Part shown: one piece after another, positions 1-48,068 of the stretch | How the letters are laid out: each line of letters opens with the position of its first letter | Position numbering within the stretch: position 1 is the first letter of the stretch | Assembly: GCA_028695415.1 (NCBI GenBank) | Contig: JAQVIY010000002.1 | Coordinates: forward strand, 68,883 to 116,950 | From: Minisyncoccota bacterium | GTDB taxonomy: Bacteria; Patescibacteriota; Minisyncoccia; Phycocordibacterales; Phycocordibacteraceae | DNA length: 48,068 nucleotides | Direction: 5' to 3' | The notes under the pieces: model-generated | What the model was told of the DNA's origin: nothing | Seen by the model: the letters and a program-made list of their open reading frames with translations, nothing else | The model's database searches: none | Program-made: the position numbers and the translations under genes

Positions 1-1021
1 TGAAATCCGTTGATATCATGGGGAACACCGAAAGCGAAGGCAGTGCACTGGTACGTTCCTGACGCTCAAACACGAAAGCCAGGGTAGCGAAGAGGATTAG
101 ATACCCTCGTAGTCCTGGCCCTCAACGTTGCTCGCTCGCTTTACGGAGTATCGACCCTCTGTGAGGCTAAGCTAACGCGGTAAGCGAGCCGCCTGGGTAG
201 TACGATCGCAAGATTAAAACTCAAAGGAATAGACGGGGACTCGCACAAGCAGTGGATTATGCGGCTTAATTCGTTGATAAACGAAGAACCTTACCAAGGT
301 TAGAAACCCAGCTGCATCCTCTCTGAAAGGAGAGGAGCCTTCGAGGGTGCTGGGCAGGTGATGCATGGTCGTCGTCAGTTCGTGGTTTGAACTGTTCCCT
401 TCAGTGGGGTAACGAACGCAACCCCCGTTGTCTGTTGCCTATATGGCCAGGCGAGACTGCTCCCTCACGGGAGAGGAAGGTGGGGATGACGCCAGATCAG
501 CATGTCCCTTGATACCTTGGGCTGCACGCATAATACAATGGGCGGTACAACGGGTCGCAATGCCGTAAGGCGGAGCCAATCCTTATAAAACCGCCCCCAG
601 TACGGATCGAGGTCTGCAACCGACCTCGTGAAGCCGGAATTGCTAGTAATCGCAGGTCAGCCAAACTGCGGTGAATACGTTCTCGAGTCTTGTACTCATT
701 CAAAAATGTGCTTGGTAGTCATTCAATCCAGTCCGTTCAAATCGGACCCTCCTCCGGGAGCGTAGCGAACGAACAGTCGATATACCGCGAGGTTGTCGGC
801 GGAGAGATCTAGTAGCAAAAAGCAGCCCTCCTGTAGAGATACAGAGCGTATGTGGGACCCATTCTGGTGAGTAATGGGGAACTACTTCACAATCGCGTTG
901 AGCGGATGCAAGGAACGGAATGAATGATGACCCAAGGAGATCTCACAGGGATCGAGATGTTATGAACACCTATGAGAAGTCAGCTGTGTCGTAGTACCAT
1001 GCGTCAAGTTATACTTTATGC

Positions 1022-1480
1022 ATGGAAAGGACACTTCCAGTAGTAAGTAACGAATATGTTGTCGGACTTACGGATGGCGAGGGGTGCTTCTATGTAAATA
1101 TGGGAGTTTCTTCTCGCTATCGAGCAGGATACCGCGTGCAATTGCATTTTCACCTGAAGATGCAAGAGCGCGATAGAGAACTGCTCGAAAAAGTGCGTAA
1201 CACAATAGGATGCGGCGAAGTCTACTTTCAAAAAGAGCAACGCGCCAATCACTGTCAGTGTTATCGCTATACCGTGAGTTCAGAAAAGGATATACAGGAA
1301 ACAGTAATCCCTTTCTTCAAACAATATCCGTTACAAAGTGCGTCGAAGGGTGCGAGTTTTGAGATTTTCTGCAAGATCGCTTCTCTTGTAAAAGAGAAAA
1401 AGCATCTTACACCTGAAGGTCTTGAAGAAATTCGTGAACTCAAATCGCGCATGAATCAAAAAACTGCTGGACTCGCGTAG
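1022..1480 (+). CDS. LAGLIDADG homing endonuclease encoded in group II intron
   Basis: This 152-residue protein has a single LAGLIDADG motif (VVGLTDGEGC, residues 13-22), as in single-motif homing endonucleases, which cut DNA as homodimers. It lies in the domain IV position of the intron and, by homology, would cut intron-less 16S genes near the 1398/1399 junction. The start ATG at 1022 comes just after a TATACT-like element. The stop codon TAG (1478-1480) falls inside domain V, so the last codons and the catalytic RNA helix share sequence. LAGLIDADG proteins in group II introns are uncommon; the usual partner is a reverse transcriptase. It could instead act mainly as a splicing maturase. Confidence 0.85.
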   Translation: MERTLPVVSNEYVVGLTDGEGCFYVNMGVSSRYRAGYRVQLHFHLKMQERDRELLEKVRNTIGCGEVYFQKEQRANHCQCYRYTVSSEKDIQETVIPFFKQYPLQSASKGASFEIFCKIASLVKEKKHLTPEGLEEIRELKSRMNQKTAGLA

Positions 1481-1532
1481 TACGAGAAATTCGTATGCTA
1501 CGTGGGAACGCAAAGACGTCTCGGTCTATTGC
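1473..1532 (+). other. Group II intron domains V and VI
   Basis: Domain V (1473-1505) has a 9-bp lower stem, a two-nucleotide AT bulge at 1495-1496, a short upper stem and a GAAA-containing loop. A CGC triad at 1474-1476 pairs with GTG at 1502-1504, with a central G-U wobble, which is the accepted catalytic-triad arrangement. It is one nucleotide shorter than the typical 34. Domain VI (1510-1532) has two 4-bp stems, GCAA/TTGC and AGAC/GTCT, separated only by the unpaired A1528, the expected branch-point position. Confidence 0.8.
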
Positions 1533-1622
1533 AATCCGCCCGTCAAGTCAAGGGAGCTGGGGGTGCCCGAAGGTCTGCCTCGCGCAGGACTACGGCAAAT
1601 TCAGTGACAAGGACTAAGTCGT

Positions 1623-2400
1623 TGGTGCATGCTGCACCTGTTGCGACGCTTGGGAGTAATCCCTCGAAAAATAAACTCGGCTATATGCTGGAAGACCTGA
1701 GTATCCCGCGCTACGCGGTATAATTACGATTATGCCCGTGACAATGCGTCGGGTGCAGAAAATCAGCAGGGAAGTCCTCTGTGTTAAAACGCATGACCCC
1801 TCAGAGACTACACGCCGAGCGCCGTTCAATTCGGACAAAGAAATTCAAGCATATCTGCAGGGTGCGCTCCATGATGCGTATCGTCGCGAGAATCGCATTC
1901 GGTTTTCTCAAAAAGGAACTGAATGGTTAACGACTCTCAAGGATCTTCTCGGTCAACTCGGCTATCGGTCGTGGATGTATCGGGAAGGTTCACGTGATGT
2001 ATATGATCTGGAAACCACCGCAGAATTCTTGGATTTTAAGTTCGATGTCTCGATTCTTGAGACGAGTGAAGAAAAGGCGGCGTATATTCGCGGTTTTTTC
2101 GATGCAGAGGGCGGTATTCCGCATTCGCGGGACGCCTCACTCTACATTCAGCTCGTGCAAAAGGATCTCGAGAAAATGCGATCGATCAAATCAGTGCTCC
2201 AATCGCTCGGTATCAAGACCGGTGTGCTCCACAATCCGAGCCGCAAGGTTGATCCAAATTATTGGCGCTGCTTTGTAAGCACTGAATCGCATTCAGACTT
2301 CGCGCGTATCATCGGGTCATCGCACCCGTTGAAGCGAGCACGGTTTGAAGAACGGATGATGATATAGTCCATGCCTCATAGCGATATGAGGGGGACACAG
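1623..2400 (+). mobile_element. Group I intron in 16S rRNA (after E. coli U1498) with LAGLIDADG ORF
   Basis: The borders are exact: the 5' exon ends in U1622 and the intron ends in G2400. P1 pairs exon GTCGT (1618-1622) with GCGAC (1643-1647), giving the terminal U-G pair group I introns need. P3 is CTCGGC (1676-1681) with GCCGAG (1814-1819). P7 is GACTA (1806-1810) with TAGTC (2365-2369), within the family-typical CAGAGACTACACG and GATATAGTCC. P9 is the hairpin CCTCATA-GCGA-TATGAGG (2374-2391). A 6-bp hairpin, GGTGCA/TGCACC at 1624-1638, sits in the P1 loop. The ORF extends through the P7-P8 interval. Confidence 0.92.
1732..2367 (+). CDS. LAGLIDADG homing endonuclease encoded in group I intron
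   Basis: This 211-residue protein has one clear LAGLIDADG motif (YIRGFFDAEGGI, residues 118-129) and a weaker one at about 37-48 (EIQAYLQGALHD), so it is probably a monomeric two-motif enzyme. It should spread the intron by cutting intron-less 16S at the U1498 region. The frame opens at ATG 1732, upstream of the P7 and P3 strands, so the first 30 or so codons overlap the ribozyme core. No in-frame ATG is seen soon after the core, and the true start is uncertain. The TAG stop (2365-2367) lies in the 3' strand of P7. The overlap at both ends makes coding and RNA folding mutually constrained. Confidence 0.82.
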   Translation: MPVTMRRVQKISREVLCVKTHDPSETTRRAPFNSDKEIQAYLQGALHDAYRRENRIRFSQKGTEWLTTLKDLLGQLGYRSWMYREGSRDVYDLETTAEFLDFKFDVSILETSEEKAAYIRGFFDAEGGIPHSRDASLYIQLVQKDLEKMRSIKSVLQSLGIKTGVLHNPSRKVDPNYWRCFVSTESHSDFARIIGSSHPLKRARFEERMMI

Positions 2401-2444
2401 AACAAGGCACGGGTAGCGGAAGCTGTTCGTGGAACATATCCAAT

Positions 2445-2640
2445 TTGGAATCGCTATTGCCCGAAAGGCGTAGCATGTCGATACGATTCGCAAGAATCGT
2501 TGGAGATAGCAGTTGTCCATAAACACTGCTCGAGCGCCAGGGAACGTAATCTGGTGGTCGGTTGAGAGCCACATATGAGCTCTCAACTGGGACAGAATAG
2601 GCGGAACAAAAGAGCGCACACAAACATCTTTTCAGTGACT
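2445..2640 (+). other. Structured 16S 3' spacer without a gene
   Basis: No credible CDS is seen here. The stretch holds several perfect hairpins: ACGATTC-GCAA-GAATCGT (about 2482-2500) and GTTGAGAGC with GCTCTCAAC (about 2560-2586). A shorter one lies around CCCGAAAGG at 2460. It is probably transcribed 16S trailer and may carry rRNA processing signals. A third intron was considered, but no 3' exon resembling a 16S tail was found. Confidence 0.4.
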
Positions 2641-2676
2641 CAACACAAAACGCCCCTTTGGGGGCGTTTTGTGTTG
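2641..2676 (+). terminator. Intrinsic terminator after 16S rRNA
   Basis: A long near-perfect hairpin, CAACACAAAACGCCCC against GGGGCGTTTTGTGTTG with a short T-rich loop, follows the 16S trailer. There is no T-run after the stem, but the 3' arm holds TTTT. It would separate 16S from the tRNA gene. Confidence 0.7.
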
Positions 2677-2724
2677 AGGTGGAAAGATAATGAGATTTTT
2701 GCTAGTATCAATAAGTTCTTTATC

Positions 2725-2797
2725 GCACGCTTAGCTCAGTTGGTAGAGCACTCGACTGATACTCGAGCGGTCCTAGGTTCGACTCCTAGAGCGTGCA
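2725..2797 (+). tRNA. tRNA-Ile (anticodon GAT)
   Basis: Full cloverleaf of 73 nt. The acceptor stem is GCACGCT/AGCGTGC and the D arm is AGCTCAGTTGGTAGAGC. The anticodon stem CTCGA/TCGAG has loop CTGATAC, and the T arm is CTAGG-TTCGACT-CCTAG. The discriminator is A2797. The next bases are CCG, so CCA is not encoded. tRNA-Ile after 16S is the common bacterial arrangement, but here a terminator lies between them and no tRNA-Ala or 23S follows. Confidence 0.96.
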
Positions 2798-2804
2798 CCG
2801 AGTC

Positions 2805-2842
2805 AAAATGAAAAACGTCTCTCTGGGGATGTTTTTCATTTT
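2805..2842 (+). terminator. Intrinsic terminator after tRNA-Ile
   Basis: A 12-bp perfect stem, AAAATGAAAAAC with GTTTTTCATTTT, starts eight bases after the tRNA. The AT-rich 3' arm ends in TTTT, giving a terminator-like structure. Confidence 0.7.
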
Positions 2843-2871
2843 CGGCGAGGCGCACAGGCTATATGCCTACA

Positions 2872-2934
2872 TAGAGCGTGCACCAAAAACAGAATCAAGG
2901 CCTTCAACTCGATTGATACTCGAAGCGTGCACCT
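2872..2934 (+). repeat. Partial repeats of tRNA-Ile
   Basis: Two fragments repeat the tRNA. TAGAGCGTGCACC (2872-2884) equals the end of the T arm plus the acceptor strand. A second piece, about 2905-2933, joins the anticodon arm (ACTCGA-TTGATAC-TCGA) directly to AGCGTGCACC and lacks the T arm. Neither can fold as a tRNA. They look like decayed copies or junctions left by recombination at the tRNA. Confidence 0.65.
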
Positions 2935-2979
2935 GAGACTTATACCCACACCCGCAAAACGCAGGTAGCGGAAGGGGAT

Positions 2980-2985
2980 TATACT
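2980..2985 (+). promoter_or_regulatory. -10 box (TATACT) of PrcB-like gene
   Basis: TATACT is followed by only six bases and then ATG 2992, so transcription probably begins at or next to the start codon. Confidence 0.6.
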
Positions 2986-2991
2986 GGAATC

Positions 2992-3507
2992 ATGGACGCC
3001 ATGAAGCGAGATAGGCTAATCATCGTCGGCGTGGCGCTCGTTGCTGTCTGTACCGGCGTGTATCTTTTCTTGAGTGGGAAATTCTCGGATATGCCGTTGC
3101 CGTCTAATGCACCGGCGGCTGCAACTACCGTGCCTTTTACGCCGCTCGTAAGCGGTTCGCAATCTGCGGTGACCGATCGCGTGAATTATTTTATCACCTC
3201 TTCAGACCAGTTGAGCGAGCTCTGGAAGATGATCAACGCTTCGAGCACTCCTCCGAAAGTCGATTTCAACAAGGACGCAGTTATTGCAGTCTTTGCCGGG
3301 CAGCAGCCGACTACCGGCTATGTTATCAAGGTCTCAAAGATCGTAGATTCGAGTGCGCGCTTGGTCTCTATAACTATCGCCAAGCCAGCCGAGAGCTGTA
3401 TATCCGGAGAATCACTTACCGCTCCCTACGAGCTCGTCGCTGTTCCTCTGACAGCGCTTCCTCTCGCACATGAGGATCTCTTGGCGACCGCCAACTGTCC
3501 TAAATAA
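2992..3507 (+). CDS. Exported protein with PrcB C-terminal-like domain
   Basis: This 171-residue protein has an N-terminal hydrophobic segment (about residues 9-27), a signal anchor or uncleaved signal peptide, then a Ser/Pro/Thr-rich linker. The C-terminal half contains VIAVFAGQQPTTGYVIKV at about 98-115 and a late PYELVAVP stretch. These match the pattern of the PrcB C-terminal domain, which in Treponema belongs to a protease complex. The family assignment is from memory of the pattern and moderate. It is probably anchored outside the membrane. ATG 2992 is preferred because TATACT lies six bases upstream; ATG 3001 is also in frame. No operon partner is obvious, since murD starts 46 bp later. 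Confidence 0.6.
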   Translation: MDAMKRDRLIIVGVALVAVCTGVYLFLSGKFSDMPLPSNAPAAATTVPFTPLVSGSQSAVTDRVNYFITSSDQLSELWKMINASSTPPKVDFNKDAVIAVFAGQQPTTGYVIKVSKIVDSSARLVSITIAKPAESCISGESLTAPYELVAVPLTALPLAHEDLLATANCPK

Positions 3508-3553
3508 ATCCTCCTCGCCGTCGCTCGTGCGAACACTATGAGGATGCGCTACG

Positions 3554-4948
3554 ATGTGCTCAATGGACGCCTCTTCGCATTTTCGTGGAAAGAAGATAAC
3601 GCTCATGCGCATCGGCCTTTTGGGTCGAGGCGTCGGTGATGCAGCATACCTCGCGAAATGCGGCGCGGAAGTACTGGTGGTTGACGACGCTCCGCAGGAG
3701 ATTATGCAGCCGTCGGTTGATGCGCTGAAAGAATTCAAGAATATCAAGTTCAAGTTCGGGAAATATGATCTCGATGACTTCAGAACATGCGATATGGTCC
3801 TCAAGGGTGCCGGTACGCCGCTCAATTCTCCGGAGATTGCTGAAGCTAAGAAGAACGGCATACCCGTGCGTATGAGCGCTGATCTTTTCGCAGAGATTTC
3901 AGGTGTTCCTGTCATTGGTGTTACCGGTACGCGCGGGAAGTCCACCGTCACGCACATGCTCCACGCCATTCTGAAAATGGCGAAGAAGAAAGTGCTCCTC
4001 GGCGGAAATGTGCGCGGTGTCTCCACGCTCGCACTTCTCGAAGAAGTGACCCCTGAGCATATCGCGGTCTTAGAACTCGACTCGTGGCAGTTGCAGGGCT
4101 TTGGCGAGGCGCGGGTAAGCCCGCACATCGCAGTATTCACCACCCTCTACCCCGATCATCAGAACTACTACAGCCGAGCGAGTGAGCGAATTGCCGAGAT
4201 AAATCTTGACAATTCCGAACGAGCGAAGGATGAAAGCTCTGCTTATAAAGGTATCTCGGGACAGTATCTCGCTGACAAAGCGAATATTTTCCAATATCAG
4301 AAGCCGAGCGATACTCTCATCATCGGCAAGCAATGCGCGGCTGTGATTGTCGAGAAGTACGGTGACAAAGTCGAATCGAAGACTATCGTTGCAGATGAAT
4401 TCAAGCTTCCCGATACCTGGATACTCAAGATACCCGGACTCCATAATCGCTACGATGCTGCTCTCGCGCTCGCAGCTGCTCGCGCACTCGACATCCCCGA
4501 CGAGACGAGTCGAAAAGCACTCGAGTCGTTTTCTGGCGTGCCCGGGCGCCTCGAGCTCGTGCGCGAGGTGAAGGGAGTGAAGGTGTATAACGACACGACC
4601 GCGACCACGCCCGAGGCGACTCTGGCCGCGCTCTCGGCGTTTAGTCCCGCACATACGGTGCTCATCATGGGCGGCGCTGATAAAGATTTAGATATGAACG
4701 CGCTCTTGCTGAAGCTTAGAGAGGTGAAGCGAGTCATATTGCTTGCTGGTACTGGTACGAATCGCGTACTTGAATATATACCGAATGCGTCGGTATTTGA
4801 TAATCTGAGTCAGGCAGTGCATGAGGCATCTAGAGCAGCAGAGTCAGGCGACACTATTCTTTTTTCGCCCGCATTTGCATCATTCGGTATGTTCAAGAAC
4901 GAATACGACCGCGGAGACCAGTTCAATGCGCTCGTACAGAAGCTATGA
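3554..4948 (+). CDS. murD: UDP-N-acetylmuramoylalanine--D-glutamate ligase
   Basis: Cytoplasmic ATP-dependent ligase that adds D-Glu to UDP-MurNAc-L-Ala in peptidoglycan precursor synthesis. Its 464 residues are close to the family norm. An N-terminal Rossmann-like part has LLGRG at 22-26, the Mur ligase P-loop GTRGKST is at 125-131, and the central-to-C-terminal sections include GVPGRLELV and NDTTATTPEA, typical of MurD. ATG 3554 is kept because residues before the internal ATG 3605 (FRGKKITL) match the usual MurD N-terminus; ATG 3563 is also possible. The stop TGA overlaps an ATG at 4945 that begins a micro-ORF leading into murC. Confidence 0.93.
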   Translation: MCSMDASSHFRGKKITLMRIGLLGRGVGDAAYLAKCGAEVLVVDDAPQEIMQPSVDALKEFKNIKFKFGKYDLDDFRTCDMVLKGAGTPLNSPEIAEAKKNGIPVRMSADLFAEISGVPVIGVTGTRGKSTVTHMLHAILKMAKKKVLLGGNVRGVSTLALLEEVTPEHIAVLELDSWQLQGFGEARVSPHIAVFTTLYPDHQNYYSRASERIAEINLDNSERAKDESSAYKGISGQYLADKANIFQYQKPSDTLIIGKQCAAVIVEKYGDKVESKTIVADEFKLPDTWILKIPGLHNRYDAALALAAARALDIPDETSRKALESFSGVPGRLELVREVKGVKVYNDTTATTPEATLAALSAFSPAHTVLIMGGADKDLDMNALLLKLREVKRVILLAGTGTNRVLEYIPNASVFDNLSQAVHEASRAAESGDTILFSPAFASFGMFKNEYDRGDQFNALVQKL

Positions 4949-5040
4949 AGAAGGTTCATTTCATCGGCACCCCAGTAGTACAACCTCACTCCGTTCGGTT
5001 GGCTACGGGGCAGGTTGGCGGTTGCATTGACGAACTATGA
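4945..5040 (+). CDS. 31-codon coupled micro-ORF between murD and murC
   Basis: This ORF starts in the ATGA overlap with murD and stops in an ATGA overlap with murC ATG 5037, so ribosomes could pass through all three frames by reinitiation. Its first eight residues, MKKVHFIG, look like the normal start of a MurC protein, and murC itself then repeats YFIGIGG. The rest is encoded by a palindromic element (4970-5010). It is either a remnant of an older murC start displaced by the repeat or a coupling leader. A function as a peptide is not implied. Confidence 0.4.
   Translation: MKKVHFIGTPVVQPHSVRLATGQVGGCIDEL
4970..5010 (+). repeat. Palindromic element between murD and murC
   Basis: Imperfect stem-loop with arms CCCC/GGGG, GTAG/CTAC and CAACC/GGTTG enclosing TCACTCCGTTC. 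It shares the string GGCTACG and nearby GGGGCAGG/AGGGCAGG with the palindrome inside murC at 5713-5738, suggesting a dispersed repeat family. Confidence 0.5.
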
Positions 5041-6338
5041 ATAGAACACCACACATTCGTCGCGCTTATTTTATTGGGATAGGGGGAATTGGAATGAGCG
5101 CGCTTGCGCAGCTGCTCGCGCATGACGGCGTGCGGGTGAGCGGCTCGGATCGTGAAGCAAGTCCGGTGACGGCGCTTCTCGAGTCGAAAGGCATCACCGT
5201 TGCGATAGGACAGAAAGCCGATAATGTTCCTGCCGATGCGGAACACGTCGTGTACAGTGACGCGGTGCCCGAGGATAATCCGGAGCGTGCGAGAGCGAAA
5301 GAACTCGGCATCTCACAACTTTCCTACTTCGCAATGCTGGGAGAAGTGTCAAAAGGGAAGCGGACTATCGCGGTCGCGGGCACCCACGGCAAGACGACAA
5401 CGACGGGTATGCTTGCGGCGATACTGCGCGATGCGGGAGCATCGCCGACGGCGGTTGTCGGCTCTATCGTCAAGGATTTCGGTTCGAATTATCTCGCCGG
5501 CACGTCCGATGTATTCGTCGTCGAGGCATGCGAATATCGCGATCATCTTCTTGAACTTTCTCCGCACGTGTTAGTCCTAAACAACATCGAATGGGACCAC
5601 ACGGATTATTTCAAGTCGCTTGAAGCATTGCAGGAGACGTTTCGGAAGGCGATTCTGAAAGTGCCGCATGATGGTGCCATCATCACGAACCCGAATGATA
5701 AAAACATAGCCCCCCTGCTTCGCCAAGGCTACGCAGGGCAGGCGCGCATCGTTGACTACACGAGAGAGCCAGCCTACGAGCTCCGATTGCCGGGGGAATT
5801 CAATCAGCAGAATGCACGCGCCGCAGTGGCGGCGGCACGTGTCATTCTCCCACATATTTCAGACGCAACTATTTCTGAATCGCTTGCGGCGTTCCACGGT
5901 ACCTGGCGAAGATTTGAATATAAAGGGAAAACCGCAAAGGGCGCAGAGGTCTACGATGATTATGCGCACCACCCGACCGCGGTGAGAAAAACACTCGAAG
6001 CACTTCGTGCCAAGATATCGGGCAAGATTATCGTCGCTTTTCATCCGCACCTCTACAGCCGGACGCGCGATTTGCTCGATGAATTTGCAGTCGCGTTTGC
6101 CGACGCTGACCAAGTCTACATCGCGCCTATCTATGCCGCACGTGAAGTAGATGATGGGTCTATGTCGAGCGAAATACTCGCAGAACGCATTCGCGCGACC
6201 GGCATCGAGGCGATAGCGCTCGATTCGTTCGACTCTATAGAGCGCGTGCTTGCCGAGGTCGAGTCAGACGATACTATCATCACGATGGGCGCGGGCGACA
6301 TCTACAAAGTCGCCGACGCGCTCGTGGCAGATAAATAA
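5037..6338 (+). CDS. murC: UDP-N-acetylmuramate--L-alanine ligase
   Basis: Adds L-Ala to UDP-MurNAc, the first peptide step of peptidoglycan synthesis, in the cytoplasm. The N-terminal motif FIGIGGIGMSALAQ (12-25) is diagnostic for MurC. The P-loop GTHGKTT is at 115-121, the central domain has HTDYF, and the C-terminal domain has YDDYAHHPTAV at about 304. At 433 residues it is shorter than the usual 460-490. Residues of about 225-235 (PLLRQGYAGQ) are encoded by an in-frame palindromic repeat. No Shine-Dalgarno is seen; translation is probably coupled to the upstream micro-ORF. Confidence 0.93.
   Translation: MNRTPHIRRAYFIGIGGIGMSALAQLLAHDGVRVSGSDREASPVTALLESKGITVAIGQKADNVPADAEHVVYSDAVPEDNPERARAKELGISQLSYFAMLGEVSKGKRTIAVAGTHGKTTTTGMLAAILRDAGASPTAVVGSIVKDFGSNYLAGTSDVFVVEACEYRDHLLELSPHVLVLNNIEWDHTDYFKSLEALQETFRKAILKVPHDGAIITNPNDKNIAPLLRQGYAGQARIVDYTREPAYELRLPGEFNQQNARAAVAAARVILPHISDATISESLAAFHGTWRRFEYKGKTAKGAEVYDDYAHHPTAVRKTLEALRAKISGKIIVAFHPHLYSRTRDLLDEFAVAFADADQVYIAPIYAAREVDDGSMSSEILAERIRATGIEAIALDSFDSIERVLAEVESDDTIITMGAGDIYKVADALVADK
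5713..5738 (+). repeat. Palindromic repeat inside murC
   Basis: CCCTGC and GCAGGG arms enclose TTCGCCAAGGCTAC, which itself contains GCC/GGC. It keeps the murC frame open and codes for part of PLLRQGYAGQ. I recall similar CTTCGCCAAGG palindromes from CPR genomes. Confidence 0.5.
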
Positions 6339-6341
6339 AAG

Positions 6342-6364
6342 AAGGCCCCAGTATCTGGGGCCTT
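6342..6364 (-). terminator. Intrinsic terminator, mainly for the minus-strand gene
   Basis: AAGGCCCC with GGGGCCTT and a short loop. On the minus strand it is followed by TTCTTTTATTT, a good T-tract. On the plus strand only TT follows, so termination of murC from this hairpin would be weaker. A second GC-rich hairpin, ACCGGAC/GTCCGGT, lies at about 6385-6404. Confidence 0.7.
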
Positions 6365-6426
6365 AAGCAGAGAGGTTCTGCCGACCGGACCGCGCGTCCG
6401 GTCGAATCTTGTTCTTCTTGTAGAAC

Positions 6427-7053
6427 CTATCGGAGCCACGCATTGTGCTTGATGGCAAGAAAGTAGCCATCTTCGGGCGAGTCCATATGCTCGTCGGAAA
6501 GGATATTCTTCACCACGGCATTTCGGACGTGATACTCGAGTGCGTGCGCCCTGAGCGTCCTTGCGTCTTCCGGGAATGCATACGGCATGACCAAGTCGAT
6601 ATTCCCGGGAGGCGTACCTCGCTTCATGAATGTCGCGATGGTAGCCCTGATCGCCTCCAGGTGCACGACGGCGAAGTTTTTTCCATCGCTCGCGAAGTCG
6701 GCTGCGAGGACGATGGGAATTCCTTTTGCCGTTTCGAGTATGAGCATATGCTCAGGCTCGAGGAACAGGCCATTCGCACGCCCTGCAGGAATCTGCCTGC
6801 TACCGAATGCGACTTCTTCAGGCAGATCCTGAGTCGTGACGATCTGTCCGTTCGGTACCTCAAAATCCAGAAGTTCGTATACCCCCTCCGGTCTGAAGTT
6901 GTAGATGAGGTGTGCGAGCATATAACCTCTGAACGCCTCGTTCCCGCCGTCGCCCGGTTTCGTTTCAAGCGGGAACGCGAGCGATTTCCTGTCCTCGGGT
7001 CTCAGTATTACGGTGGTAGCGTGCACTATCCCGCTAGACTGTTCTCGTATCAT
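6427..7053 (-). CDS. Uncharacterised protein, possibly a degenerate YfiH/laccase-fold relative
   Basis: The protein is 208 residues from ATG 7053. I do not recognise it securely. The central part, with IPIVLAADF, a FAVVHLEAIRATI block and NIDLVMPYAF, follows the order of the YfiH/Cu-oxidase_4 family (an ADxx block, an AVVHAGWRGT-like block, then an xIGP-like block). It lacks the family's metal-binding Cys/His, so any enzymatic role is doubtful. The start at 7053 is chosen because AAGGAG (7065-7060) lies six bases upstream; an upstream TTG at 7080 is less likely. It has its own sigma70-like promoter and terminator, so it is a monocistronic gene divergent from rsmI. Confidence 0.6.
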   Translation of the reverse strand: MIREQSSGIVHATTVILRPEDRKSLAFPLETKPGDGGNEAFRGYMLAHLIYNFRPEGVYELLDFEVPNGQIVTTQDLPEEVAFGSRQIPAGRANGLFLEPEHMLILETAKGIPIVLAADFASDGKNFAVVHLEAIRATIATFMKRGTPPGNIDLVMPYAFPEDARTLRAHALEYHVRNAVVKNILSDEHMDSPEDGYFLAIKHNAWLR

Positions 7054-7097
7054 GATGGTCTCCTTCGGTTGATTACTCAAGACTGCTTCCGTAATGA

Positions 7098-7125
7098 GTT
7101 ATATCATGTTTATCAAGTAAATCAA
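7098..7125 (-). promoter_or_regulatory. Sigma70-like promoter of the minus-strand gene
   Basis: On the minus strand, TTGATT (7125-7120) and TATAAC (7103-7098) are separated by 16 bases. The predicted leader is about 38 nt and holds AAGGAG before ATG 7053. This is one of the few genes here with a normal leader and Shine-Dalgarno. Confidence 0.6.
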
Positions 7126-7162
7126 CATGGTGCTATGGGGCACATACCGTTAGAGTGGGGCT

Positions 7163-7834
7163 ATGGGAACACTCTCAATCGTTGCGACGCCTATAGGCAA
7201 CTTAGAGGACATCACGCTTCGTGCGTTACGGACGCTCAAAGAGTGCGACGTTGTGTATGCCGAAGATACCCGCGTCATCGCGAAATTGCTCGCACGCTAC
7301 GAGATTAAGAAGCCTCTCCGACGGCTTGATGCAGCGACGGAGACGGAGAAGGCAGAGGAGGTTGTCGCACGGCTCGAAGCAGGCGAACATGTCGCATACG
7401 CTTCAGATGCCGGTACGCCCGGCATCTCTGACCCCGGACAGCGGCTGGTAGCACGCGTGCGCGAAGCAGTACCTGAAGCGAAAGTAGAGGCAATTCCGGG
7501 AGCATCGGCACTTACTGCCGCGCTCTCAATCGCAGGACTCGCCACGGGCGAGTTCGCCTTCCTCGGCTTCTTGCCGCACAAGAAGGGGAGGCAGACCGCG
7601 CTTAGAAATATCAAGGAGAGCGGCATACCGATCGTGCTCTATGAATCGCCGCATCGCATTCTGAAGTTGCTTGAAGAGGTGGGGGCGCTCGGTATCGCTC
7701 GGGTAACTATCGCTCGCGAGCTCACCAAAGTGCACGAAGAAGTCCTTTCCGGTCCGCCGGGCGAATTGCTCGAACACTTTACGGCCAATCCGGACACGGT
7801 TCGTGGCGAATTTGTCGTCATTGTAGAGCCTTGA
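7163..7834 (+). CDS. rsmI: 16S rRNA (cytidine(1402)-2'-O)-methyltransferase
   Basis: RsmI uses SAM to methylate the 2'-OH of C1402 in the ribosomal decoding centre. The start, TLSIVATPIGNLEDIT with YAEDTR at about 32-37, is diagnostic. The GTPGISDPG loop (about 83-91) and PGASAL (about 114-119) mark the tetrapyrrole-methylase fold. At 223 residues it lacks the C-terminal part of the 286-residue E. coli enzyme, a common shortening in reduced genomes. TAGAGT at 7151-7156 sits six bases before the ATG. Its target base lies four nucleotides from the group II intron site in this genome's own 16S gene. Confidence 0.93.
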   Translation: MGTLSIVATPIGNLEDITLRALRTLKECDVVYAEDTRVIAKLLARYEIKKPLRRLDAATETEKAEEVVARLEAGEHVAYASDAGTPGISDPGQRLVARVREAVPEAKVEAIPGASALTAALSIAGLATGEFAFLGFLPHKKGRQTALRNIKESGIPIVLYESPHRILKLLEEVGALGIARVTIARELTKVHEEVLSGPPGELLEHFTANPDTVRGEFVVIVEP

Positions 7835-7840
7835 TATACT
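7835..7840 (+). promoter_or_regulatory. Extended -10 box of small membrane protein
   Basis: TGA-TATACT, followed by six bases and ATG 7847. This predicts a leaderless or near-leaderless transcript. Confidence 0.6.
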
Positions 7841-7846
7841 GCCTAC

Positions 7847-8068
7847 ATGTCCCGTTCAAGCACACTCGTCCTCCTCGGCATTCTCACCATCCTCACTCCT
7901 TTTTCAGGGCTTCCCATAACATTCCGTTCTCTCGTTGCCGTCATATGCGGCGCGTGGGTGCTCGGTATCGGCTTCTCGATGCGTGTTCACGAAGTGCATA
8001 AGGCACAGGCACCTCTCGAGACCCCTCCGGCACCGCCTGCACCTCCGACCGGCGTCTCTCCAATCTGA
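7847..8068 (+). CDS. Small membrane protein, unknown function
   Basis: A 73-residue protein with two hydrophobic segments (about residues 6-22 and 29-46), then a short charged stretch and a C-terminal Pro/Ala-rich tail (PPAPPAPP). I do not recognise a family. The clear extended -10 box directly upstream and the ATG start support it being real. It stands between rsmI and the VirD4-like ATPase, which has its own promoter, so it is probably a single-gene transcript. Confidence 0.6.
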   Translation: MSRSSTLVLLGILTILTPFSGLPITFRSLVAVICGAWVLGIGFSMRVHEVHKAQAPLETPPAPPAPPTGVSPI

Positions 8069-8116
8069 TCTCTACCCAGACTTTTACAAAAACAAAATCC
8101 CGTTTCAGCGTGATTT

Positions 8117-8125
8117 TGGTATACT
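8117..8125 (+). promoter_or_regulatory. Extended -10 box of VirD4-like ATPase gene
   Basis: TGG-TATACT (TATACT 8120-8125), then eight bases to ATG 8134. Confidence 0.6.
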
Positions 8126-8133
8126 GAGGCGCA

Positions 8134-9942
8134 ATGGAGAATCCCGAGCGCGTAACCTACTTCGCGGCGACTGATGCGCGCGGTAAGCACATCCCCTTCG
8201 GCATCAAGTCAAAGGATCGCGATCGTCATATGTATGTTATCGGGAAGACCGGCATGGGTAAGTCGACCCTGCTCGAGAATCTCGCCATTCAAGATATCAG
8301 GAACGGAGAAGGGTTCGCGTTTATCGACCCGCACGGCGGGACGGTTGAGCATCTGCTCGATTTCATCCCCGAGGAACGTATCAAGGACGTCGTCTATTTC
8401 GCGCCATTCGATATGGAGCACCCCATCGCCTTCAACGTGATGGAGGACGTGGGGTATGATAAGCGCCACCTCGTCGTCTCAGGGCTCATGGCGACCTTCA
8501 AGAAGATATGGGAGGACGCATGGAGCGCGCGTATGGAGTATATCCTCACCAACACGCTCCTCGCACTCCTCGAATATCCTGACGCGACCCTGCTCGGGGT
8601 CAACCGGATGTATACCGACAAGGTATATCGGCAGAAGGTCATCGACAATGTGAAAGACCCGGTGGTGAAAGACTTCTGGACGAAAGAGTTCGCCAACTAT
8701 GGCGACCGCTATACGCAGGAGGCGACGCCAGCTATTCAGAATAAGATAGGTCAATTCACCGGCAACCCGCTCATCAGGAACATCATCGGACAACCGAAAT
8801 CCTCATTCGATATCCGCGAGATGATGGACGGGAAGAAAATACTCATCATGAACCTCTCAAAAGGCTTGGTGGGGGAGACGAATATGCGCCTCATCGGGTC
8901 TATGCTCACAACGCGTATCTTCCTCGCGGCGATGAGTCGCGCGAACCTGCCTCCGCAAGAACTGAAGAAGCTCCCCAATTTCTATTTTTACGTCGACGAA
9001 TTTCAGAACTTCGCGAACGAGACGTTCGCCGAGATACTCTCCGAGGCGCGAAAGTATAAGCTGAATCTCGTCATCGCGCATCAGTATATAGAGCAGATGG
9101 AGGAGGAGGTGCGCGATGCGGTCTTTGGCAACGTCGGCACCACGGTCGTTTTTCGCGTTGGCCCTTTCGACGCCGAAGTGCTCGAGACCATTTTCTTACC
9201 GAAATTCACCAAGGAGGATGTCGTGAGCCTCGACAAGCGGCAAATATACCTTTCGCTCATGATAGACGGCGTCGGATCGGCGCCCTTCTCTGCGATAACC
9301 ATACCGCCCATAGAGCCGCCGCCGGTCTCGCATAAGGAGCAGGTCATCGTCGCCTCGCGCGAACAGTTTACCGCGCCGCGCGCGGGTATCGAGAAAGCTA
9401 TCGTAGACGAGCTTATGGCGAGTGCGGTGTCAGAAGCGCCGTACGATGCGCGCATGAAGAAGAGGCCTGCCCCGATACAGCGAGTGAGCGCGCCCGCACG
9501 CGAGTCGGCACCGAGAGAGGAACGGCGCGAATTTACTCCTCCAGCAACCACAATACGCCCACCGACGCCAACGCCGACACCGACACCAACAGAGAGACGT
9601 CCGACACCGCAGCAAACGCGACAAGTGACATCGGTACCGGCTGCCAAGAGCCCCGACGAGCTGAAGGCGATACTGCGGAATATGACCGCTTCAAGCGGTA
9701 TAGAAAAAGAGAAGAAGCAAAAACAGAATCAGCAGTCACTCAAAGGCGCACTCGCGGAGGTACTACAGAAGAGTAAAACCGTTTCGCCAGAGTCTCAGCG
9801 AGGCGAGCAGAAAGCAGAGGGCAGCAGGCAGCCTCAACATCCAGAACGTTCAGAGCCCCAACCGCAAACATCAGAAAAAGAAAAGAAGCCGTTTGAAGTT
9901 CCTGAAGATGCGCTTCGGAAGGTGCTGAAAGGCGATTCATAG
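8134..9942 (+). CDS. VirD4/TraD-like (type IV coupling family) ATPase
   Basis: A 602-residue P-loop ATPase with Walker A GKTGMGKST (37-45), a DPHGG motif (about 65-69) and Walker B FYFYVDEFQNF (about 284-294). This order fits the VirD4/TraD/HerA group, which moves DNA or protein across membranes or along DNA. No N-terminal membrane segment is visible, unlike conjugative coupling proteins. Residues from about 440 form a low-complexity Pro/Thr tail (PTPTPTPT at 476-487) and a charged Lys/Glu/Gln region, probably disordered. No relaxase or VirB genes are nearby. A comEA-like gene follows eight bases later, so a DNA-handling role alongside it is plausible inference. Confidence 0.8.
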   Translation: MENPERVTYFAATDARGKHIPFGIKSKDRDRHMYVIGKTGMGKSTLLENLAIQDIRNGEGFAFIDPHGGTVEHLLDFIPEERIKDVVYFAPFDMEHPIAFNVMEDVGYDKRHLVVSGLMATFKKIWEDAWSARMEYILTNTLLALLEYPDATLLGVNRMYTDKVYRQKVIDNVKDPVVKDFWTKEFANYGDRYTQEATPAIQNKIGQFTGNPLIRNIIGQPKSSFDIREMMDGKKILIMNLSKGLVGETNMRLIGSMLTTRIFLAAMSRANLPPQELKKLPNFYFYVDEFQNFANETFAEILSEARKYKLNLVIAHQYIEQMEEEVRDAVFGNVGTTVVFRVGPFDAEVLETIFLPKFTKEDVVSLDKRQIYLSLMIDGVGSAPFSAITIPPIEPPPVSHKEQVIVASREQFTAPRAGIEKAIVDELMASAVSEAPYDARMKKRPAPIQRVSAPARESAPREERREFTPPATTIRPPTPTPTPTPTERRPTPQQTRQVTSVPAAKSPDELKAILRNMTASSGIEKEKKQKQNQQSLKGALAEVLQKSKTVSPESQRGEQKAEGSRQPQHPERSEPQPQTSEKEKKPFEVPEDALRKVLKGDS

Positions 9943-9949
9943 ATCTCTT

Positions 9950-11119
9950 ATGCGCGCTGTTGGTATCCTCGCGCTCGCGTTTTTCTTCCCCGTATTCGCA
10001 TGCGCAGCTGACCTCGTCAATATCAATACGGCCGATGCTACAACACTCGATACCCTTCCGCATGTCGGACCGGCTCTCGCACAAAAGATTATCGATTACC
10101 GCACTCAACACGGTTCTTATGCTCGTATCGAGGATCTTCAGAATGTGAGCGGTATCGGTTCGGGGAGTAATTATGCTGATATCGCACCACTTATCACCGT
10201 TGGTAGCGCGAACACCTCGCCTCCTGCTGATACGACCGCGACGACGACTGAAAGCGCGCCGAACGTGAGCACGACGAGTCCCCCGAGCAGCGCACCGCCG
10301 GAATATCTCCCGATACCGACTCTTGAGATACTCACCAATACTACTCGTGTTGTATCGTCTAGTGCAGAGACGGCATTCACTGCCGTGGTGTATGACAGCA
10401 AGGGTAATAAGCGCGATGATGCGATCGTGACCTGGTCGTTTGGTGATGGGATGCGTAAGACCGGCGCGAGCGTATTTCACCAGTACTACGCATCAGGAGA
10501 ATATCTTGCGGTGGTTCGTGCCACCACCACCGATGGCGGCAATGTCCAAAAAGAGGTGACAGTAACCGTGCAAGACGCGAGTATCAAGATAGTCTCCATC
10601 TCTTCTCGCGGCATTACGCTCGCAAATAACGATTCGCATACGCTCGACCTCTCGTTTTGGAAACTCTCGATGGGAGGCCGCGAGTTCAAGATACCCGAAG
10701 ATACGCAGATACTCGCTGGGCATACTATCCTTTTCCCTTTGCAGGTCATTGAGCTTCCGGTGGCAGATATCGCCGCGCTTTTGTATCCGAGCGGGGAGGT
10801 GGCGGCTACCTATGGCGTGTCTGTTGTTGCGACGCACACAAACGCAGTGCAACCGGCCGTGCAACTTTCATCGAATACAGTGAGTTATGAACAAGTACAG
10901 AAGGTCGAGCCGATTATCAGCCAAGCGGAGAATGTTCCAGCACATGAAGAAGCAGTAAGTGCCCCCGCGGCGGCGACAAAGCTCGCAGCCGCGGGGGCAG
11001 CATTGCCTCTTACCGGGACAACGATTGCCACACCCGCCTCCGGCATCTTCAAGTCTCCGTGGACGCTCGGATTTCTCGGTACCGTGCTCCTGGCTGGCAG
11101 CGCCTTTATTTTTCTCTAG
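9950..11119 (+). CDS. ComEA-like helix-hairpin-helix protein with PKD and LTD-like domains
   Basis: This 389-residue exported protein has a signal peptide (about 1-19, ending CAA) and then a ComEA-type double helix-hairpin-helix at about 22-85 (VNINTADATTLDTLPHVGPA and GIGSGSNY). A Ser/Thr/Pro linker follows, then a PKD-like domain at about 125-210 (VTWSFGDG, YYASGEYLAVVRA). A lamin-tail-like stretch spans about 218-300, and a C-terminal hydrophobic segment (about 370-389) acts as an anchor. ComEA binds incoming DNA during competence. The extra beta domains suggest presentation at or beyond the cell surface, which is inference. It is probably cotranscribed with the ATPase just upstream. Confidence 0.82.
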   Translation: MRAVGILALAFFFPVFACAADLVNINTADATTLDTLPHVGPALAQKIIDYRTQHGSYARIEDLQNVSGIGSGSNYADIAPLITVGSANTSPPADTTATTTESAPNVSTTSPPSSAPPEYLPIPTLEILTNTTRVVSSSAETAFTAVVYDSKGNKRDDAIVTWSFGDGMRKTGASVFHQYYASGEYLAVVRATTTDGGNVQKEVTVTVQDASIKIVSISSRGITLANNDSHTLDLSFWKLSMGGREFKIPEDTQILAGHTILFPLQVIELPVADIAALLYPSGEVAATYGVSVVATHTNAVQPAVQLSSNTVSYEQVQKVEPIISQAENVPAHEEAVSAPAAATKLAAAGAALPLTGTTIATPASGIFKSPWTLGFLGTVLLAGSAFIFL

Positions 11120-11953
11120 ATGAAAACCTTTCTCATTACGGGCGGCACTTCCGGTATCGGCAGAGAGACTGTGCGGCAGCTCGCTTTGACCGGTGCGACG
11201 GTTGTATTCACTGCGCGCGATGCCGATAAAGGAGAAGCTACAAAAAAAGACATCATTGACGAGACAGGGAACAAGGCCGTCGAGTATCTTGTCTGTGACC
11301 TCGCATCATTTTCGTCGATTCGCGCATGTGCGGAGGAGTTCAAGAAGCGGTATGCGCACCTCGACGGGCTCATCAACAACGCCGGCGTTCTACCACAAGA
11401 GCGACAAGAATCGAAAGACGGCATCGAACTGAATCTTGCGGTCAATTATCTCGCGCCCTTCCTTCTCACGAATCTTCTCCTGCCGCTCCTGAAAAGGTCT
11501 GTCCCCGCGCGCATCGTGAATGTCTCGTCCTCGCTGCATACAGAAGGACAGATTGATTTCGCAGACTTGCAAAGCGAGAAGAGTTTCGATAAGTATCGGG
11601 CGTATGCGCAATCGAAGCTCGCACTTATCCTGTTCACGAAAAAATTAGCGAAGGAACTTGCGGGTACGGGCGTCACCGTGAACGCGCTTCATCCCGGCGT
11701 TATCGGGACCGAGATGACGATGCAAAATGTCCGGAAGATGAATCCGATAGCCGCTTTCTTTTTCAAGCGGACGCTTATCTCTCCGAAACAGGGAGCCGAG
11801 ACAAGCGTATATCTCGCAACAGATCCAGCGGTTGAGGGAGTAACAGGCGAGTATTTCATCGGCAAGAAAGAAGCTGAGCCTGCCCCACAGACAAGCGATG
11901 CCGCGACCGCTAACCGGCTCTGGGAGGTCGCGGCTAAAAGAGTGGGATTGTGA
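11120..11953 (+). CDS. Short-chain dehydrogenase/reductase (SDR family)
   Basis: A 277-residue NAD(P)-dependent oxidoreductase of the classical SDR type. It has the cofactor motif TGGTSGIG (7-14), LINNAGV at about 89-95, the SS of NVSSSLH near 133-140, and the catalytic YAQSK at about 162-166. The sequence style is that of retinol-dehydrogenase-like SDRs, but the substrate cannot be inferred. The ATG directly follows the comEA stop codon, so it is cotranscribed with that gene. No Shine-Dalgarno is seen. Confidence 0.9.
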   Translation: MKTFLITGGTSGIGRETVRQLALTGATVVFTARDADKGEATKKDIIDETGNKAVEYLVCDLASFSSIRACAEEFKKRYAHLDGLINNAGVLPQERQESKDGIELNLAVNYLAPFLLTNLLLPLLKRSVPARIVNVSSSLHTEGQIDFADLQSEKSFDKYRAYAQSKLALILFTKKLAKELAGTGVTVNALHPGVIGTEMTMQNVRKMNPIAAFFFKRTLISPKQGAETSVYLATDPAVEGVTGEYFIGKKEAEPAPQTSDAATANRLWEVAAKRVGL

Positions 11954-11966
11954 TTTTTCGAGTAAA

Positions 11967-11975
11967 TGGTATACT
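11967..11975 (+). promoter_or_regulatory. Extended -10 box of 71-residue orphan gene
   Basis: TGG-TATACT (TATACT 11970-11975). It is followed by a leader of about 25 nt that contains GAGGAG at 11993-11998, seven bases or so before ATG 12005. Confidence 0.65.
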
Positions 11976-12004
11976 GAAAATCGTTATTTCAAGAGGAGAA
12001 AGAC

Positions 12005-12220
12005 ATGATCTTTGCCGTCCCCGGTGCCGATATCGAGTGGGTTGACGTAGTTTCTCATGCCAACGGAAGTCAGGTATTTGTTGCCATGCACTTGTCCAAT
12101 GCTAACGTCCAAGTCGTGTGCGAAGCGCTTCGCCAGGCACAGCTTAGCGATGACAATTTCCGCAATGAGTACGCACGCGAGAACAACGTCAGAAACGAGG
12201 CGCTCGATACCGCTGAATAA
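12005..12220 (+). CDS. 71-residue protein of unknown function
   Basis: I do not recognise this protein. It is soluble-looking, acidic at the C-terminus, and has no membrane segment or cysteine motif beyond a single Cys near the middle. It forms a complete one-gene unit: an extended -10 box, a real leader with GAGGAG, an ATG start and a strong terminator 20 bp after the stop. That makes it very likely to be expressed, perhaps strongly. It marks the left edge of the polysaccharide locus. Confidence 0.65.
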   Translation: MIFAVPGADIEWVDVVSHANGSQVFVAMHLSNANVQVVCEALRQAQLSDDNFRNEYARENNVRNEALDTAE

Positions 12221-12238
12221 TTCCGCTTCCGCAGTACC

Positions 12239-12270
12239 AAAAGGCCAGCAACCGCTGGCCTTTCTCTTTG
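12239..12270 (+). terminator. Intrinsic terminator after 71-residue gene
   Basis: AAAGGCCAGC and GCTGGCCTTT arms with an AACC loop, followed by CTCTTT. Confidence 0.85.
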
Positions 12271-12297
12271 GTTATATATAGTAATTACTGGTGATTT

Positions 12298-12306
12298 TGA
12301 TACAGT
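12298..12306 (+). promoter_or_regulatory. Extended -10 box of cupin gene / polysaccharide operon
   Basis: TGA-TACAGT (TACAGT 12301-12306), 12 bases before ATG 12319. It is the first promoter of the long glycosyltransferase operon. Confidence 0.5.
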
Positions 12307-12318
12307 GAGACCCACAGC

Positions 12319-12825
12319 ATGAAAATCTCTTCTCCGGGGTTCGTGAGCTTCGCCATTATCGATCCTGCCAAAAAGATGGGGGAAGAAGGGCAGTATACGA
12401 AATATACCGTGTCTGAAACGGATGATATCGACACGCATATCGGGGAGGCTCGCAGGAATAATTTCGAGATCAGGTACCACTATGTGGATATACGAAATAA
12501 TGAAGGAGGAACCGTCCCGATGAAATTAATCCGCACCGAGATACCTCCCCGATATGTGCAGCCTTTCCATATCCATAAAAATTGCTACGAACTCACCGTT
12601 GTCGAGCAGGGTGAAGTTTCTTATCTAGAGGATGATCTCCTAGAGAGAGAAGACATTGAGAGGATACAAAAGATTTCTAGAATCCTCAGAGAAGGCGATA
12701 TGGTATTCGATAATGAGGGCAAGCGTCACACGGTCGCCAATATCTCTGATGCGTATGTACGAGTGCTGACAGTCCAAACACCGAAGCCCTACACGCAGGA
12801 TTTCATTCCCGACTGGCAGCAATAA
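12319..12825 (+). CDS. Cupin-domain protein
   Basis: A 168-residue protein with a cupin beta-barrel signature. Motif 1 is around HIHKNCYE (His84, His86, Glu91), and a second His lies in GKRHTVAN (His137). These could hold a metal ion. Between the motifs lies a charged insertion of about 25 residues (about 104-126). Cupins in polysaccharide loci often act as sugar epimerases or isomerases, or as regulators, but the substrate is not shown. It starts the locus, one base before the first glycosyltransferase, with its own promoter and no Shine-Dalgarno. Confidence 0.7.
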   Translation: MKISSPGFVSFAIIDPAKKMGEEGQYTKYTVSETDDIDTHIGEARRNNFEIRYHYVDIRNNEGGTVPMKLIRTEIPPRYVQPFHIHKNCYELTVVEQGEVSYLEDDLLEREDIERIQKISRILREGDMVFDNEGKRHTVANISDAYVRVLTVQTPKPYTQDFIPDWQQ

Positions 12826-12826
12826 T

Positions 12827-14050
12827 ATGAAGCGCATCCTCTTCTTCTCGCTCACCTATCACCCGTTCATCGGCGGGGCGGAGGTCGCTATCAAGGAGAC
12901 GACCGACCGGATAGATCCGAAAGAATATGCGTTCGATATGATTACGCTCCGTTTCGACTCGAATCTCCCGAATTTCGAGCGGGTCGGGAATATCGATATC
13001 TTTCGCATCGGTTTCGCGCGCCCCGGTGCAAACACACCCGACTTCAAGAAGTTTCCGCTGGTGCTCAATAAATACCTGTACCCCTTCTGGGCGCTCGCAA
13101 AAGCGATCGTATTGCATCGGCGCAAGCCCTATGACGCAGTTTGTTCAGTGATGACGAGCTATTCTTCGTTTGCAGCGCTCTTCTTCAAATATGTTTTCCC
13201 CACGGTGCCGTATATCGTGCGCTCGGACGATGGCGACCCGATTGATTACTTGAAGCGCCGCGTCGGGCTCCTCTACCCATTTTTTGAACGCGTATTCACT
13301 AAAGCTAATTACGCAATTGCCGCTTCGACTTACCTGGAGCGCTTCGTGCGAAGTATGGGATATCAGGGGCCGCTTGCGATAGTGCCAAACGGCGTCAACG
13401 CCGCTCATTTCTCGCAGGAATATTTGCCCGCAGAACTCGAGTCGCTCAAGCATAATCTCGGAAAGAAAGAGGACGACGTCTACCTCATCACAACCTCGCG
13501 GCTTGTGAAGAAGAATGCTTGCGATGATGTTATTCGCGCACTTCCGCTCCTGCCGCCACATGTCTCATTCCTCATTTTCGGCACCGGTCCCGATGAGGTG
13601 ATGCTTCGCGCACTCGCGAAAGAGCTCGGTGTTGGGGATCGAGCCCGTTTTATGGGTCAGATAGGACATGAAGATATGCCGAAATACCTCAAGGCGTCTG
13701 ATATTTACATCCGCCCTTCTCTGTCTGAGGGGTTCGGCATCGTGTTCATCGAAGCGATGGCGGCAGGGCTCCCAGTCATCGCGACGCAGGAAGGCGGTAT
13801 CGCGGACTTCTTGTTCGATGCGAAGCGGAATCCTGACAAGCCGACGACTGGCTGGGCGGTAGACAAGAACGCGCCCGAACAAATTGCCGAGGCGGTGAAA
13901 GACATCATCGCGCATCCCGAAGAAGTTGCGCGCGTGAGGGCAATCGCGAAGGAGATGGCATTTGAGAAGTACGATTGGGATCTTATTGCACGACAGATGC
14001 GCGAGGCTTTCGATCGTGTATTCGAAAAATCGGCTAAGATACCGGTATGA
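12827..14050 (+). CDS. Glycosyltransferase family 4 (GT-B)
   Basis: A 407-residue GT-B enzyme. The N-terminal acceptor domain starts YHPFIGGAE (10-18). The C-terminal donor domain holds TTSRLVKKN and the EX7E-type block SEGFGIVFIEAMAAGLPVIA (about 300-319), whose two Glu contact the nucleotide sugar. No membrane segment is seen, so it probably works at the inner membrane face on a lipid-linked sugar. Donor and acceptor cannot be told. The last codons overlap the next gene by 4 bp (ATGA). Confidence 0.9.
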   Translation: MKRILFFSLTYHPFIGGAEVAIKETTDRIDPKEYAFDMITLRFDSNLPNFERVGNIDIFRIGFARPGANTPDFKKFPLVLNKYLYPFWALAKAIVLHRRKPYDAVCSVMTSYSSFAALFFKYVFPTVPYIVRSDDGDPIDYLKRRVGLLYPFFERVFTKANYAIAASTYLERFVRSMGYQGPLAIVPNGVNAAHFSQEYLPAELESLKHNLGKKEDDVYLITTSRLVKKNACDDVIRALPLLPPHVSFLIFGTGPDEVMLRALAKELGVGDRARFMGQIGHEDMPKYLKASDIYIRPSLSEGFGIVFIEAMAAGLPVIATQEGGIADFLFDAKRNPDKPTTGWAVDKNAPEQIAEAVKDIIAHPEEVARVRAIAKEMAFEKYDWDLIARQMREAFDRVFEKSAKIPV

Positions 14051-15144
14051 AGCTCGTTATCGCAACGCCTCTGTATCCGCCCGAGATAGGCGGCCCGGCG
14101 ACTTACTCGCAGCTTCTTTCTGAAGAATTGCCGTCAAGAAACATCACGGTCGAGCTCGTAAAATTCGGGGAGGTGCGGCAGTTGCCGAAAGTTCTTCGGC
14201 ACCTCGCGTATTTCTGGAAGGTATTCAAGGTTGCGCGGCGAAGCGATGTCGTTTTCGCACTTGACCCGGTCTCGACGGGGTTGCCGGCGCTCCTCGCGGC
14301 ACGGTGCGCACGAAAACCGTTCATCGTGAAGATTGTCGGCGATTATGCGTGGGAACAGGGGCAACAGCGATTCGGTATCACGAAAACGCTTGATGACTTC
14401 ATCCTGACGAAGCAGGTTCCGTTCATCGTGCATCTACTTCGCAAGATTCAGAGTTTCGTAGCGCGGAATGCCGCGCGCATCATCGTCCCGAGCGAATACC
14501 TGAAGGGCATCGTATCGTCGTGGGACATGCCGCATAGGGATATCGACGTCATATATAACGCCGTACACTATGAGAACGCCGGTACCGTACCGAAATCCGT
14601 GGCACGCCTACCGCGACCGCTTGTCGTCTCGGCGGGACGACTCGTGCCGTGGAAGGGAATGGAAGGCGTTATTGAGGCGGTCGCGCTTCTACGCGAGCGA
14701 GGAATGGAAGCATCGCTTGCGATCGTGGGTGACGGGCCAGACCGTATCGCACTCGTCGCACGCGCGGAAAACAAGCTGGGAGCAGACTATGTATTCACGG
14801 GCGAGCTCTCGCACGCCGATACGCTTGCAACAGTTGGGTCTGCGGATGTATTCGTACTCAACTCGACATACGAAGGTCTCTCCCATCTCCTTATCGAAGC
14901 CGTGATGCTCGGGACGCCAATCGTAGCGACGCGTGTCGGCGGAAATCCGGAAGTTGTCACGCACAAAAAACAGGGTCTTCTGGTAGAAAGCAGCAACACG
15001 CCTGAACTTTCTGAAGCGTTGTACCATATGCTTACCGATGCAAAACTCCGTTCGCACGTGAATGCACGCGCGCGCGAGTCCGCGAAGCGTTTCTCGGTCG
15101 AAACGATGCTCGATGCGGTTGTTTCAGTAATACGGAACGTATGA
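14047..15144 (+). CDS. Glycosyltransferase family 4 (GT-B)
   Basis: A 365-residue GT-B glycosyltransferase. It opens with PLYPPEIGGPATYS (7-20), the glycine-rich acceptor loop of GT4 enzymes, and has VSAGRLVPWKGMEG at about 196-209. The donor-site block is YEGLSHLLIEAVMLGTPIVA (about 277-296). It overlaps both neighbours by 4 bp, so it belongs to the same coupled operon. The sugar specificity is unknown. Confidence 0.9.
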   Translation: MKLVIATPLYPPEIGGPATYSQLLSEELPSRNITVELVKFGEVRQLPKVLRHLAYFWKVFKVARRSDVVFALDPVSTGLPALLAARCARKPFIVKIVGDYAWEQGQQRFGITKTLDDFILTKQVPFIVHLLRKIQSFVARNAARIIVPSEYLKGIVSSWDMPHRDIDVIYNAVHYENAGTVPKSVARLPRPLVVSAGRLVPWKGMEGVIEAVALLRERGMEASLAIVGDGPDRIALVARAENKLGADYVFTGELSHADTLATVGSADVFVLNSTYEGLSHLLIEAVMLGTPIVATRVGGNPEVVTHKKQGLLVESSNTPELSEALYHMLTDAKLRSHVNARARESAKRFSVETMLDAVVSVIRNV

Positions 15145-16274
15145 AAGCCCTTTTTGTCTCTAATGATCCGACGATATTCGACCCGGCGAGCGCTGCGCGT
15201 GAGCGTATGCGCGCGTATGCGCGCGCGATAGGCGAGCTTCATATCGTCTCTGCGGCAGATTCTCTCGCGCGAGAGGAACAGGATGGCACGCTCTTTGTAT
15301 ACCCCGTGCGCGCTTGTAAGCTCTTTCGCATTCGTGCGCTCGCGCGAAGAGCGCATGCCCTTATCCTCGAACACGGCATCGAGATTGTGTCGGCGCAGGA
15401 TCCCTTTGAACAAGGACTCGCGGCGCTTCGCGCCGTCGCCCTCACGAGCGCGAAGCTGCATATCCAGGTGCACACCGACTTTCTCTCTCCATGGTTCGTT
15501 CGGAGCGGCAATTGGCGCTCGCCCTCCGTGCGTATGCCGCTCCTCAATCGTTGGCGCATCCGCGTTGCCGATCGCGTACTCCCTAAGGCCGTGGGCATCC
15601 GTGTCGTCTCGGAACGGGTAAAAGCATCGCTTATGGCGCATTACGGCTCCTGCATACCCGAGCCGTCGGTTATCCCGGTTGCGGTTGATCCTGCTGTGCC
15701 AGAGCCGGTGCGCTTGCCAGAGCACCCCGGGTTCACCTTCTCGCTCATCACCGTGGGGCGCCTCGAGCCCGAGAAGCGTATTGAGGACATCCTCGCCGCC
15801 TTGAAGCTCGTGGTGCCGCACTACCCGATGGCGGGTCTTTTCATCGTCGGAGATGGGAGGGAACGCAGGCGCCTCGAGCGGATGGTTCGTTCTCTCGGGC
15901 TCCGCAACAATGTCATGTTTACAGGCGAGCGCTCGGATGCTCGCTCGCTTATGGCGAGTGCTCAGGCCTTTATCCAGGCAAGCGCCTATGAGGGGTACAG
16001 CCGCACTCTTATCGAAGCAGCCTTAGCAAAAGTGCCTATCATCACGACCGATGTCGGTATTGTCGGCGAAGTGTTCAAGGGATATGAGGATGTGCTCTCG
16101 GTGCCAGTCGCTGACCCGACCGCGCTCTCTTTGAGCATCGTTGGGTTCATCGAGGATACGCGGGTCCGGCTCGAGCTCCCTGCACACGCCCTGACCGCGG
16201 TACAAGACCATCTCGCCGCACAGGGCGATATTCCCACGCGCATTAGGGAGGACCTTGTTCGCGCGAGCGCGTAA
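15141..16274 (+). CDS. Glycosyltransferase family 4 (GT-B)
   Basis: A 377-residue GT-B enzyme with TVGRLEPEKRIEDI at about 209-222 and YEGYSRTLIEAALAKVPIIT (about 283-302) as the donor-site EX7E block. The N-terminus lacks the usual glycine-rich GG loop and reads FVSNDPTIFDPASAARERM, so its acceptor side differs from the preceding paralogues. It overlaps the upstream gene by 4 bp. The next gene has its own promoter. Confidence 0.87.
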   Translation: MKALFVSNDPTIFDPASAARERMRAYARAIGELHIVSAADSLAREEQDGTLFVYPVRACKLFRIRALARRAHALILEHGIEIVSAQDPFEQGLAALRAVALTSAKLHIQVHTDFLSPWFVRSGNWRSPSVRMPLLNRWRIRVADRVLPKAVGIRVVSERVKASLMAHYGSCIPEPSVIPVAVDPAVPEPVRLPEHPGFTFSLITVGRLEPEKRIEDILAALKLVVPHYPMAGLFIVGDGRERRRLERMVRSLGLRNNVMFTGERSDARSLMASAQAFIQASAYEGYSRTLIEAALAKVPIITTDVGIVGEVFKGYEDVLSVPVADPTALSLSIVGFIEDTRVRLELPAHALTAVQDHLAAQGDIPTRIREDLVRASA

Positions 16275-16304
16275 CTTCCTGAATGAGAGAGGAGTTTTAG
16301 CCCA

Positions 16305-16310
16305 TATAGT
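16305..16310 (+). promoter_or_regulatory. -10 box of UDP-sugar dehydrogenase gene
   Basis: TATAGT, 15 bases before ATG 16326. AAGGA at 16320-16324 could act as a weak ribosome site but is very close to the ATG. Confidence 0.5.
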
Positions 16311-16325
16311 GGTACATTCAAGGAA

Positions 16326-17186
16326 ATGACGACCAAAGAAGAAAAGAAACCGCGTATTGGGTTTATAGGGCAGGGATACATCGGCAAGAATTATGCCGAT
16401 GATTTTGAGCATCGCGGATACGCTACGGTGCGATACGCTCTCGAAGAGCCATATGCAGGCAACAAAGAAAAGATACAAGAGTGCGATATCGTCTTTATTG
16501 CCGTCCCAACGCCGACGACTCCGGGCGGTTTTGACGACTCCATCGTGCGCGATGCTATCGCGCTTACCGGAGCAGGGAAGATCGTTATCGTGAAGTCGAC
16601 TATCGTACCAGGGACAACGAGGACGTTTCAAACGCAGTATCCTGACCGCATTATTTTCTATTCTCCAGAATTCCTCTCCGAGGCGACTGCTGCTGAAGAC
16701 GCTTCGCACCCGTTCTCGAACATTCTCGGATATGCTGCCGATGATGATGCGCATCACCGTGCGGCGGAGCTCGTGCATGCGATACTCCCGCATGCTCCCT
16801 ATGCGCAGACCTGCGACAGCACCGAGGCGGAGCTTATCAAGTACGCCCATAACGGGAGCGGCTACGTCGAGATACTGTTTTTCAATCTTATGTACGAGCT
16901 CGCGAAGGAGTTGGGCGTGAGCTGGGAGCCGGTCGAACGGGCGCTCCAGGCAGACCCGTATATCGCGCATCGGTACGCGAAGCCGGTGCATAAGAGCGGA
17001 CGCGGCGCCGGCGGGCATTGTTTTATCAAGGATTTCGCGGCACTGCGCGAGTTGTATGAGAAGAAAGTCGGTGATCCTGTAGGGACTGGCGTTTTCTCCG
17101 CGCTGGAAAGAAAGAATGTCGCGTTGCTAAAGGACAGCGGTAAAGATCTGGATCTTCTCGCTGGCGTATACGGCGATATCGTATGA
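16326..17186 (+). CDS. UDP-glucose/GDP-mannose dehydrogenase family protein lacking the C-terminal domain
   Basis: Family members oxidise a nucleotide hexose to the uronate with two NAD. Present here are the Rossmann motif GFIGQGYIG (12-20), VPTPTT (about 60-65), the central helix IKYAHNGSGY and the catalytic Cys in GRGAGGHCFIKD (Cys at about 231). At 286 residues it ends about 40-50 residues after that Cys. The usual C-terminal UDP-sugar-binding domain of over 100 residues is absent, and no frameshifted remainder follows because the next ATG overlaps the stop. It may be a short functional form or need a partner. The next gene is a uronate-type epimerase, supporting a uronic acid role. Confidence 0.82.
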   Translation: MTTKEEKKPRIGFIGQGYIGKNYADDFEHRGYATVRYALEEPYAGNKEKIQECDIVFIAVPTPTTPGGFDDSIVRDAIALTGAGKIVIVKSTIVPGTTRTFQTQYPDRIIFYSPEFLSEATAAEDASHPFSNILGYAADDDAHHRAAELVHAILPHAPYAQTCDSTEAELIKYAHNGSGYVEILFFNLMYELAKELGVSWEPVERALQADPYIAHRYAKPVHKSGRGAGGHCFIKDFAALRELYEKKVGDPVGTGVFSALERKNVALLKDSGKDLDLLAGVYGDIV

Positions 17187-18184
17187 AAAAGAAACAGAAA
17201 AAAGCGGTCATAACCGGTGCTGCCGGGTTTATTGGATTCCATCTCGCACAAAAGCTTCTTGAACGCGGCTGGAGCGTCGCGGGTATCGATTCGCTTACCG
17301 ACTACTACGATCCGCGCATCAAACAGAAGCGTCTCGCCATCCTCAAGAAATATCCGAAGTTCCGTTTCTATAAACTCAACATCGCGAAGTATGCGCCGTT
17401 TGAAAAAGTATTGCGGAAGGAGAAGCCGGACGACATCATTCATCTCGCGGCGCAGGCAGGCGTGCGGTACTCGCTCACGGATCCCTGGGCATATATCGAG
17501 TCGAATATGCTCGGCACGTTGAATGTATTTGAAGCAGCGAAGCGGCTCAAGCTTCCGCGTGTACTCTACGCCTCGTCAAGCTCGGTCTACGGCCTGAATA
17601 CAAAGTCGCCTATGAGCGAAGATGACCGGACAGATACGCAGATATCGGTATACGCCGCGACCAAGAAGGCGAATGAATCGCTCGCACACTCCTATAACGC
17701 ACTCTACGGCATCGAGACGGTTGGTCTCCGTTTCTTCACGGTATACGGCACCTGGGGCCGGCCGGATCTGGCGCTTTTCAAGTTCGTCAAGAAAATACTT
17801 TCCGGTGAACCGATCGATGTGTACGGTCACGGGAAGATGAAGCGGAGCTTCACGCATGTGTCCGACATCGTCGCGGGTATCGCCGCCATCCTCGACCAGG
17901 CGCCTCGCGGGCGGAATACGTTGTACAACCTTGGCGGCGCCGAAGCAGTTCCGCTTCTTGCCTTTATCAAGAATATCGAGAAGGAGGTGGGGAAGAAGGC
18001 GAAGCAACGCCTCTTGCCGATGCAAGCGGGGGATGTGCGCGAGACGATTGCGGATTGGTCGAAAGCGCACAAGGAGCTCGGATTCGTGCCGAGAACCACT
18101 ATGGAAGAAGGCATAGCAGAATTTGTCGCATGGTTCCGAAGCGAAGAGAAGTTCCTGCGTTCGCTCAAAGAGCCGAAACAATAA
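17183..18184 (+). CDS. NAD-dependent epimerase, probable UDP-glucuronate 4-epimerase
   Basis: A 333-residue extended SDR with NAD motif GAAGFIG (12-18) and catalytic YAATKK at about 157-162. The sequence after the first strand (DSLTDYYDPRIKQKRL) is typical of UDP-glucuronate 4-epimerases, which turn UDP-GlcA into UDP-GalA. RFFTVYGTWGRPDLALFKF, about 182-200, fits the same subgroup. It overlaps the UDP-sugar dehydrogenase by 4 bp, which together would supply UDP-GlcA and UDP-GalA. UDP-glucose 4-epimerase activity cannot be excluded. Confidence 0.85.
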   Translation: MKKKQKKAVITGAAGFIGFHLAQKLLERGWSVAGIDSLTDYYDPRIKQKRLAILKKYPKFRFYKLNIAKYAPFEKVLRKEKPDDIIHLAAQAGVRYSLTDPWAYIESNMLGTLNVFEAAKRLKLPRVLYASSSSVYGLNTKSPMSEDDRTDTQISVYAATKKANESLAHSYNALYGIETVGLRFFTVYGTWGRPDLALFKFVKKILSGEPIDVYGHGKMKRSFTHVSDIVAGIAAILDQAPRGRNTLYNLGGAEAVPLLAFIKNIEKEVGKKAKQRLLPMQAGDVRETIADWSKAHKELGFVPRTTMEEGIAEFVAWFRSEEKFLRSLKEPKQ

Positions 18185-18194
18185 GCTCACCGCC

Positions 18195-19208
18195 ATGAGA
18201 TTGCTCGTCGTCACTCAGGCGGTTGACACAGAAGACCCGGTTCTCGGATTCTTCGTGCGATGGATAGAAGAGCTCGCGAAACGGGTCGAGCGCGTCGAGG
18301 TTATTTGCCTGCGGGAAGGGAGGCATGATTCGCTCCCCGCAAATGTGCGCGTCCATTCGCTTGGTAAAGAAAACGGCGTCTCCAGGGTGGCATATGTCTT
18401 TCACTTTTACCGGTATATCTCTTCGCTTTTGTATGACGCGGTCTTTGTGCATATGAACGAAGAATATGTGCTTCTGGGCGGTTTGTTCTGGCGATTGGGG
18501 TGGACGAAAGTAGTATTATGGCGCAATCATAAGAAAGGCTCATGGAAAACGCGTCTTTCGGCAGCGCTTTCTGACGTCGTGCTTTATACCTCTCCGCAAT
18601 CCTATACGGCCACATTCCCAAACGCGATACGTATGCCAGTCGGGATTGATACCGATTTTTTCACGCCCGATCAGCCGCTCGCGAGACATCCGCGCTCTAT
18701 CTTATTCGCGGGTCGCATCGCGCCGGTGAAGCATGTCGTCGAGTTTATCGAAGCACTCCATACGCTCCGTACGCTCGGGGTAGATTTTTCAGCTACCGTC
18801 GCAGGCGCCTCGTTGCCGTACGACAAGCCGTATGAGGATACGGTCCGCGCGAGCGTCGCGCGATATAACCTCGAGGATCGGGTACGGTTCGTTGGGGCGG
18901 TATCGCAGGAGGGGATGCGCGCCCTCTATCGCGAGCACGAGATCTATGTGAACCTCACACCGCCCGGCAGCATGGACAAGACCATCTTCGAGGCGATGGC
19001 GTGTGGCACAACGCCGCTTGTTGCCAATCGAGATTTGGAGGATGTCCTCGGCGTACGGAGAATCGCATCTTCGCTTGATCCGCATACTCTCGCTATGAAC
19101 ATGCGCGACCTGTTCGATTCTTCACATCAGGACGATCTGAGGGGATTTGTGGTACGGGAACACAGTCTCGCGAAGCTTTCTGATCAACTCATGGGCATTC
19201 TCATATGA
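18195..19208 (+). CDS. Glycosyltransferase family 4 (GT-B)
   Basis: A 337-residue GT-B enzyme from ATG 18195 (RLLVVTQAVDTEDPVLGFFV). A longer in-frame start inside the preceding epimerase is less likely. The donor domain has ILFAGRIAPVKHVVEFIEAL and YVNLTPPGSMDKTIFEAMAC (late third), with the second Glu of the EX7E-like motif in FEAMACGTTPLVA. It is shorter than its paralogues. Its stop overlaps the next gene's ATG by 4 bp. Confidence 0.85.
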   Translation: MRLLVVTQAVDTEDPVLGFFVRWIEELAKRVERVEVICLREGRHDSLPANVRVHSLGKENGVSRVAYVFHFYRYISSLLYDAVFVHMNEEYVLLGGLFWRLGWTKVVLWRNHKKGSWKTRLSAALSDVVLYTSPQSYTATFPNAIRMPVGIDTDFFTPDQPLARHPRSILFAGRIAPVKHVVEFIEALHTLRTLGVDFSATVAGASLPYDKPYEDTVRASVARYNLEDRVRFVGAVSQEGMRALYREHEIYVNLTPPGSMDKTIFEAMACGTTPLVANRDLEDVLGVRRIASSLDPHTLAMNMRDLFDSSHQDDLRGFVVREHSLAKLSDQLMGILI

Positions 19209-21322
19209 GAGTCTGTTATTTCGGCATCTATGACCGAGAACAAGGCAGGAATCGGATCTACCGAAAGGGTCTTTCTGAGAATGGGGTCGAGATAGTCGAG
19301 TGCCAGGACGCTACCCCAGGGTTCGCGAAATACCTGCGGCTTATGCGCAAGCATACGCGGCTCAAAGGGGAGTACGATGCGCTCATCGTCGGATATCCAG
19401 GACACATCCTCGTGCCGTTCGCGCGATGTATCTCACGAAAACGGATTATCCTCGACGCATGCGCCTCAATGTATGAGGGTGTCGTTATTTCGCGTGGGCA
19501 GTACTCACTATGGTCGTGGCGTGCGTTCCTCCTGCGACTCATCGACCGACTTGCCGTGCGCTTCGCCGATGTCGTGCTCGTAGAGAGCGAGGCGCAAAAG
19601 CAGTATTTCGAACAACACCTTGGGGCGAAAGACAAATGCCGTGTTCTCTATCACGGCGCTGATGACTCGATCTACGATCGTGACCAAAACGCGCCCGTCG
19701 CAAAACATACTGAATTCACGGTCGTATTCCGCGGGAAGTTCCTGCCCGAAGCGGGTGTGCGGCACATCATCACGGCGGCGAAGCTTCTCGAGGACGACGA
19801 GGTGCGCTTCGTTATTATTGGGAACGGCTTCCTCGAAAGGGAGATTCGCGCGCAGATAGCGCGCATAGCGCCGCGCAATCTGACACTCATCGACGCGCGT
19901 CTCAGAGATGATGAGTTGCGGCGGGAGATGCTTTCAGCACACGCGTCTCTCGGTCAGCTCGAGCGGCACCCGCGTCTTTCACGGACGCTCCCGTTCAAAC
20001 TCTTCGAATCGCTCGCACTCGGCCTCCCGTATATCACCGCGGATACTGGGCCGGTGCGCGAGATTCTCACTGATGGCGAACAGGCATTCTTCGTCCCCCC
20101 GGCGGATCCCAAGGCGCTCGCGGAGAAGATACGTTTCTTGAAAAATAATCCCGCTGTCGCAAAGCGGGTCGCGGAGAACGGACATCGCTTGTACTGCGAA
20201 CGGTTCACGCCGAAAATCCTCGGTGCGCGACTCGTGACATTTCTCGAGCGTCCTTTGAGCGTCCTATACCTCTTCAATCGCGTTCGAACCGGGCTTACCG
20301 AAGAGATTGCGCGCGGTAAGGATCATGATGGACATTTCTTCGGTATGTTCAGGCTCGCGAAATACGGCGTTCACGGCGAGTACTTCGAGATTGAACAATT
20401 CCTCCCATACCGGTTCGCACAATTCCTGCGGACGCATTTTCTGAATATCCATTTTGTGCATTTGCCGCTCTTCTTCAAGATGCGCGCGTACGATATCGTT
20501 TTCACTTCCTCGGCATTCGGGAGCCTGTTATTGAAAGCGCTTCTCGGGCTCTCGCGCCCGCGATGGGTCGTTTTCGATTTCGGGCTCGCGAGCATGCTTG
20601 GAGCGGGTGCGACGCTCAAGCAGCGCGTCCTTGCTTTTATGCTCCGAAGAGCCGACGGAATCATCACACTTTCTCCAGGCGAACGGGATAGTATGCGTGC
20701 GCGGTTCCCATCATATCTCGACGCGATACAGTATTTCCCGCTCGGCGTCGACACCGCCTATTTCGCACCCGATCGGTCGGTCGAGGAGGGAGATTTCATT
20801 TTGAGCCCGGGGCGCGACCCGAGACGGGACTTATCGACACTCGTTCTCGCGAGCGAGGGCATCGTTCCCGAGGTGAAAGTAACCTCGCGCCATTACGACG
20901 CATCTACGCTCGGCTCGGCAGGCGCGCATATTACACGGCATGAGTTCTCGCCTCTTGAGCTGCGGGAGGAGTACCGGCGAGCAAAGCTCATTGTTCTCCC
21001 TATCAGTACTGCTGATGGTCTGAATGATTCGTCCGGATGTTCGACTCTGGTCGAGGCGATGGCGATGGGGAAGGCGATTATCGCGACCCATACCGAGACG
21101 ATGGCGGCATATATCACGCATGGTGAGAACGGCTGGCTCGTCCCAGAAAAGGATGTGCAAGCGTTACGCGAAGCCGTGGAGCTCTTATGGCACGATGGCG
21201 GTCTCCGTCGCCGCCTCGGGCAAGCGGCGCGCGAATTTGCCGTGCGCGAATGCAGTGCCGATCTCTATGCGGGCCGCCTGGCTGACTATTTTAAGAAGGT
21301 TTCCGGTACGAATGGACGCTGA
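19205..21322 (+). CDS. Tandem-fusion glycosyltransferase with two GT-B (GT4) modules
   Basis: A 705-residue protein made of two GT4-like halves. The first (about 1-350) has VVFRGKFLPEAGVRHIITAA and FKLFESLALGLPYITAD. The second (about 385-705) has a new acceptor domain start, a donor domain with LSPGRDPRRDLSTLVLA, and GCSTLVEAMAMGKAIIATHT. Each half holds its own EX7E-type donor motif, so both may be active and add two sugars in sequence. The last 32 bp overlap the end of a convergent minus-strand gene. It is the only fused transferase in the locus. Confidence 0.85.
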   Translation: MRVCYFGIYDREQGRNRIYRKGLSENGVEIVECQDATPGFAKYLRLMRKHTRLKGEYDALIVGYPGHILVPFARCISRKRIILDACASMYEGVVISRGQYSLWSWRAFLLRLIDRLAVRFADVVLVESEAQKQYFEQHLGAKDKCRVLYHGADDSIYDRDQNAPVAKHTEFTVVFRGKFLPEAGVRHIITAAKLLEDDEVRFVIIGNGFLEREIRAQIARIAPRNLTLIDARLRDDELRREMLSAHASLGQLERHPRLSRTLPFKLFESLALGLPYITADTGPVREILTDGEQAFFVPPADPKALAEKIRFLKNNPAVAKRVAENGHRLYCERFTPKILGARLVTFLERPLSVLYLFNRVRTGLTEEIARGKDHDGHFFGMFRLAKYGVHGEYFEIEQFLPYRFAQFLRTHFLNIHFVHLPLFFKMRAYDIVFTSSAFGSLLLKALLGLSRPRWVVFDFGLASMLGAGATLKQRVLAFMLRRADGIITLSPGERDSMRARFPSYLDAIQYFPLGVDTAYFAPDRSVEEGDFILSPGRDPRRDLSTLVLASEGIVPEVKVTSRHYDASTLGSAGAHITRHEFSPLELREEYRRAKLIVLPISTADGLNDSSGCSTLVEAMAMGKAIIATHTETMAAYITHGENGWLVPEKDVQALREAVELLWHDGGLRRRLGQAAREFAVRECSADLYAGRLADYFKKVSGTNGR

Positions 21323-22061
21323 CATTCTTACTGAGCGAATCGGGCAGGATAAGCGGCGCCGTATGTCCGAAGTCAATCAGTATCCACCCTCGCAGAGGGT
21401 CATACAGTCCCGATGCGGAATCATAGGACGGGTAATAGATCGTATACTCTTTCGTCCCGTCGAGAGAATCTTTTATGTATTCGAAGGAACATATCTGTTC
21501 ATCATAGGTCGAGTATCCGAATTGCGGTTTCCCGGGAACGACGAAATCGTCGATAAAGAGATATCCTTTCTGGAAATCGGTCGTGGCGTTCTTCACCTCC
21601 GCGCGAAGCGGCCACTTGAATCCCATGCCGTGTGAATCGAGCCAAAATGTCGTCTCGCGGGCGGTCATACCCGGATTCGCCGCTTCTATCGCGTAGAGAA
21701 ATTCAGGAGAGGTCTTCTTGAGGAGTGTCACGTTCGGGAACGGGGCAACCTTCCCCGAAGTGAACTCGAACGCTTCCTTGTCTGGTTCGCAGCTATAAAG
21801 AGCGATGGAGGGGAATGATTTCGCGACGTGCACGAGCGATGAGCCGACGGAGGAGCCGGTCTCGATAAACTGCTCTGACTTTCCGATGCAGTGGAATATG
21901 AGCTCGGTCAGGTATCCATCACCATGGAACCCCGTCTCGCGATAGGGATTGCGCGCGCGTGTGCGGAAACCGTTCAAATAATTATAGACCGGGTCGTCCT
22001 TCGGGACGATATTCTTCACAAAATTACGCAGTCGTTTGAGCATATTGGGGTAGGAAACCAT
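21291..22061 (-). CDS. SAM-dependent methyltransferase-like protein (minus strand)
   Basis: About 256 residues from ATG 22061, with ATG 22043 as an alternative because a TATGAT box ends only three bases before 22061. It has a class I methyltransferase glycine loop (FIETGSSVGSSLVHVAKSFP) and an acidic strand (YSCEPDKEAF). A later FWLDSHGMGFKWPLRAEV resembles FkbM/CmcI-like proteins, including sugar-modifying methyltransferases. It lies alone on the minus strand within a long plus-strand operon and ends 32 bp inside the upstream glycosyltransferase. The substrate is unknown. Confidence 0.75.
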   Translation of the reverse strand: MVSYPNMLKRLRNFVKNIVPKDDPVYNYLNGFRTRARNPYRETGFHGDGYLTELIFHCIGKSEQFIETGSSVGSSLVHVAKSFPSIALYSCEPDKEAFEFTSGKVAPFPNVTLLKKTSPEFLYAIEAANPGMTARETTFWLDSHGMGFKWPLRAEVKNATTDFQKGYLFIDDFVVPGKPQFGYSTYDEQICSFEYIKDSLDGTKEYTIYYPSYDSASGLYDPLRGWILIDFGHTAPLILPDSLSKNVSVHSYRKPS

Positions 22062-22064
22062 AGT

Positions 22065-22070
22065 ATCATA
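22065..22070 (-). promoter_or_regulatory. -10 box of the minus-strand methyltransferase gene
   Basis: TATGAT on the minus strand, just before ATG 22061. It is divergent from the TATGAT of the next plus-strand gene. Confidence 0.4.
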
Positions 22071-22083
22071 TCGGCGGTTCTCT

Positions 22084-22113
22084 TTGGCAAAGACTGCCTC
22101 GACCAAGTATGAT
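22084..22113 (+). promoter_or_regulatory. Promoter of methyltransferase gene 22125
   Basis: TTGGCA (22084-22089) and TATGAT (22108-22113) with an 18-base spacer, and an 11-base gap to ATG 22125. It restarts transcription of the polysaccharide locus after the minus-strand gene. Confidence 0.55.
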
Positions 22114-22124
22114 GAGGCTACCCT

Positions 22125-23075
22125 ATGACTACTGCAACACCACGCCACAAAATCGTTGACGGCATCCCCTGCTTCTCCGAAGACCGATATTGGGGCAAGG
22201 CTCCGAAGGAGGAGCTCGAGAAGGCGCTCGCTGTCATCCAAGAACAGGGTTGGGACGAATTCAGACGCCGGTATAAAGACGCGTTCGATGCGACATTCGA
22301 AGAAAATCGAGCTGACTGGCGCTTCCCGATCCCGCTCTCCCGGGATTCGGTCGTTCTTGATGCTGGGGCGGGCATGGGCAGGAGCAGCATCCCGCTTGCG
22401 CGCGTCGTCGGGAAAGTGGTAGCCGTCGACCCATCGTTCTTGCGCATGAAGTTTCTAAAGTTGCGCGCAGAGAAGGAAGGTCTCAAAAACATCGATGTAT
22501 ATGTCGGCGACCTGTTCGATGTTCCGTTCGAAAAGGGAAGTTTTGACTTGATTGTTATGAACGGCCTTCTCGAATGGATTGGCGCAACCGACAAATATAC
22601 TGAACCGCGCGAAGCACAGCTCGCCGCGCTTCGGCTCGCGAAGGATCTCCTCAAAGATGGCGGACATCTCTATATTGGCATCGAGAACCGCGCGGCATTT
22701 GCCTATCTCTATGCGCTCGACCACTCGGGTCTGCGGTTCACGAGCTACCTGCCGCGCCCTATGGCCGATTGGTATTGCCGGCTTCGGAAGGGTGCGCGGT
22801 ATGATACCTATACCTACACGGCGCGCGGGTATCGGAAGCTGCTTTCCGAAGCCGGCTTTGGCGCGGCAGACTTCTATCTGGTCTATCCCGGATATAACTG
22901 TCCGCGGATAACGATACCGTATGGCGACTTGAATCTTCTCGCGTATGTCATACGGCGACTTATGCCTCAGAATTCATGGCGCCGCCGTCTCGCAAGCCGT
23001 CTCGCGGGAGTTCGACCGCTTCTTGTTCTCTACCGGAGCATCTTCTTCAGTTTCAATATCATCGCTAAAAAATGA
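22125..23075 (+). CDS. Class I SAM-dependent methyltransferase
   Basis: A 316-residue protein. SAM-binding motif I is VLDAGAGMGR (77-86), the acidic motif II is VVAVDPSFLRMK, and motif IV-like FDLIVMNGLLEWIG follows. An N-terminal stretch, DGIPCFSEDRYWG, resembles the beginning of sugar or lipid methyltransferases in surface-polymer clusters. The C-terminus is basic with a short hydrophobic end. It is followed by an overlapping APH-like kinase gene (ATGA), so the two probably act on the same glycan intermediate. Confidence 0.85.
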   Translation: MTTATPRHKIVDGIPCFSEDRYWGKAPKEELEKALAVIQEQGWDEFRRRYKDAFDATFEENRADWRFPIPLSRDSVVLDAGAGMGRSSIPLARVVGKVVAVDPSFLRMKFLKLRAEKEGLKNIDVYVGDLFDVPFEKGSFDLIVMNGLLEWIGATDKYTEPREAQLAALRLAKDLLKDGGHLYIGIENRAAFAYLYALDHSGLRFTSYLPRPMADWYCRLRKGARYDTYTYTARGYRKLLSEAGFGAADFYLVYPGYNCPRITIPYGDLNLLAYVIRRLMPQNSWRRRLASRLAGVRPLLVLYRSIFFSFNIIAKK

Positions 23076-23953
23076 TTCCACTCATACACAAGGTCATACG
23101 GCAGGAATCGCTCGCGCTCGAGAGCGCGCGCGAACCGTTCTCGTTCCTCAAATACAGCACGCCGAATTCCGGGAAGCGGTTTGATGACAAGGTCATCTTC
23201 CTTGTATTCGGATCGGGAGCGGACGAACCTTTCCTGTGTGTGAAAACCGTCCGAAGCTATCAAGCGAAAGATGTTGTCATCCGGAATTACGAGAACCTAA
23301 AGAAACTCAACCAGCTTGCCGAGGGAAGCGCGTATGCGGGCCTCTTCGCCACAGCTCGCCACCTTTTCGATGATGGCGAGCAGATCTTTAGCATCGAGAC
23401 TGCTTGCTCGGGGAGAAGACTGAAGCTCGATGAGGAGATGTTGCGGCATATCGCCTCGACCTATGCGAAGTTCCATACGCATCTTGCTAAGAACGCGCCA
23501 CCGGTAGACCTCCTCCGGTTTGCCGAAGGGATTGTCGACGCTTCCGGTTTCGGCGCCGATGACCAAGAGAAACTTCTCGCGCACATCAAATCGCTCTCGA
23601 GTCTTGCCGTCTCCTTGCCGCGCATAATGCAGCATGGCGATCTGACGGAAGACAACATACTCATATCAGATCGCGGATTCCAAATCGTCGATTGCGATTT
23701 TATCGGCACCACCGACCTCCCCGGATTCGATCTCTTCGGTCTCTTCCGCCGCCACAATCCGAAACAGGCGAAAGAACTCTCCCGACGATACCTCCCCGAT
23801 TATTTCAAGAGTGTCGGCGCCACGGTCCCTCCGGAAGAGTATGAGACGCTCTTTTTCCTGTATTACCTCATCGAACGGCTTCGTAAGTCGGCGTCGGGAC
23901 GGGGACAGACCGTCGCCGGTATCGTAGCGGACTACGAATCGTCTCTCGTATGA
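23072..23953 (+). CDS. APH/choline-kinase-like phosphotransferase
   Basis: A 293-residue protein with the kinase-like catalytic loop HGDLTEDNIL (from about 188) and the metal-binding DCDF (from about 207), as in aminoglycoside and choline/sugar kinases. N-terminal FLCVKTVRSY supplies the likely ATP-binding Lys. In this setting a sugar or a lipid-linked glycan is a more likely acceptor than an antibiotic; that is inference from position between a methyltransferase and a glycosyltransferase. It overlaps both neighbours by 4 bp. Confidence 0.8.
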   Translation: MIPLIHKVIRQESLALESAREPFSFLKYSTPNSGKRFDDKVIFLVFGSGADEPFLCVKTVRSYQAKDVVIRNYENLKKLNQLAEGSAYAGLFATARHLFDDGEQIFSIETACSGRRLKLDEEMLRHIASTYAKFHTHLAKNAPPVDLLRFAEGIVDASGFGADDQEKLLAHIKSLSSLAVSLPRIMQHGDLTEDNILISDRGFQIVDCDFIGTTDLPGFDLFGLFRRHNPKQAKELSRRYLPDYFKSVGATVPPEEYETLFFLYYLIERLRKSASGRGQTVAGIVADYESSLV

Positions 23954-25053
23954 AAGGGTTGTATTTCATCGACACTGATGTGCGTAACACTCGCGCGCAT
24001 ACGAGCCAGATACTGCACACCGTCGCCGCACTCGATCCGTATGTCGAGGTCGACATCGTTGCGCCCCGTTATGACGGCCCGGTCGATCTCGAAGGCATAC
24101 GAGACCGGCATGGCTTGGCGGCAGCGCCGCGGGTGATACGCATTCCGGTTTTTGGATTCAAACACCCGGGGAGCCTTGCGTTCGCGTGTTTCAATATCCC
24201 CGCCATCGTGTTCCTCGTGCGACATCGGAAGGAGACATCGTTTATCTACATCCGGTCGAATTTGCTATTTCCCATAGCTCTCTCAGCCGCGTGTCTCCGC
24301 ATCCCGCGCTACTACGAGACACACCGGAAGCCGCTCACCTGGACGGCGCGTTTGTATGATTATCTTATGACCAAGACAGCGACCGGAATCGTCGTGATTA
24401 GCGAGCATCTTCGCGCGCGCTATGCCGCATACGCGAAGCGGATCCTGGTTGCGCACGACGCCGTATCGTTCGGGCGGTTCGGGGACACCCTTCAGAAGGC
24501 CGAAGCACGAAAGAGATGCGGCATAACCGATGCTCATCCGGTATGCGTATACGCCGGAACCGTGAGTCGGCTCAAAGGCGCTGATGTCGCCATCGCTGCC
24601 GCACGGCTTATGCCGGATATCGATTTTTATCTCGTGGGACAGGTCGAGCCCGCTGTTGCCGCCCTCGATCTTCCGGCGAACATCATCCTGACAGGGAGGA
24701 AGGAACAGGAGGATGTTCCCGTGTTCTTGCGAGCTGCCGATGTGCTCCTCTTGCCGCACCCAAGAGGCGAGTACTCGCAATCGCCTATGAAGCTCTTCGA
24801 GTATATGGCGTCCGGCGTGCCGATTGTCGCTTCGCGCTTGCCATCGGTATGCGAAGTGCTCGACGATACGAACGCAATTCTTGTCGAGCCCGAAGATGTT
24901 CATTCGCTCGTCGAAGGCATCCGACAGGTCGTTGCTGATCCGCGCCGCGCCGCGCCGCGTGCCGAGAAAGCGCGACAAGATGTTGAGGCATATACCTGGG
25001 AGAAGCGCGGCGCGGCAATCGCGCTATTTATCAAGGATACCCTGTCGGTATGA
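23950..25053 (+). CDS. Glycosyltransferase family 4 (GT-B)
   Basis: A 367-residue GT-B enzyme. The donor domain shows VCVYAGTVSRLKGADVAIAA (about 197-216), VLLLPHPRGEYSQSPMKLFE and YMASGVPIVASRLPSVCEVL. The SPMKLFEYMASG block is the typical nucleotide-sugar site of this family. The N-terminus lacks the GG loop (GLYFIDTDVRNTRAHTSQIL). Four-bp overlaps on both sides put it in the same operon as the kinase and the GT9 gene. Confidence 0.88.
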   Translation: MKGLYFIDTDVRNTRAHTSQILHTVAALDPYVEVDIVAPRYDGPVDLEGIRDRHGLAAAPRVIRIPVFGFKHPGSLAFACFNIPAIVFLVRHRKETSFIYIRSNLLFPIALSAACLRIPRYYETHRKPLTWTARLYDYLMTKTATGIVVISEHLRARYAAYAKRILVAHDAVSFGRFGDTLQKAEARKRCGITDAHPVCVYAGTVSRLKGADVAIAAARLMPDIDFYLVGQVEPAVAALDLPANIILTGRKEQEDVPVFLRAADVLLLPHPRGEYSQSPMKLFEYMASGVPIVASRLPSVCEVLDDTNAILVEPEDVHSLVEGIRQVVADPRRAAPRAEKARQDVEAYTWEKRGAAIALFIKDTLSV

Positions 25054-26189
25054 GACATCTCTCGGGACGATTGAAACGGTTCGTGCTATTCACGCGATGT
25101 CTTCTCGCAGCGCTCATTCGCGGTGCGGCTGACATGCCGCCTACAAACCCGGCGACAATCATCGTTGTCCCGACAGGGAAGCTAGGCGACATTGTGTGCT
25201 GTACGCCGGTCTTCCGCGCGCTTCGCGCGCGATTGCCGCACGCGCGTCTTGTCGCTCTTGGCCCAAAGCTTGTCGAACCGCTCCTTGAGCATAGCGGCCT
25301 CGTCGATGCGCATATCGACATCGGCGCAGATAACGCGATCGATCACATACGCGCGGAACATGCCGATGCGGCGGTCGTTCTCGGGCCGTCATTCGGCTCT
25401 GCTGTGCTTTTGTGTCTCGCGCACCTACCGCTTGTCGTCATACCGAAGGTCGTTGGCGGTTATTCTCCAAACGAGACGCGCTTGTACAAGCTCTTGTCGC
25501 GATTTGTCGCGACCTATCCGTATCATAGGGGAGAGTACGCGCCGCGTGAGCGGCTTCGCGCGCTCGAACCGCTTGGCATCGTTATCGATGATACGACAAA
25601 GAAACTCGGATTTTCTGATGCGGGTGCCGCAACGGCGGCACAGTTTCTCGCTGACAATAGCATTGACCCGAAAAAGGATTTTGTTGTCGGCATATCGCCC
25701 TCAGCAGGGAACAAGATAAAGGAGTGGCCGGCGGAGCGATTCGCACAGGTTGCTGATTATTTGATTGAGAAGTATGACGCGAAGATTGTCATCATAGGAA
25801 GTGCCGCTGATGCCGCGAAAGCGGCGGAGATGAAACAATACCTGCATACGCCCGTCGCGGACGCGACCGGCGCGTTCGATCTCGATACGCTCAAGGCAAG
25901 CATCTCGAAATTATCACTTTTCATATCGGTCGATACGGGGCCGATTTATATCGCGGAGGCGTTCAATGTCCCGACTATCGATATTGTCGGACCAGTCGAT
26001 GAGAAGGTGCAGCCGCCGCGCGGACCGCTCCACCGGAATGTTATACCCGAAAGGACACATCCCATGCTCTCTATTCTCAATGCTCGTTCGTATGACGAAA
26101 CCGAGGCCGTGCGCCAAGTCAATTCAATAACCGTTGCAGCCGTGACGCACGAACTCGACTTGCTCATCGCGGCAATGAGAGGGGTGTAG
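25050..26189 (+). CDS. Glycosyltransferase family 9 (heptosyltransferase-like)
   Basis: A 379-residue GT-B enzyme of the ADP-heptose:LPS heptosyltransferase family. It has VPTGKLGDIVCCTPVFRALR at about 36-55 and the GT9 hallmark region VGISPSAGNKIKEWPAERFA near 212-231. Further on come IIGSAADAAKA and SVDTGPIYIAEAFNVPTIDI. The latter holds the conserved DTG..H-like turn, here with Tyr where many members have His. A bacterium of this type is not expected to make LPS, so another donor or acceptor is likely. It overlaps the upstream gene by 4 bp. Confidence 0.88.
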   Translation: MRHLSGRLKRFVLFTRCLLAALIRGAADMPPTNPATIIVVPTGKLGDIVCCTPVFRALRARLPHARLVALGPKLVEPLLEHSGLVDAHIDIGADNAIDHIRAEHADAAVVLGPSFGSAVLLCLAHLPLVVIPKVVGGYSPNETRLYKLLSRFVATYPYHRGEYAPRERLRALEPLGIVIDDTTKKLGFSDAGAATAAQFLADNSIDPKKDFVVGISPSAGNKIKEWPAERFAQVADYLIEKYDAKIVIIGSAADAAKAAEMKQYLHTPVADATGAFDLDTLKASISKLSLFISVDTGPIYIAEAFNVPTIDIVGPVDEKVQPPRGPLHRNVIPERTHPMLSILNARSYDETEAVRQVNSITVAAVTHELDLLIAAMRGV

Positions 26190-26221
26190 CACCACACAGG
26201 ATTCTCAAGTAGGTTATTTTA

Positions 26222-26230
26222 TGGTATAAG
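26222..26230 (+). promoter_or_regulatory. Extended -10 box of GT2 gene
   Basis: TGG-TATAAG (TATAAG 26225-26230), eight bases before ATG 26239. Confidence 0.6.
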
Positions 26231-26238
26231 CAATCAAC

Positions 26239-27156
26239 ATGATATCGGTCGTTGTGACGGTTTTTAACGAGAAAGAGAGCGTCGCGACGCTCCATGCTGA
26301 GCTCATTACGGTTCTCACGGAGCTCCGAGAGCCGTTCGAAATCATATTCGTCAATGACGGGTCGACCGACGGAACACTCGATGAATTGAAGAAACTCACT
26401 CCCGTTCGCATTATTTCGTTCGCAAGGAATCTCGGCAAGAGCCAAGCGTTGCAAGCAGGATTCGCGGCTGCGCACGGGGAATACATCTTTACGATGGACG
26501 GCGACTTGCAAGATGATCCTGCCGAAATACCCCATTTCCTCAAAACGCTGCGAGACGGGTGCGATCTCGTCGTCGGATGGAAACAAAACCGGCTGGACGG
26601 TGTGAGCAAGAATGCGGTGTCGAAGATTGCGAATCGCATCACCGGGTGGGCAACGGGTGCTTATGTACACGATATGAATTGCGGGTACAAGCTGTATAAG
26701 AGCGAGGTCGCGAAGAACCTCGTGCTGACGGGCGACCACCATCGTTTCATTCCGGCACTCGTTGCGAGCAAGGGGTATCGCGTCTGCGAACAGAAAGTGC
26801 GGCATCGCCGCCGGAAGTTTGGCGAAAGCAAATATGGGAATTTCGGTCGGTTTTTCAAGAGCTTCTTCGACTTCGTGACCGTCATTCTTCTTGGTCGGTA
26901 CGGGCGTCGACCGATGCATCTGTTCGGTATTTTCGGTTTCATCACCGCAGCAATCGGCTTCATCATTCTTATCTACCTCAGCTGGCTTATCGTCGTACAG
27001 AATGAAGTCGTCGGCGATCGGCCGCTCCTGTTGCTCGGGGTGCTGTTGGTCGTAGTCGGTTTCCAGTCATTTGTCTCCGGTTTCTTGGGCGAGCTTTTTG
27101 TCCGCCAGCAGGAGGGTCGACAATCTCCTATCGTAAGCGAAGAAATAACCCATTGA
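26239..27156 (+). CDS. Membrane glycosyltransferase family 2 (polyprenyl-phosphate sugar synthase type)
   Basis: A 305-residue GT2 enzyme of the DPM1/GtrB kind. The N-terminal GT-A domain has VTVFNEKESV (4-13), FVNDGSTDGT (about 36-45) and the metal site MDGDLQDDP (about 88-96). RRRKFGESKYG follows at about 193-203. Two C-terminal membrane helices span about 230-255 and 268-292. Such enzymes load a sugar on undecaprenyl phosphate, which is then flipped, often by GtrA. A GtrA-family gene follows after seven bases, which strengthens this assignment. Confidence 0.92.
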   Translation: MISVVVTVFNEKESVATLHAELITVLTELREPFEIIFVNDGSTDGTLDELKKLTPVRIISFARNLGKSQALQAGFAAAHGEYIFTMDGDLQDDPAEIPHFLKTLRDGCDLVVGWKQNRLDGVSKNAVSKIANRITGWATGAYVHDMNCGYKLYKSEVAKNLVLTGDHHRFIPALVASKGYRVCEQKVRHRRRKFGESKYGNFGRFFKSFFDFVTVILLGRYGRRPMHLFGIFGFITAAIGFIILIYLSWLIVVQNEVVGDRPLLLLGVLLVVVGFQSFVSGFLGELFVRQQEGRQSPIVSEEITH

Positions 27157-27163
27157 TTCCTAA

Positions 27164-27565
27164 ATGAACAGCAGACAGAGCACTATAGCGAGGTATCTCA
27201 TTTCCGGCTCGATTGCATCGGCGGTTATGTTTATAGCGCTCGTCGTGTTCCGTGAGTTTTTCGGCCTGTGGTATCTGACAGCATCGACGTTCGCTTTCGT
27301 CCTCTCGTTCGTGACAAGTTTCGTGATGCAGAAGTTCTGGACATTTGAGGATGCAAGCCGTGCTCGCGCGACAGGGCAACTCATATCCTTTTTTATCATC
27401 AGTCTTGCCAATCTGGGTCTTAACGCGGCTTGGATGTTCATTCTGGTGGATATGATCGGTTTGTGGTATCTCGGAGCGCAGGTCATCGTCACGGCAAGCA
27501 TCGCCGTATGGAGTTTCTTCGCGTATCGCCGCATATTTGCCCGCCGCGACGACAGGCGCGCATAA
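27164..27565 (+). CDS. GtrA-family membrane protein
   Basis: A 133-residue protein with four predicted membrane helices and the GtrA layout: an RYLISGSIASAVMFIALVVF start, FVTSFVMQKFWTFED in the middle and a basic end. GtrA proteins are thought to flip polyprenyl-phosphate-linked sugars to the outer face. It sits directly after its expected partner GT2 and just before asnB, with gaps under ten bases. Confidence 0.9.
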   Translation: MNSRQSTIARYLISGSIASAVMFIALVVFREFFGLWYLTASTFAFVLSFVTSFVMQKFWTFEDASRARATGQLISFFIISLANLGLNAAWMFILVDMIGLWYLGAQVIVTASIAVWSFFAYRRIFARRDDRRA

Positions 27566-27568
27566 GCT

Positions 27569-29437
27569 ATGTGCGGCATCGCCGGATTCGTCGGGACAGG
27601 CTCGAGGAGTGAACTCGAGAGGATGGCGACGGCGCTGCGGCACCGCGGCCCGGACGACGCGGGATTATTTATAGAGAACGGAGTTGCGCTTGCGCATACG
27701 AGATTGAGTATCATCGATCTTTCGTCCGCGGGACATCAGCCGATGTTCGATGACGAGCGGACCGTGGGCATCACCTTCAATGGAGAAATTTATAACTTCA
27801 AGGAATTACGCGAGGATCTTGCTCGCCAGGGATGCACCTTCAAGAGTCGATCGGATACGGAAGTCATCATTCAGCTCTATAAGGTCTACGGAGAATTATG
27901 CTTCGAGAAACTCTCGGGTATGTTCGCTATCGCGTTGTACGATTTCACTTCGCACAAGCTCTTGTTGGCGCGGGATCGGATGGGGGAGAAGCCTCTCTAC
28001 TGGTCGCTCGCAGATGGCTCGCTCACCTTCGCCTCGGAGCTCGGAGCGCTTATGGTTTCTGGACGTATTAGGAAAGAGCTTGATCTCGATGCGCTCAATA
28101 CCTACCTCCTCTTCGATTGCGTGCCGACACCGGCAACTATCCTAAAAAATGTCTATAAGCTTGAACCCGGAACCTTTCTTCGTTTCGAACGGGGAGTCGT
28201 GCATAAGAGTGTGTTCTGGCGACCGCCTTCGTCGCTCTTTGACGGAGACGAGGCTGCAGCGGTTTCGCAACTTGATCGTTTGGTGAGCGAAAGCATTGCC
28301 GCAGAGCTCGTGTCGGACGCCCCGCTCGGCATATTTCTCTCCGGAGGTATCGACAGCTCGACGGTCGCTTGGTATGCGGCACGGCAGTCCGGACGCCCCG
28401 TCGATACCTTCTCCATCGGATTTCAGGATGCCAATTTCGATGAATCGGAATACGCGCGCGAGGTCGCCGCGCACTTGGGAACGAATCATCACGAGAAGAT
28501 AGTCACGCCGCATGATGCTCTCGATGTCGTCCCCGTGATACCGGAGGTCTTTTCCGAACCGGTTGCCGATGCCTCGGTTATACCAACGCTCCTGCTCTCG
28601 TCATTTGCGCGGGAACGGGTCAAGGTGAGTCTCGGCGGCGACGGCGGCGACGAGCTTTTCGCCGGGTATCCGACATTTCATGCTGAACAAGCTTATGATG
28701 CGTATGCGCGTCTGCCGAAGACGATGCGTATGGCGGGCGAACGCATCATCGCTTCGCTTCCTGCGAGCGACAAGAATTTTAGCCTCACATTCAATCTGAA
28801 GAAGTTCATCTCAAGCGACAAGGAGCAGCGCGAGCATCGGCACGCCGAATGGCTCGGTTCGTTCCCCGAACATGAGCGGCTTGCCCTCGCAGGGGAAGGG
28901 CTTGGTTCGGTCGTGCGACACGGGAATGCACTGCAGGATATCGATCGATACATAGCCGAGTATACGCAAGCGGATCCGCGCAATCGGCTCCTCTATACGT
29001 ATCTCCGTTCCTATCTGATGGATGTCGTACTCGCAAAGGTCGACCGAGCCAGTATGCATCACTCGCTTGAGGTCCGAGCGCCGTTTCTTGATCATCGGCT
29101 CGTTGAGTTCGTTTTCTCGCTCCCCTACGAGATGAAATACCGGCATTTCCAGACGAAACACCTTCTGAAAAGGCTTATGGCCGATCGTTTGCCGGACCAT
29201 ATCCTGCATCGGAAAAAGAAAGGGTTCGGCATACCGCTCTCGCGATGGCTTAAAAATGAGTTGCGCGAGCTCTGTGACGATCTTCTATCAGAAGAAACCT
29301 TGGGGCAGCACGATTTGTTTAATGTAAGGTACGTGACTAAGCTGAAAAATGACCATTTCGAGGGGCGTACCGATAATCGCAAGCAATTGTGGAATCTTAT
29401 GGTGTTCCAGATGTGGTATAAGAAATGGATGCTATGA
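27569..29437 (+). CDS. asnB: Asparagine synthase-like amidotransferase (glutamine-hydrolysing)
   Basis: A 622-residue two-domain enzyme. The N-terminal glutaminase starts MCGIAGF with catalytic Cys2, followed by RHRGPDD and FNGEIYNF. The synthetase domain has the ATP-pyrophosphatase motif LSGGIDSST (from about 255) and SLGGDGGDELFAGY near 352. Full family length is retained. Free asparagine synthesis is possible. Inside polysaccharide clusters, however, AsnB paralogues amidate sugar carboxyl groups, and a uronate pathway is encoded 10 kb upstream. Position between GtrA and a membrane protein favours the sugar role; this is inference. Confidence 0.92.
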   Translation: MCGIAGFVGTGSRSELERMATALRHRGPDDAGLFIENGVALAHTRLSIIDLSSAGHQPMFDDERTVGITFNGEIYNFKELREDLARQGCTFKSRSDTEVIIQLYKVYGELCFEKLSGMFAIALYDFTSHKLLLARDRMGEKPLYWSLADGSLTFASELGALMVSGRIRKELDLDALNTYLLFDCVPTPATILKNVYKLEPGTFLRFERGVVHKSVFWRPPSSLFDGDEAAAVSQLDRLVSESIAAELVSDAPLGIFLSGGIDSSTVAWYAARQSGRPVDTFSIGFQDANFDESEYAREVAAHLGTNHHEKIVTPHDALDVVPVIPEVFSEPVADASVIPTLLLSSFARERVKVSLGGDGGDELFAGYPTFHAEQAYDAYARLPKTMRMAGERIIASLPASDKNFSLTFNLKKFISSDKEQREHRHAEWLGSFPEHERLALAGEGLGSVVRHGNALQDIDRYIAEYTQADPRNRLLYTYLRSYLMDVVLAKVDRASMHHSLEVRAPFLDHRLVEFVFSLPYEMKYRHFQTKHLLKRLMADRLPDHILHRKKKGFGIPLSRWLKNELRELCDDLLSEETLGQHDLFNVRYVTKLKNDHFEGRTDNRKQLWNLMVFQMWYKKWML

Positions 29438-31170
29438 AACGATTTCTCAAAGAACACTGGATCGCACTCCTTCTTGCCGTTCTCACCTCGGTGATTGTCG
29501 CCGCTCCTCAGGTATATTTCCGCATCGAACACCGGAATGATGGGGTCTATCAAGGCATAGAATTATTGCCCGATTCTCCTCGTTCTGCGCTCACCCGCGA
29601 GATTATGGACGGTCATCCGAATCTCGGGAATGTGTATTACAAGGACGGTAAGGATGATCCGTATCTGTGGCAGCCGTTCCAGCCCATGGCGGTTGCCTAT
29701 ATGGGAGAGTTGTTCGGCTTGGATATCAATAACACATTCCTGCTCTCACGAATCGTTCTGCCGTTCCTTGCGTTTATGCTTATTTACGGCTTCGCTCTGC
29801 TGGTATCGAGAGACAAGCTAGTTGCGCTCTCAAGCGCCGCGCTGCTCCTTCTCGCCGATCTTCTCTTGAGTTTCGCGGGTCTCTCGGGATTGCTTCAGGG
29901 TGCGAGTCCGAGCACCTTTATCCAGATTGCGCGGCCGGTCAATCCGGTGATGACCTATATACCATTGTTCGCATTCCTCATCGCGTTCTGGCTGTGGTAT
30001 ACGAGACAGACAAAGGGATGGTGGTTCGCGAGCACGGTACTTCTCGGCGCGACATTTTATACTTATTTCTATGCCTGGTCATATCTCTATGCGTTCGGGG
30101 GCATTCTCGTCGCTATCCTGCTCATCGGGAGAGAGTGGCGGCAGGCTCTGGGACTCGCGAGCGTATATCTCGGGGGACTCGTCCTGGCGATTCCCTATGG
30201 CATCAACCTGTACCGAGCATCGCTCTTCCCTAATTATGTCGAGGTGAGTGAGCGGTTCGGTGTCGTGGCGACACACGCTCCGCTCTTTGTCGGCGTCCTG
30301 TCTGTCGCAGCGCTTCTCATCTTCCTCATCGGGTTCCCGAGAAATGATCGACGGGTATTCTTCTTCGGACTCGCGCTTCTTGTGACGCCGCTTTTGACGA
30401 TGAACCAGCAGATCATCACCGGTAAGATTATGCAGCCCGATCATTATCATTGGTTCTTTCATAAGCCGATCGGCATCATATTCATCCTCACGACGGTCTT
30501 CTATCTGCTCTCGCGTTGGCGGCTCGATTTTTACAAGAAGGCTCTTGCTGTCGGCATTGTTGCGGCGAGTGTTTTGACGGGTGCTTTGGCGCAAGCCTCG
30601 GCGTATCGCAATGATCCGCGCGATGGCGGCGCTATCGCTATCGAGCGACAGCAGTACGGCCCGGTTATGAAATGGTTGAGCGCTCATGCGGAAAAAGAAG
30701 CGGTCGTATTCGCGAATAATGAGATCTCTCATCTGACGGTCATCTATACGCCGCAAAATGTCTTTTACCATCGCGTGGTAGGGAATTCGCTTGCGGCGAC
30801 GAAAGAGCGCCTTCTCGAAGTGGTCTCCACCTTCTATCGGTTGCGCGGGGTCGGTGCGAGCGATGCGCGGCGGATCTTCTTCGATGAACGGGGCTATCTG
30901 TCGACGAATATATACGGCATTTATTACCGGGAAGCGCTCGGGTCGTATGAGGCGATTCCCGATGATAAGATAGCGGAAGCTCTCTCGTTCTATACGGCGA
31001 CATTGTCGGTCCCGACCGATGAATGGCTGCAGAGCATCTTCAAGAAATATGAGGTCGAGTATCTCGTGTGGGACAAGGAAGCTGATCCGACCTGGAATCT
31101 GGACCGGTATGCCTTTCTAGAAAAAGCGGCAGAATTCGGCACGGTGGCTATCTACCGTTTTAATCCGTAA
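29434..31170 (+). CDS. Polytopic membrane protein, possible GT-C-type glycosyltransferase
   Basis: A 578-residue protein from ATG 29434, overlapping asnB by 4 bp. It has about ten hydrophobic helices (first at 9-25) and a soluble C-terminal part from about 405 (GPVMKWLSAHAEKEAVVFAN onward). A large outer loop between helices 1 and 2 holds DSPRSALTREIMDGHPNLGN. This layout is that of GT-C enzymes or other large membrane proteins in glycan clusters, which use lipid-phosphate sugars on the outer face. No specific family is recognised. The GT2/GtrA pair just upstream could supply its donor. Confidence 0.7.
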   Translation: MKRFLKEHWIALLLAVLTSVIVAAPQVYFRIEHRNDGVYQGIELLPDSPRSALTREIMDGHPNLGNVYYKDGKDDPYLWQPFQPMAVAYMGELFGLDINNTFLLSRIVLPFLAFMLIYGFALLVSRDKLVALSSAALLLLADLLLSFAGLSGLLQGASPSTFIQIARPVNPVMTYIPLFAFLIAFWLWYTRQTKGWWFASTVLLGATFYTYFYAWSYLYAFGGILVAILLIGREWRQALGLASVYLGGLVLAIPYGINLYRASLFPNYVEVSERFGVVATHAPLFVGVLSVAALLIFLIGFPRNDRRVFFFGLALLVTPLLTMNQQIITGKIMQPDHYHWFFHKPIGIIFILTTVFYLLSRWRLDFYKKALAVGIVAASVLTGALAQASAYRNDPRDGGAIAIERQQYGPVMKWLSAHAEKEAVVFANNEISHLTVIYTPQNVFYHRVVGNSLAATKERLLEVVSTFYRLRGVGASDARRIFFDERGYLSTNIYGIYYREALGSYEAIPDDKIAEALSFYTATLSVPTDEWLQSIFKKYEVEYLVWDKEADPTWNLDRYAFLEKAAEFGTVAIYRFNP

Positions 31171-31179
31171 CTCTTGTCT

Positions 31180-32190
31180 ATGGAGGAATTCAATGCGATG
31201 CAGGTGTCCTTCAACACCGCACTCCGGATATTCATGAAGTCTCCTGGAGCTGATGCGGCGGCGCTCATCGAACAATTCAATCATTTGAAGCGAATGAGGC
31301 CGACAGGTACGCATGGGACGCACCCGCACATCGTCACTGTCGCACATCGATTTGACCCTGCGGGACTGAGCGCCGTCAGTCCCGCATACCGAATTCTGGA
31401 GGTTATGCGCGATGTCGTGCTACCCATTGAGCGGTACGTCCATTCTTTCATCGTCCATGGCAGTTATGCGACACAGGATTTCATATCGAGTTGGAGCGAT
31501 GTGGATACGATGATTGTTCTTACCGACGACGTTTTCAATTCCGCAGAGACGCTCTTGAGAGTGCAAAAGACTTTCTTGAAAGCCGGACTATTGTGTTACT
31601 GGATTGATCCGCTCGCGCATCATCAGCTTTCATTTATGACAGAGCTGGATTTGACTTGGTACCCGCAATCGTTCCTCCCGTTGTCGTCATTTGAACAGGG
31701 CATGCTTCTTCTCGGGCAACCGCGTCTGCAATTTATGGTGCGTGATGACGCTATCGAGCGTAAGGCAATCGTCGAACGATTCGCGGGCCGATTCAAACGG
31801 AAGGTTGCCGCCAATGATTGGAGCCGCACGCTCTATGACTGGAAAAACGACCTTGCTCATATCTTTCTGTTACCGTCGCTCCTTCTGCAGTCGGCAGGAA
31901 TCTTCGTGCATAAAAAGGACTCATTTTCTGAAGCTGAACGGCGGTTCAGCGATATCGATATGCGACCGATTCGCGAAGCGACCCGTATTATGCGAGCGTG
32001 GGACACGTCCAATTTCGTAAGATATCTCCCGCCACGGCTCATGATGCGTCTCCCCTATAAGGTGGCAAGTGCGGCGGTGCGGCTCACCCGGGAGCCATCC
32101 CGAGCGGCGCTTCCCGCGCAAGACCCGTCGGTTGTCGAACGCTTGACGCGTGAGTTCAACGACCTTTATACCTATGCCGCAACACCATAA
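31180..32190 (+). CDS. Nucleotidyltransferase-fold protein
   Basis: 336 residues from ATG 31180. A TTG at 31174 is in frame, as is ATG 31198, which has GGAGG (31182-31186) 11 bases upstream. At about 92-112 it has HGSYATQDFISSWSDVDTMI, the GS-x-SDxD signature of the polymerase-beta nucleotidyltransferase superfamily, with the two metal-binding Asp. The rest, with FMTELDLTWYP giving a possible third Asp, is not recognised. It could transfer a nucleotidyl group to a sugar, a lipid or a protein. The next gene has the same signature, so the two may be paralogues. Confidence 0.7.
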   Translation: MEEFNAMQVSFNTALRIFMKSPGADAAALIEQFNHLKRMRPTGTHGTHPHIVTVAHRFDPAGLSAVSPAYRILEVMRDVVLPIERYVHSFIVHGSYATQDFISSWSDVDTMIVLTDDVFNSAETLLRVQKTFLKAGLLCYWIDPLAHHQLSFMTELDLTWYPQSFLPLSSFEQGMLLLGQPRLQFMVRDDAIERKAIVERFAGRFKRKVAANDWSRTLYDWKNDLAHIFLLPSLLLQSAGIFVHKKDSFSEAERRFSDIDMRPIREATRIMRAWDTSNFVRYLPPRLMMRLPYKVASAAVRLTREPSRAALPAQDPSVVERLTREFNDLYTYAATP

Positions 32191-33289
32191 TCTGCCGCGG
32201 CCGTTAGAACAGTCAGAGTACGAACGATGCGTCGATCTTGTGAAAGAAGATGTAAGCCGCAATCCAACCGTGCAGTCGGCGTATCTTATGGGAGGGGAGT
32301 GGTGTCCCGGCATATCCGATCTTGATATCGTAATTGTATATAAGGACGGTGTGCCGCCGAAGCCGCTCCGCAGCCCCTGGACTCTGTCAGAACAAGCCGC
32401 GTTTATATTCACCCATCGCTACTTGAGTTTTAGCGAGAGCGCTGCCGACCTTTTCTATTTTCTTTATCCAAAAGAGACAGCGCATCTGCGGCGCATCGCT
32501 GGCAGCGACCATTCGTTTATGGAAGTTCCGGAGGCAAATCGTCAGTGGATCTTGGCCGCCATCTTGTTCGACGTGCTAGTCAATAAGCTGTTGCTTTTAA
32601 GGCGTTCCAAGAAGGGGCCGCTCCACATCCGTCAATTGCTTGGCGAGCTGTATTCGCTCGTCTATACGGCGTGGATTGTCCGCGAGATCGGAGGAGTCGA
32701 TATCGATCAGGGATTCGGGGAGCGCATACAGGCATTGCGCACGAACTGGTTCGCGCAGGACGAAACAGCTGCCATACAGACGCTTATGACCCTTCTTGAC
32801 GAAGGACTCGAGCTCGTCGCGAGAGCCGTCGTAGAGCTGGATCGTTTCGTCTCTCGCTCCGGCGGCGCATCCGTGCCGAATGCAGTGTTCTCGAATGATA
32901 CCTATGCAGTAACCGGTATCGACAACTGGTCGTATGATCGGTTCTGTCTCGAATTCGATCGGTCGGTACTGTGGAATGTGCGGCTATTCGGGAAGCGGAT
33001 AGCATCGTATCGGCTCGTGGTGCCGCGCTCGCTCTCGATATTCTTTCATGCGTATATTGGCGGAGAAGGTCCTTTCTCTGAAGCGATGCGTCGACAGGTA
33101 AAGGTCGCCGGAGTTTTGCGCGAGGCTGTGCCGCTTGAAGGGCATGTGCGCGCGGTGAATAAGGCATACGAATCCTCGATAGCAAGCGGGGGATTATTCA
33201 AAATACCATATACCTACGGGCTCGCAGCGAAAAGGACGCTTCGGAGTCGCGTGTTCTGGGGCGCTGTCAGATTCTTGAGAGACCTATGA
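32174..33289 (+). CDS. Second nucleotidyltransferase-fold protein
   Basis: 371 residues from ATG 32174, overlapping the previous gene by 17 bp; a GTG at 32150 is in frame but less likely. It has MGGEWCPGISDLDIVIVY at 39-56, the nucleotidyltransferase GG/GS and DxD pattern (Asp49, Asp51). The remainder is helical and not recognised, ending in a basic region. Its layout parallels the preceding gene, suggesting an ancient duplication. It is followed by a deacetylase gene with a 4-bp overlap. Confidence 0.65.
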   Translation: MPQHHNLPRPLEQSEYERCVDLVKEDVSRNPTVQSAYLMGGEWCPGISDLDIVIVYKDGVPPKPLRSPWTLSEQAAFIFTHRYLSFSESAADLFYFLYPKETAHLRRIAGSDHSFMEVPEANRQWILAAILFDVLVNKLLLLRRSKKGPLHIRQLLGELYSLVYTAWIVREIGGVDIDQGFGERIQALRTNWFAQDETAAIQTLMTLLDEGLELVARAVVELDRFVSRSGGASVPNAVFSNDTYAVTGIDNWSYDRFCLEFDRSVLWNVRLFGKRIASYRLVVPRSLSIFFHAYIGGEGPFSEAMRRQVKVAGVLREAVPLEGHVRAVNKAYESSIASGGLFKIPYTYGLAAKRTLRSRVFWGAVRFLRDL

Positions 33290-34038
33290 ACAAATTTTCA
33301 TTCACAACAAGCTGGGACGACGGTTCTGTCCACGATCTTAAGGTGGCCGAATTGTTGTCGCGCCACGGCCTCAAGGGTACATTCTACATACCGGAGACAT
33401 TCGATGGCGTAGGGGGGAAATACGCGTCCTACGATCGACGACTCACAGAGAGCGAGATACACTCTCTTGCTCAAACGCAGGAGATAGGCGGACATACGAT
33501 GAGTCACCGCCGCCTGACCTCTCTCCCTCTCGAAGAAGCATCGCGCGAGATCAGTGACTGTCGGGATTTTATTCAAGGCATTACCGGTGAGGCCCCGAAG
33601 ATGTTTGCCTTTCCTGGCGGCGCGTTCAACGAGTCTCTCGTTGAGATTGTGCGGGAAGCGGGGTTTATCGCCGCTCGCACGACAAGGAAAGGGGTTACCA
33701 GAATCGCGGAGTCAGCGCCGCAGGTGATGGATGTAACGATTGTCTGTCAGCCGTACCCTTTCAGGCGGGTAGACAAGAATCACTACTATTGGGGAAAGCT
33801 TCTCGAGCCTCTTGCTCTGTATTCGCCGCGCCGCTATGCGCTCTCGTGGCAGAGTCTGGCGCGCGCCTGGTTCAAGAAAGCGTATGCTGACGGCGATTAT
33901 TTTCATCTATACGGGCACTCGTGGGAGATAGAGAAATATGATATGTGGCATGAGCTCGACTCGTTCTTCGCGTTTGTGCGCGAACATAACGACATCATTT
34001 TGGGTTCAAATAGCGAGGTGGTACCATCGAGAAAATGA
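33286..34038 (+). CDS. Polysaccharide deacetylase (NodB/CE4 family)
   Basis: A 250-residue enzyme that removes N- or O-acetyl groups from glycans. CE4 motif 1 is TTSWDDGS (Asp11, Asp12, with Trp in place of the usual Phe), and the metal triad is completed by HTMSH (His70, His74). Motif 3 is FAFPGGAFN near 105-113. No signal peptide is present, so it may act in the cytoplasm on a lipid-linked intermediate. It overlaps both neighbours by 4 bp. Confidence 0.88.
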   Translation: MNKFSFTTSWDDGSVHDLKVAELLSRHGLKGTFYIPETFDGVGGKYASYDRRLTESEIHSLAQTQEIGGHTMSHRRLTSLPLEEASREISDCRDFIQGITGEAPKMFAFPGGAFNESLVEIVREAGFIAARTTRKGVTRIAESAPQVMDVTIVCQPYPFRRVDKNHYYWGKLLEPLALYSPRRYALSWQSLARAWFKKAYADGDYFHLYGHSWEIEKYDMWHELDSFFAFVREHNDIILGSNSEVVPSRK

Positions 34039-35270
34039 AAATCGCCTTCGTACATGACAACCCTCCGGCGCGCGGGTTCGCCGGGGCTACCAACTCCACC
34101 TACGACCTCGCGCTCGGTATGCAGAAAGCGGGACACGATGTCACCATTATCACGACCTGTCGAGACGCAGGTGAGGCGGGAGAGAGCACCTTTTTGGGAA
34201 TGAGGGTATTCACAATCGCGAGCGATTATTCCGGGAAGTGGCGCAGCTATGTAAGCCTGTATAACCGACCGGTTATCCGGCGGGTCAAGAGCATCCTTGA
34301 AGAAATCAAGCCTGATATCGTGCATATAAATAATATCCACTTCTACCTGTCCTATCATATTCTCAAGGTTGCGAAGCGGTATGCAGGATCGGTTGTGATG
34401 ACATTCCGCGATGTGATGCCATTCAATTTCGCGAAGCTGACCACGAAACGGTATCTCGAACATTTCGACTACCATACGACATGGCTCGATCATCTCGAAC
34501 AGGCCGGAAAACGCTGGAATCCGATCCGCAACTTCTGCATTAGGCGGTATGTGAGATTCCCGGACAAATTGTTCGCGGTGAGCGGCGCGCTTCGCGACGC
34601 ACTCGCCGCGAACGGTATTCCTGGCGTGACGGTGGTACATACGGGCGCTGATATCGCTGACTGGCAGGTTGAGCCTGCTGAAACAGCTCGGCGCAAAGCA
34701 TCCTTTGGTGTCGAAAACCAGAAGGTTATTCTCTTTAGCGGTCGTTTGAGCGACGCGAAGGGCGGTCGACCGTTACTCGAGGCAATGATTACCATCGCCG
34801 CAGCTGTTCCGGACGCTGTCCTGCTCGTTGTAGCAAAAGATGATGCTCATACTGAAGTGCTGAAGCAGAGAGCATCTGCACTCGGTATCGGTAATCGTCT
34901 GCAGGTGACAGGATGGATTGATTCGAGAGATATGAAATACGCGTATGCCTGTGCGGACGTCGTCGTGGTGCCCTCCATCTGCTTCGACTCGTTCCCGCGC
35001 GTGGTGCTTGAGGCGATGGCGTCGGGGAAACCGGTTATCGGCACCTGCTTCGGAGGCGCACGCGAGATTATTCAGGATGACGAGACGGGGTATGTCGTCA
35101 ATCCGCTTCATCCCGATGAGATCGCCGAGAAAGCAATCGAGCTGCTGCAGAATCTCGAGAAAAGGGAGCGGTTTGGACACGCCGGCCGCGAACGGGTCAA
35201 GAAAGAATTCAGTCTGGAGAAATCTATAGAGGCATATCTCTCGTGGTATAAACGATTGCTGAAGGTATGA
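34035..35270 (+). CDS. Glycosyltransferase family 4 (GT-B)
   Basis: A 411-residue GT-B enzyme. The N-terminal loop ARGFAGATNSTYDLALGMQK corresponds to the GG acceptor loop. The donor domain has ILFSGRLSDAKGGRPLLEAM and SICFDSFPRVVLEAMASGKP near the end, with the EX7E-like block. No membrane segment is seen. It is part of a 4-bp-overlap chain with the deacetylase before it and another transferase after it. Confidence 0.9.
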   Translation: MKIAFVHDNPPARGFAGATNSTYDLALGMQKAGHDVTIITTCRDAGEAGESTFLGMRVFTIASDYSGKWRSYVSLYNRPVIRRVKSILEEIKPDIVHINNIHFYLSYHILKVAKRYAGSVVMTFRDVMPFNFAKLTTKRYLEHFDYHTTWLDHLEQAGKRWNPIRNFCIRRYVRFPDKLFAVSGALRDALAANGIPGVTVVHTGADIADWQVEPAETARRKASFGVENQKVILFSGRLSDAKGGRPLLEAMITIAAAVPDAVLLVVAKDDAHTEVLKQRASALGIGNRLQVTGWIDSRDMKYAYACADVVVVPSICFDSFPRVVLEAMASGKPVIGTCFGGAREIIQDDETGYVVNPLHPDEIAEKAIELLQNLEKRERFGHAGRERVKKEFSLEKSIEAYLSWYKRLLKV

Positions 35271-36403
35271 ACGTAAAGACTCTTTTCCAGAAGATTCTGA
35301 AACGATTGCGTGGCGGGAGAGTCATCTTGCGTCCTTCGGTAGTGTCGCGCGGCCGGGTCCTGCTCTCCTATAAGACCGATCCGTTCTTCGATTTCGATAA
35401 GAAAGAGGCGTACCACAGCAATATGTGGGAATGCCGCGAGATTGCAAACATCTTTCTGCGACTCGGGTACACGGTCGATGTTATCGACTGGTTCGACTAC
35501 CAGTTTGTGCCGCACGAGCGCTACGACTATTTCATTGACCTTGGGTTGCAGATGCGGCGGATAGGCGGGCGGCTGAACGCAGATTGCGTGAAAGTCTTTC
35601 ATACGACGACCTCGCACTGGCGCTTTAATAATGCGGCGGAGAGAGAGCGGCTCGCTGCGCTCGCCGCAAGACGCGGTGCGGAGCTCAAACCGCGCCGGCT
35701 GTTGGCAGAATCGTTCGGCGTCGAAGACGCCGACTTTTGTACGCTCATCGGGAATGGAGCGACCGAGAGTACCTATGCGTTCGCGAACAAGAAGATGCAT
35801 CGCATCCCCGTCTCGACGGCGCGCACGCACCCCTTCCCGGATAAGAGAGATATCGAGAGAGCGAAGAAGAATTTTATATGGCTCGGCGGTGTCGGCGCGG
35901 TGCATAAGGGCCTCGATCTCGTGCTCGAAGCGTTCGCCTTGATGCCCGAATACCATCTCACGGTCTGCGGAGATGTGGCAACAGAGACGGATTTTGCAGA
36001 CGAATATCGCCGCGAGCTCTACGAGACGGAAAACATAACCTATAGGGGCCGGGTGGATATCGGCGGAGATGCTTTCAGTGCTCTAGCAAATACGGCTATC
36101 GCCGCGATAAATCCGTCTTGTGCGGAAGGACAGAGTGTCACCGCGATCGATTGTATGCACGCAGGGCTTATCCCGGTGCTTACGGCAGAGACGGGCGTCG
36201 ACACGGGCGATTTTGGTGTGCGGATCGACGAACCGACAGTTGACGGAATCGTGCGGGTCGTCCGCACGATTGCAGCTATGGAGAACGACGAGCTTGTGCG
36301 GCGTTCGAGAGAGGCGTGGAAATACGCAAGGAAGAACAATACCCGGGAACGATTTTCTGAAGAGTTCACAAAATTTGTTACAATGCTTGAGAAAGACACT
36401 TAA
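35267..36403 (+). CDS. Glycosyltransferase (GT-B, GT1/GT4-like)
   Basis: A 378-residue protein with a GT-B donor domain: FIWLGGVGAVHKGLDLVLEA near 203-222, then YHLTVCGDV, and a late INPSCAEGQSVTAIDCMHAG in place of the usual EX7E block. The first Glu is kept (CAEGQS), but the second is Asp (AIDCMHAG), an unusual variation that could affect activity. The N-terminal domain begins with a basic stretch. The gene overlaps the previous one by 4 bp and precedes a methyltransferase by three bases. Confidence 0.8.
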   Translation: MNVKTLFQKILKRLRGGRVILRPSVVSRGRVLLSYKTDPFFDFDKKEAYHSNMWECREIANIFLRLGYTVDVIDWFDYQFVPHERYDYFIDLGLQMRRIGGRLNADCVKVFHTTTSHWRFNNAAERERLAALAARRGAELKPRRLLAESFGVEDADFCTLIGNGATESTYAFANKKMHRIPVSTARTHPFPDKRDIERAKKNFIWLGGVGAVHKGLDLVLEAFALMPEYHLTVCGDVATETDFADEYRRELYETENITYRGRVDIGGDAFSALANTAIAAINPSCAEGQSVTAIDCMHAGLIPVLTAETGVDTGDFGVRIDEPTVDGIVRVVRTIAAMENDELVRRSREAWKYARKNNTRERFSEEFTKFVTMLEKDT

Positions 36404-36406
36404 TAT

Positions 36407-37201
36407 ATGGAATCTTCTACTCACGAGTCTGTGCTTTCCGTTGATACGCAAAAATGGCTTGATGCGCAGGCATTCGAGAGTCGATGTTGGGTCGTTGATA
36501 ACCAGAAGAATTCGCGGCTCCAGGTAGTCATGAAGTTCTTGAGAGCTTTGAAAAAAAGTCCGCGCCATTTCTTCGAACTGCTTACCTTCCGCGATTTCTA
36601 TGCGGGCGACGACTGGAATTTCTGGTGGAAGGAGAAATTCGACGAATACCGGGTGCTTCCGGCGCATCTGCACAAAGCGCTTGAGGTCGGCAGCGGCCCC
36701 TATACCAATATTCGTCTCATCAGTAAGTTGAAGCGTATCGATGAGATACACTGCGTCGATCCGCTTATGGAGCTGTATAAAAGCTTCAAGTTGAATTGGC
36801 TTGCGGAGATGGTGAAGAAGGGGAGGGTGCATGCGCATACCGGCAAAGGCGAATCACTCGATTTTCCGAATGATTCGTTCGACCTTGTAGTGTGCAATAA
36901 CGTTCTCGATCACGTGCAGGATGCATCTGCGTGCCTTTCCGAAATCCATAGAGTCTTGAAACCGGGCGGCTGGTTCGTTTTCGGCCAGGACTTGAGCAAT
37001 AAGGAGGATATCGAAAGACAACATCGAGAAGACAGGGGATATGTCGGTCACCCGATAAAACTTAATGAAAAGACACTCGACACGCTTCTTTCTGACAATT
37101 ACGATATCAAACTGAAAAAAATCCTGCCGCGCGAAGCGGGCCGTAACCCACGCCATCACTGCGGCACCTATCTGTCTATAGGGGTAAAACACAGCAAGTA
37201 A
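36407..37201 (+). CDS. Class I SAM-dependent methyltransferase
   Basis: A 264-residue methyltransferase. The SAM loop is LEVGSGPYTN (about 91-100), followed by IHCVDPLMELYK. After that come the downstream motif FDLVVCNNVLDHVQD and a LKPGGWFVFGQDLS strand. This is the Methyltransf_11-like pattern. It probably methylates a sugar of the polymer, given its place at the end of the transferase run. The N-terminal 80 residues are unrelated to known motifs. Confidence 0.85.
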   Translation: MESSTHESVLSVDTQKWLDAQAFESRCWVVDNQKNSRLQVVMKFLRALKKSPRHFFELLTFRDFYAGDDWNFWWKEKFDEYRVLPAHLHKALEVGSGPYTNIRLISKLKRIDEIHCVDPLMELYKSFKLNWLAEMVKKGRVHAHTGKGESLDFPNDSFDLVVCNNVLDHVQDASACLSEIHRVLKPGGWFVFGQDLSNKEDIERQHREDRGYVGHPIKLNEKTLDTLLSDNYDIKLKKILPREAGRNPRHHCGTYLSIGVKHSK

Positions 37202-37216
37202 CTTCTTATCCTAAAG

Positions 37217-37222
37217 TATAGT
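37217..37222 (+). promoter_or_regulatory. -10 box of nonulosonate operon
   Basis: TATAGT, 17 bases before ATG 37240. It likely starts transcription of the NeuA/NeuB-like module. Confidence 0.5.
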
Positions 37223-37239
37223 TACTACTATTGAATATC

Positions 37240-37926
37240 ATGAATATTTACGCCATTATTCCCGCACGGAGCGGTTCAAAAGGGGTACCGGACAAAAACA
37301 TCAGGAAGGTGGCTGGCAAGGAGCTGATCGGTCATGCGATTGAGTTCGCCAAGAAGCTGCCAGTCACGAAGATTATCTGCTCCACCGACTCAGAACACTA
37401 TGCAGAGATCGCACGCCAATACGGAGCAGAAGTGCCGTTTCTTCGATCTGCTGCCGCATCGCACGATACCGCTATGGAACAGGACATCCTCGAGGACTTG
37501 TATAACAAGTTCGATGAGCATGACATTGCATATCCGGACATATTCGTTTGGTTGCGTCCGACATTTGTCTTTAGAGATGTCGACGACGTGACGGAATGTA
37601 TCACCAGGCTTCGCAATGAGCCGCAATTGACGTCCTGCAGGGTAGTCGTTGAGGCTGAGTCGCGTCTATATCATGATGAGAACGGGTTGCTGAAACCAAA
37701 TTTCGATGACAAGGGAAAATCTATGATACGCAGGCAAGAGGTCGAGAAAGCATACCGGGTATATCTCACGGATGTTTTCAGGGGTGTGCCGAAAAATTGC
37801 GGGGCGGATTTTTTGGGCAATCGCGTTGGTTATGTCGTCGCGAACAAGCTTTGCGGCATCGATATCGATGATGAACAAGACTTGTTTATAGCGACAAAAA
37901 TGATAGAGTCACTTTCTCATGAATAA
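37240..37926 (+). CDS. CMP-acylneuraminate (nonulosonate) cytidylyltransferase, NeuA-like
   Basis: This 228-residue enzyme activates a nine-carbon sugar acid with CTP to give the CMP-sugar. It has the N-terminal motif IIPARSGSKGVPDKN (6-20), a hallmark of the cytidylyltransferase family, and CSTDSEHYAEIA at about 47-58. The end, CGIDIDDEQDL, is also typical. ATG 37240 is chosen over a TTG at 37231. It overlaps the NeuB-like gene by 8 bp. Which nonulosonate it uses (Neu5Ac, Leg, Pse or KDN) cannot be read from the sequence. Confidence 0.88.
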   Translation: MNIYAIIPARSGSKGVPDKNIRKVAGKELIGHAIEFAKKLPVTKIICSTDSEHYAEIARQYGAEVPFLRSAAASHDTAMEQDILEDLYNKFDEHDIAYPDIFVWLRPTFVFRDVDDVTECITRLRNEPQLTSCRVVVEAESRLYHDENGLLKPNFDDKGKSMIRRQEVEKAYRVYLTDVFRGVPKNCGADFLGNRVGYVVANKLCGIDIDDEQDLFIATKMIESLSHE

Positions 37927-38782
37927 CGACAAGGTTGTCATTGTTGCAGAAATAACGACCAATCATCTCGGCGATGTCGAGCGCCTCAAGCGCATGGTGC
38001 GCCTTGCCAAGGAGGCGGGTGCCGATCTCATCAAGATACAGAAAAGGAACGTCGAAACGTTCTATCCGGCAGGGAAGCTCGATGAACCATACGAATCGCC
38101 GTTCGGCAGCACGTGGGGGCACTTCAGACACGGGATTGAGCTGTCGCTCTCCGACATCGAGGAGCTTGATAAGGAATGCAAAAAGGTCGGGATTGACTGG
38201 TTCGCATCGGTCTTGGATATGCCGTCATTCGATCATCTGGGACCGTTCAAACGGAATCTCCTGAAATTACCGTCGACCATCTCTGAACACACTGATCTCC
38301 ACGCGAAGGTCGCCGAACGGCATCGCGGACCCGTTGTTATATCGACCGGATACACCTCACCCGATTACGAGCAATACATCCAAGACGTTTTCAAGGAGAA
38401 CGAGAAGATTTATCTGTTGCAATGCACCTCGGCATATCCGGTGCCGCCGGAAGATTGTTCCGTGTCTGTCGTCCGGCACTACCACCATTTGAGCAAGAAA
38501 AATCCGCAAATCGTACCGGGCTACTCAAGCCACGATAACGGCTCGCTTGGCTGTATGCTCGCCGTTGCGGCGGGCGCAAAGATGATTGAAAAGCATGTGA
38601 AGATAGGCGACACGCCATGGATGCATTTTCAGGATGTGGCGCTTGATCTTGAAAACGGCGAATTCGCTCAATTCGTGAAAGACATTCGTATGGCGGAACG
38701 CATGTGCGGAGACGAGACTAAGACAATCAAGGCGAGCGAGTGGCATAAGTACACTCACATTCCAAAAATACCCGGGCAGTAA
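37919..38782 (+). CDS. NeuB-family nonulosonic acid synthase
   Basis: NeuB-type enzymes condense PEP with a six-carbon sugar to form a nonulosonate. The 287-residue protein has the TIM-barrel start VAEITTNHLGD (9-19), IKIQKRNVETFY, STGYTS and GYSSHDNGSLGCMLAVAAGA with the conserved SHD. KHVKIGDTPWMHFQDVALD follows near the end. It stops before the usual C-terminal SAF (antifreeze-like) domain of about 60-70 residues. It follows a NeuA-like gene and precedes an IMPase-like phosphatase. Confidence 0.85.
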   Translation: MNNDKVVIVAEITTNHLGDVERLKRMVRLAKEAGADLIKIQKRNVETFYPAGKLDEPYESPFGSTWGHFRHGIELSLSDIEELDKECKKVGIDWFASVLDMPSFDHLGPFKRNLLKLPSTISEHTDLHAKVAERHRGPVVISTGYTSPDYEQYIQDVFKENEKIYLLQCTSAYPVPPEDCSVSVVRHYHHLSKKNPQIVPGYSSHDNGSLGCMLAVAAGAKMIEKHVKIGDTPWMHFQDVALDLENGEFAQFVKDIRMAERMCGDETKTIKASEWHKYTHIPKIPGQ

Positions 38783-38790
38783 GGACCGCT

Positions 38791-39492
38791 ATGCCGAACC
38801 AAACGATCTCAAGGAACATTGCAGATATCATCGCACAGAATCTTCCCGAGATTTGCCGGCTTCGTGCGATGCGGGTTATGAAAGAAGACGGGAGTTATGT
38901 GACGGAGGGCGACGTATTGTGCGAGCGGCTAGTTGCCGATTATGTTCGGACAATGCCGAGAGACTTCGAGCTCATCTCGGAAGAGATGGATCTCTCGGCA
39001 TTCACCTATGACCCGACGAAGAGCTACATCGTGCTTGATCCGGTCGATGGTACGGAGAATTTTACGAGCGGTCTCAAGGAGTGGGGCGTTTCGGTCTCTG
39101 TCTACGTCGCGGGGGCGCATACCGAATCGATGCTCCTATTGCCCGAGCTCGGTCTGCAGATGGTGACGGGGGATGAGTTCGTGCGGCGCGAATCAAGAAT
39201 ACATGGGCTGTCTTCGACTTTGGACAAGAAGTATTTTCTTACTCTCTCAGACGGCAGGGAATACCGTATCACCGGATGCTGCGTCTTCAATATGTACAAT
39301 GTCATCTCGGGCTCATTCGCAACCTTTGAGAATCCGAAAGGTGCTCGCGTTTGGGACATTCTCGCCGGTCTGAATCTCGCGCTCGAACACGATCTCGCCG
39401 TGACCGTGGATGGGAAGCCGTACACGGGCGAATTCCTGCCGGATCTGTCGAAGAAGTATCGCTTCAAGGTCGAGGGTAAACAGGGTTCGTGA
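38791..39492 (+). CDS. Inositol monophosphatase-family sugar phosphatase
   Basis: A 233-residue Mg-dependent phosphatase. It has the metal site LISEEMD (Glu64-Glu65) and the family motif DPVDGTENF (83-91, with Asp83 and Asp86). A later ARVWDILAGLNLA holds the third metal Asp. In E. coli relatives act on inositol-P, PAP or fructose-1,6-P2. Here it may remove the phosphate from a nonulosonate-9-phosphate, a step some synthesis routes need; this is inference from position. No Shine-Dalgarno is seen. Confidence 0.85.
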   Translation: MPNQTISRNIADIIAQNLPEICRLRAMRVMKEDGSYVTEGDVLCERLVADYVRTMPRDFELISEEMDLSAFTYDPTKSYIVLDPVDGTENFTSGLKEWGVSVSVYVAGAHTESMLLLPELGLQMVTGDEFVRRESRIHGLSSTLDKKYFLTLSDGREYRITGCCVFNMYNVISGSFATFENPKGARVWDILAGLNLALEHDLAVTVDGKPYTGEFLPDLSKKYRFKVEGKQGS

Positions 39493-39510
39493 TACGATGC
39501 GCTAATCACT

Positions 39511-41298
39511 ATGGAACAGCGATCGGCGCTTGTCGTCTTTGGTAACAAGCTTCCTCGGAGGTGGACACAAACCCGTCATCGGTACGACACTGTCGTGGCG
39601 CACGAGACATTGCGGAACGAGATAGAAGCGCGCGGCGAAGAATGGATTGATCTCGACGGGTTGATCGGGGCAGGGAGTATTTACGAAGCGAGCGTCATGC
39701 TCGAAGAACTCTCCCGATTGACATTTCCAGACGGAACGCGCGTCGCGAAAGCGTGCGTCTATGAAGGGTACGAATTGTGGTGGATGAATTACAACAGCCT
39801 CTTCCGTTTCTATTGTCTGCCCTATACACAACACCGGAAGCTTCTTGAATACCTGCGAGAGTTTCGCCGCGTACATTTTTATCGACCTCCGTATCAGAAT
39901 CTTTTTTTGCACTATCTCCGTGCGCACGGGTGTGAGACGGAACTTCTTCCCGAACCGGAACTGACGAGCCCATCTCTCCTTCCGTTCGGCGTTGCTATCC
40001 AAATCGCGCTTACGCTCCTATTTCTCCCGATACTCGTGATACGGCGGCATCACCTCATGGTATTCATCGGCGACAAGTTCGAAAAGGGAAAAGACTACGA
40101 TTTCAGATTGAAGTTCATCTATCAGGAATTGCGACAAAAGAGCATTGTTTTTGTCGAATTTGTCAGGAGCTTGGAGTCGTGGAAGACCATCATCCAGCAT
40201 GCGTTCATACGAAGACGCCCCGTCATTTATTCAGAAGCGATAGCCTTCGTCGGACGCTTCGCGAGCTTCATCACAGGCGGACGCCGTCGCGGCTTGCGTG
40301 AATTCGGACCGCACCTGTTCCGGTCAGTGACAGACCCGGACGCCCGATTCAGATTCTTGATTGCGACCCAGTATCTTCATACCGTCTACGATGATATTTG
40401 GGCGATACGCATCATGGCGAGACTCTTGAGAGCGATTGGTATTCGCACAGCGATTATAGAAGTGGCTTCGGAACGCACCTTTCATTCGGTGCTTGGTTGC
40501 AAGATGGATGCAATACCGACGGTCGGCATCCTGCATGGCGTCGTTTCTCGACAGTACATTCCGCACGATTTTATGCCTTGCTTTGATGGAGAAAAATCGA
40601 TGTCTATCGATAGGTATGGCGTTTGGAGTGAATGGTGGAAGGAGTATTACGAGAAAAATGGAAAGGCATATCGCCCGGAGCAGCTATTCGTATCCGGCCC
40701 AATGCGTCCTTTGGAAGCAGGCTCAGAACCGGAGCTCGGCACGACTTCAGGCGGGGAAGATCTTCTCAAGGTCTTGTTCATCAGCGAACAGATGGGCTAC
40801 TCGCCTGAAGTTGTGCCGTACCTGAAGAAGCTCGTCGAAACGAAGGATATCGATTTGTATGTGAAATTCCGCCCCTATCGCGATGGTTTTGAGACATGGA
40901 TTACCAACCATGAGCCTGAGCTTCTTCGCAATGTGAAGATATTGCGCGGGAGCGTGTCAGAGGCTGTCGCACAATGCGATGTCGTTGTCGGTTCGCACAG
41001 TACGGCGGCACTCGAGGCGCTCCTTAAGCTTAAACCGCCGATTTTCTACGCGACGGAGAAGTGGGGCGACTACTTCAATCTCGAGGGGTATGACTATACA
41101 TACCGACTGTTTGCTAAGACGCCGGAAGATCTAGTGGCGTGTCTTATGAAGAGCAGGCAGATTCCTCTGGAAACACTCAAGGAACTTCGCGAGAGATTCT
41201 TCGGCGATCCTTATCGAAACGGCAGTGCGTGGGTCGTCGACCAGGCGGAACAACTTCTCAAGAATGCAGAGAAGTCTCGCGGTTTTTTCGGACGATAA
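39511..41298 (+). CDS. Large putative capsule-type glycosyltransferase, possibly a nonulosonate transferase
   Basis: A 595-residue protein. One hydrophobic helix at about 168-185 may tie it to the membrane. The C-terminal third reads like a GT-B donor domain of capsule or polysialyltransferase-like proteins: VLFISEQMGYSPEVVPYLKK, YVKFRPYRDG, and VVGSHSTAALEALLKLKPPI, where HST/S is a nucleotide-binding turn. Family assignment is weak. Because it directly follows the CMP-nonulosonate genes, it is the best candidate in this locus to use that donor. It overlaps the convergent minus-strand methyltransferase by 41 bp. Confidence 0.55.
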   Translation: MEQRSALVVFGNKLPRRWTQTRHRYDTVVAHETLRNEIEARGEEWIDLDGLIGAGSIYEASVMLEELSRLTFPDGTRVAKACVYEGYELWWMNYNSLFRFYCLPYTQHRKLLEYLREFRRVHFYRPPYQNLFLHYLRAHGCETELLPEPELTSPSLLPFGVAIQIALTLLFLPILVIRRHHLMVFIGDKFEKGKDYDFRLKFIYQELRQKSIVFVEFVRSLESWKTIIQHAFIRRRPVIYSEAIAFVGRFASFITGGRRRGLREFGPHLFRSVTDPDARFRFLIATQYLHTVYDDIWAIRIMARLLRAIGIRTAIIEVASERTFHSVLGCKMDAIPTVGILHGVVSRQYIPHDFMPCFDGEKSMSIDRYGVWSEWWKEYYEKNGKAYRPEQLFVSGPMRPLEAGSEPELGTTSGGEDLLKVLFISEQMGYSPEVVPYLKKLVETKDIDLYVKFRPYRDGFETWITNHEPELLRNVKILRGSVSEAVAQCDVVVGSHSTAALEALLKLKPPIFYATEKWGDYFNLEGYDYTYRLFAKTPEDLVACLMKSRQIPLETLKELRERFFGDPYRNGSAWVVDQAEQLLKNAEKSRGFFGR

Positions 41299-41920
41299 GG
41301 AGATAACCGTGCGTGAAGAGCTTGTTGGCGCGGCTCGTGTCGTGGCGATCGCGAAGTCGCGCCCACGCACCGAGGATGCGCAGCGTAATGCTCATTGGTC
41401 GTGCGAACCATCTCCTATGTGCGGCAAGCCGCTCAATCCAATAACGGGCGCGCATCTGTGCTATGACGCTGTGATATCCGCCGCGCCGCTCAAGCGTCTC
41501 GATTGCGAATCCCGCGTCTTCGGCGAGACGGCGGAAGCTGTGCTCGGTGAATCGCCAGTAGTCGTGCGGCTCGCCATGGAGCGAATCGTAGAGATTTTCC
41601 GTAATGAGTGCTACGCCTCCCGGAGTGATGACGCGATAGAACTCACGAAATGCCGCACGGAGATCATACACATCGCCAAGCACTTGGGTGCACACGATAG
41701 CGTCGAACGATGCGTCAGGGAAGGGGATCGCTTCTGCGCTGCCCTCGACATCCGCTCCGGGCGCGACATCCATCGTGACATATTCAGTAAAATCAAAAAG
41801 ATTCTTATAGCGCGGGAATGAACTCGAGCCGACATCAAGCACGCGTCCCCGGACAACGCCCGCATAATTCTTGATTTGTTCGTAGAGCTCTCTGCGCCCT
41901 GGTTTATAGATATAAGACAT
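41258..41920 (-). CDS. Class I SAM-dependent methyltransferase (minus strand)
   Basis: A 220-residue methyltransferase. The SAM loop is VLDVGSSSFPRY (about 27-38), then VTMDVAPGADVEG, FDAIVCTQVLGDV and VITPGGVALITE, in the right order for Methyltransf_11-type enzymes. It follows the wzx gene by nine bases on the same strand, so both form one minus-strand operon. Its end overlaps the plus-strand transferase by 41 bp. The substrate is presumably a sugar or lipid in the same pathway. Confidence 0.87.
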   Translation of the reverse strand: MSYIYKPGRRELYEQIKNYAGVVRGRVLDVGSSSFPRYKNLFDFTEYVTMDVAPGADVEGSAEAIPFPDASFDAIVCTQVLGDVYDLRAAFREFYRVITPGGVALITENLYDSLHGEPHDYWRFTEHSFRRLAEDAGFAIETLERRGGYHSVIAQMRARYWIERLAAHRRWFARPMSITLRILGAWARLRDRHDTSRANKLFTHGYLLIVRKNRETSLHS

Positions 41921-41929
41921 ACGGAGGGG

Positions 41930-43192
41930 TTAGGCCGCTCTCGTGGCGAGCCGCCAGGTAATGATATTGACGAACATTCCAATCATAGCAATCAATATCT
42001 GGGCGATAATGAGACCGAGTATCCCGCCCCAGATACCGAGAACGACATACAAAGCGATTCTGATAAGAAGCTGTGTCGTATTACTGATGAAAATCAGCCG
42101 TGAGAAACGCTGTGAGGACATAAGAAGGCTGATGAAGCGGTTCGGCATGCCGAAAATAAAGATAAGGGAAAGCAGTTGTGAATAATAAAGGGCATCGAGA
42201 TATTTCGGCAACAGGTAGGTGAACACATAGGGAGCGAGAATGATATACCCAATCGTGAAGAATGAGCCAACGGCGAGACCTTGGAAAATCCGCAGATAAA
42301 ACAGCCGGTTTAGCTCCTTGGGCGCTTTCGTCGAGAACTTCGGCAGGGCGATGCCGAGCAGATTCTTGATGGCGATGGAGGCGCGATTCGGTATCGCCAT
42401 CGCGAGCGTGTAGACGGCGAGCTGCGAAGCGCCCCAGAAGTGCGTGAGGAGTATCTTGTCTACCTGTGAGACAATCGGACCCAAAAAACCGATGAAGGTA
42501 AGTTCGCGTCCGTACTGGAGGGCGTCATGCGCTTCTTGGGTAGGCGGATTGAAGCGTTGCAGCGTCACTCGATAGAAGAAGAAAGTGGTGATAAGTGTCG
42601 AAAGGGAATACACAAGGACGAGCCAGGTGACTTCGCCGTTCGCAATGACGATGGCCATCATGCTCACGGCATAGACCGCGGTCGAGATGATGCTGAAGAT
42701 GGTGTTGAGGCGGAATTCCTTTTTGCCGGCGAGGTACGCGCCATAGGTATTGAATGCGGCGGTGAGCGGCGCGCATATGCCCATAATAAGGAGCGATAGT
42801 GCAACGATTGTGTTGTCCTGGAGAGCGTAATACGCCGCGGCGATGCACGACATGCCGAATTGCAGCATGTTCCATTTCAGTTGATACCGGACTGATGCGC
42901 GAAGAGCGCCTTCATCGCCTGCGGCCGTCGCCTGACTGACCGCCTCGTTCATACCGATGAGAGAGAAGATGCTGAAGACACCCGCTAAGGACAGGATATA
43001 GGTATAGAGACCATAAGTTTCTCTCGGCAGGTAATTCGCGAATACCATCGTGAGCGCGAGCGAGAGAAATGCGGTGATGATTTGTCCAAATATTCCCCAG
43101 AAATTCCCGTGCGCGATATAGACCATATCGGTCTTGGTATATCTCTCACTGAAACGGAGAAAAGAAATAAGGTTTTTCTTGATGCCGGGCAT
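41930..43192 (-). CDS. Wzx-type polysaccharide flippase
   Basis: A 420-residue polytopic membrane protein with about 12 hydrophobic segments, of the MOP/polysaccharide-export superfamily (Wzx/RfbX). The beginning, FWGIFGQIITAFLSLALTMV, and YGLYTYILSLAGVFSIFSLI are typical. It would flip the lipid-linked repeat unit to the outer face, where the O-antigen ligase/polymerase encoded at 44176 could use it. On the minus strand the ATG at 43192 comes about 35 bases after TACAGT. It is the only flippase of this type seen. Confidence 0.9.
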   Translation of the reverse strand: MPGIKKNLISFLRFSERYTKTDMVYIAHGNFWGIFGQIITAFLSLALTMVFANYLPRETYGLYTYILSLAGVFSIFSLIGMNEAVSQATAAGDEGALRASVRYQLKWNMLQFGMSCIAAAYYALQDNTIVALSLLIMGICAPLTAAFNTYGAYLAGKKEFRLNTIFSIISTAVYAVSMMAIVIANGEVTWLVLVYSLSTLITTFFFYRVTLQRFNPPTQEAHDALQYGRELTFIGFLGPIVSQVDKILLTHFWGASQLAVYTLAMAIPNRASIAIKNLLGIALPKFSTKAPKELNRLFYLRIFQGLAVGSFFTIGYIILAPYVFTYLLPKYLDALYYSQLLSLIFIFGMPNRFISLLMSSQRFSRLIFISNTTQLLIRIALYVVLGIWGGILGLIIAQILIAMIGMFVNIITWRLATRAA

Positions 43193-43258
43193 ACGCAGCG
43201 TAGAGGGATGTCGCTCCCGTACTGTACCATGTAAGAACCCTCCAGAGCGCGTGAAAGT

Positions 43259-43267
43259 TGCTATACT
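43259..43267 (+). promoter_or_regulatory. Extended -10 box of exported coiled-coil protein gene
   Basis: TGC-TATACT (TATACT 43262-43267), 27 bases before ATG 43295. Confidence 0.55.
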
Positions 43268-43294
43268 GGAAACATATCAGCAATAACCGGTAAA

Positions 43295-44098
43295 ATGTGT
43301 ATGAAAGACATTTTCACTAAGTTCGGGGCAGTGGCAGTGGCGCTCGCCATGAGCGGGTTGCCGGCAGTCGCGTTCGCCGAAGATGGCGGACAGGAGCAGA
43401 GCGGTGACATACAAGTGACAAGCGTGCAGGCAGAACAGGTGCAGCAAGTTGGTGAAGTAAATCGCGAAGCGCAGAAGCAGAGCGTGGAAATCTCACGCGA
43501 ACAAGAGAAGCAGCAGCTCGAAGCATCAAGCTCGCTTCAGCGAGAGGAGCGGGACAACGGCCAAGAGATCGATTTTGATCTTGAGGACGATTCAGACCGG
43601 GCTGTCTCGATTGCGGATTTGAAGCAGAAGATAGAGATGCGCAAGCAGGAGCTTGATCAGGAGGAAGCAAGCACAACCGAATCTCGAAAGGACATCATTA
43701 AGAATGCGAATCCGGTTCGCCTCGCGGTGCACGCGCTCCTCGCTTCTAAAGACCTTGTCGACGGCATCGGGCAGCAAGTGTCGGAGATAGCGAAGCAGAT
43801 GAACGATTCGGTCGCGACGACGACGAATGTTGAGGCGAAGGTGCAGGCGCGCGGCTTCATCACACGTCTCCTCTTCGGCGGCGATAAGGCATCGGGCGAG
43901 GCGATAGCGAAAGCGGTTGAGAAGAATCAGGAGAATATTGCGAAGCTCACCGAACTTCTCGCCCAAGCGAACATCGGAGCAGATGTGCAGGCGACCCTGA
44001 ACGCTCAGATAGCAGCGCTCAAAGACGCACAGACGCGCCTCCAGGCGCTCGCCGATAAGGAGCGAAATACGTGGGGTCTCTTCAGTTGGAGGTTCTGA
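43295..44098 (+). CDS. Exported coiled-coil protein
   Basis: A 267-residue protein with a clear Sec signal peptide (about 1-29, ending PAVAFAED). A Gln/Glu-rich, strongly charged stretch (about 40-130) with heptad-like pattern follows. The C-terminal half holds more helices (VEKNQENIAKLTELLAQANI; TLNAQIAALKDAQTRLQALA). I know no specific family for it. It may be a periplasmic or cell-wall helical protein. ATG 43301 is an alternative start. It has its own promoter and a terminator after it. Confidence 0.7.
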   Translation: MCMKDIFTKFGAVAVALAMSGLPAVAFAEDGGQEQSGDIQVTSVQAEQVQQVGEVNREAQKQSVEISREQEKQQLEASSSLQREERDNGQEIDFDLEDDSDRAVSIADLKQKIEMRKQELDQEEASTTESRKDIIKNANPVRLAVHALLASKDLVDGIGQQVSEIAKQMNDSVATTTNVEAKVQARGFITRLLFGGDKASGEAIAKAVEKNQENIAKLTELLAQANIGADVQATLNAQIAALKDAQTRLQALADKERNTWGLFSWRF

Positions 44099-44122
44099 AA
44101 GGGAGAGCGAAGGTAGATAGAC

Positions 44123-44152
44123 GCACAAACGCCCCGAGAGGGGCGTTTGTGC
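44123..44152 (+). terminator. Intrinsic terminator after exported coiled-coil gene
   Basis: GCACAAACGCCCC paired with GGGGCGTTTGTGC around GAGA. The T-run is internal (GTTTGT). It resembles the terminator after 16S (2641-2676). Confidence 0.75.
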
Positions 44153-44157
44153 GCTTG

Positions 44158-44166
44158 TGGTATAGT
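44158..44166 (+). promoter_or_regulatory. Extended -10 box of O-antigen ligase gene
   Basis: TGG-TATAGT (TATAGT 44161-44166), nine bases before ATG 44176. Confidence 0.6.
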
Positions 44167-44175
44167 TTCGTCATT

Positions 44176-46344
44176 ATGACCAACGAAAATACTGTGAAGA
44201 ATATAGCGAAATGGACAGCACTCGGAGCGTTCTTTCTGGTACCGCTTACACCCCTTATCGTCGCCAATTCTTATTTCTTCCCTTTCATTACGGGCAAGGC
44301 ATTCTACTTCCGCATCCTTATCGAGATAGCGGTCGCGGGGTGGGCAGTGCTCGCGCTTCTCGATAAGGAGTATCGTCCGCGCTTCTCATGGATCGGCGCG
44401 GCCGTCACCGCGTTCGTTGTCTGGATGTTTGTCGCCGACGCGTTCGCACCAAACGCCGCAAAGGCGTTCTGGAGCAACTTCGAGCGTATGGAGGGTTGGG
44501 TGCTTCTCATCCACCTGCTCGGATTCTTCTTCGCCGCAAGCGCGGTGCTGCGGAAAGAGGTGAAGTGGCGAGCGTGGTTCCTCACCTCGCTCTGTGCCTC
44601 GCTCGTCATTTCCGGATACGCGCTCCTCCAGATCTCCGGTTCGCTCGCGATACACCAAGGCTCCACGCGCATCGACGCGACATTCGGCAATTCCGCATAC
44701 CTTGCTATCTACTTCCTTTTCAATGTGTTCATCGCGCTCTGGCTCGCGCTCACGGAGAAGATCTCGTGGCTCAAATGGTCGCTCGTCGCGCTCGCTGTCC
44801 TCGAAGGGGTACTCCTGTTTTTCACTGAGACGCGCGGTGCGATACTCGCGCTTCTTGGCGCTCTCGCCCTCGCGGCGCTTCTTACCGTTTTCACCGCAGG
44901 GAAGCGCGCGCGCCGCTTCGCGGTAATCGGGCTCACGCTTCTCGCGCTCGCGTCAGCTGCGTTCTATACGGCGCGTACTTCGACCTTTGTACAGAATTCT
45001 CCAGCGCTCGCGCGTATCGCCGCTACCTCATACGCCGATGGGTCGACTCGCTTTACGATCTGGCAGATGGCGCTTCGGGGAGCACTTGAGCGGCCGCTCA
45101 CCGGCTGGGGGCAGGAAGGATTCAACTATGTGTTCAATAAATATTATGATCCGTCTCTCTACCAGCAGGAGCCGTGGTTTGATCGAGCGCACAACGCTTT
45201 CATCGACTGGCTCTCGGCCGGCGGTCTGCCGGGCTTCCTGCTCTATCTCTCGCTCTTCGGTTCGGCGCTCTGCCTCCTCTGGCGACACTCCGAACTTTCG
45301 CGTCCTGAGCGCATCGCGCTTACCGCAGCTGTCGTTGGCTACGCGATACATAACCTCTTCGTCTTCGACAATCTCTACTCGTACATATATTTCTTCGCAC
45401 TCCTTGCTCTCGTCGACTCGCAGGTCGCGCGTCCCATTGCGAAATTAGAACGAGCGCCCGAACTCGACTCGTCGCTCGGTACGGCGTATGCGCTTCCGGT
45501 CGCCGCGGTTGCCGCAATCGGACTTATATGGTTTGTGAACGTATCGGGCATGCAGACCGCGAGCAGGCTCATCACTGCGATGACGCCGACGTCTGCCGGC
45601 ATCAAGGCGAACATTGCCGCATTTACCGACCTCGCTGCGCACTCATCGTTTGCAGGACAAGAGGTTCGCGAGCAGATCGTCAGTTTCGCGGCAGCCGTCT
45701 CGCAGAGCACGCAGGCGACGAACGAGGAGAAACAGCAGGCCGTTACGCTCGCGATAACTGAGATGCAGAAGCAGGTGGCCGCATATCCGCTCGATGCGCG
45801 CGAGCATCTGCAACTCTCCTATGCGTATCGTGCCGCTGGCGACGGAGCGAACGCGCTCAAAGAGATAGAAAGCGCGATTGCGCTCTCACCAAAGAAGGAG
45901 GGTTTCTGGATAGAGGCGGGTGCACTCGCGTGGGATATCGGGGATGCCAAAGCGGCACAGACAAGCTTTGCTACTGCATACAAACTTGGCCCGCAGTTCC
46001 CCGCGCTCGCCGTATATGCTGCTGCCGGTAATCTCGCCGTGGGAGACACCGCCGCCGCTGATGCAATTCTTCTCAAGACATTCGGCACCACCGAGGTAGA
46101 CAACGATGTTCTTGCGGTGGCGTACTACCGCACCAAGGATTGGCCGCGCCTCATCGGTCTCTGGAAGGCGCGCGCGACGAAGCCGGGCGCCCCAGTGGAG
46201 AGCTGGTTCTCGCTCGCCGCCGCCTACTATATGTCAGGAGACAAGGCGGATGCCGTCGCAACCATCACTAAGGCGGTCGCTTTGTATCCCGCCGCTGCCG
46301 CCTCCGGCGCTGCTGCCATCAAACAGATAGAAGCAGGGAAGTAA
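44176..46344 (+). CDS. O-antigen ligase/polymerase family protein with C-terminal TPR-like repeats
   Basis: 722 residues from ATG 44176. The first 450 or so residues contain about 12 membrane helices with the Wzy_C/WaaL (PF04932-type) signature TRGAILALLGALALAALL. The large outer loop spans GALERPLTGWGQEGFNYVFN to FDRAHNAFIDWLSAGGLPGF. His and Arg in that loop are usually needed for lipid-linked transfer. From about 520 the sequence has TPR-like helical repeats (about 550-710). Such proteins polymerise or ligate lipid-linked glycans or glycosylate proteins outside. It is separate from the Wzx operon but would finish that pathway. Confidence 0.88.
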   Translation: MTNENTVKNIAKWTALGAFFLVPLTPLIVANSYFFPFITGKAFYFRILIEIAVAGWAVLALLDKEYRPRFSWIGAAVTAFVVWMFVADAFAPNAAKAFWSNFERMEGWVLLIHLLGFFFAASAVLRKEVKWRAWFLTSLCASLVISGYALLQISGSLAIHQGSTRIDATFGNSAYLAIYFLFNVFIALWLALTEKISWLKWSLVALAVLEGVLLFFTETRGAILALLGALALAALLTVFTAGKRARRFAVIGLTLLALASAAFYTARTSTFVQNSPALARIAATSYADGSTRFTIWQMALRGALERPLTGWGQEGFNYVFNKYYDPSLYQQEPWFDRAHNAFIDWLSAGGLPGFLLYLSLFGSALCLLWRHSELSRPERIALTAAVVGYAIHNLFVFDNLYSYIYFFALLALVDSQVARPIAKLERAPELDSSLGTAYALPVAAVAAIGLIWFVNVSGMQTASRLITAMTPTSAGIKANIAAFTDLAAHSSFAGQEVREQIVSFAAAVSQSTQATNEEKQQAVTLAITEMQKQVAAYPLDAREHLQLSYAYRAAGDGANALKEIESAIALSPKKEGFWIEAGALAWDIGDAKAAQTSFATAYKLGPQFPALAVYAAAGNLAVGDTAAADAILLKTFGTTEVDNDVLAVAYYRTKDWPRLIGLWKARATKPGAPVESWFSLAAAYYMSGDKADAVATITKAVALYPAAAASGAAAIKQIEAGK

Positions 46345-46350
46345 CCCTCT

Positions 46351-47439
46351 ATGGAAATTCGAGAACACGTCCCGCTCGCGTCCTTCACGACGCTCGGCGT
46401 GGGCGGTGAGGCGCGATTCTTCGCCGAACCTCGCTCGCTTGAGGATGTGCAGGAGGCGGCCGCATTCGCGCGTGCTCGAGATCTCCCGCTCTTCGTGCTT
46501 GGCGGGGGCTCGAATGTCGTTGTGAGCGATGAGGGGTTCAGCGGGTTAGTGCTCCGCATGCGCTCCACTCAGCTCTCGACCGAAGAGCGCGGCGATATGG
46601 TATTTGTAACCGCTGGTGCGGGCATGGTATGGGACGACTTTGTCGTCTATGCCATCAAGCACAATCTTTTCGGTATCGAGTGCCTCTCCGGTGTGCCCGG
46701 GACTGTCGGCGGTGCAGTAGTTGCAAACCTTGGTGCATACGGAGCGCAGGCGAGCGACACGTTTGTTCGTGCGGACGTGCTTGATACGCGCTCGGGAGAA
46801 CCGGCTCTCAAGGTATTTGAAAATGAACAGTGCGATTTCTCATACCACGACAGTTTCTTCAGCCGGGAACCGGGCAGGTATATCATCATTCGTGCGACCT
46901 TCGCGCTCTCGCGTGACGCAGGGGCGATTCCTGCATACCGGGATAATCGTTTTGATATGACATCGCTCGCCGTGTCGCTCGGTCGTGCGCCGACGCAGAG
47001 TGAGGTTCGCGCCGAGGTGCTCCGCATGCGCGAAGAAAAAGGCTCGCTTATCATGCCTGGCCGGATTTCGTTCAAGAGCGCCGGCTCATTCTTCCATATG
47101 CCATTTGTCTCGGAAGAACAGTATGCGCTCGTGGCTGCGAAAGCGCAGGAAATCGATGCTGCAAAAGAAGAGCGGCTGCGCCCGTGGGCGTGGCGCCAAA
47201 AGAACGGCAGTTACAAAGTGGCCCCCGGCTTCTTGCTCGAGTACACCGAATTCAAGAAAGGGTATGTACGAGGCGATGTCGGCATCTCGCCGCGGCACAC
47301 GCTCTCTATTATCAATGTCGGAGAGGGGAGTGCGCGTGATATTGCAGCGCTCGCACGTGATATGCAAGACGCAGTTGAAAAAATATTCGGCATTCGCCTT
47401 GAACGCGAGGTGGAATACATCGGCACGATTGAAGGATAA
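46351..47439 (+). CDS. murB: UDP-N-acetylenolpyruvoylglucosamine reductase
   Basis: A 362-residue FAD and NADPH enzyme that reduces UDP-GlcNAc-enolpyruvate to UDP-MurNAc, the step before MurC. The FAD domain shows TTLGVGGEARFF (10-21), LGGGSNVVVSD (49-59) and LSGVPGTVGGAVVANLGAYG (about 113-132). The catalytic Ser is in SAGSFFHMP near 245-253. The C-terminal segment after 270 is longer than in the short type II enzymes, as in E. coli. Its stop TAA lies in the left arm of a large inverted repeat. The other mur genes in this window are 40 kb away. Confidence 0.93.
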   Translation: MEIREHVPLASFTTLGVGGEARFFAEPRSLEDVQEAAAFARARDLPLFVLGGGSNVVVSDEGFSGLVLRMRSTQLSTEERGDMVFVTAGAGMVWDDFVVYAIKHNLFGIECLSGVPGTVGGAVVANLGAYGAQASDTFVRADVLDTRSGEPALKVFENEQCDFSYHDSFFSREPGRYIIIRATFALSRDAGAIPAYRDNRFDMTSLAVSLGRAPTQSEVRAEVLRMREEKGSLIMPGRISFKSAGSFFHMPFVSEEQYALVAAKAQEIDAAKEERLRPWAWRQKNGSYKVAPGFLLEYTEFKKGYVRGDVGISPRHTLSIINVGEGSARDIAALARDMQDAVEKIFGIRLEREVEYIGTIEG

Positions 47440-47600
47440 CTTGCAAAAAATTTTTTCAAAAATATTTTTTGCAAGTTATCCACACATAGATATTTTTTTT
47501 CACCCGAAATATTTTTTACGAGTGATAATGATGTGTAGAAACGTTTGAGCACGAAAAATATTTCGAGCACAGACGGGTCGACTTATAAGTCAAACTTTCT
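47436..47600. other. AT-rich intergenic region with inverted repeats and a DnaA box
   Basis: Arms ATAACTTGCAAAAAAT (47436-47451) and ATTTTTTGCAAGTTAT (47464-47479) form a near-perfect inverted repeat. A perfect DnaA box TTATCCACA (47476-47484) starts in the right arm. AT-rich runs of the AAATATTTTTT type recur at about 47460, 47490 and 47508, with CGAAATATTTTT and AAAAATATTTCG inverted around 47505-47565. At minimum it is the murB terminator and the promoter region of the next gene. A replication-linked role is possible but unproven. Confidence 0.6.
47584..47589 (+). promoter_or_regulatory. Possible -10 box of lysine-rich small protein
   Basis: TATAAG, 24 bases before ATG 47614. Confidence 0.35.
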
Positions 47601-47613
47601 AATCACAACCACC

Positions 47614-47697
47614 ATGGCAGCAAAGAAGCGAAAGGCAGCAAAGAAGGCAGTGAAGAAGGTCGCAAAGAAGCGAAAGGCTTCGAAGAAGCGCGCCTAG
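47614..47697 (+). CDS. 27-residue lysine-rich histone-like protein
   Basis: This short ORF encodes 27 residues, mostly Lys, Ala and Arg (MAAKKRKAAKKAVKKVAKK, then RKASKKRA). It resembles the basic tails of histone H1-like and Hc1-type bacterial proteins, which bind DNA or RNA through charge. The 17-base string GCAAAGAAGCGAAAGGC occurs twice, showing internal duplication. A strong terminator follows 14 bases after the stop and a possible TATAAG lies upstream, so it is a complete transcription unit. Confidence 0.65.
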   Translation: MAAKKRKAAKKAVKKVAKKRKASKKRA

Positions 47698-47710
47698 TTT
47701 CGTAAAAAGA

Positions 47711-47743
47711 AAAATCCCGCTCCGGCGGGGTTTTTCTTTTTTT
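47711..47743 (+). terminator. Intrinsic terminator after lysine-rich ORF
   Basis: AAAAATCCCGC with GCGGGGTTTTT around TCCG, then CTTTTTTT, a classical hairpin plus T-run. Confidence 0.9.
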
Positions 47744-47765
47744 AGATGCTTCAGACTTCGAATTT

Positions 47766-47774
47766 TGGTATACT
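47766..47774 (+). promoter_or_regulatory. Extended -10 box of secA
   Basis: TGG-TATACT (TATACT 47769-47774), eight bases before ATG 47783. Confidence 0.65.
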
Positions 47775-47782
47775 GCCTGTCA

Positions 47783-48068
47783 ATGTTCACCCTCTCTCAT
47801 TTCTTCTCAAAGAACCAATCCGCAGGCTTTTTGCGGGCCGCGACATCTATCGTTTCGGCGATAAACGTGCATTCAGGCGAGCTCGTCGGTTCTTCCGATG
47901 AGGCGGTGCGCGCCCGCTTTGAAGCAGTACGCATCCAGGCAAAGGAAGCAGGCAAGGCGCAAGAGTCCGATCTGCCGCTCGTCTTCGCGCTTGTGCGCGA
48001 GGCAGCACGCCGTACCCTGCATCAGCCGCACTTTGATGTACAACTCATCGGCGGTCTCGCGCTTCTGC
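47783..48068 (+). CDS. secA: Preprotein translocase subunit SecA, N-terminal part
   Basis: SecA is the ATPase motor of Sec-dependent export. The window ends after 95 codons. The visible end, ALVREAARRTLHQPHFDVQL followed by IGG, is the highly conserved SecA region just before Walker A (usually ALVREAxxRxxGxRHFDVQLIGG). The normal MGDTGEGKT-like motif would lie beyond the window. The N-terminal stretch before it (FTLSHFFSKNQSAGFLRA) is variable in the family. The start is set by the extended -10 box eight bases upstream. Confidence 0.93.
   Translation, partial: MFTLSHFFSKNQSAGFLRAATSIVSAINVHSGELVGSSDEAVRARFEAVRIQAKEAGKAQESDLPLVFALVREAARRTLHQPHFDVQLIGGLALL

Follow-up and report, generated by a model that had tools for sequence, protein, structure and literature searches.

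A 16S rRNA gene of a Patescibacteria (CPR) genome is interrupted in its decoding-site strand by 837 nt carrying a LAGLIDADG gene. This locus raises the question of which kind of intron it is, how it leaves the rRNA and how it moves when no reverse transcriptase is encoded within the element (699–1535). The window, that is, the whole stretch of DNA that was analysed, is 48,068 nt long and starts inside the 16S gene. The host genome comprises 728 kb on 16 contigs, is 96.8% complete and has a single 16S gene.

The interrupted 16S rRNA gene

Within the window, the 16S gene has two interruptions, a group II intron at 699–1535 and a group I intron at 1623–2400. The features of the first interruption and its exons are as follows.

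1–698, + strand: 16S rRNA exon 1, E. coli ~690–1398 (Rfam SSU_rRNA_bacteria, 629 bits)
693–698, + strand: IBS1 TACTCA, the final six bases of exon 1 (exact complement of 868–873; covaries in relatives)
699–1535, + strand: whole group II intron, 837 nt (exon continuity, empty sites in relatives, structure)
699–707, + strand: A/T-rich 5′ linker (nearly all relatives have one of similar length and composition)
711–936, + strand: domain I, closing helix 711–729 with 917–936 (many compensatory pairs in an RNAalifold consensus of 15 relatives)
858–878, + strand: EBS1 hairpin, stem 858–863 with 873–878 (consensus pairs with double changes)
867–873, + strand: G867 and EBS1 868–873 TGAGTA (delta-like position Watson–Crick in 81/86 relatives)
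937–981, + strand: domain II/III helix region (consensus fold)
988–1032, + strand: domain IV basal hairpin, containing the ORF start (consensus fold; sub-threshold Rfam RF01998 at 959–1032)
1022–1480, + strand: LAGLIDADG_1 homing endonuclease ORF, 152 aa, single motif VVGLTDGEG (Pfam 83.8 bits; PDB relatives; dN/dS)
1472–1506, + strand: domain V (CGC triad 1474–1476, two-base bulge, GAAAT loop, family covariance model)
1510–1535, + strand: domain VI, bulged A1528, 3′ end AAT (fold; relatives, roughly)
1536–1622, + strand: 16S rRNA exon 2, E. coli 1399–1498 (Rfam partial SSU match 1539–1624)

Exon 1 ends with GTACTCA at 698, corresponding to E. coli 1398 (longer form, ...TTGTACTCA). Exon 2 starts at 1536, corresponding to E. 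coli 1399, with CCGCCCGTC (longer form, CCGCCCGTCA). For this numbering, GTACACACCGCCCGT was taken to be E. coli 1392–1406. The intron appears to be a recent or patchily kept insertion, because the joined exon sequence TTGTACWCACCGCCCGTCA (also written TTGTACTCACCGCCCGTC) is uninterrupted in 18 of 38 close relatives and absent from the window genome. Nine of these 18 relatives belong to the same genus as the window. The empty sites bear out the initial annotation, which had placed a group II intron at 699–1535 between E. coli 1398 and 1399.

A GUGYG-like motif is located not at the 5′ splice site but 7–9 nt inside the intron, as GUGCU at 708 or AUGUG at 706, and likewise in the relatives. Among group II introns with LAGLIDADG homing endonucleases (LHEs), such a 5′ linker has been described as a variation (PMC13190283). 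Therefore, the missing GUGYG at the splice site does not alone bar membership in group II.

The group I intron at 1623–2400 follows E. coli position 1498 (Rfam, 55.4 bits) and has a LAGLIDADG_3 ORF at 1732–2367. Instead of the expected GGATCACCTCC, the 16S 3′ end (window 2401–2455) has GTGGAACATATCC. The relatives L033–L037, L040, L043 and L005 likewise have no CACCTCC downstream, and the window's clade seems to be devoid of an anti-Shine-Dalgarno sequence. The 3′ flank of the 16S (window 2455–2725) has a terminator-like hairpin and tRNA-Ile and is conserved in L035; no 23S follows in the window.

Relatives, ribozyme fold and exon recognition

Homologues of the LHE were found by protein search in 80 of 379 Patescibacteria genomes, many of them in other rRNA introns. 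With alignment A1, 80 further loci were obtained from GTDB contigs. The initial annotation had proposed to search other CPR 16S genes for the same site, and about 90 distinct introns were parsed at 16S 1396–1403. Common to them are an A/T-rich 5′ linker with a GYGC..GGCAG-type motif after it, the EBS1 hairpin, a GUCAGC..UAGUA motif in the region of domains III/IV, the LHE ORF and domains V and VI. The linker is shorter in a few outliers (L018, L025, and L031).

The single-sequence fold of 693–1021 was uninformative (z −1.47), and an alignment fold of 15 relatives was used in its place. Of the 65 pairs in the RNAalifold consensus of the 5′ part, 50 have at least one compensatory change. This consensus takes in the closing helix of domain I, the stem of EBS1, domain II/III and the base of domain IV. 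In domain V, 99.3% of the cells were paired over 32 distinct relatives, and 7 of the 13 pairs had changed on both sides. The covariation score was 0.548, against 0.182 for the shuffled control and at most 0.122 for slid controls. The CGC triad is invariant and its G.U pair is retained in 31 of the 32 relatives; a separate domain V count was made over 50 sequences. We take the triad and the domain V sequence to resemble those of IIC introns, and the intron backbone looks IIC-like. The stretch of domains V and VI in the window folds at z = −3.07 with A1528 bulged. This residue is 8 nt from the intron 3′ end, within the 7–8 nt expected of group II introns. The bulged A was counted in most relatives at register 1398, being kept in the window's clade and mostly not in the 1399 clade, as a rough guide only, for the automatic count took part of domain V into some segments.

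The initial annotation had looked to covariance models for domains V and VI, with a mixed outcome. The general group II domain V model of Rfam had no match in the window. RF01998 (D1D4-1) remained sub-threshold there, with 26.8 against 35 bits, and no other group II family was found up to E 10. RF01998 was above threshold in three of nine relatives scanned (L008, L016, and L025). Since the general models of Rfam miss the window intron, a family covariance model was built. It gave domain V 64.1 bits as the sole copy in the genome, the window sequence being part of the training set. The Rfam scores are not decisive for the two domains, and the family-specific model together with the covariation settles the question in favour of what had been annotated.

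The six-base pairing of EBS1 868–873 (TGAGTA) with IBS1 693–698 (TACTCA), also annotated initially, is exact. With the sites placed by exon homology alone, the EBS1 loop contained a perfect complement to the final five bases of exon 1 in 79 of 84 introns, whereas shuffling the loops among introns gave exact 5-bp matches in 39 on average and 50 at most; related introns are not independent in this statistic or in the following one. The base 5′ of EBS1 was complementary to the first 3′-exon base in 81 of 86 introns (G-C 74, A-T 3, C-G 3, T-A 1), a count as high as in none of 20,000 shuffles, and one that leans slightly to pairing because EBS1 was taken into account in siting some borderline cases (L044, L046, L089 and L103, among others). 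The delta-like partners in the window would be G867 and C1536, the first base of the 3′ exon. This contact may resemble the delta–delta′ contact of IIA introns, though the backbone looks IIC.

At least six adjacent insertion registers are occupied among the relatives, and EBS1 is re-matched to each. The exon/EBS1 pairings are GTACA/TGTAC at 1396, GTACTC/GAGTAC at 1397, ACTCA/TGAGT and ACACA/TGTGT at 1398, CTCAC/GTGAG at 1399, CTCACC/GGTGAG at 1400, and ACCGCC/GGCGGT at 1403. The last is that of L008, whose group II intron, in the region 1080–2070, has EBS1 GGCGGT. The covariation in these pairings shows that EBS1 follows each change of exon or insertion register.

Two further observations were made on these genes. 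The 16S gene of L008 apparently has two more introns (group I-like, LAGLIDADG). At 16S position 1400, the exon has U instead of the usual C in L076, L082, and L096, and also in L024 and L029; in the first three, A replaces G as the base 5′ of EBS1.

The LAGLIDADG enzyme and the mode of spread

The ORF at 1022–1480 matched Pfam PF00961 (LAGLIDADG_1) with an E value of 1.8e-23 and 83.8 bits, so that the LAGLIDADG assignment within domain IV, like the lack of a reverse transcriptase in the element, stands as annotated. The acidic residue is present in the VVGLTDGEG motif, and D-G-E-G is invariant in alignment A1. The nearest structures in a profile search were of the I-OnuI / I-SmaMI type (E 1e-64 to 1e-51), which places the protein in the same fold family. 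However, I-OnuI and I-SmaMI are two-motif monomers, whereas the window protein has one motif in 152 residues. Because of its single motif, it presumably acts as a homodimer, as does the CPR enzyme I-ShaI. The latter, an LHE of a CPR rRNA intron, is a homodimer shown to cut its own insertion site (PMC11270868). The dN/dS of the ORF is 0.05–0.10, and 0.05–0.08 against L033–L036, with dS above 1, which argues that the protein is kept by strong purifying selection.

The ORF overlaps domain V by 9 nt (1472–1480), its stop codon (1478–1480) being inside the 5′ strand of that domain. In L006, L008, and L009, the LHE frame reads through all of domain V. Translation and splicing would thus be likely to exclude each other. 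Neither this overlap nor the internal position of the GUGYG-like motif had been part of the initial annotation.

We consider it highly probable that the insertion is a mobile IIC-like group II intron after 16S position 1398, probably self-splicing, guided by EBS1 and spread by its own LAGLIDADG enzyme. The intron RNA would fold around the EBS1–IBS1 pairing, the fold and the exon pairing both being seen in covariation. From its structure, it would most likely excise itself from the pre-rRNA, joining 698 to 1536. The first splicing step may well be hydrolysis rather than branching at A1528, because 7–9 nt precede the GUGYG-like motif. The single-motif protein from the domain IV ORF, probably a homodimer, would cut 16S alleles without the intron, at the junction or close to it, as is expected from its family. 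Repair of the double-strand break would then spread the intron, as family and selection suggest, with EBS1 being re-matched upon a change of exon or register.

An unlikely alternative, though one with some evidence on its side, is that the endonuclease is a passenger and that retrohoming or reverse splicing, served by a reverse transcriptase acting in trans, accounts for most of the movement. The registers shift by 1–5 nt with matching EBS1 changes, as RNA-guided targeting predicts, and two RVT_1 ORFs are present elsewhere in the genome, outside the window (L127 and L128; genome G000, C2:330-944 and C8:68564-69220). These two were rejected as group II maturases, with 144 and 140 bits against the NCBIfam cut-off of 300 and no maturase domain in Pfam; they look more like DGR-type reverse transcriptases. 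Their scores, far below the group II cut-off, count against a supply in trans, as does the presence of no further intron copies in the genome, and the strong purifying selection on the endonuclease ORF is contrary to a passenger role.

It was also considered that RNases might cut out an intervening sequence without ligation, so that the 16S would be fragmented and the ribozyme-like fold a relic. Such removal is known from bacterial 23S. However, a break in the decoding-site strand, which holds the present insertion, should be harmful. The domain V triad, the EBS1–IBS1 pairing and the delta-position pair are maintained at several registers over about 90 introns, and they speak against unligated removal because only splicing requires them. 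We regard it as very improbable. A dead, vertically inherited remnant with neither splicing nor mobility is hardly credible: stop codons are found in the ORF of L011, L012, and L015, but the window ORF is intact and constrained, presence and absence vary within one genus, and the ribozyme covaries.

Distribution and comparison with known introns

The intron family described above is patchily distributed, domain V being detected by the family model in 30 of the 379 Patescibacteria genomes. In the LHE tree, the window groups with L033–L036. The registers have shifted several times, because well-supported branches require the 1399 label to change at least six times and the 1398 label at least four times. 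The introns at 1396 and 1397 have their own separate LHE subfamily.

Related group II introns were also found in DPANN 16S genes (L089, L103, L084, L125, and L126). The introns L089 (Woesearchaeota), L103 (Nanoarchaeota) and L084 cluster inside the CPR clade of the LHE tree, and their rRNA is archaeal by Rfam. The L084 contig is titled Candidatus Amesbacteria, yet both its 16S and 23S score as archaeal, and we take it to be mis-binned or mislabelled. Domain V was detected in four of 237 genomes of the archaeal phylum of these introns, in one case beside archaeal 16S and 23S on a 624-kb contig. On this contig (L125), the stretch read had no ORF of at least 110 aa. The simplest reading is transfer from CPR to DPANN. 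In the open-licence literature searched, no archaeal introns of this type are described.

The 16S introns of giant sulfur bacteria, the rns-1396 family, reportedly go back to Salman et al. 2012. In the account of Liu et al. 2026, rns-1396 of Thiotrichaceae is a IIC intron with a 5′ terminal linker, a single-motif LHE in domain IV and no EBS2, and bacterial cases are limited to the Thiotrichaceae lineage, CPR not being included (PMC13190283). The window intron has the features of this family, namely a 16S insertion near 1396–1400, a 5′ linker and a single-motif LHE in domain IV. The likeness, drawn from the published description, extends to essentially the same 16S place, the linker in all members, the one-base 3′ exon contact and possibly the IIC class (PMC13190283). 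On the other hand, the hosts differ, and the window intron is at register 1398 and not at 1396, the rns-1396 site, which is occupied among the relatives only by the L016/L017/L104 type. Fungal and green-algal mitochondrial introns (rns-952, rnl-2059, and others) likewise combine a group II ribozyme with a LAGLIDADG enzyme, and some have 5′ linkers and an altered domain VI. However, they have IIA1/IIB backbones, other sites and mostly two-motif enzymes (PMC13190283).

The initial annotation had expected a CPR example to widen the range of such introns. This expectation was overtaken by Tsurumaki et al. 2024, who count 53 group II introns in CPR at 16S position ~1400, with LAGLIDADG genes in 39 of the 53 and reverse transcriptase in none, and propose DNA-based homing (PMC11270868). 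The statement of a Thiotrichaceae-only range in bacteria is contradicted by these CPR data. The CPR 16IS9 group II intron-like insertions of that report are like the window intron in gene, place, host, LAGLIDADG ORF and lack of reverse transcriptase. There, they are placed only approximately against E. coli, and the main text gives neither splice registers nor EBS1 changes and mentions no 5′ linker and no archaeal members (PMC11270868). In comparison, the register shifts with guide changes, the 3′-exon contact and the archaeal members may be new.

The window intron is thus one more case of an already described class. Its relatives, about 90 introns, are a natural series with joint changes of exon, register and guide sequence. 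With this series, one can test how a group II intron without reverse transcriptase finds new sites and whether hydrolytic splicing accompanies the 5′ linker. The archaeal members widen the range described so far (fungi, green algae, sulfur bacteria, CPR), and they suggest that a ribosomal intron has passed between bacteria and archaea. We judge it about evenly balanced that one IIC-like LAGLIDADG intron lineage spans CPR and DPANN, and perhaps the giant sulfur bacteria, repeatedly re-registering within 8 nt of the 16S decoding strand with EBS1 and its adjacent base matched each time. If so, protein-guided DNA homing would be combined with RNA-guided site choice in this lineage, and the overlap of the ORF with domain V would tie translation of the enzyme to splicing.
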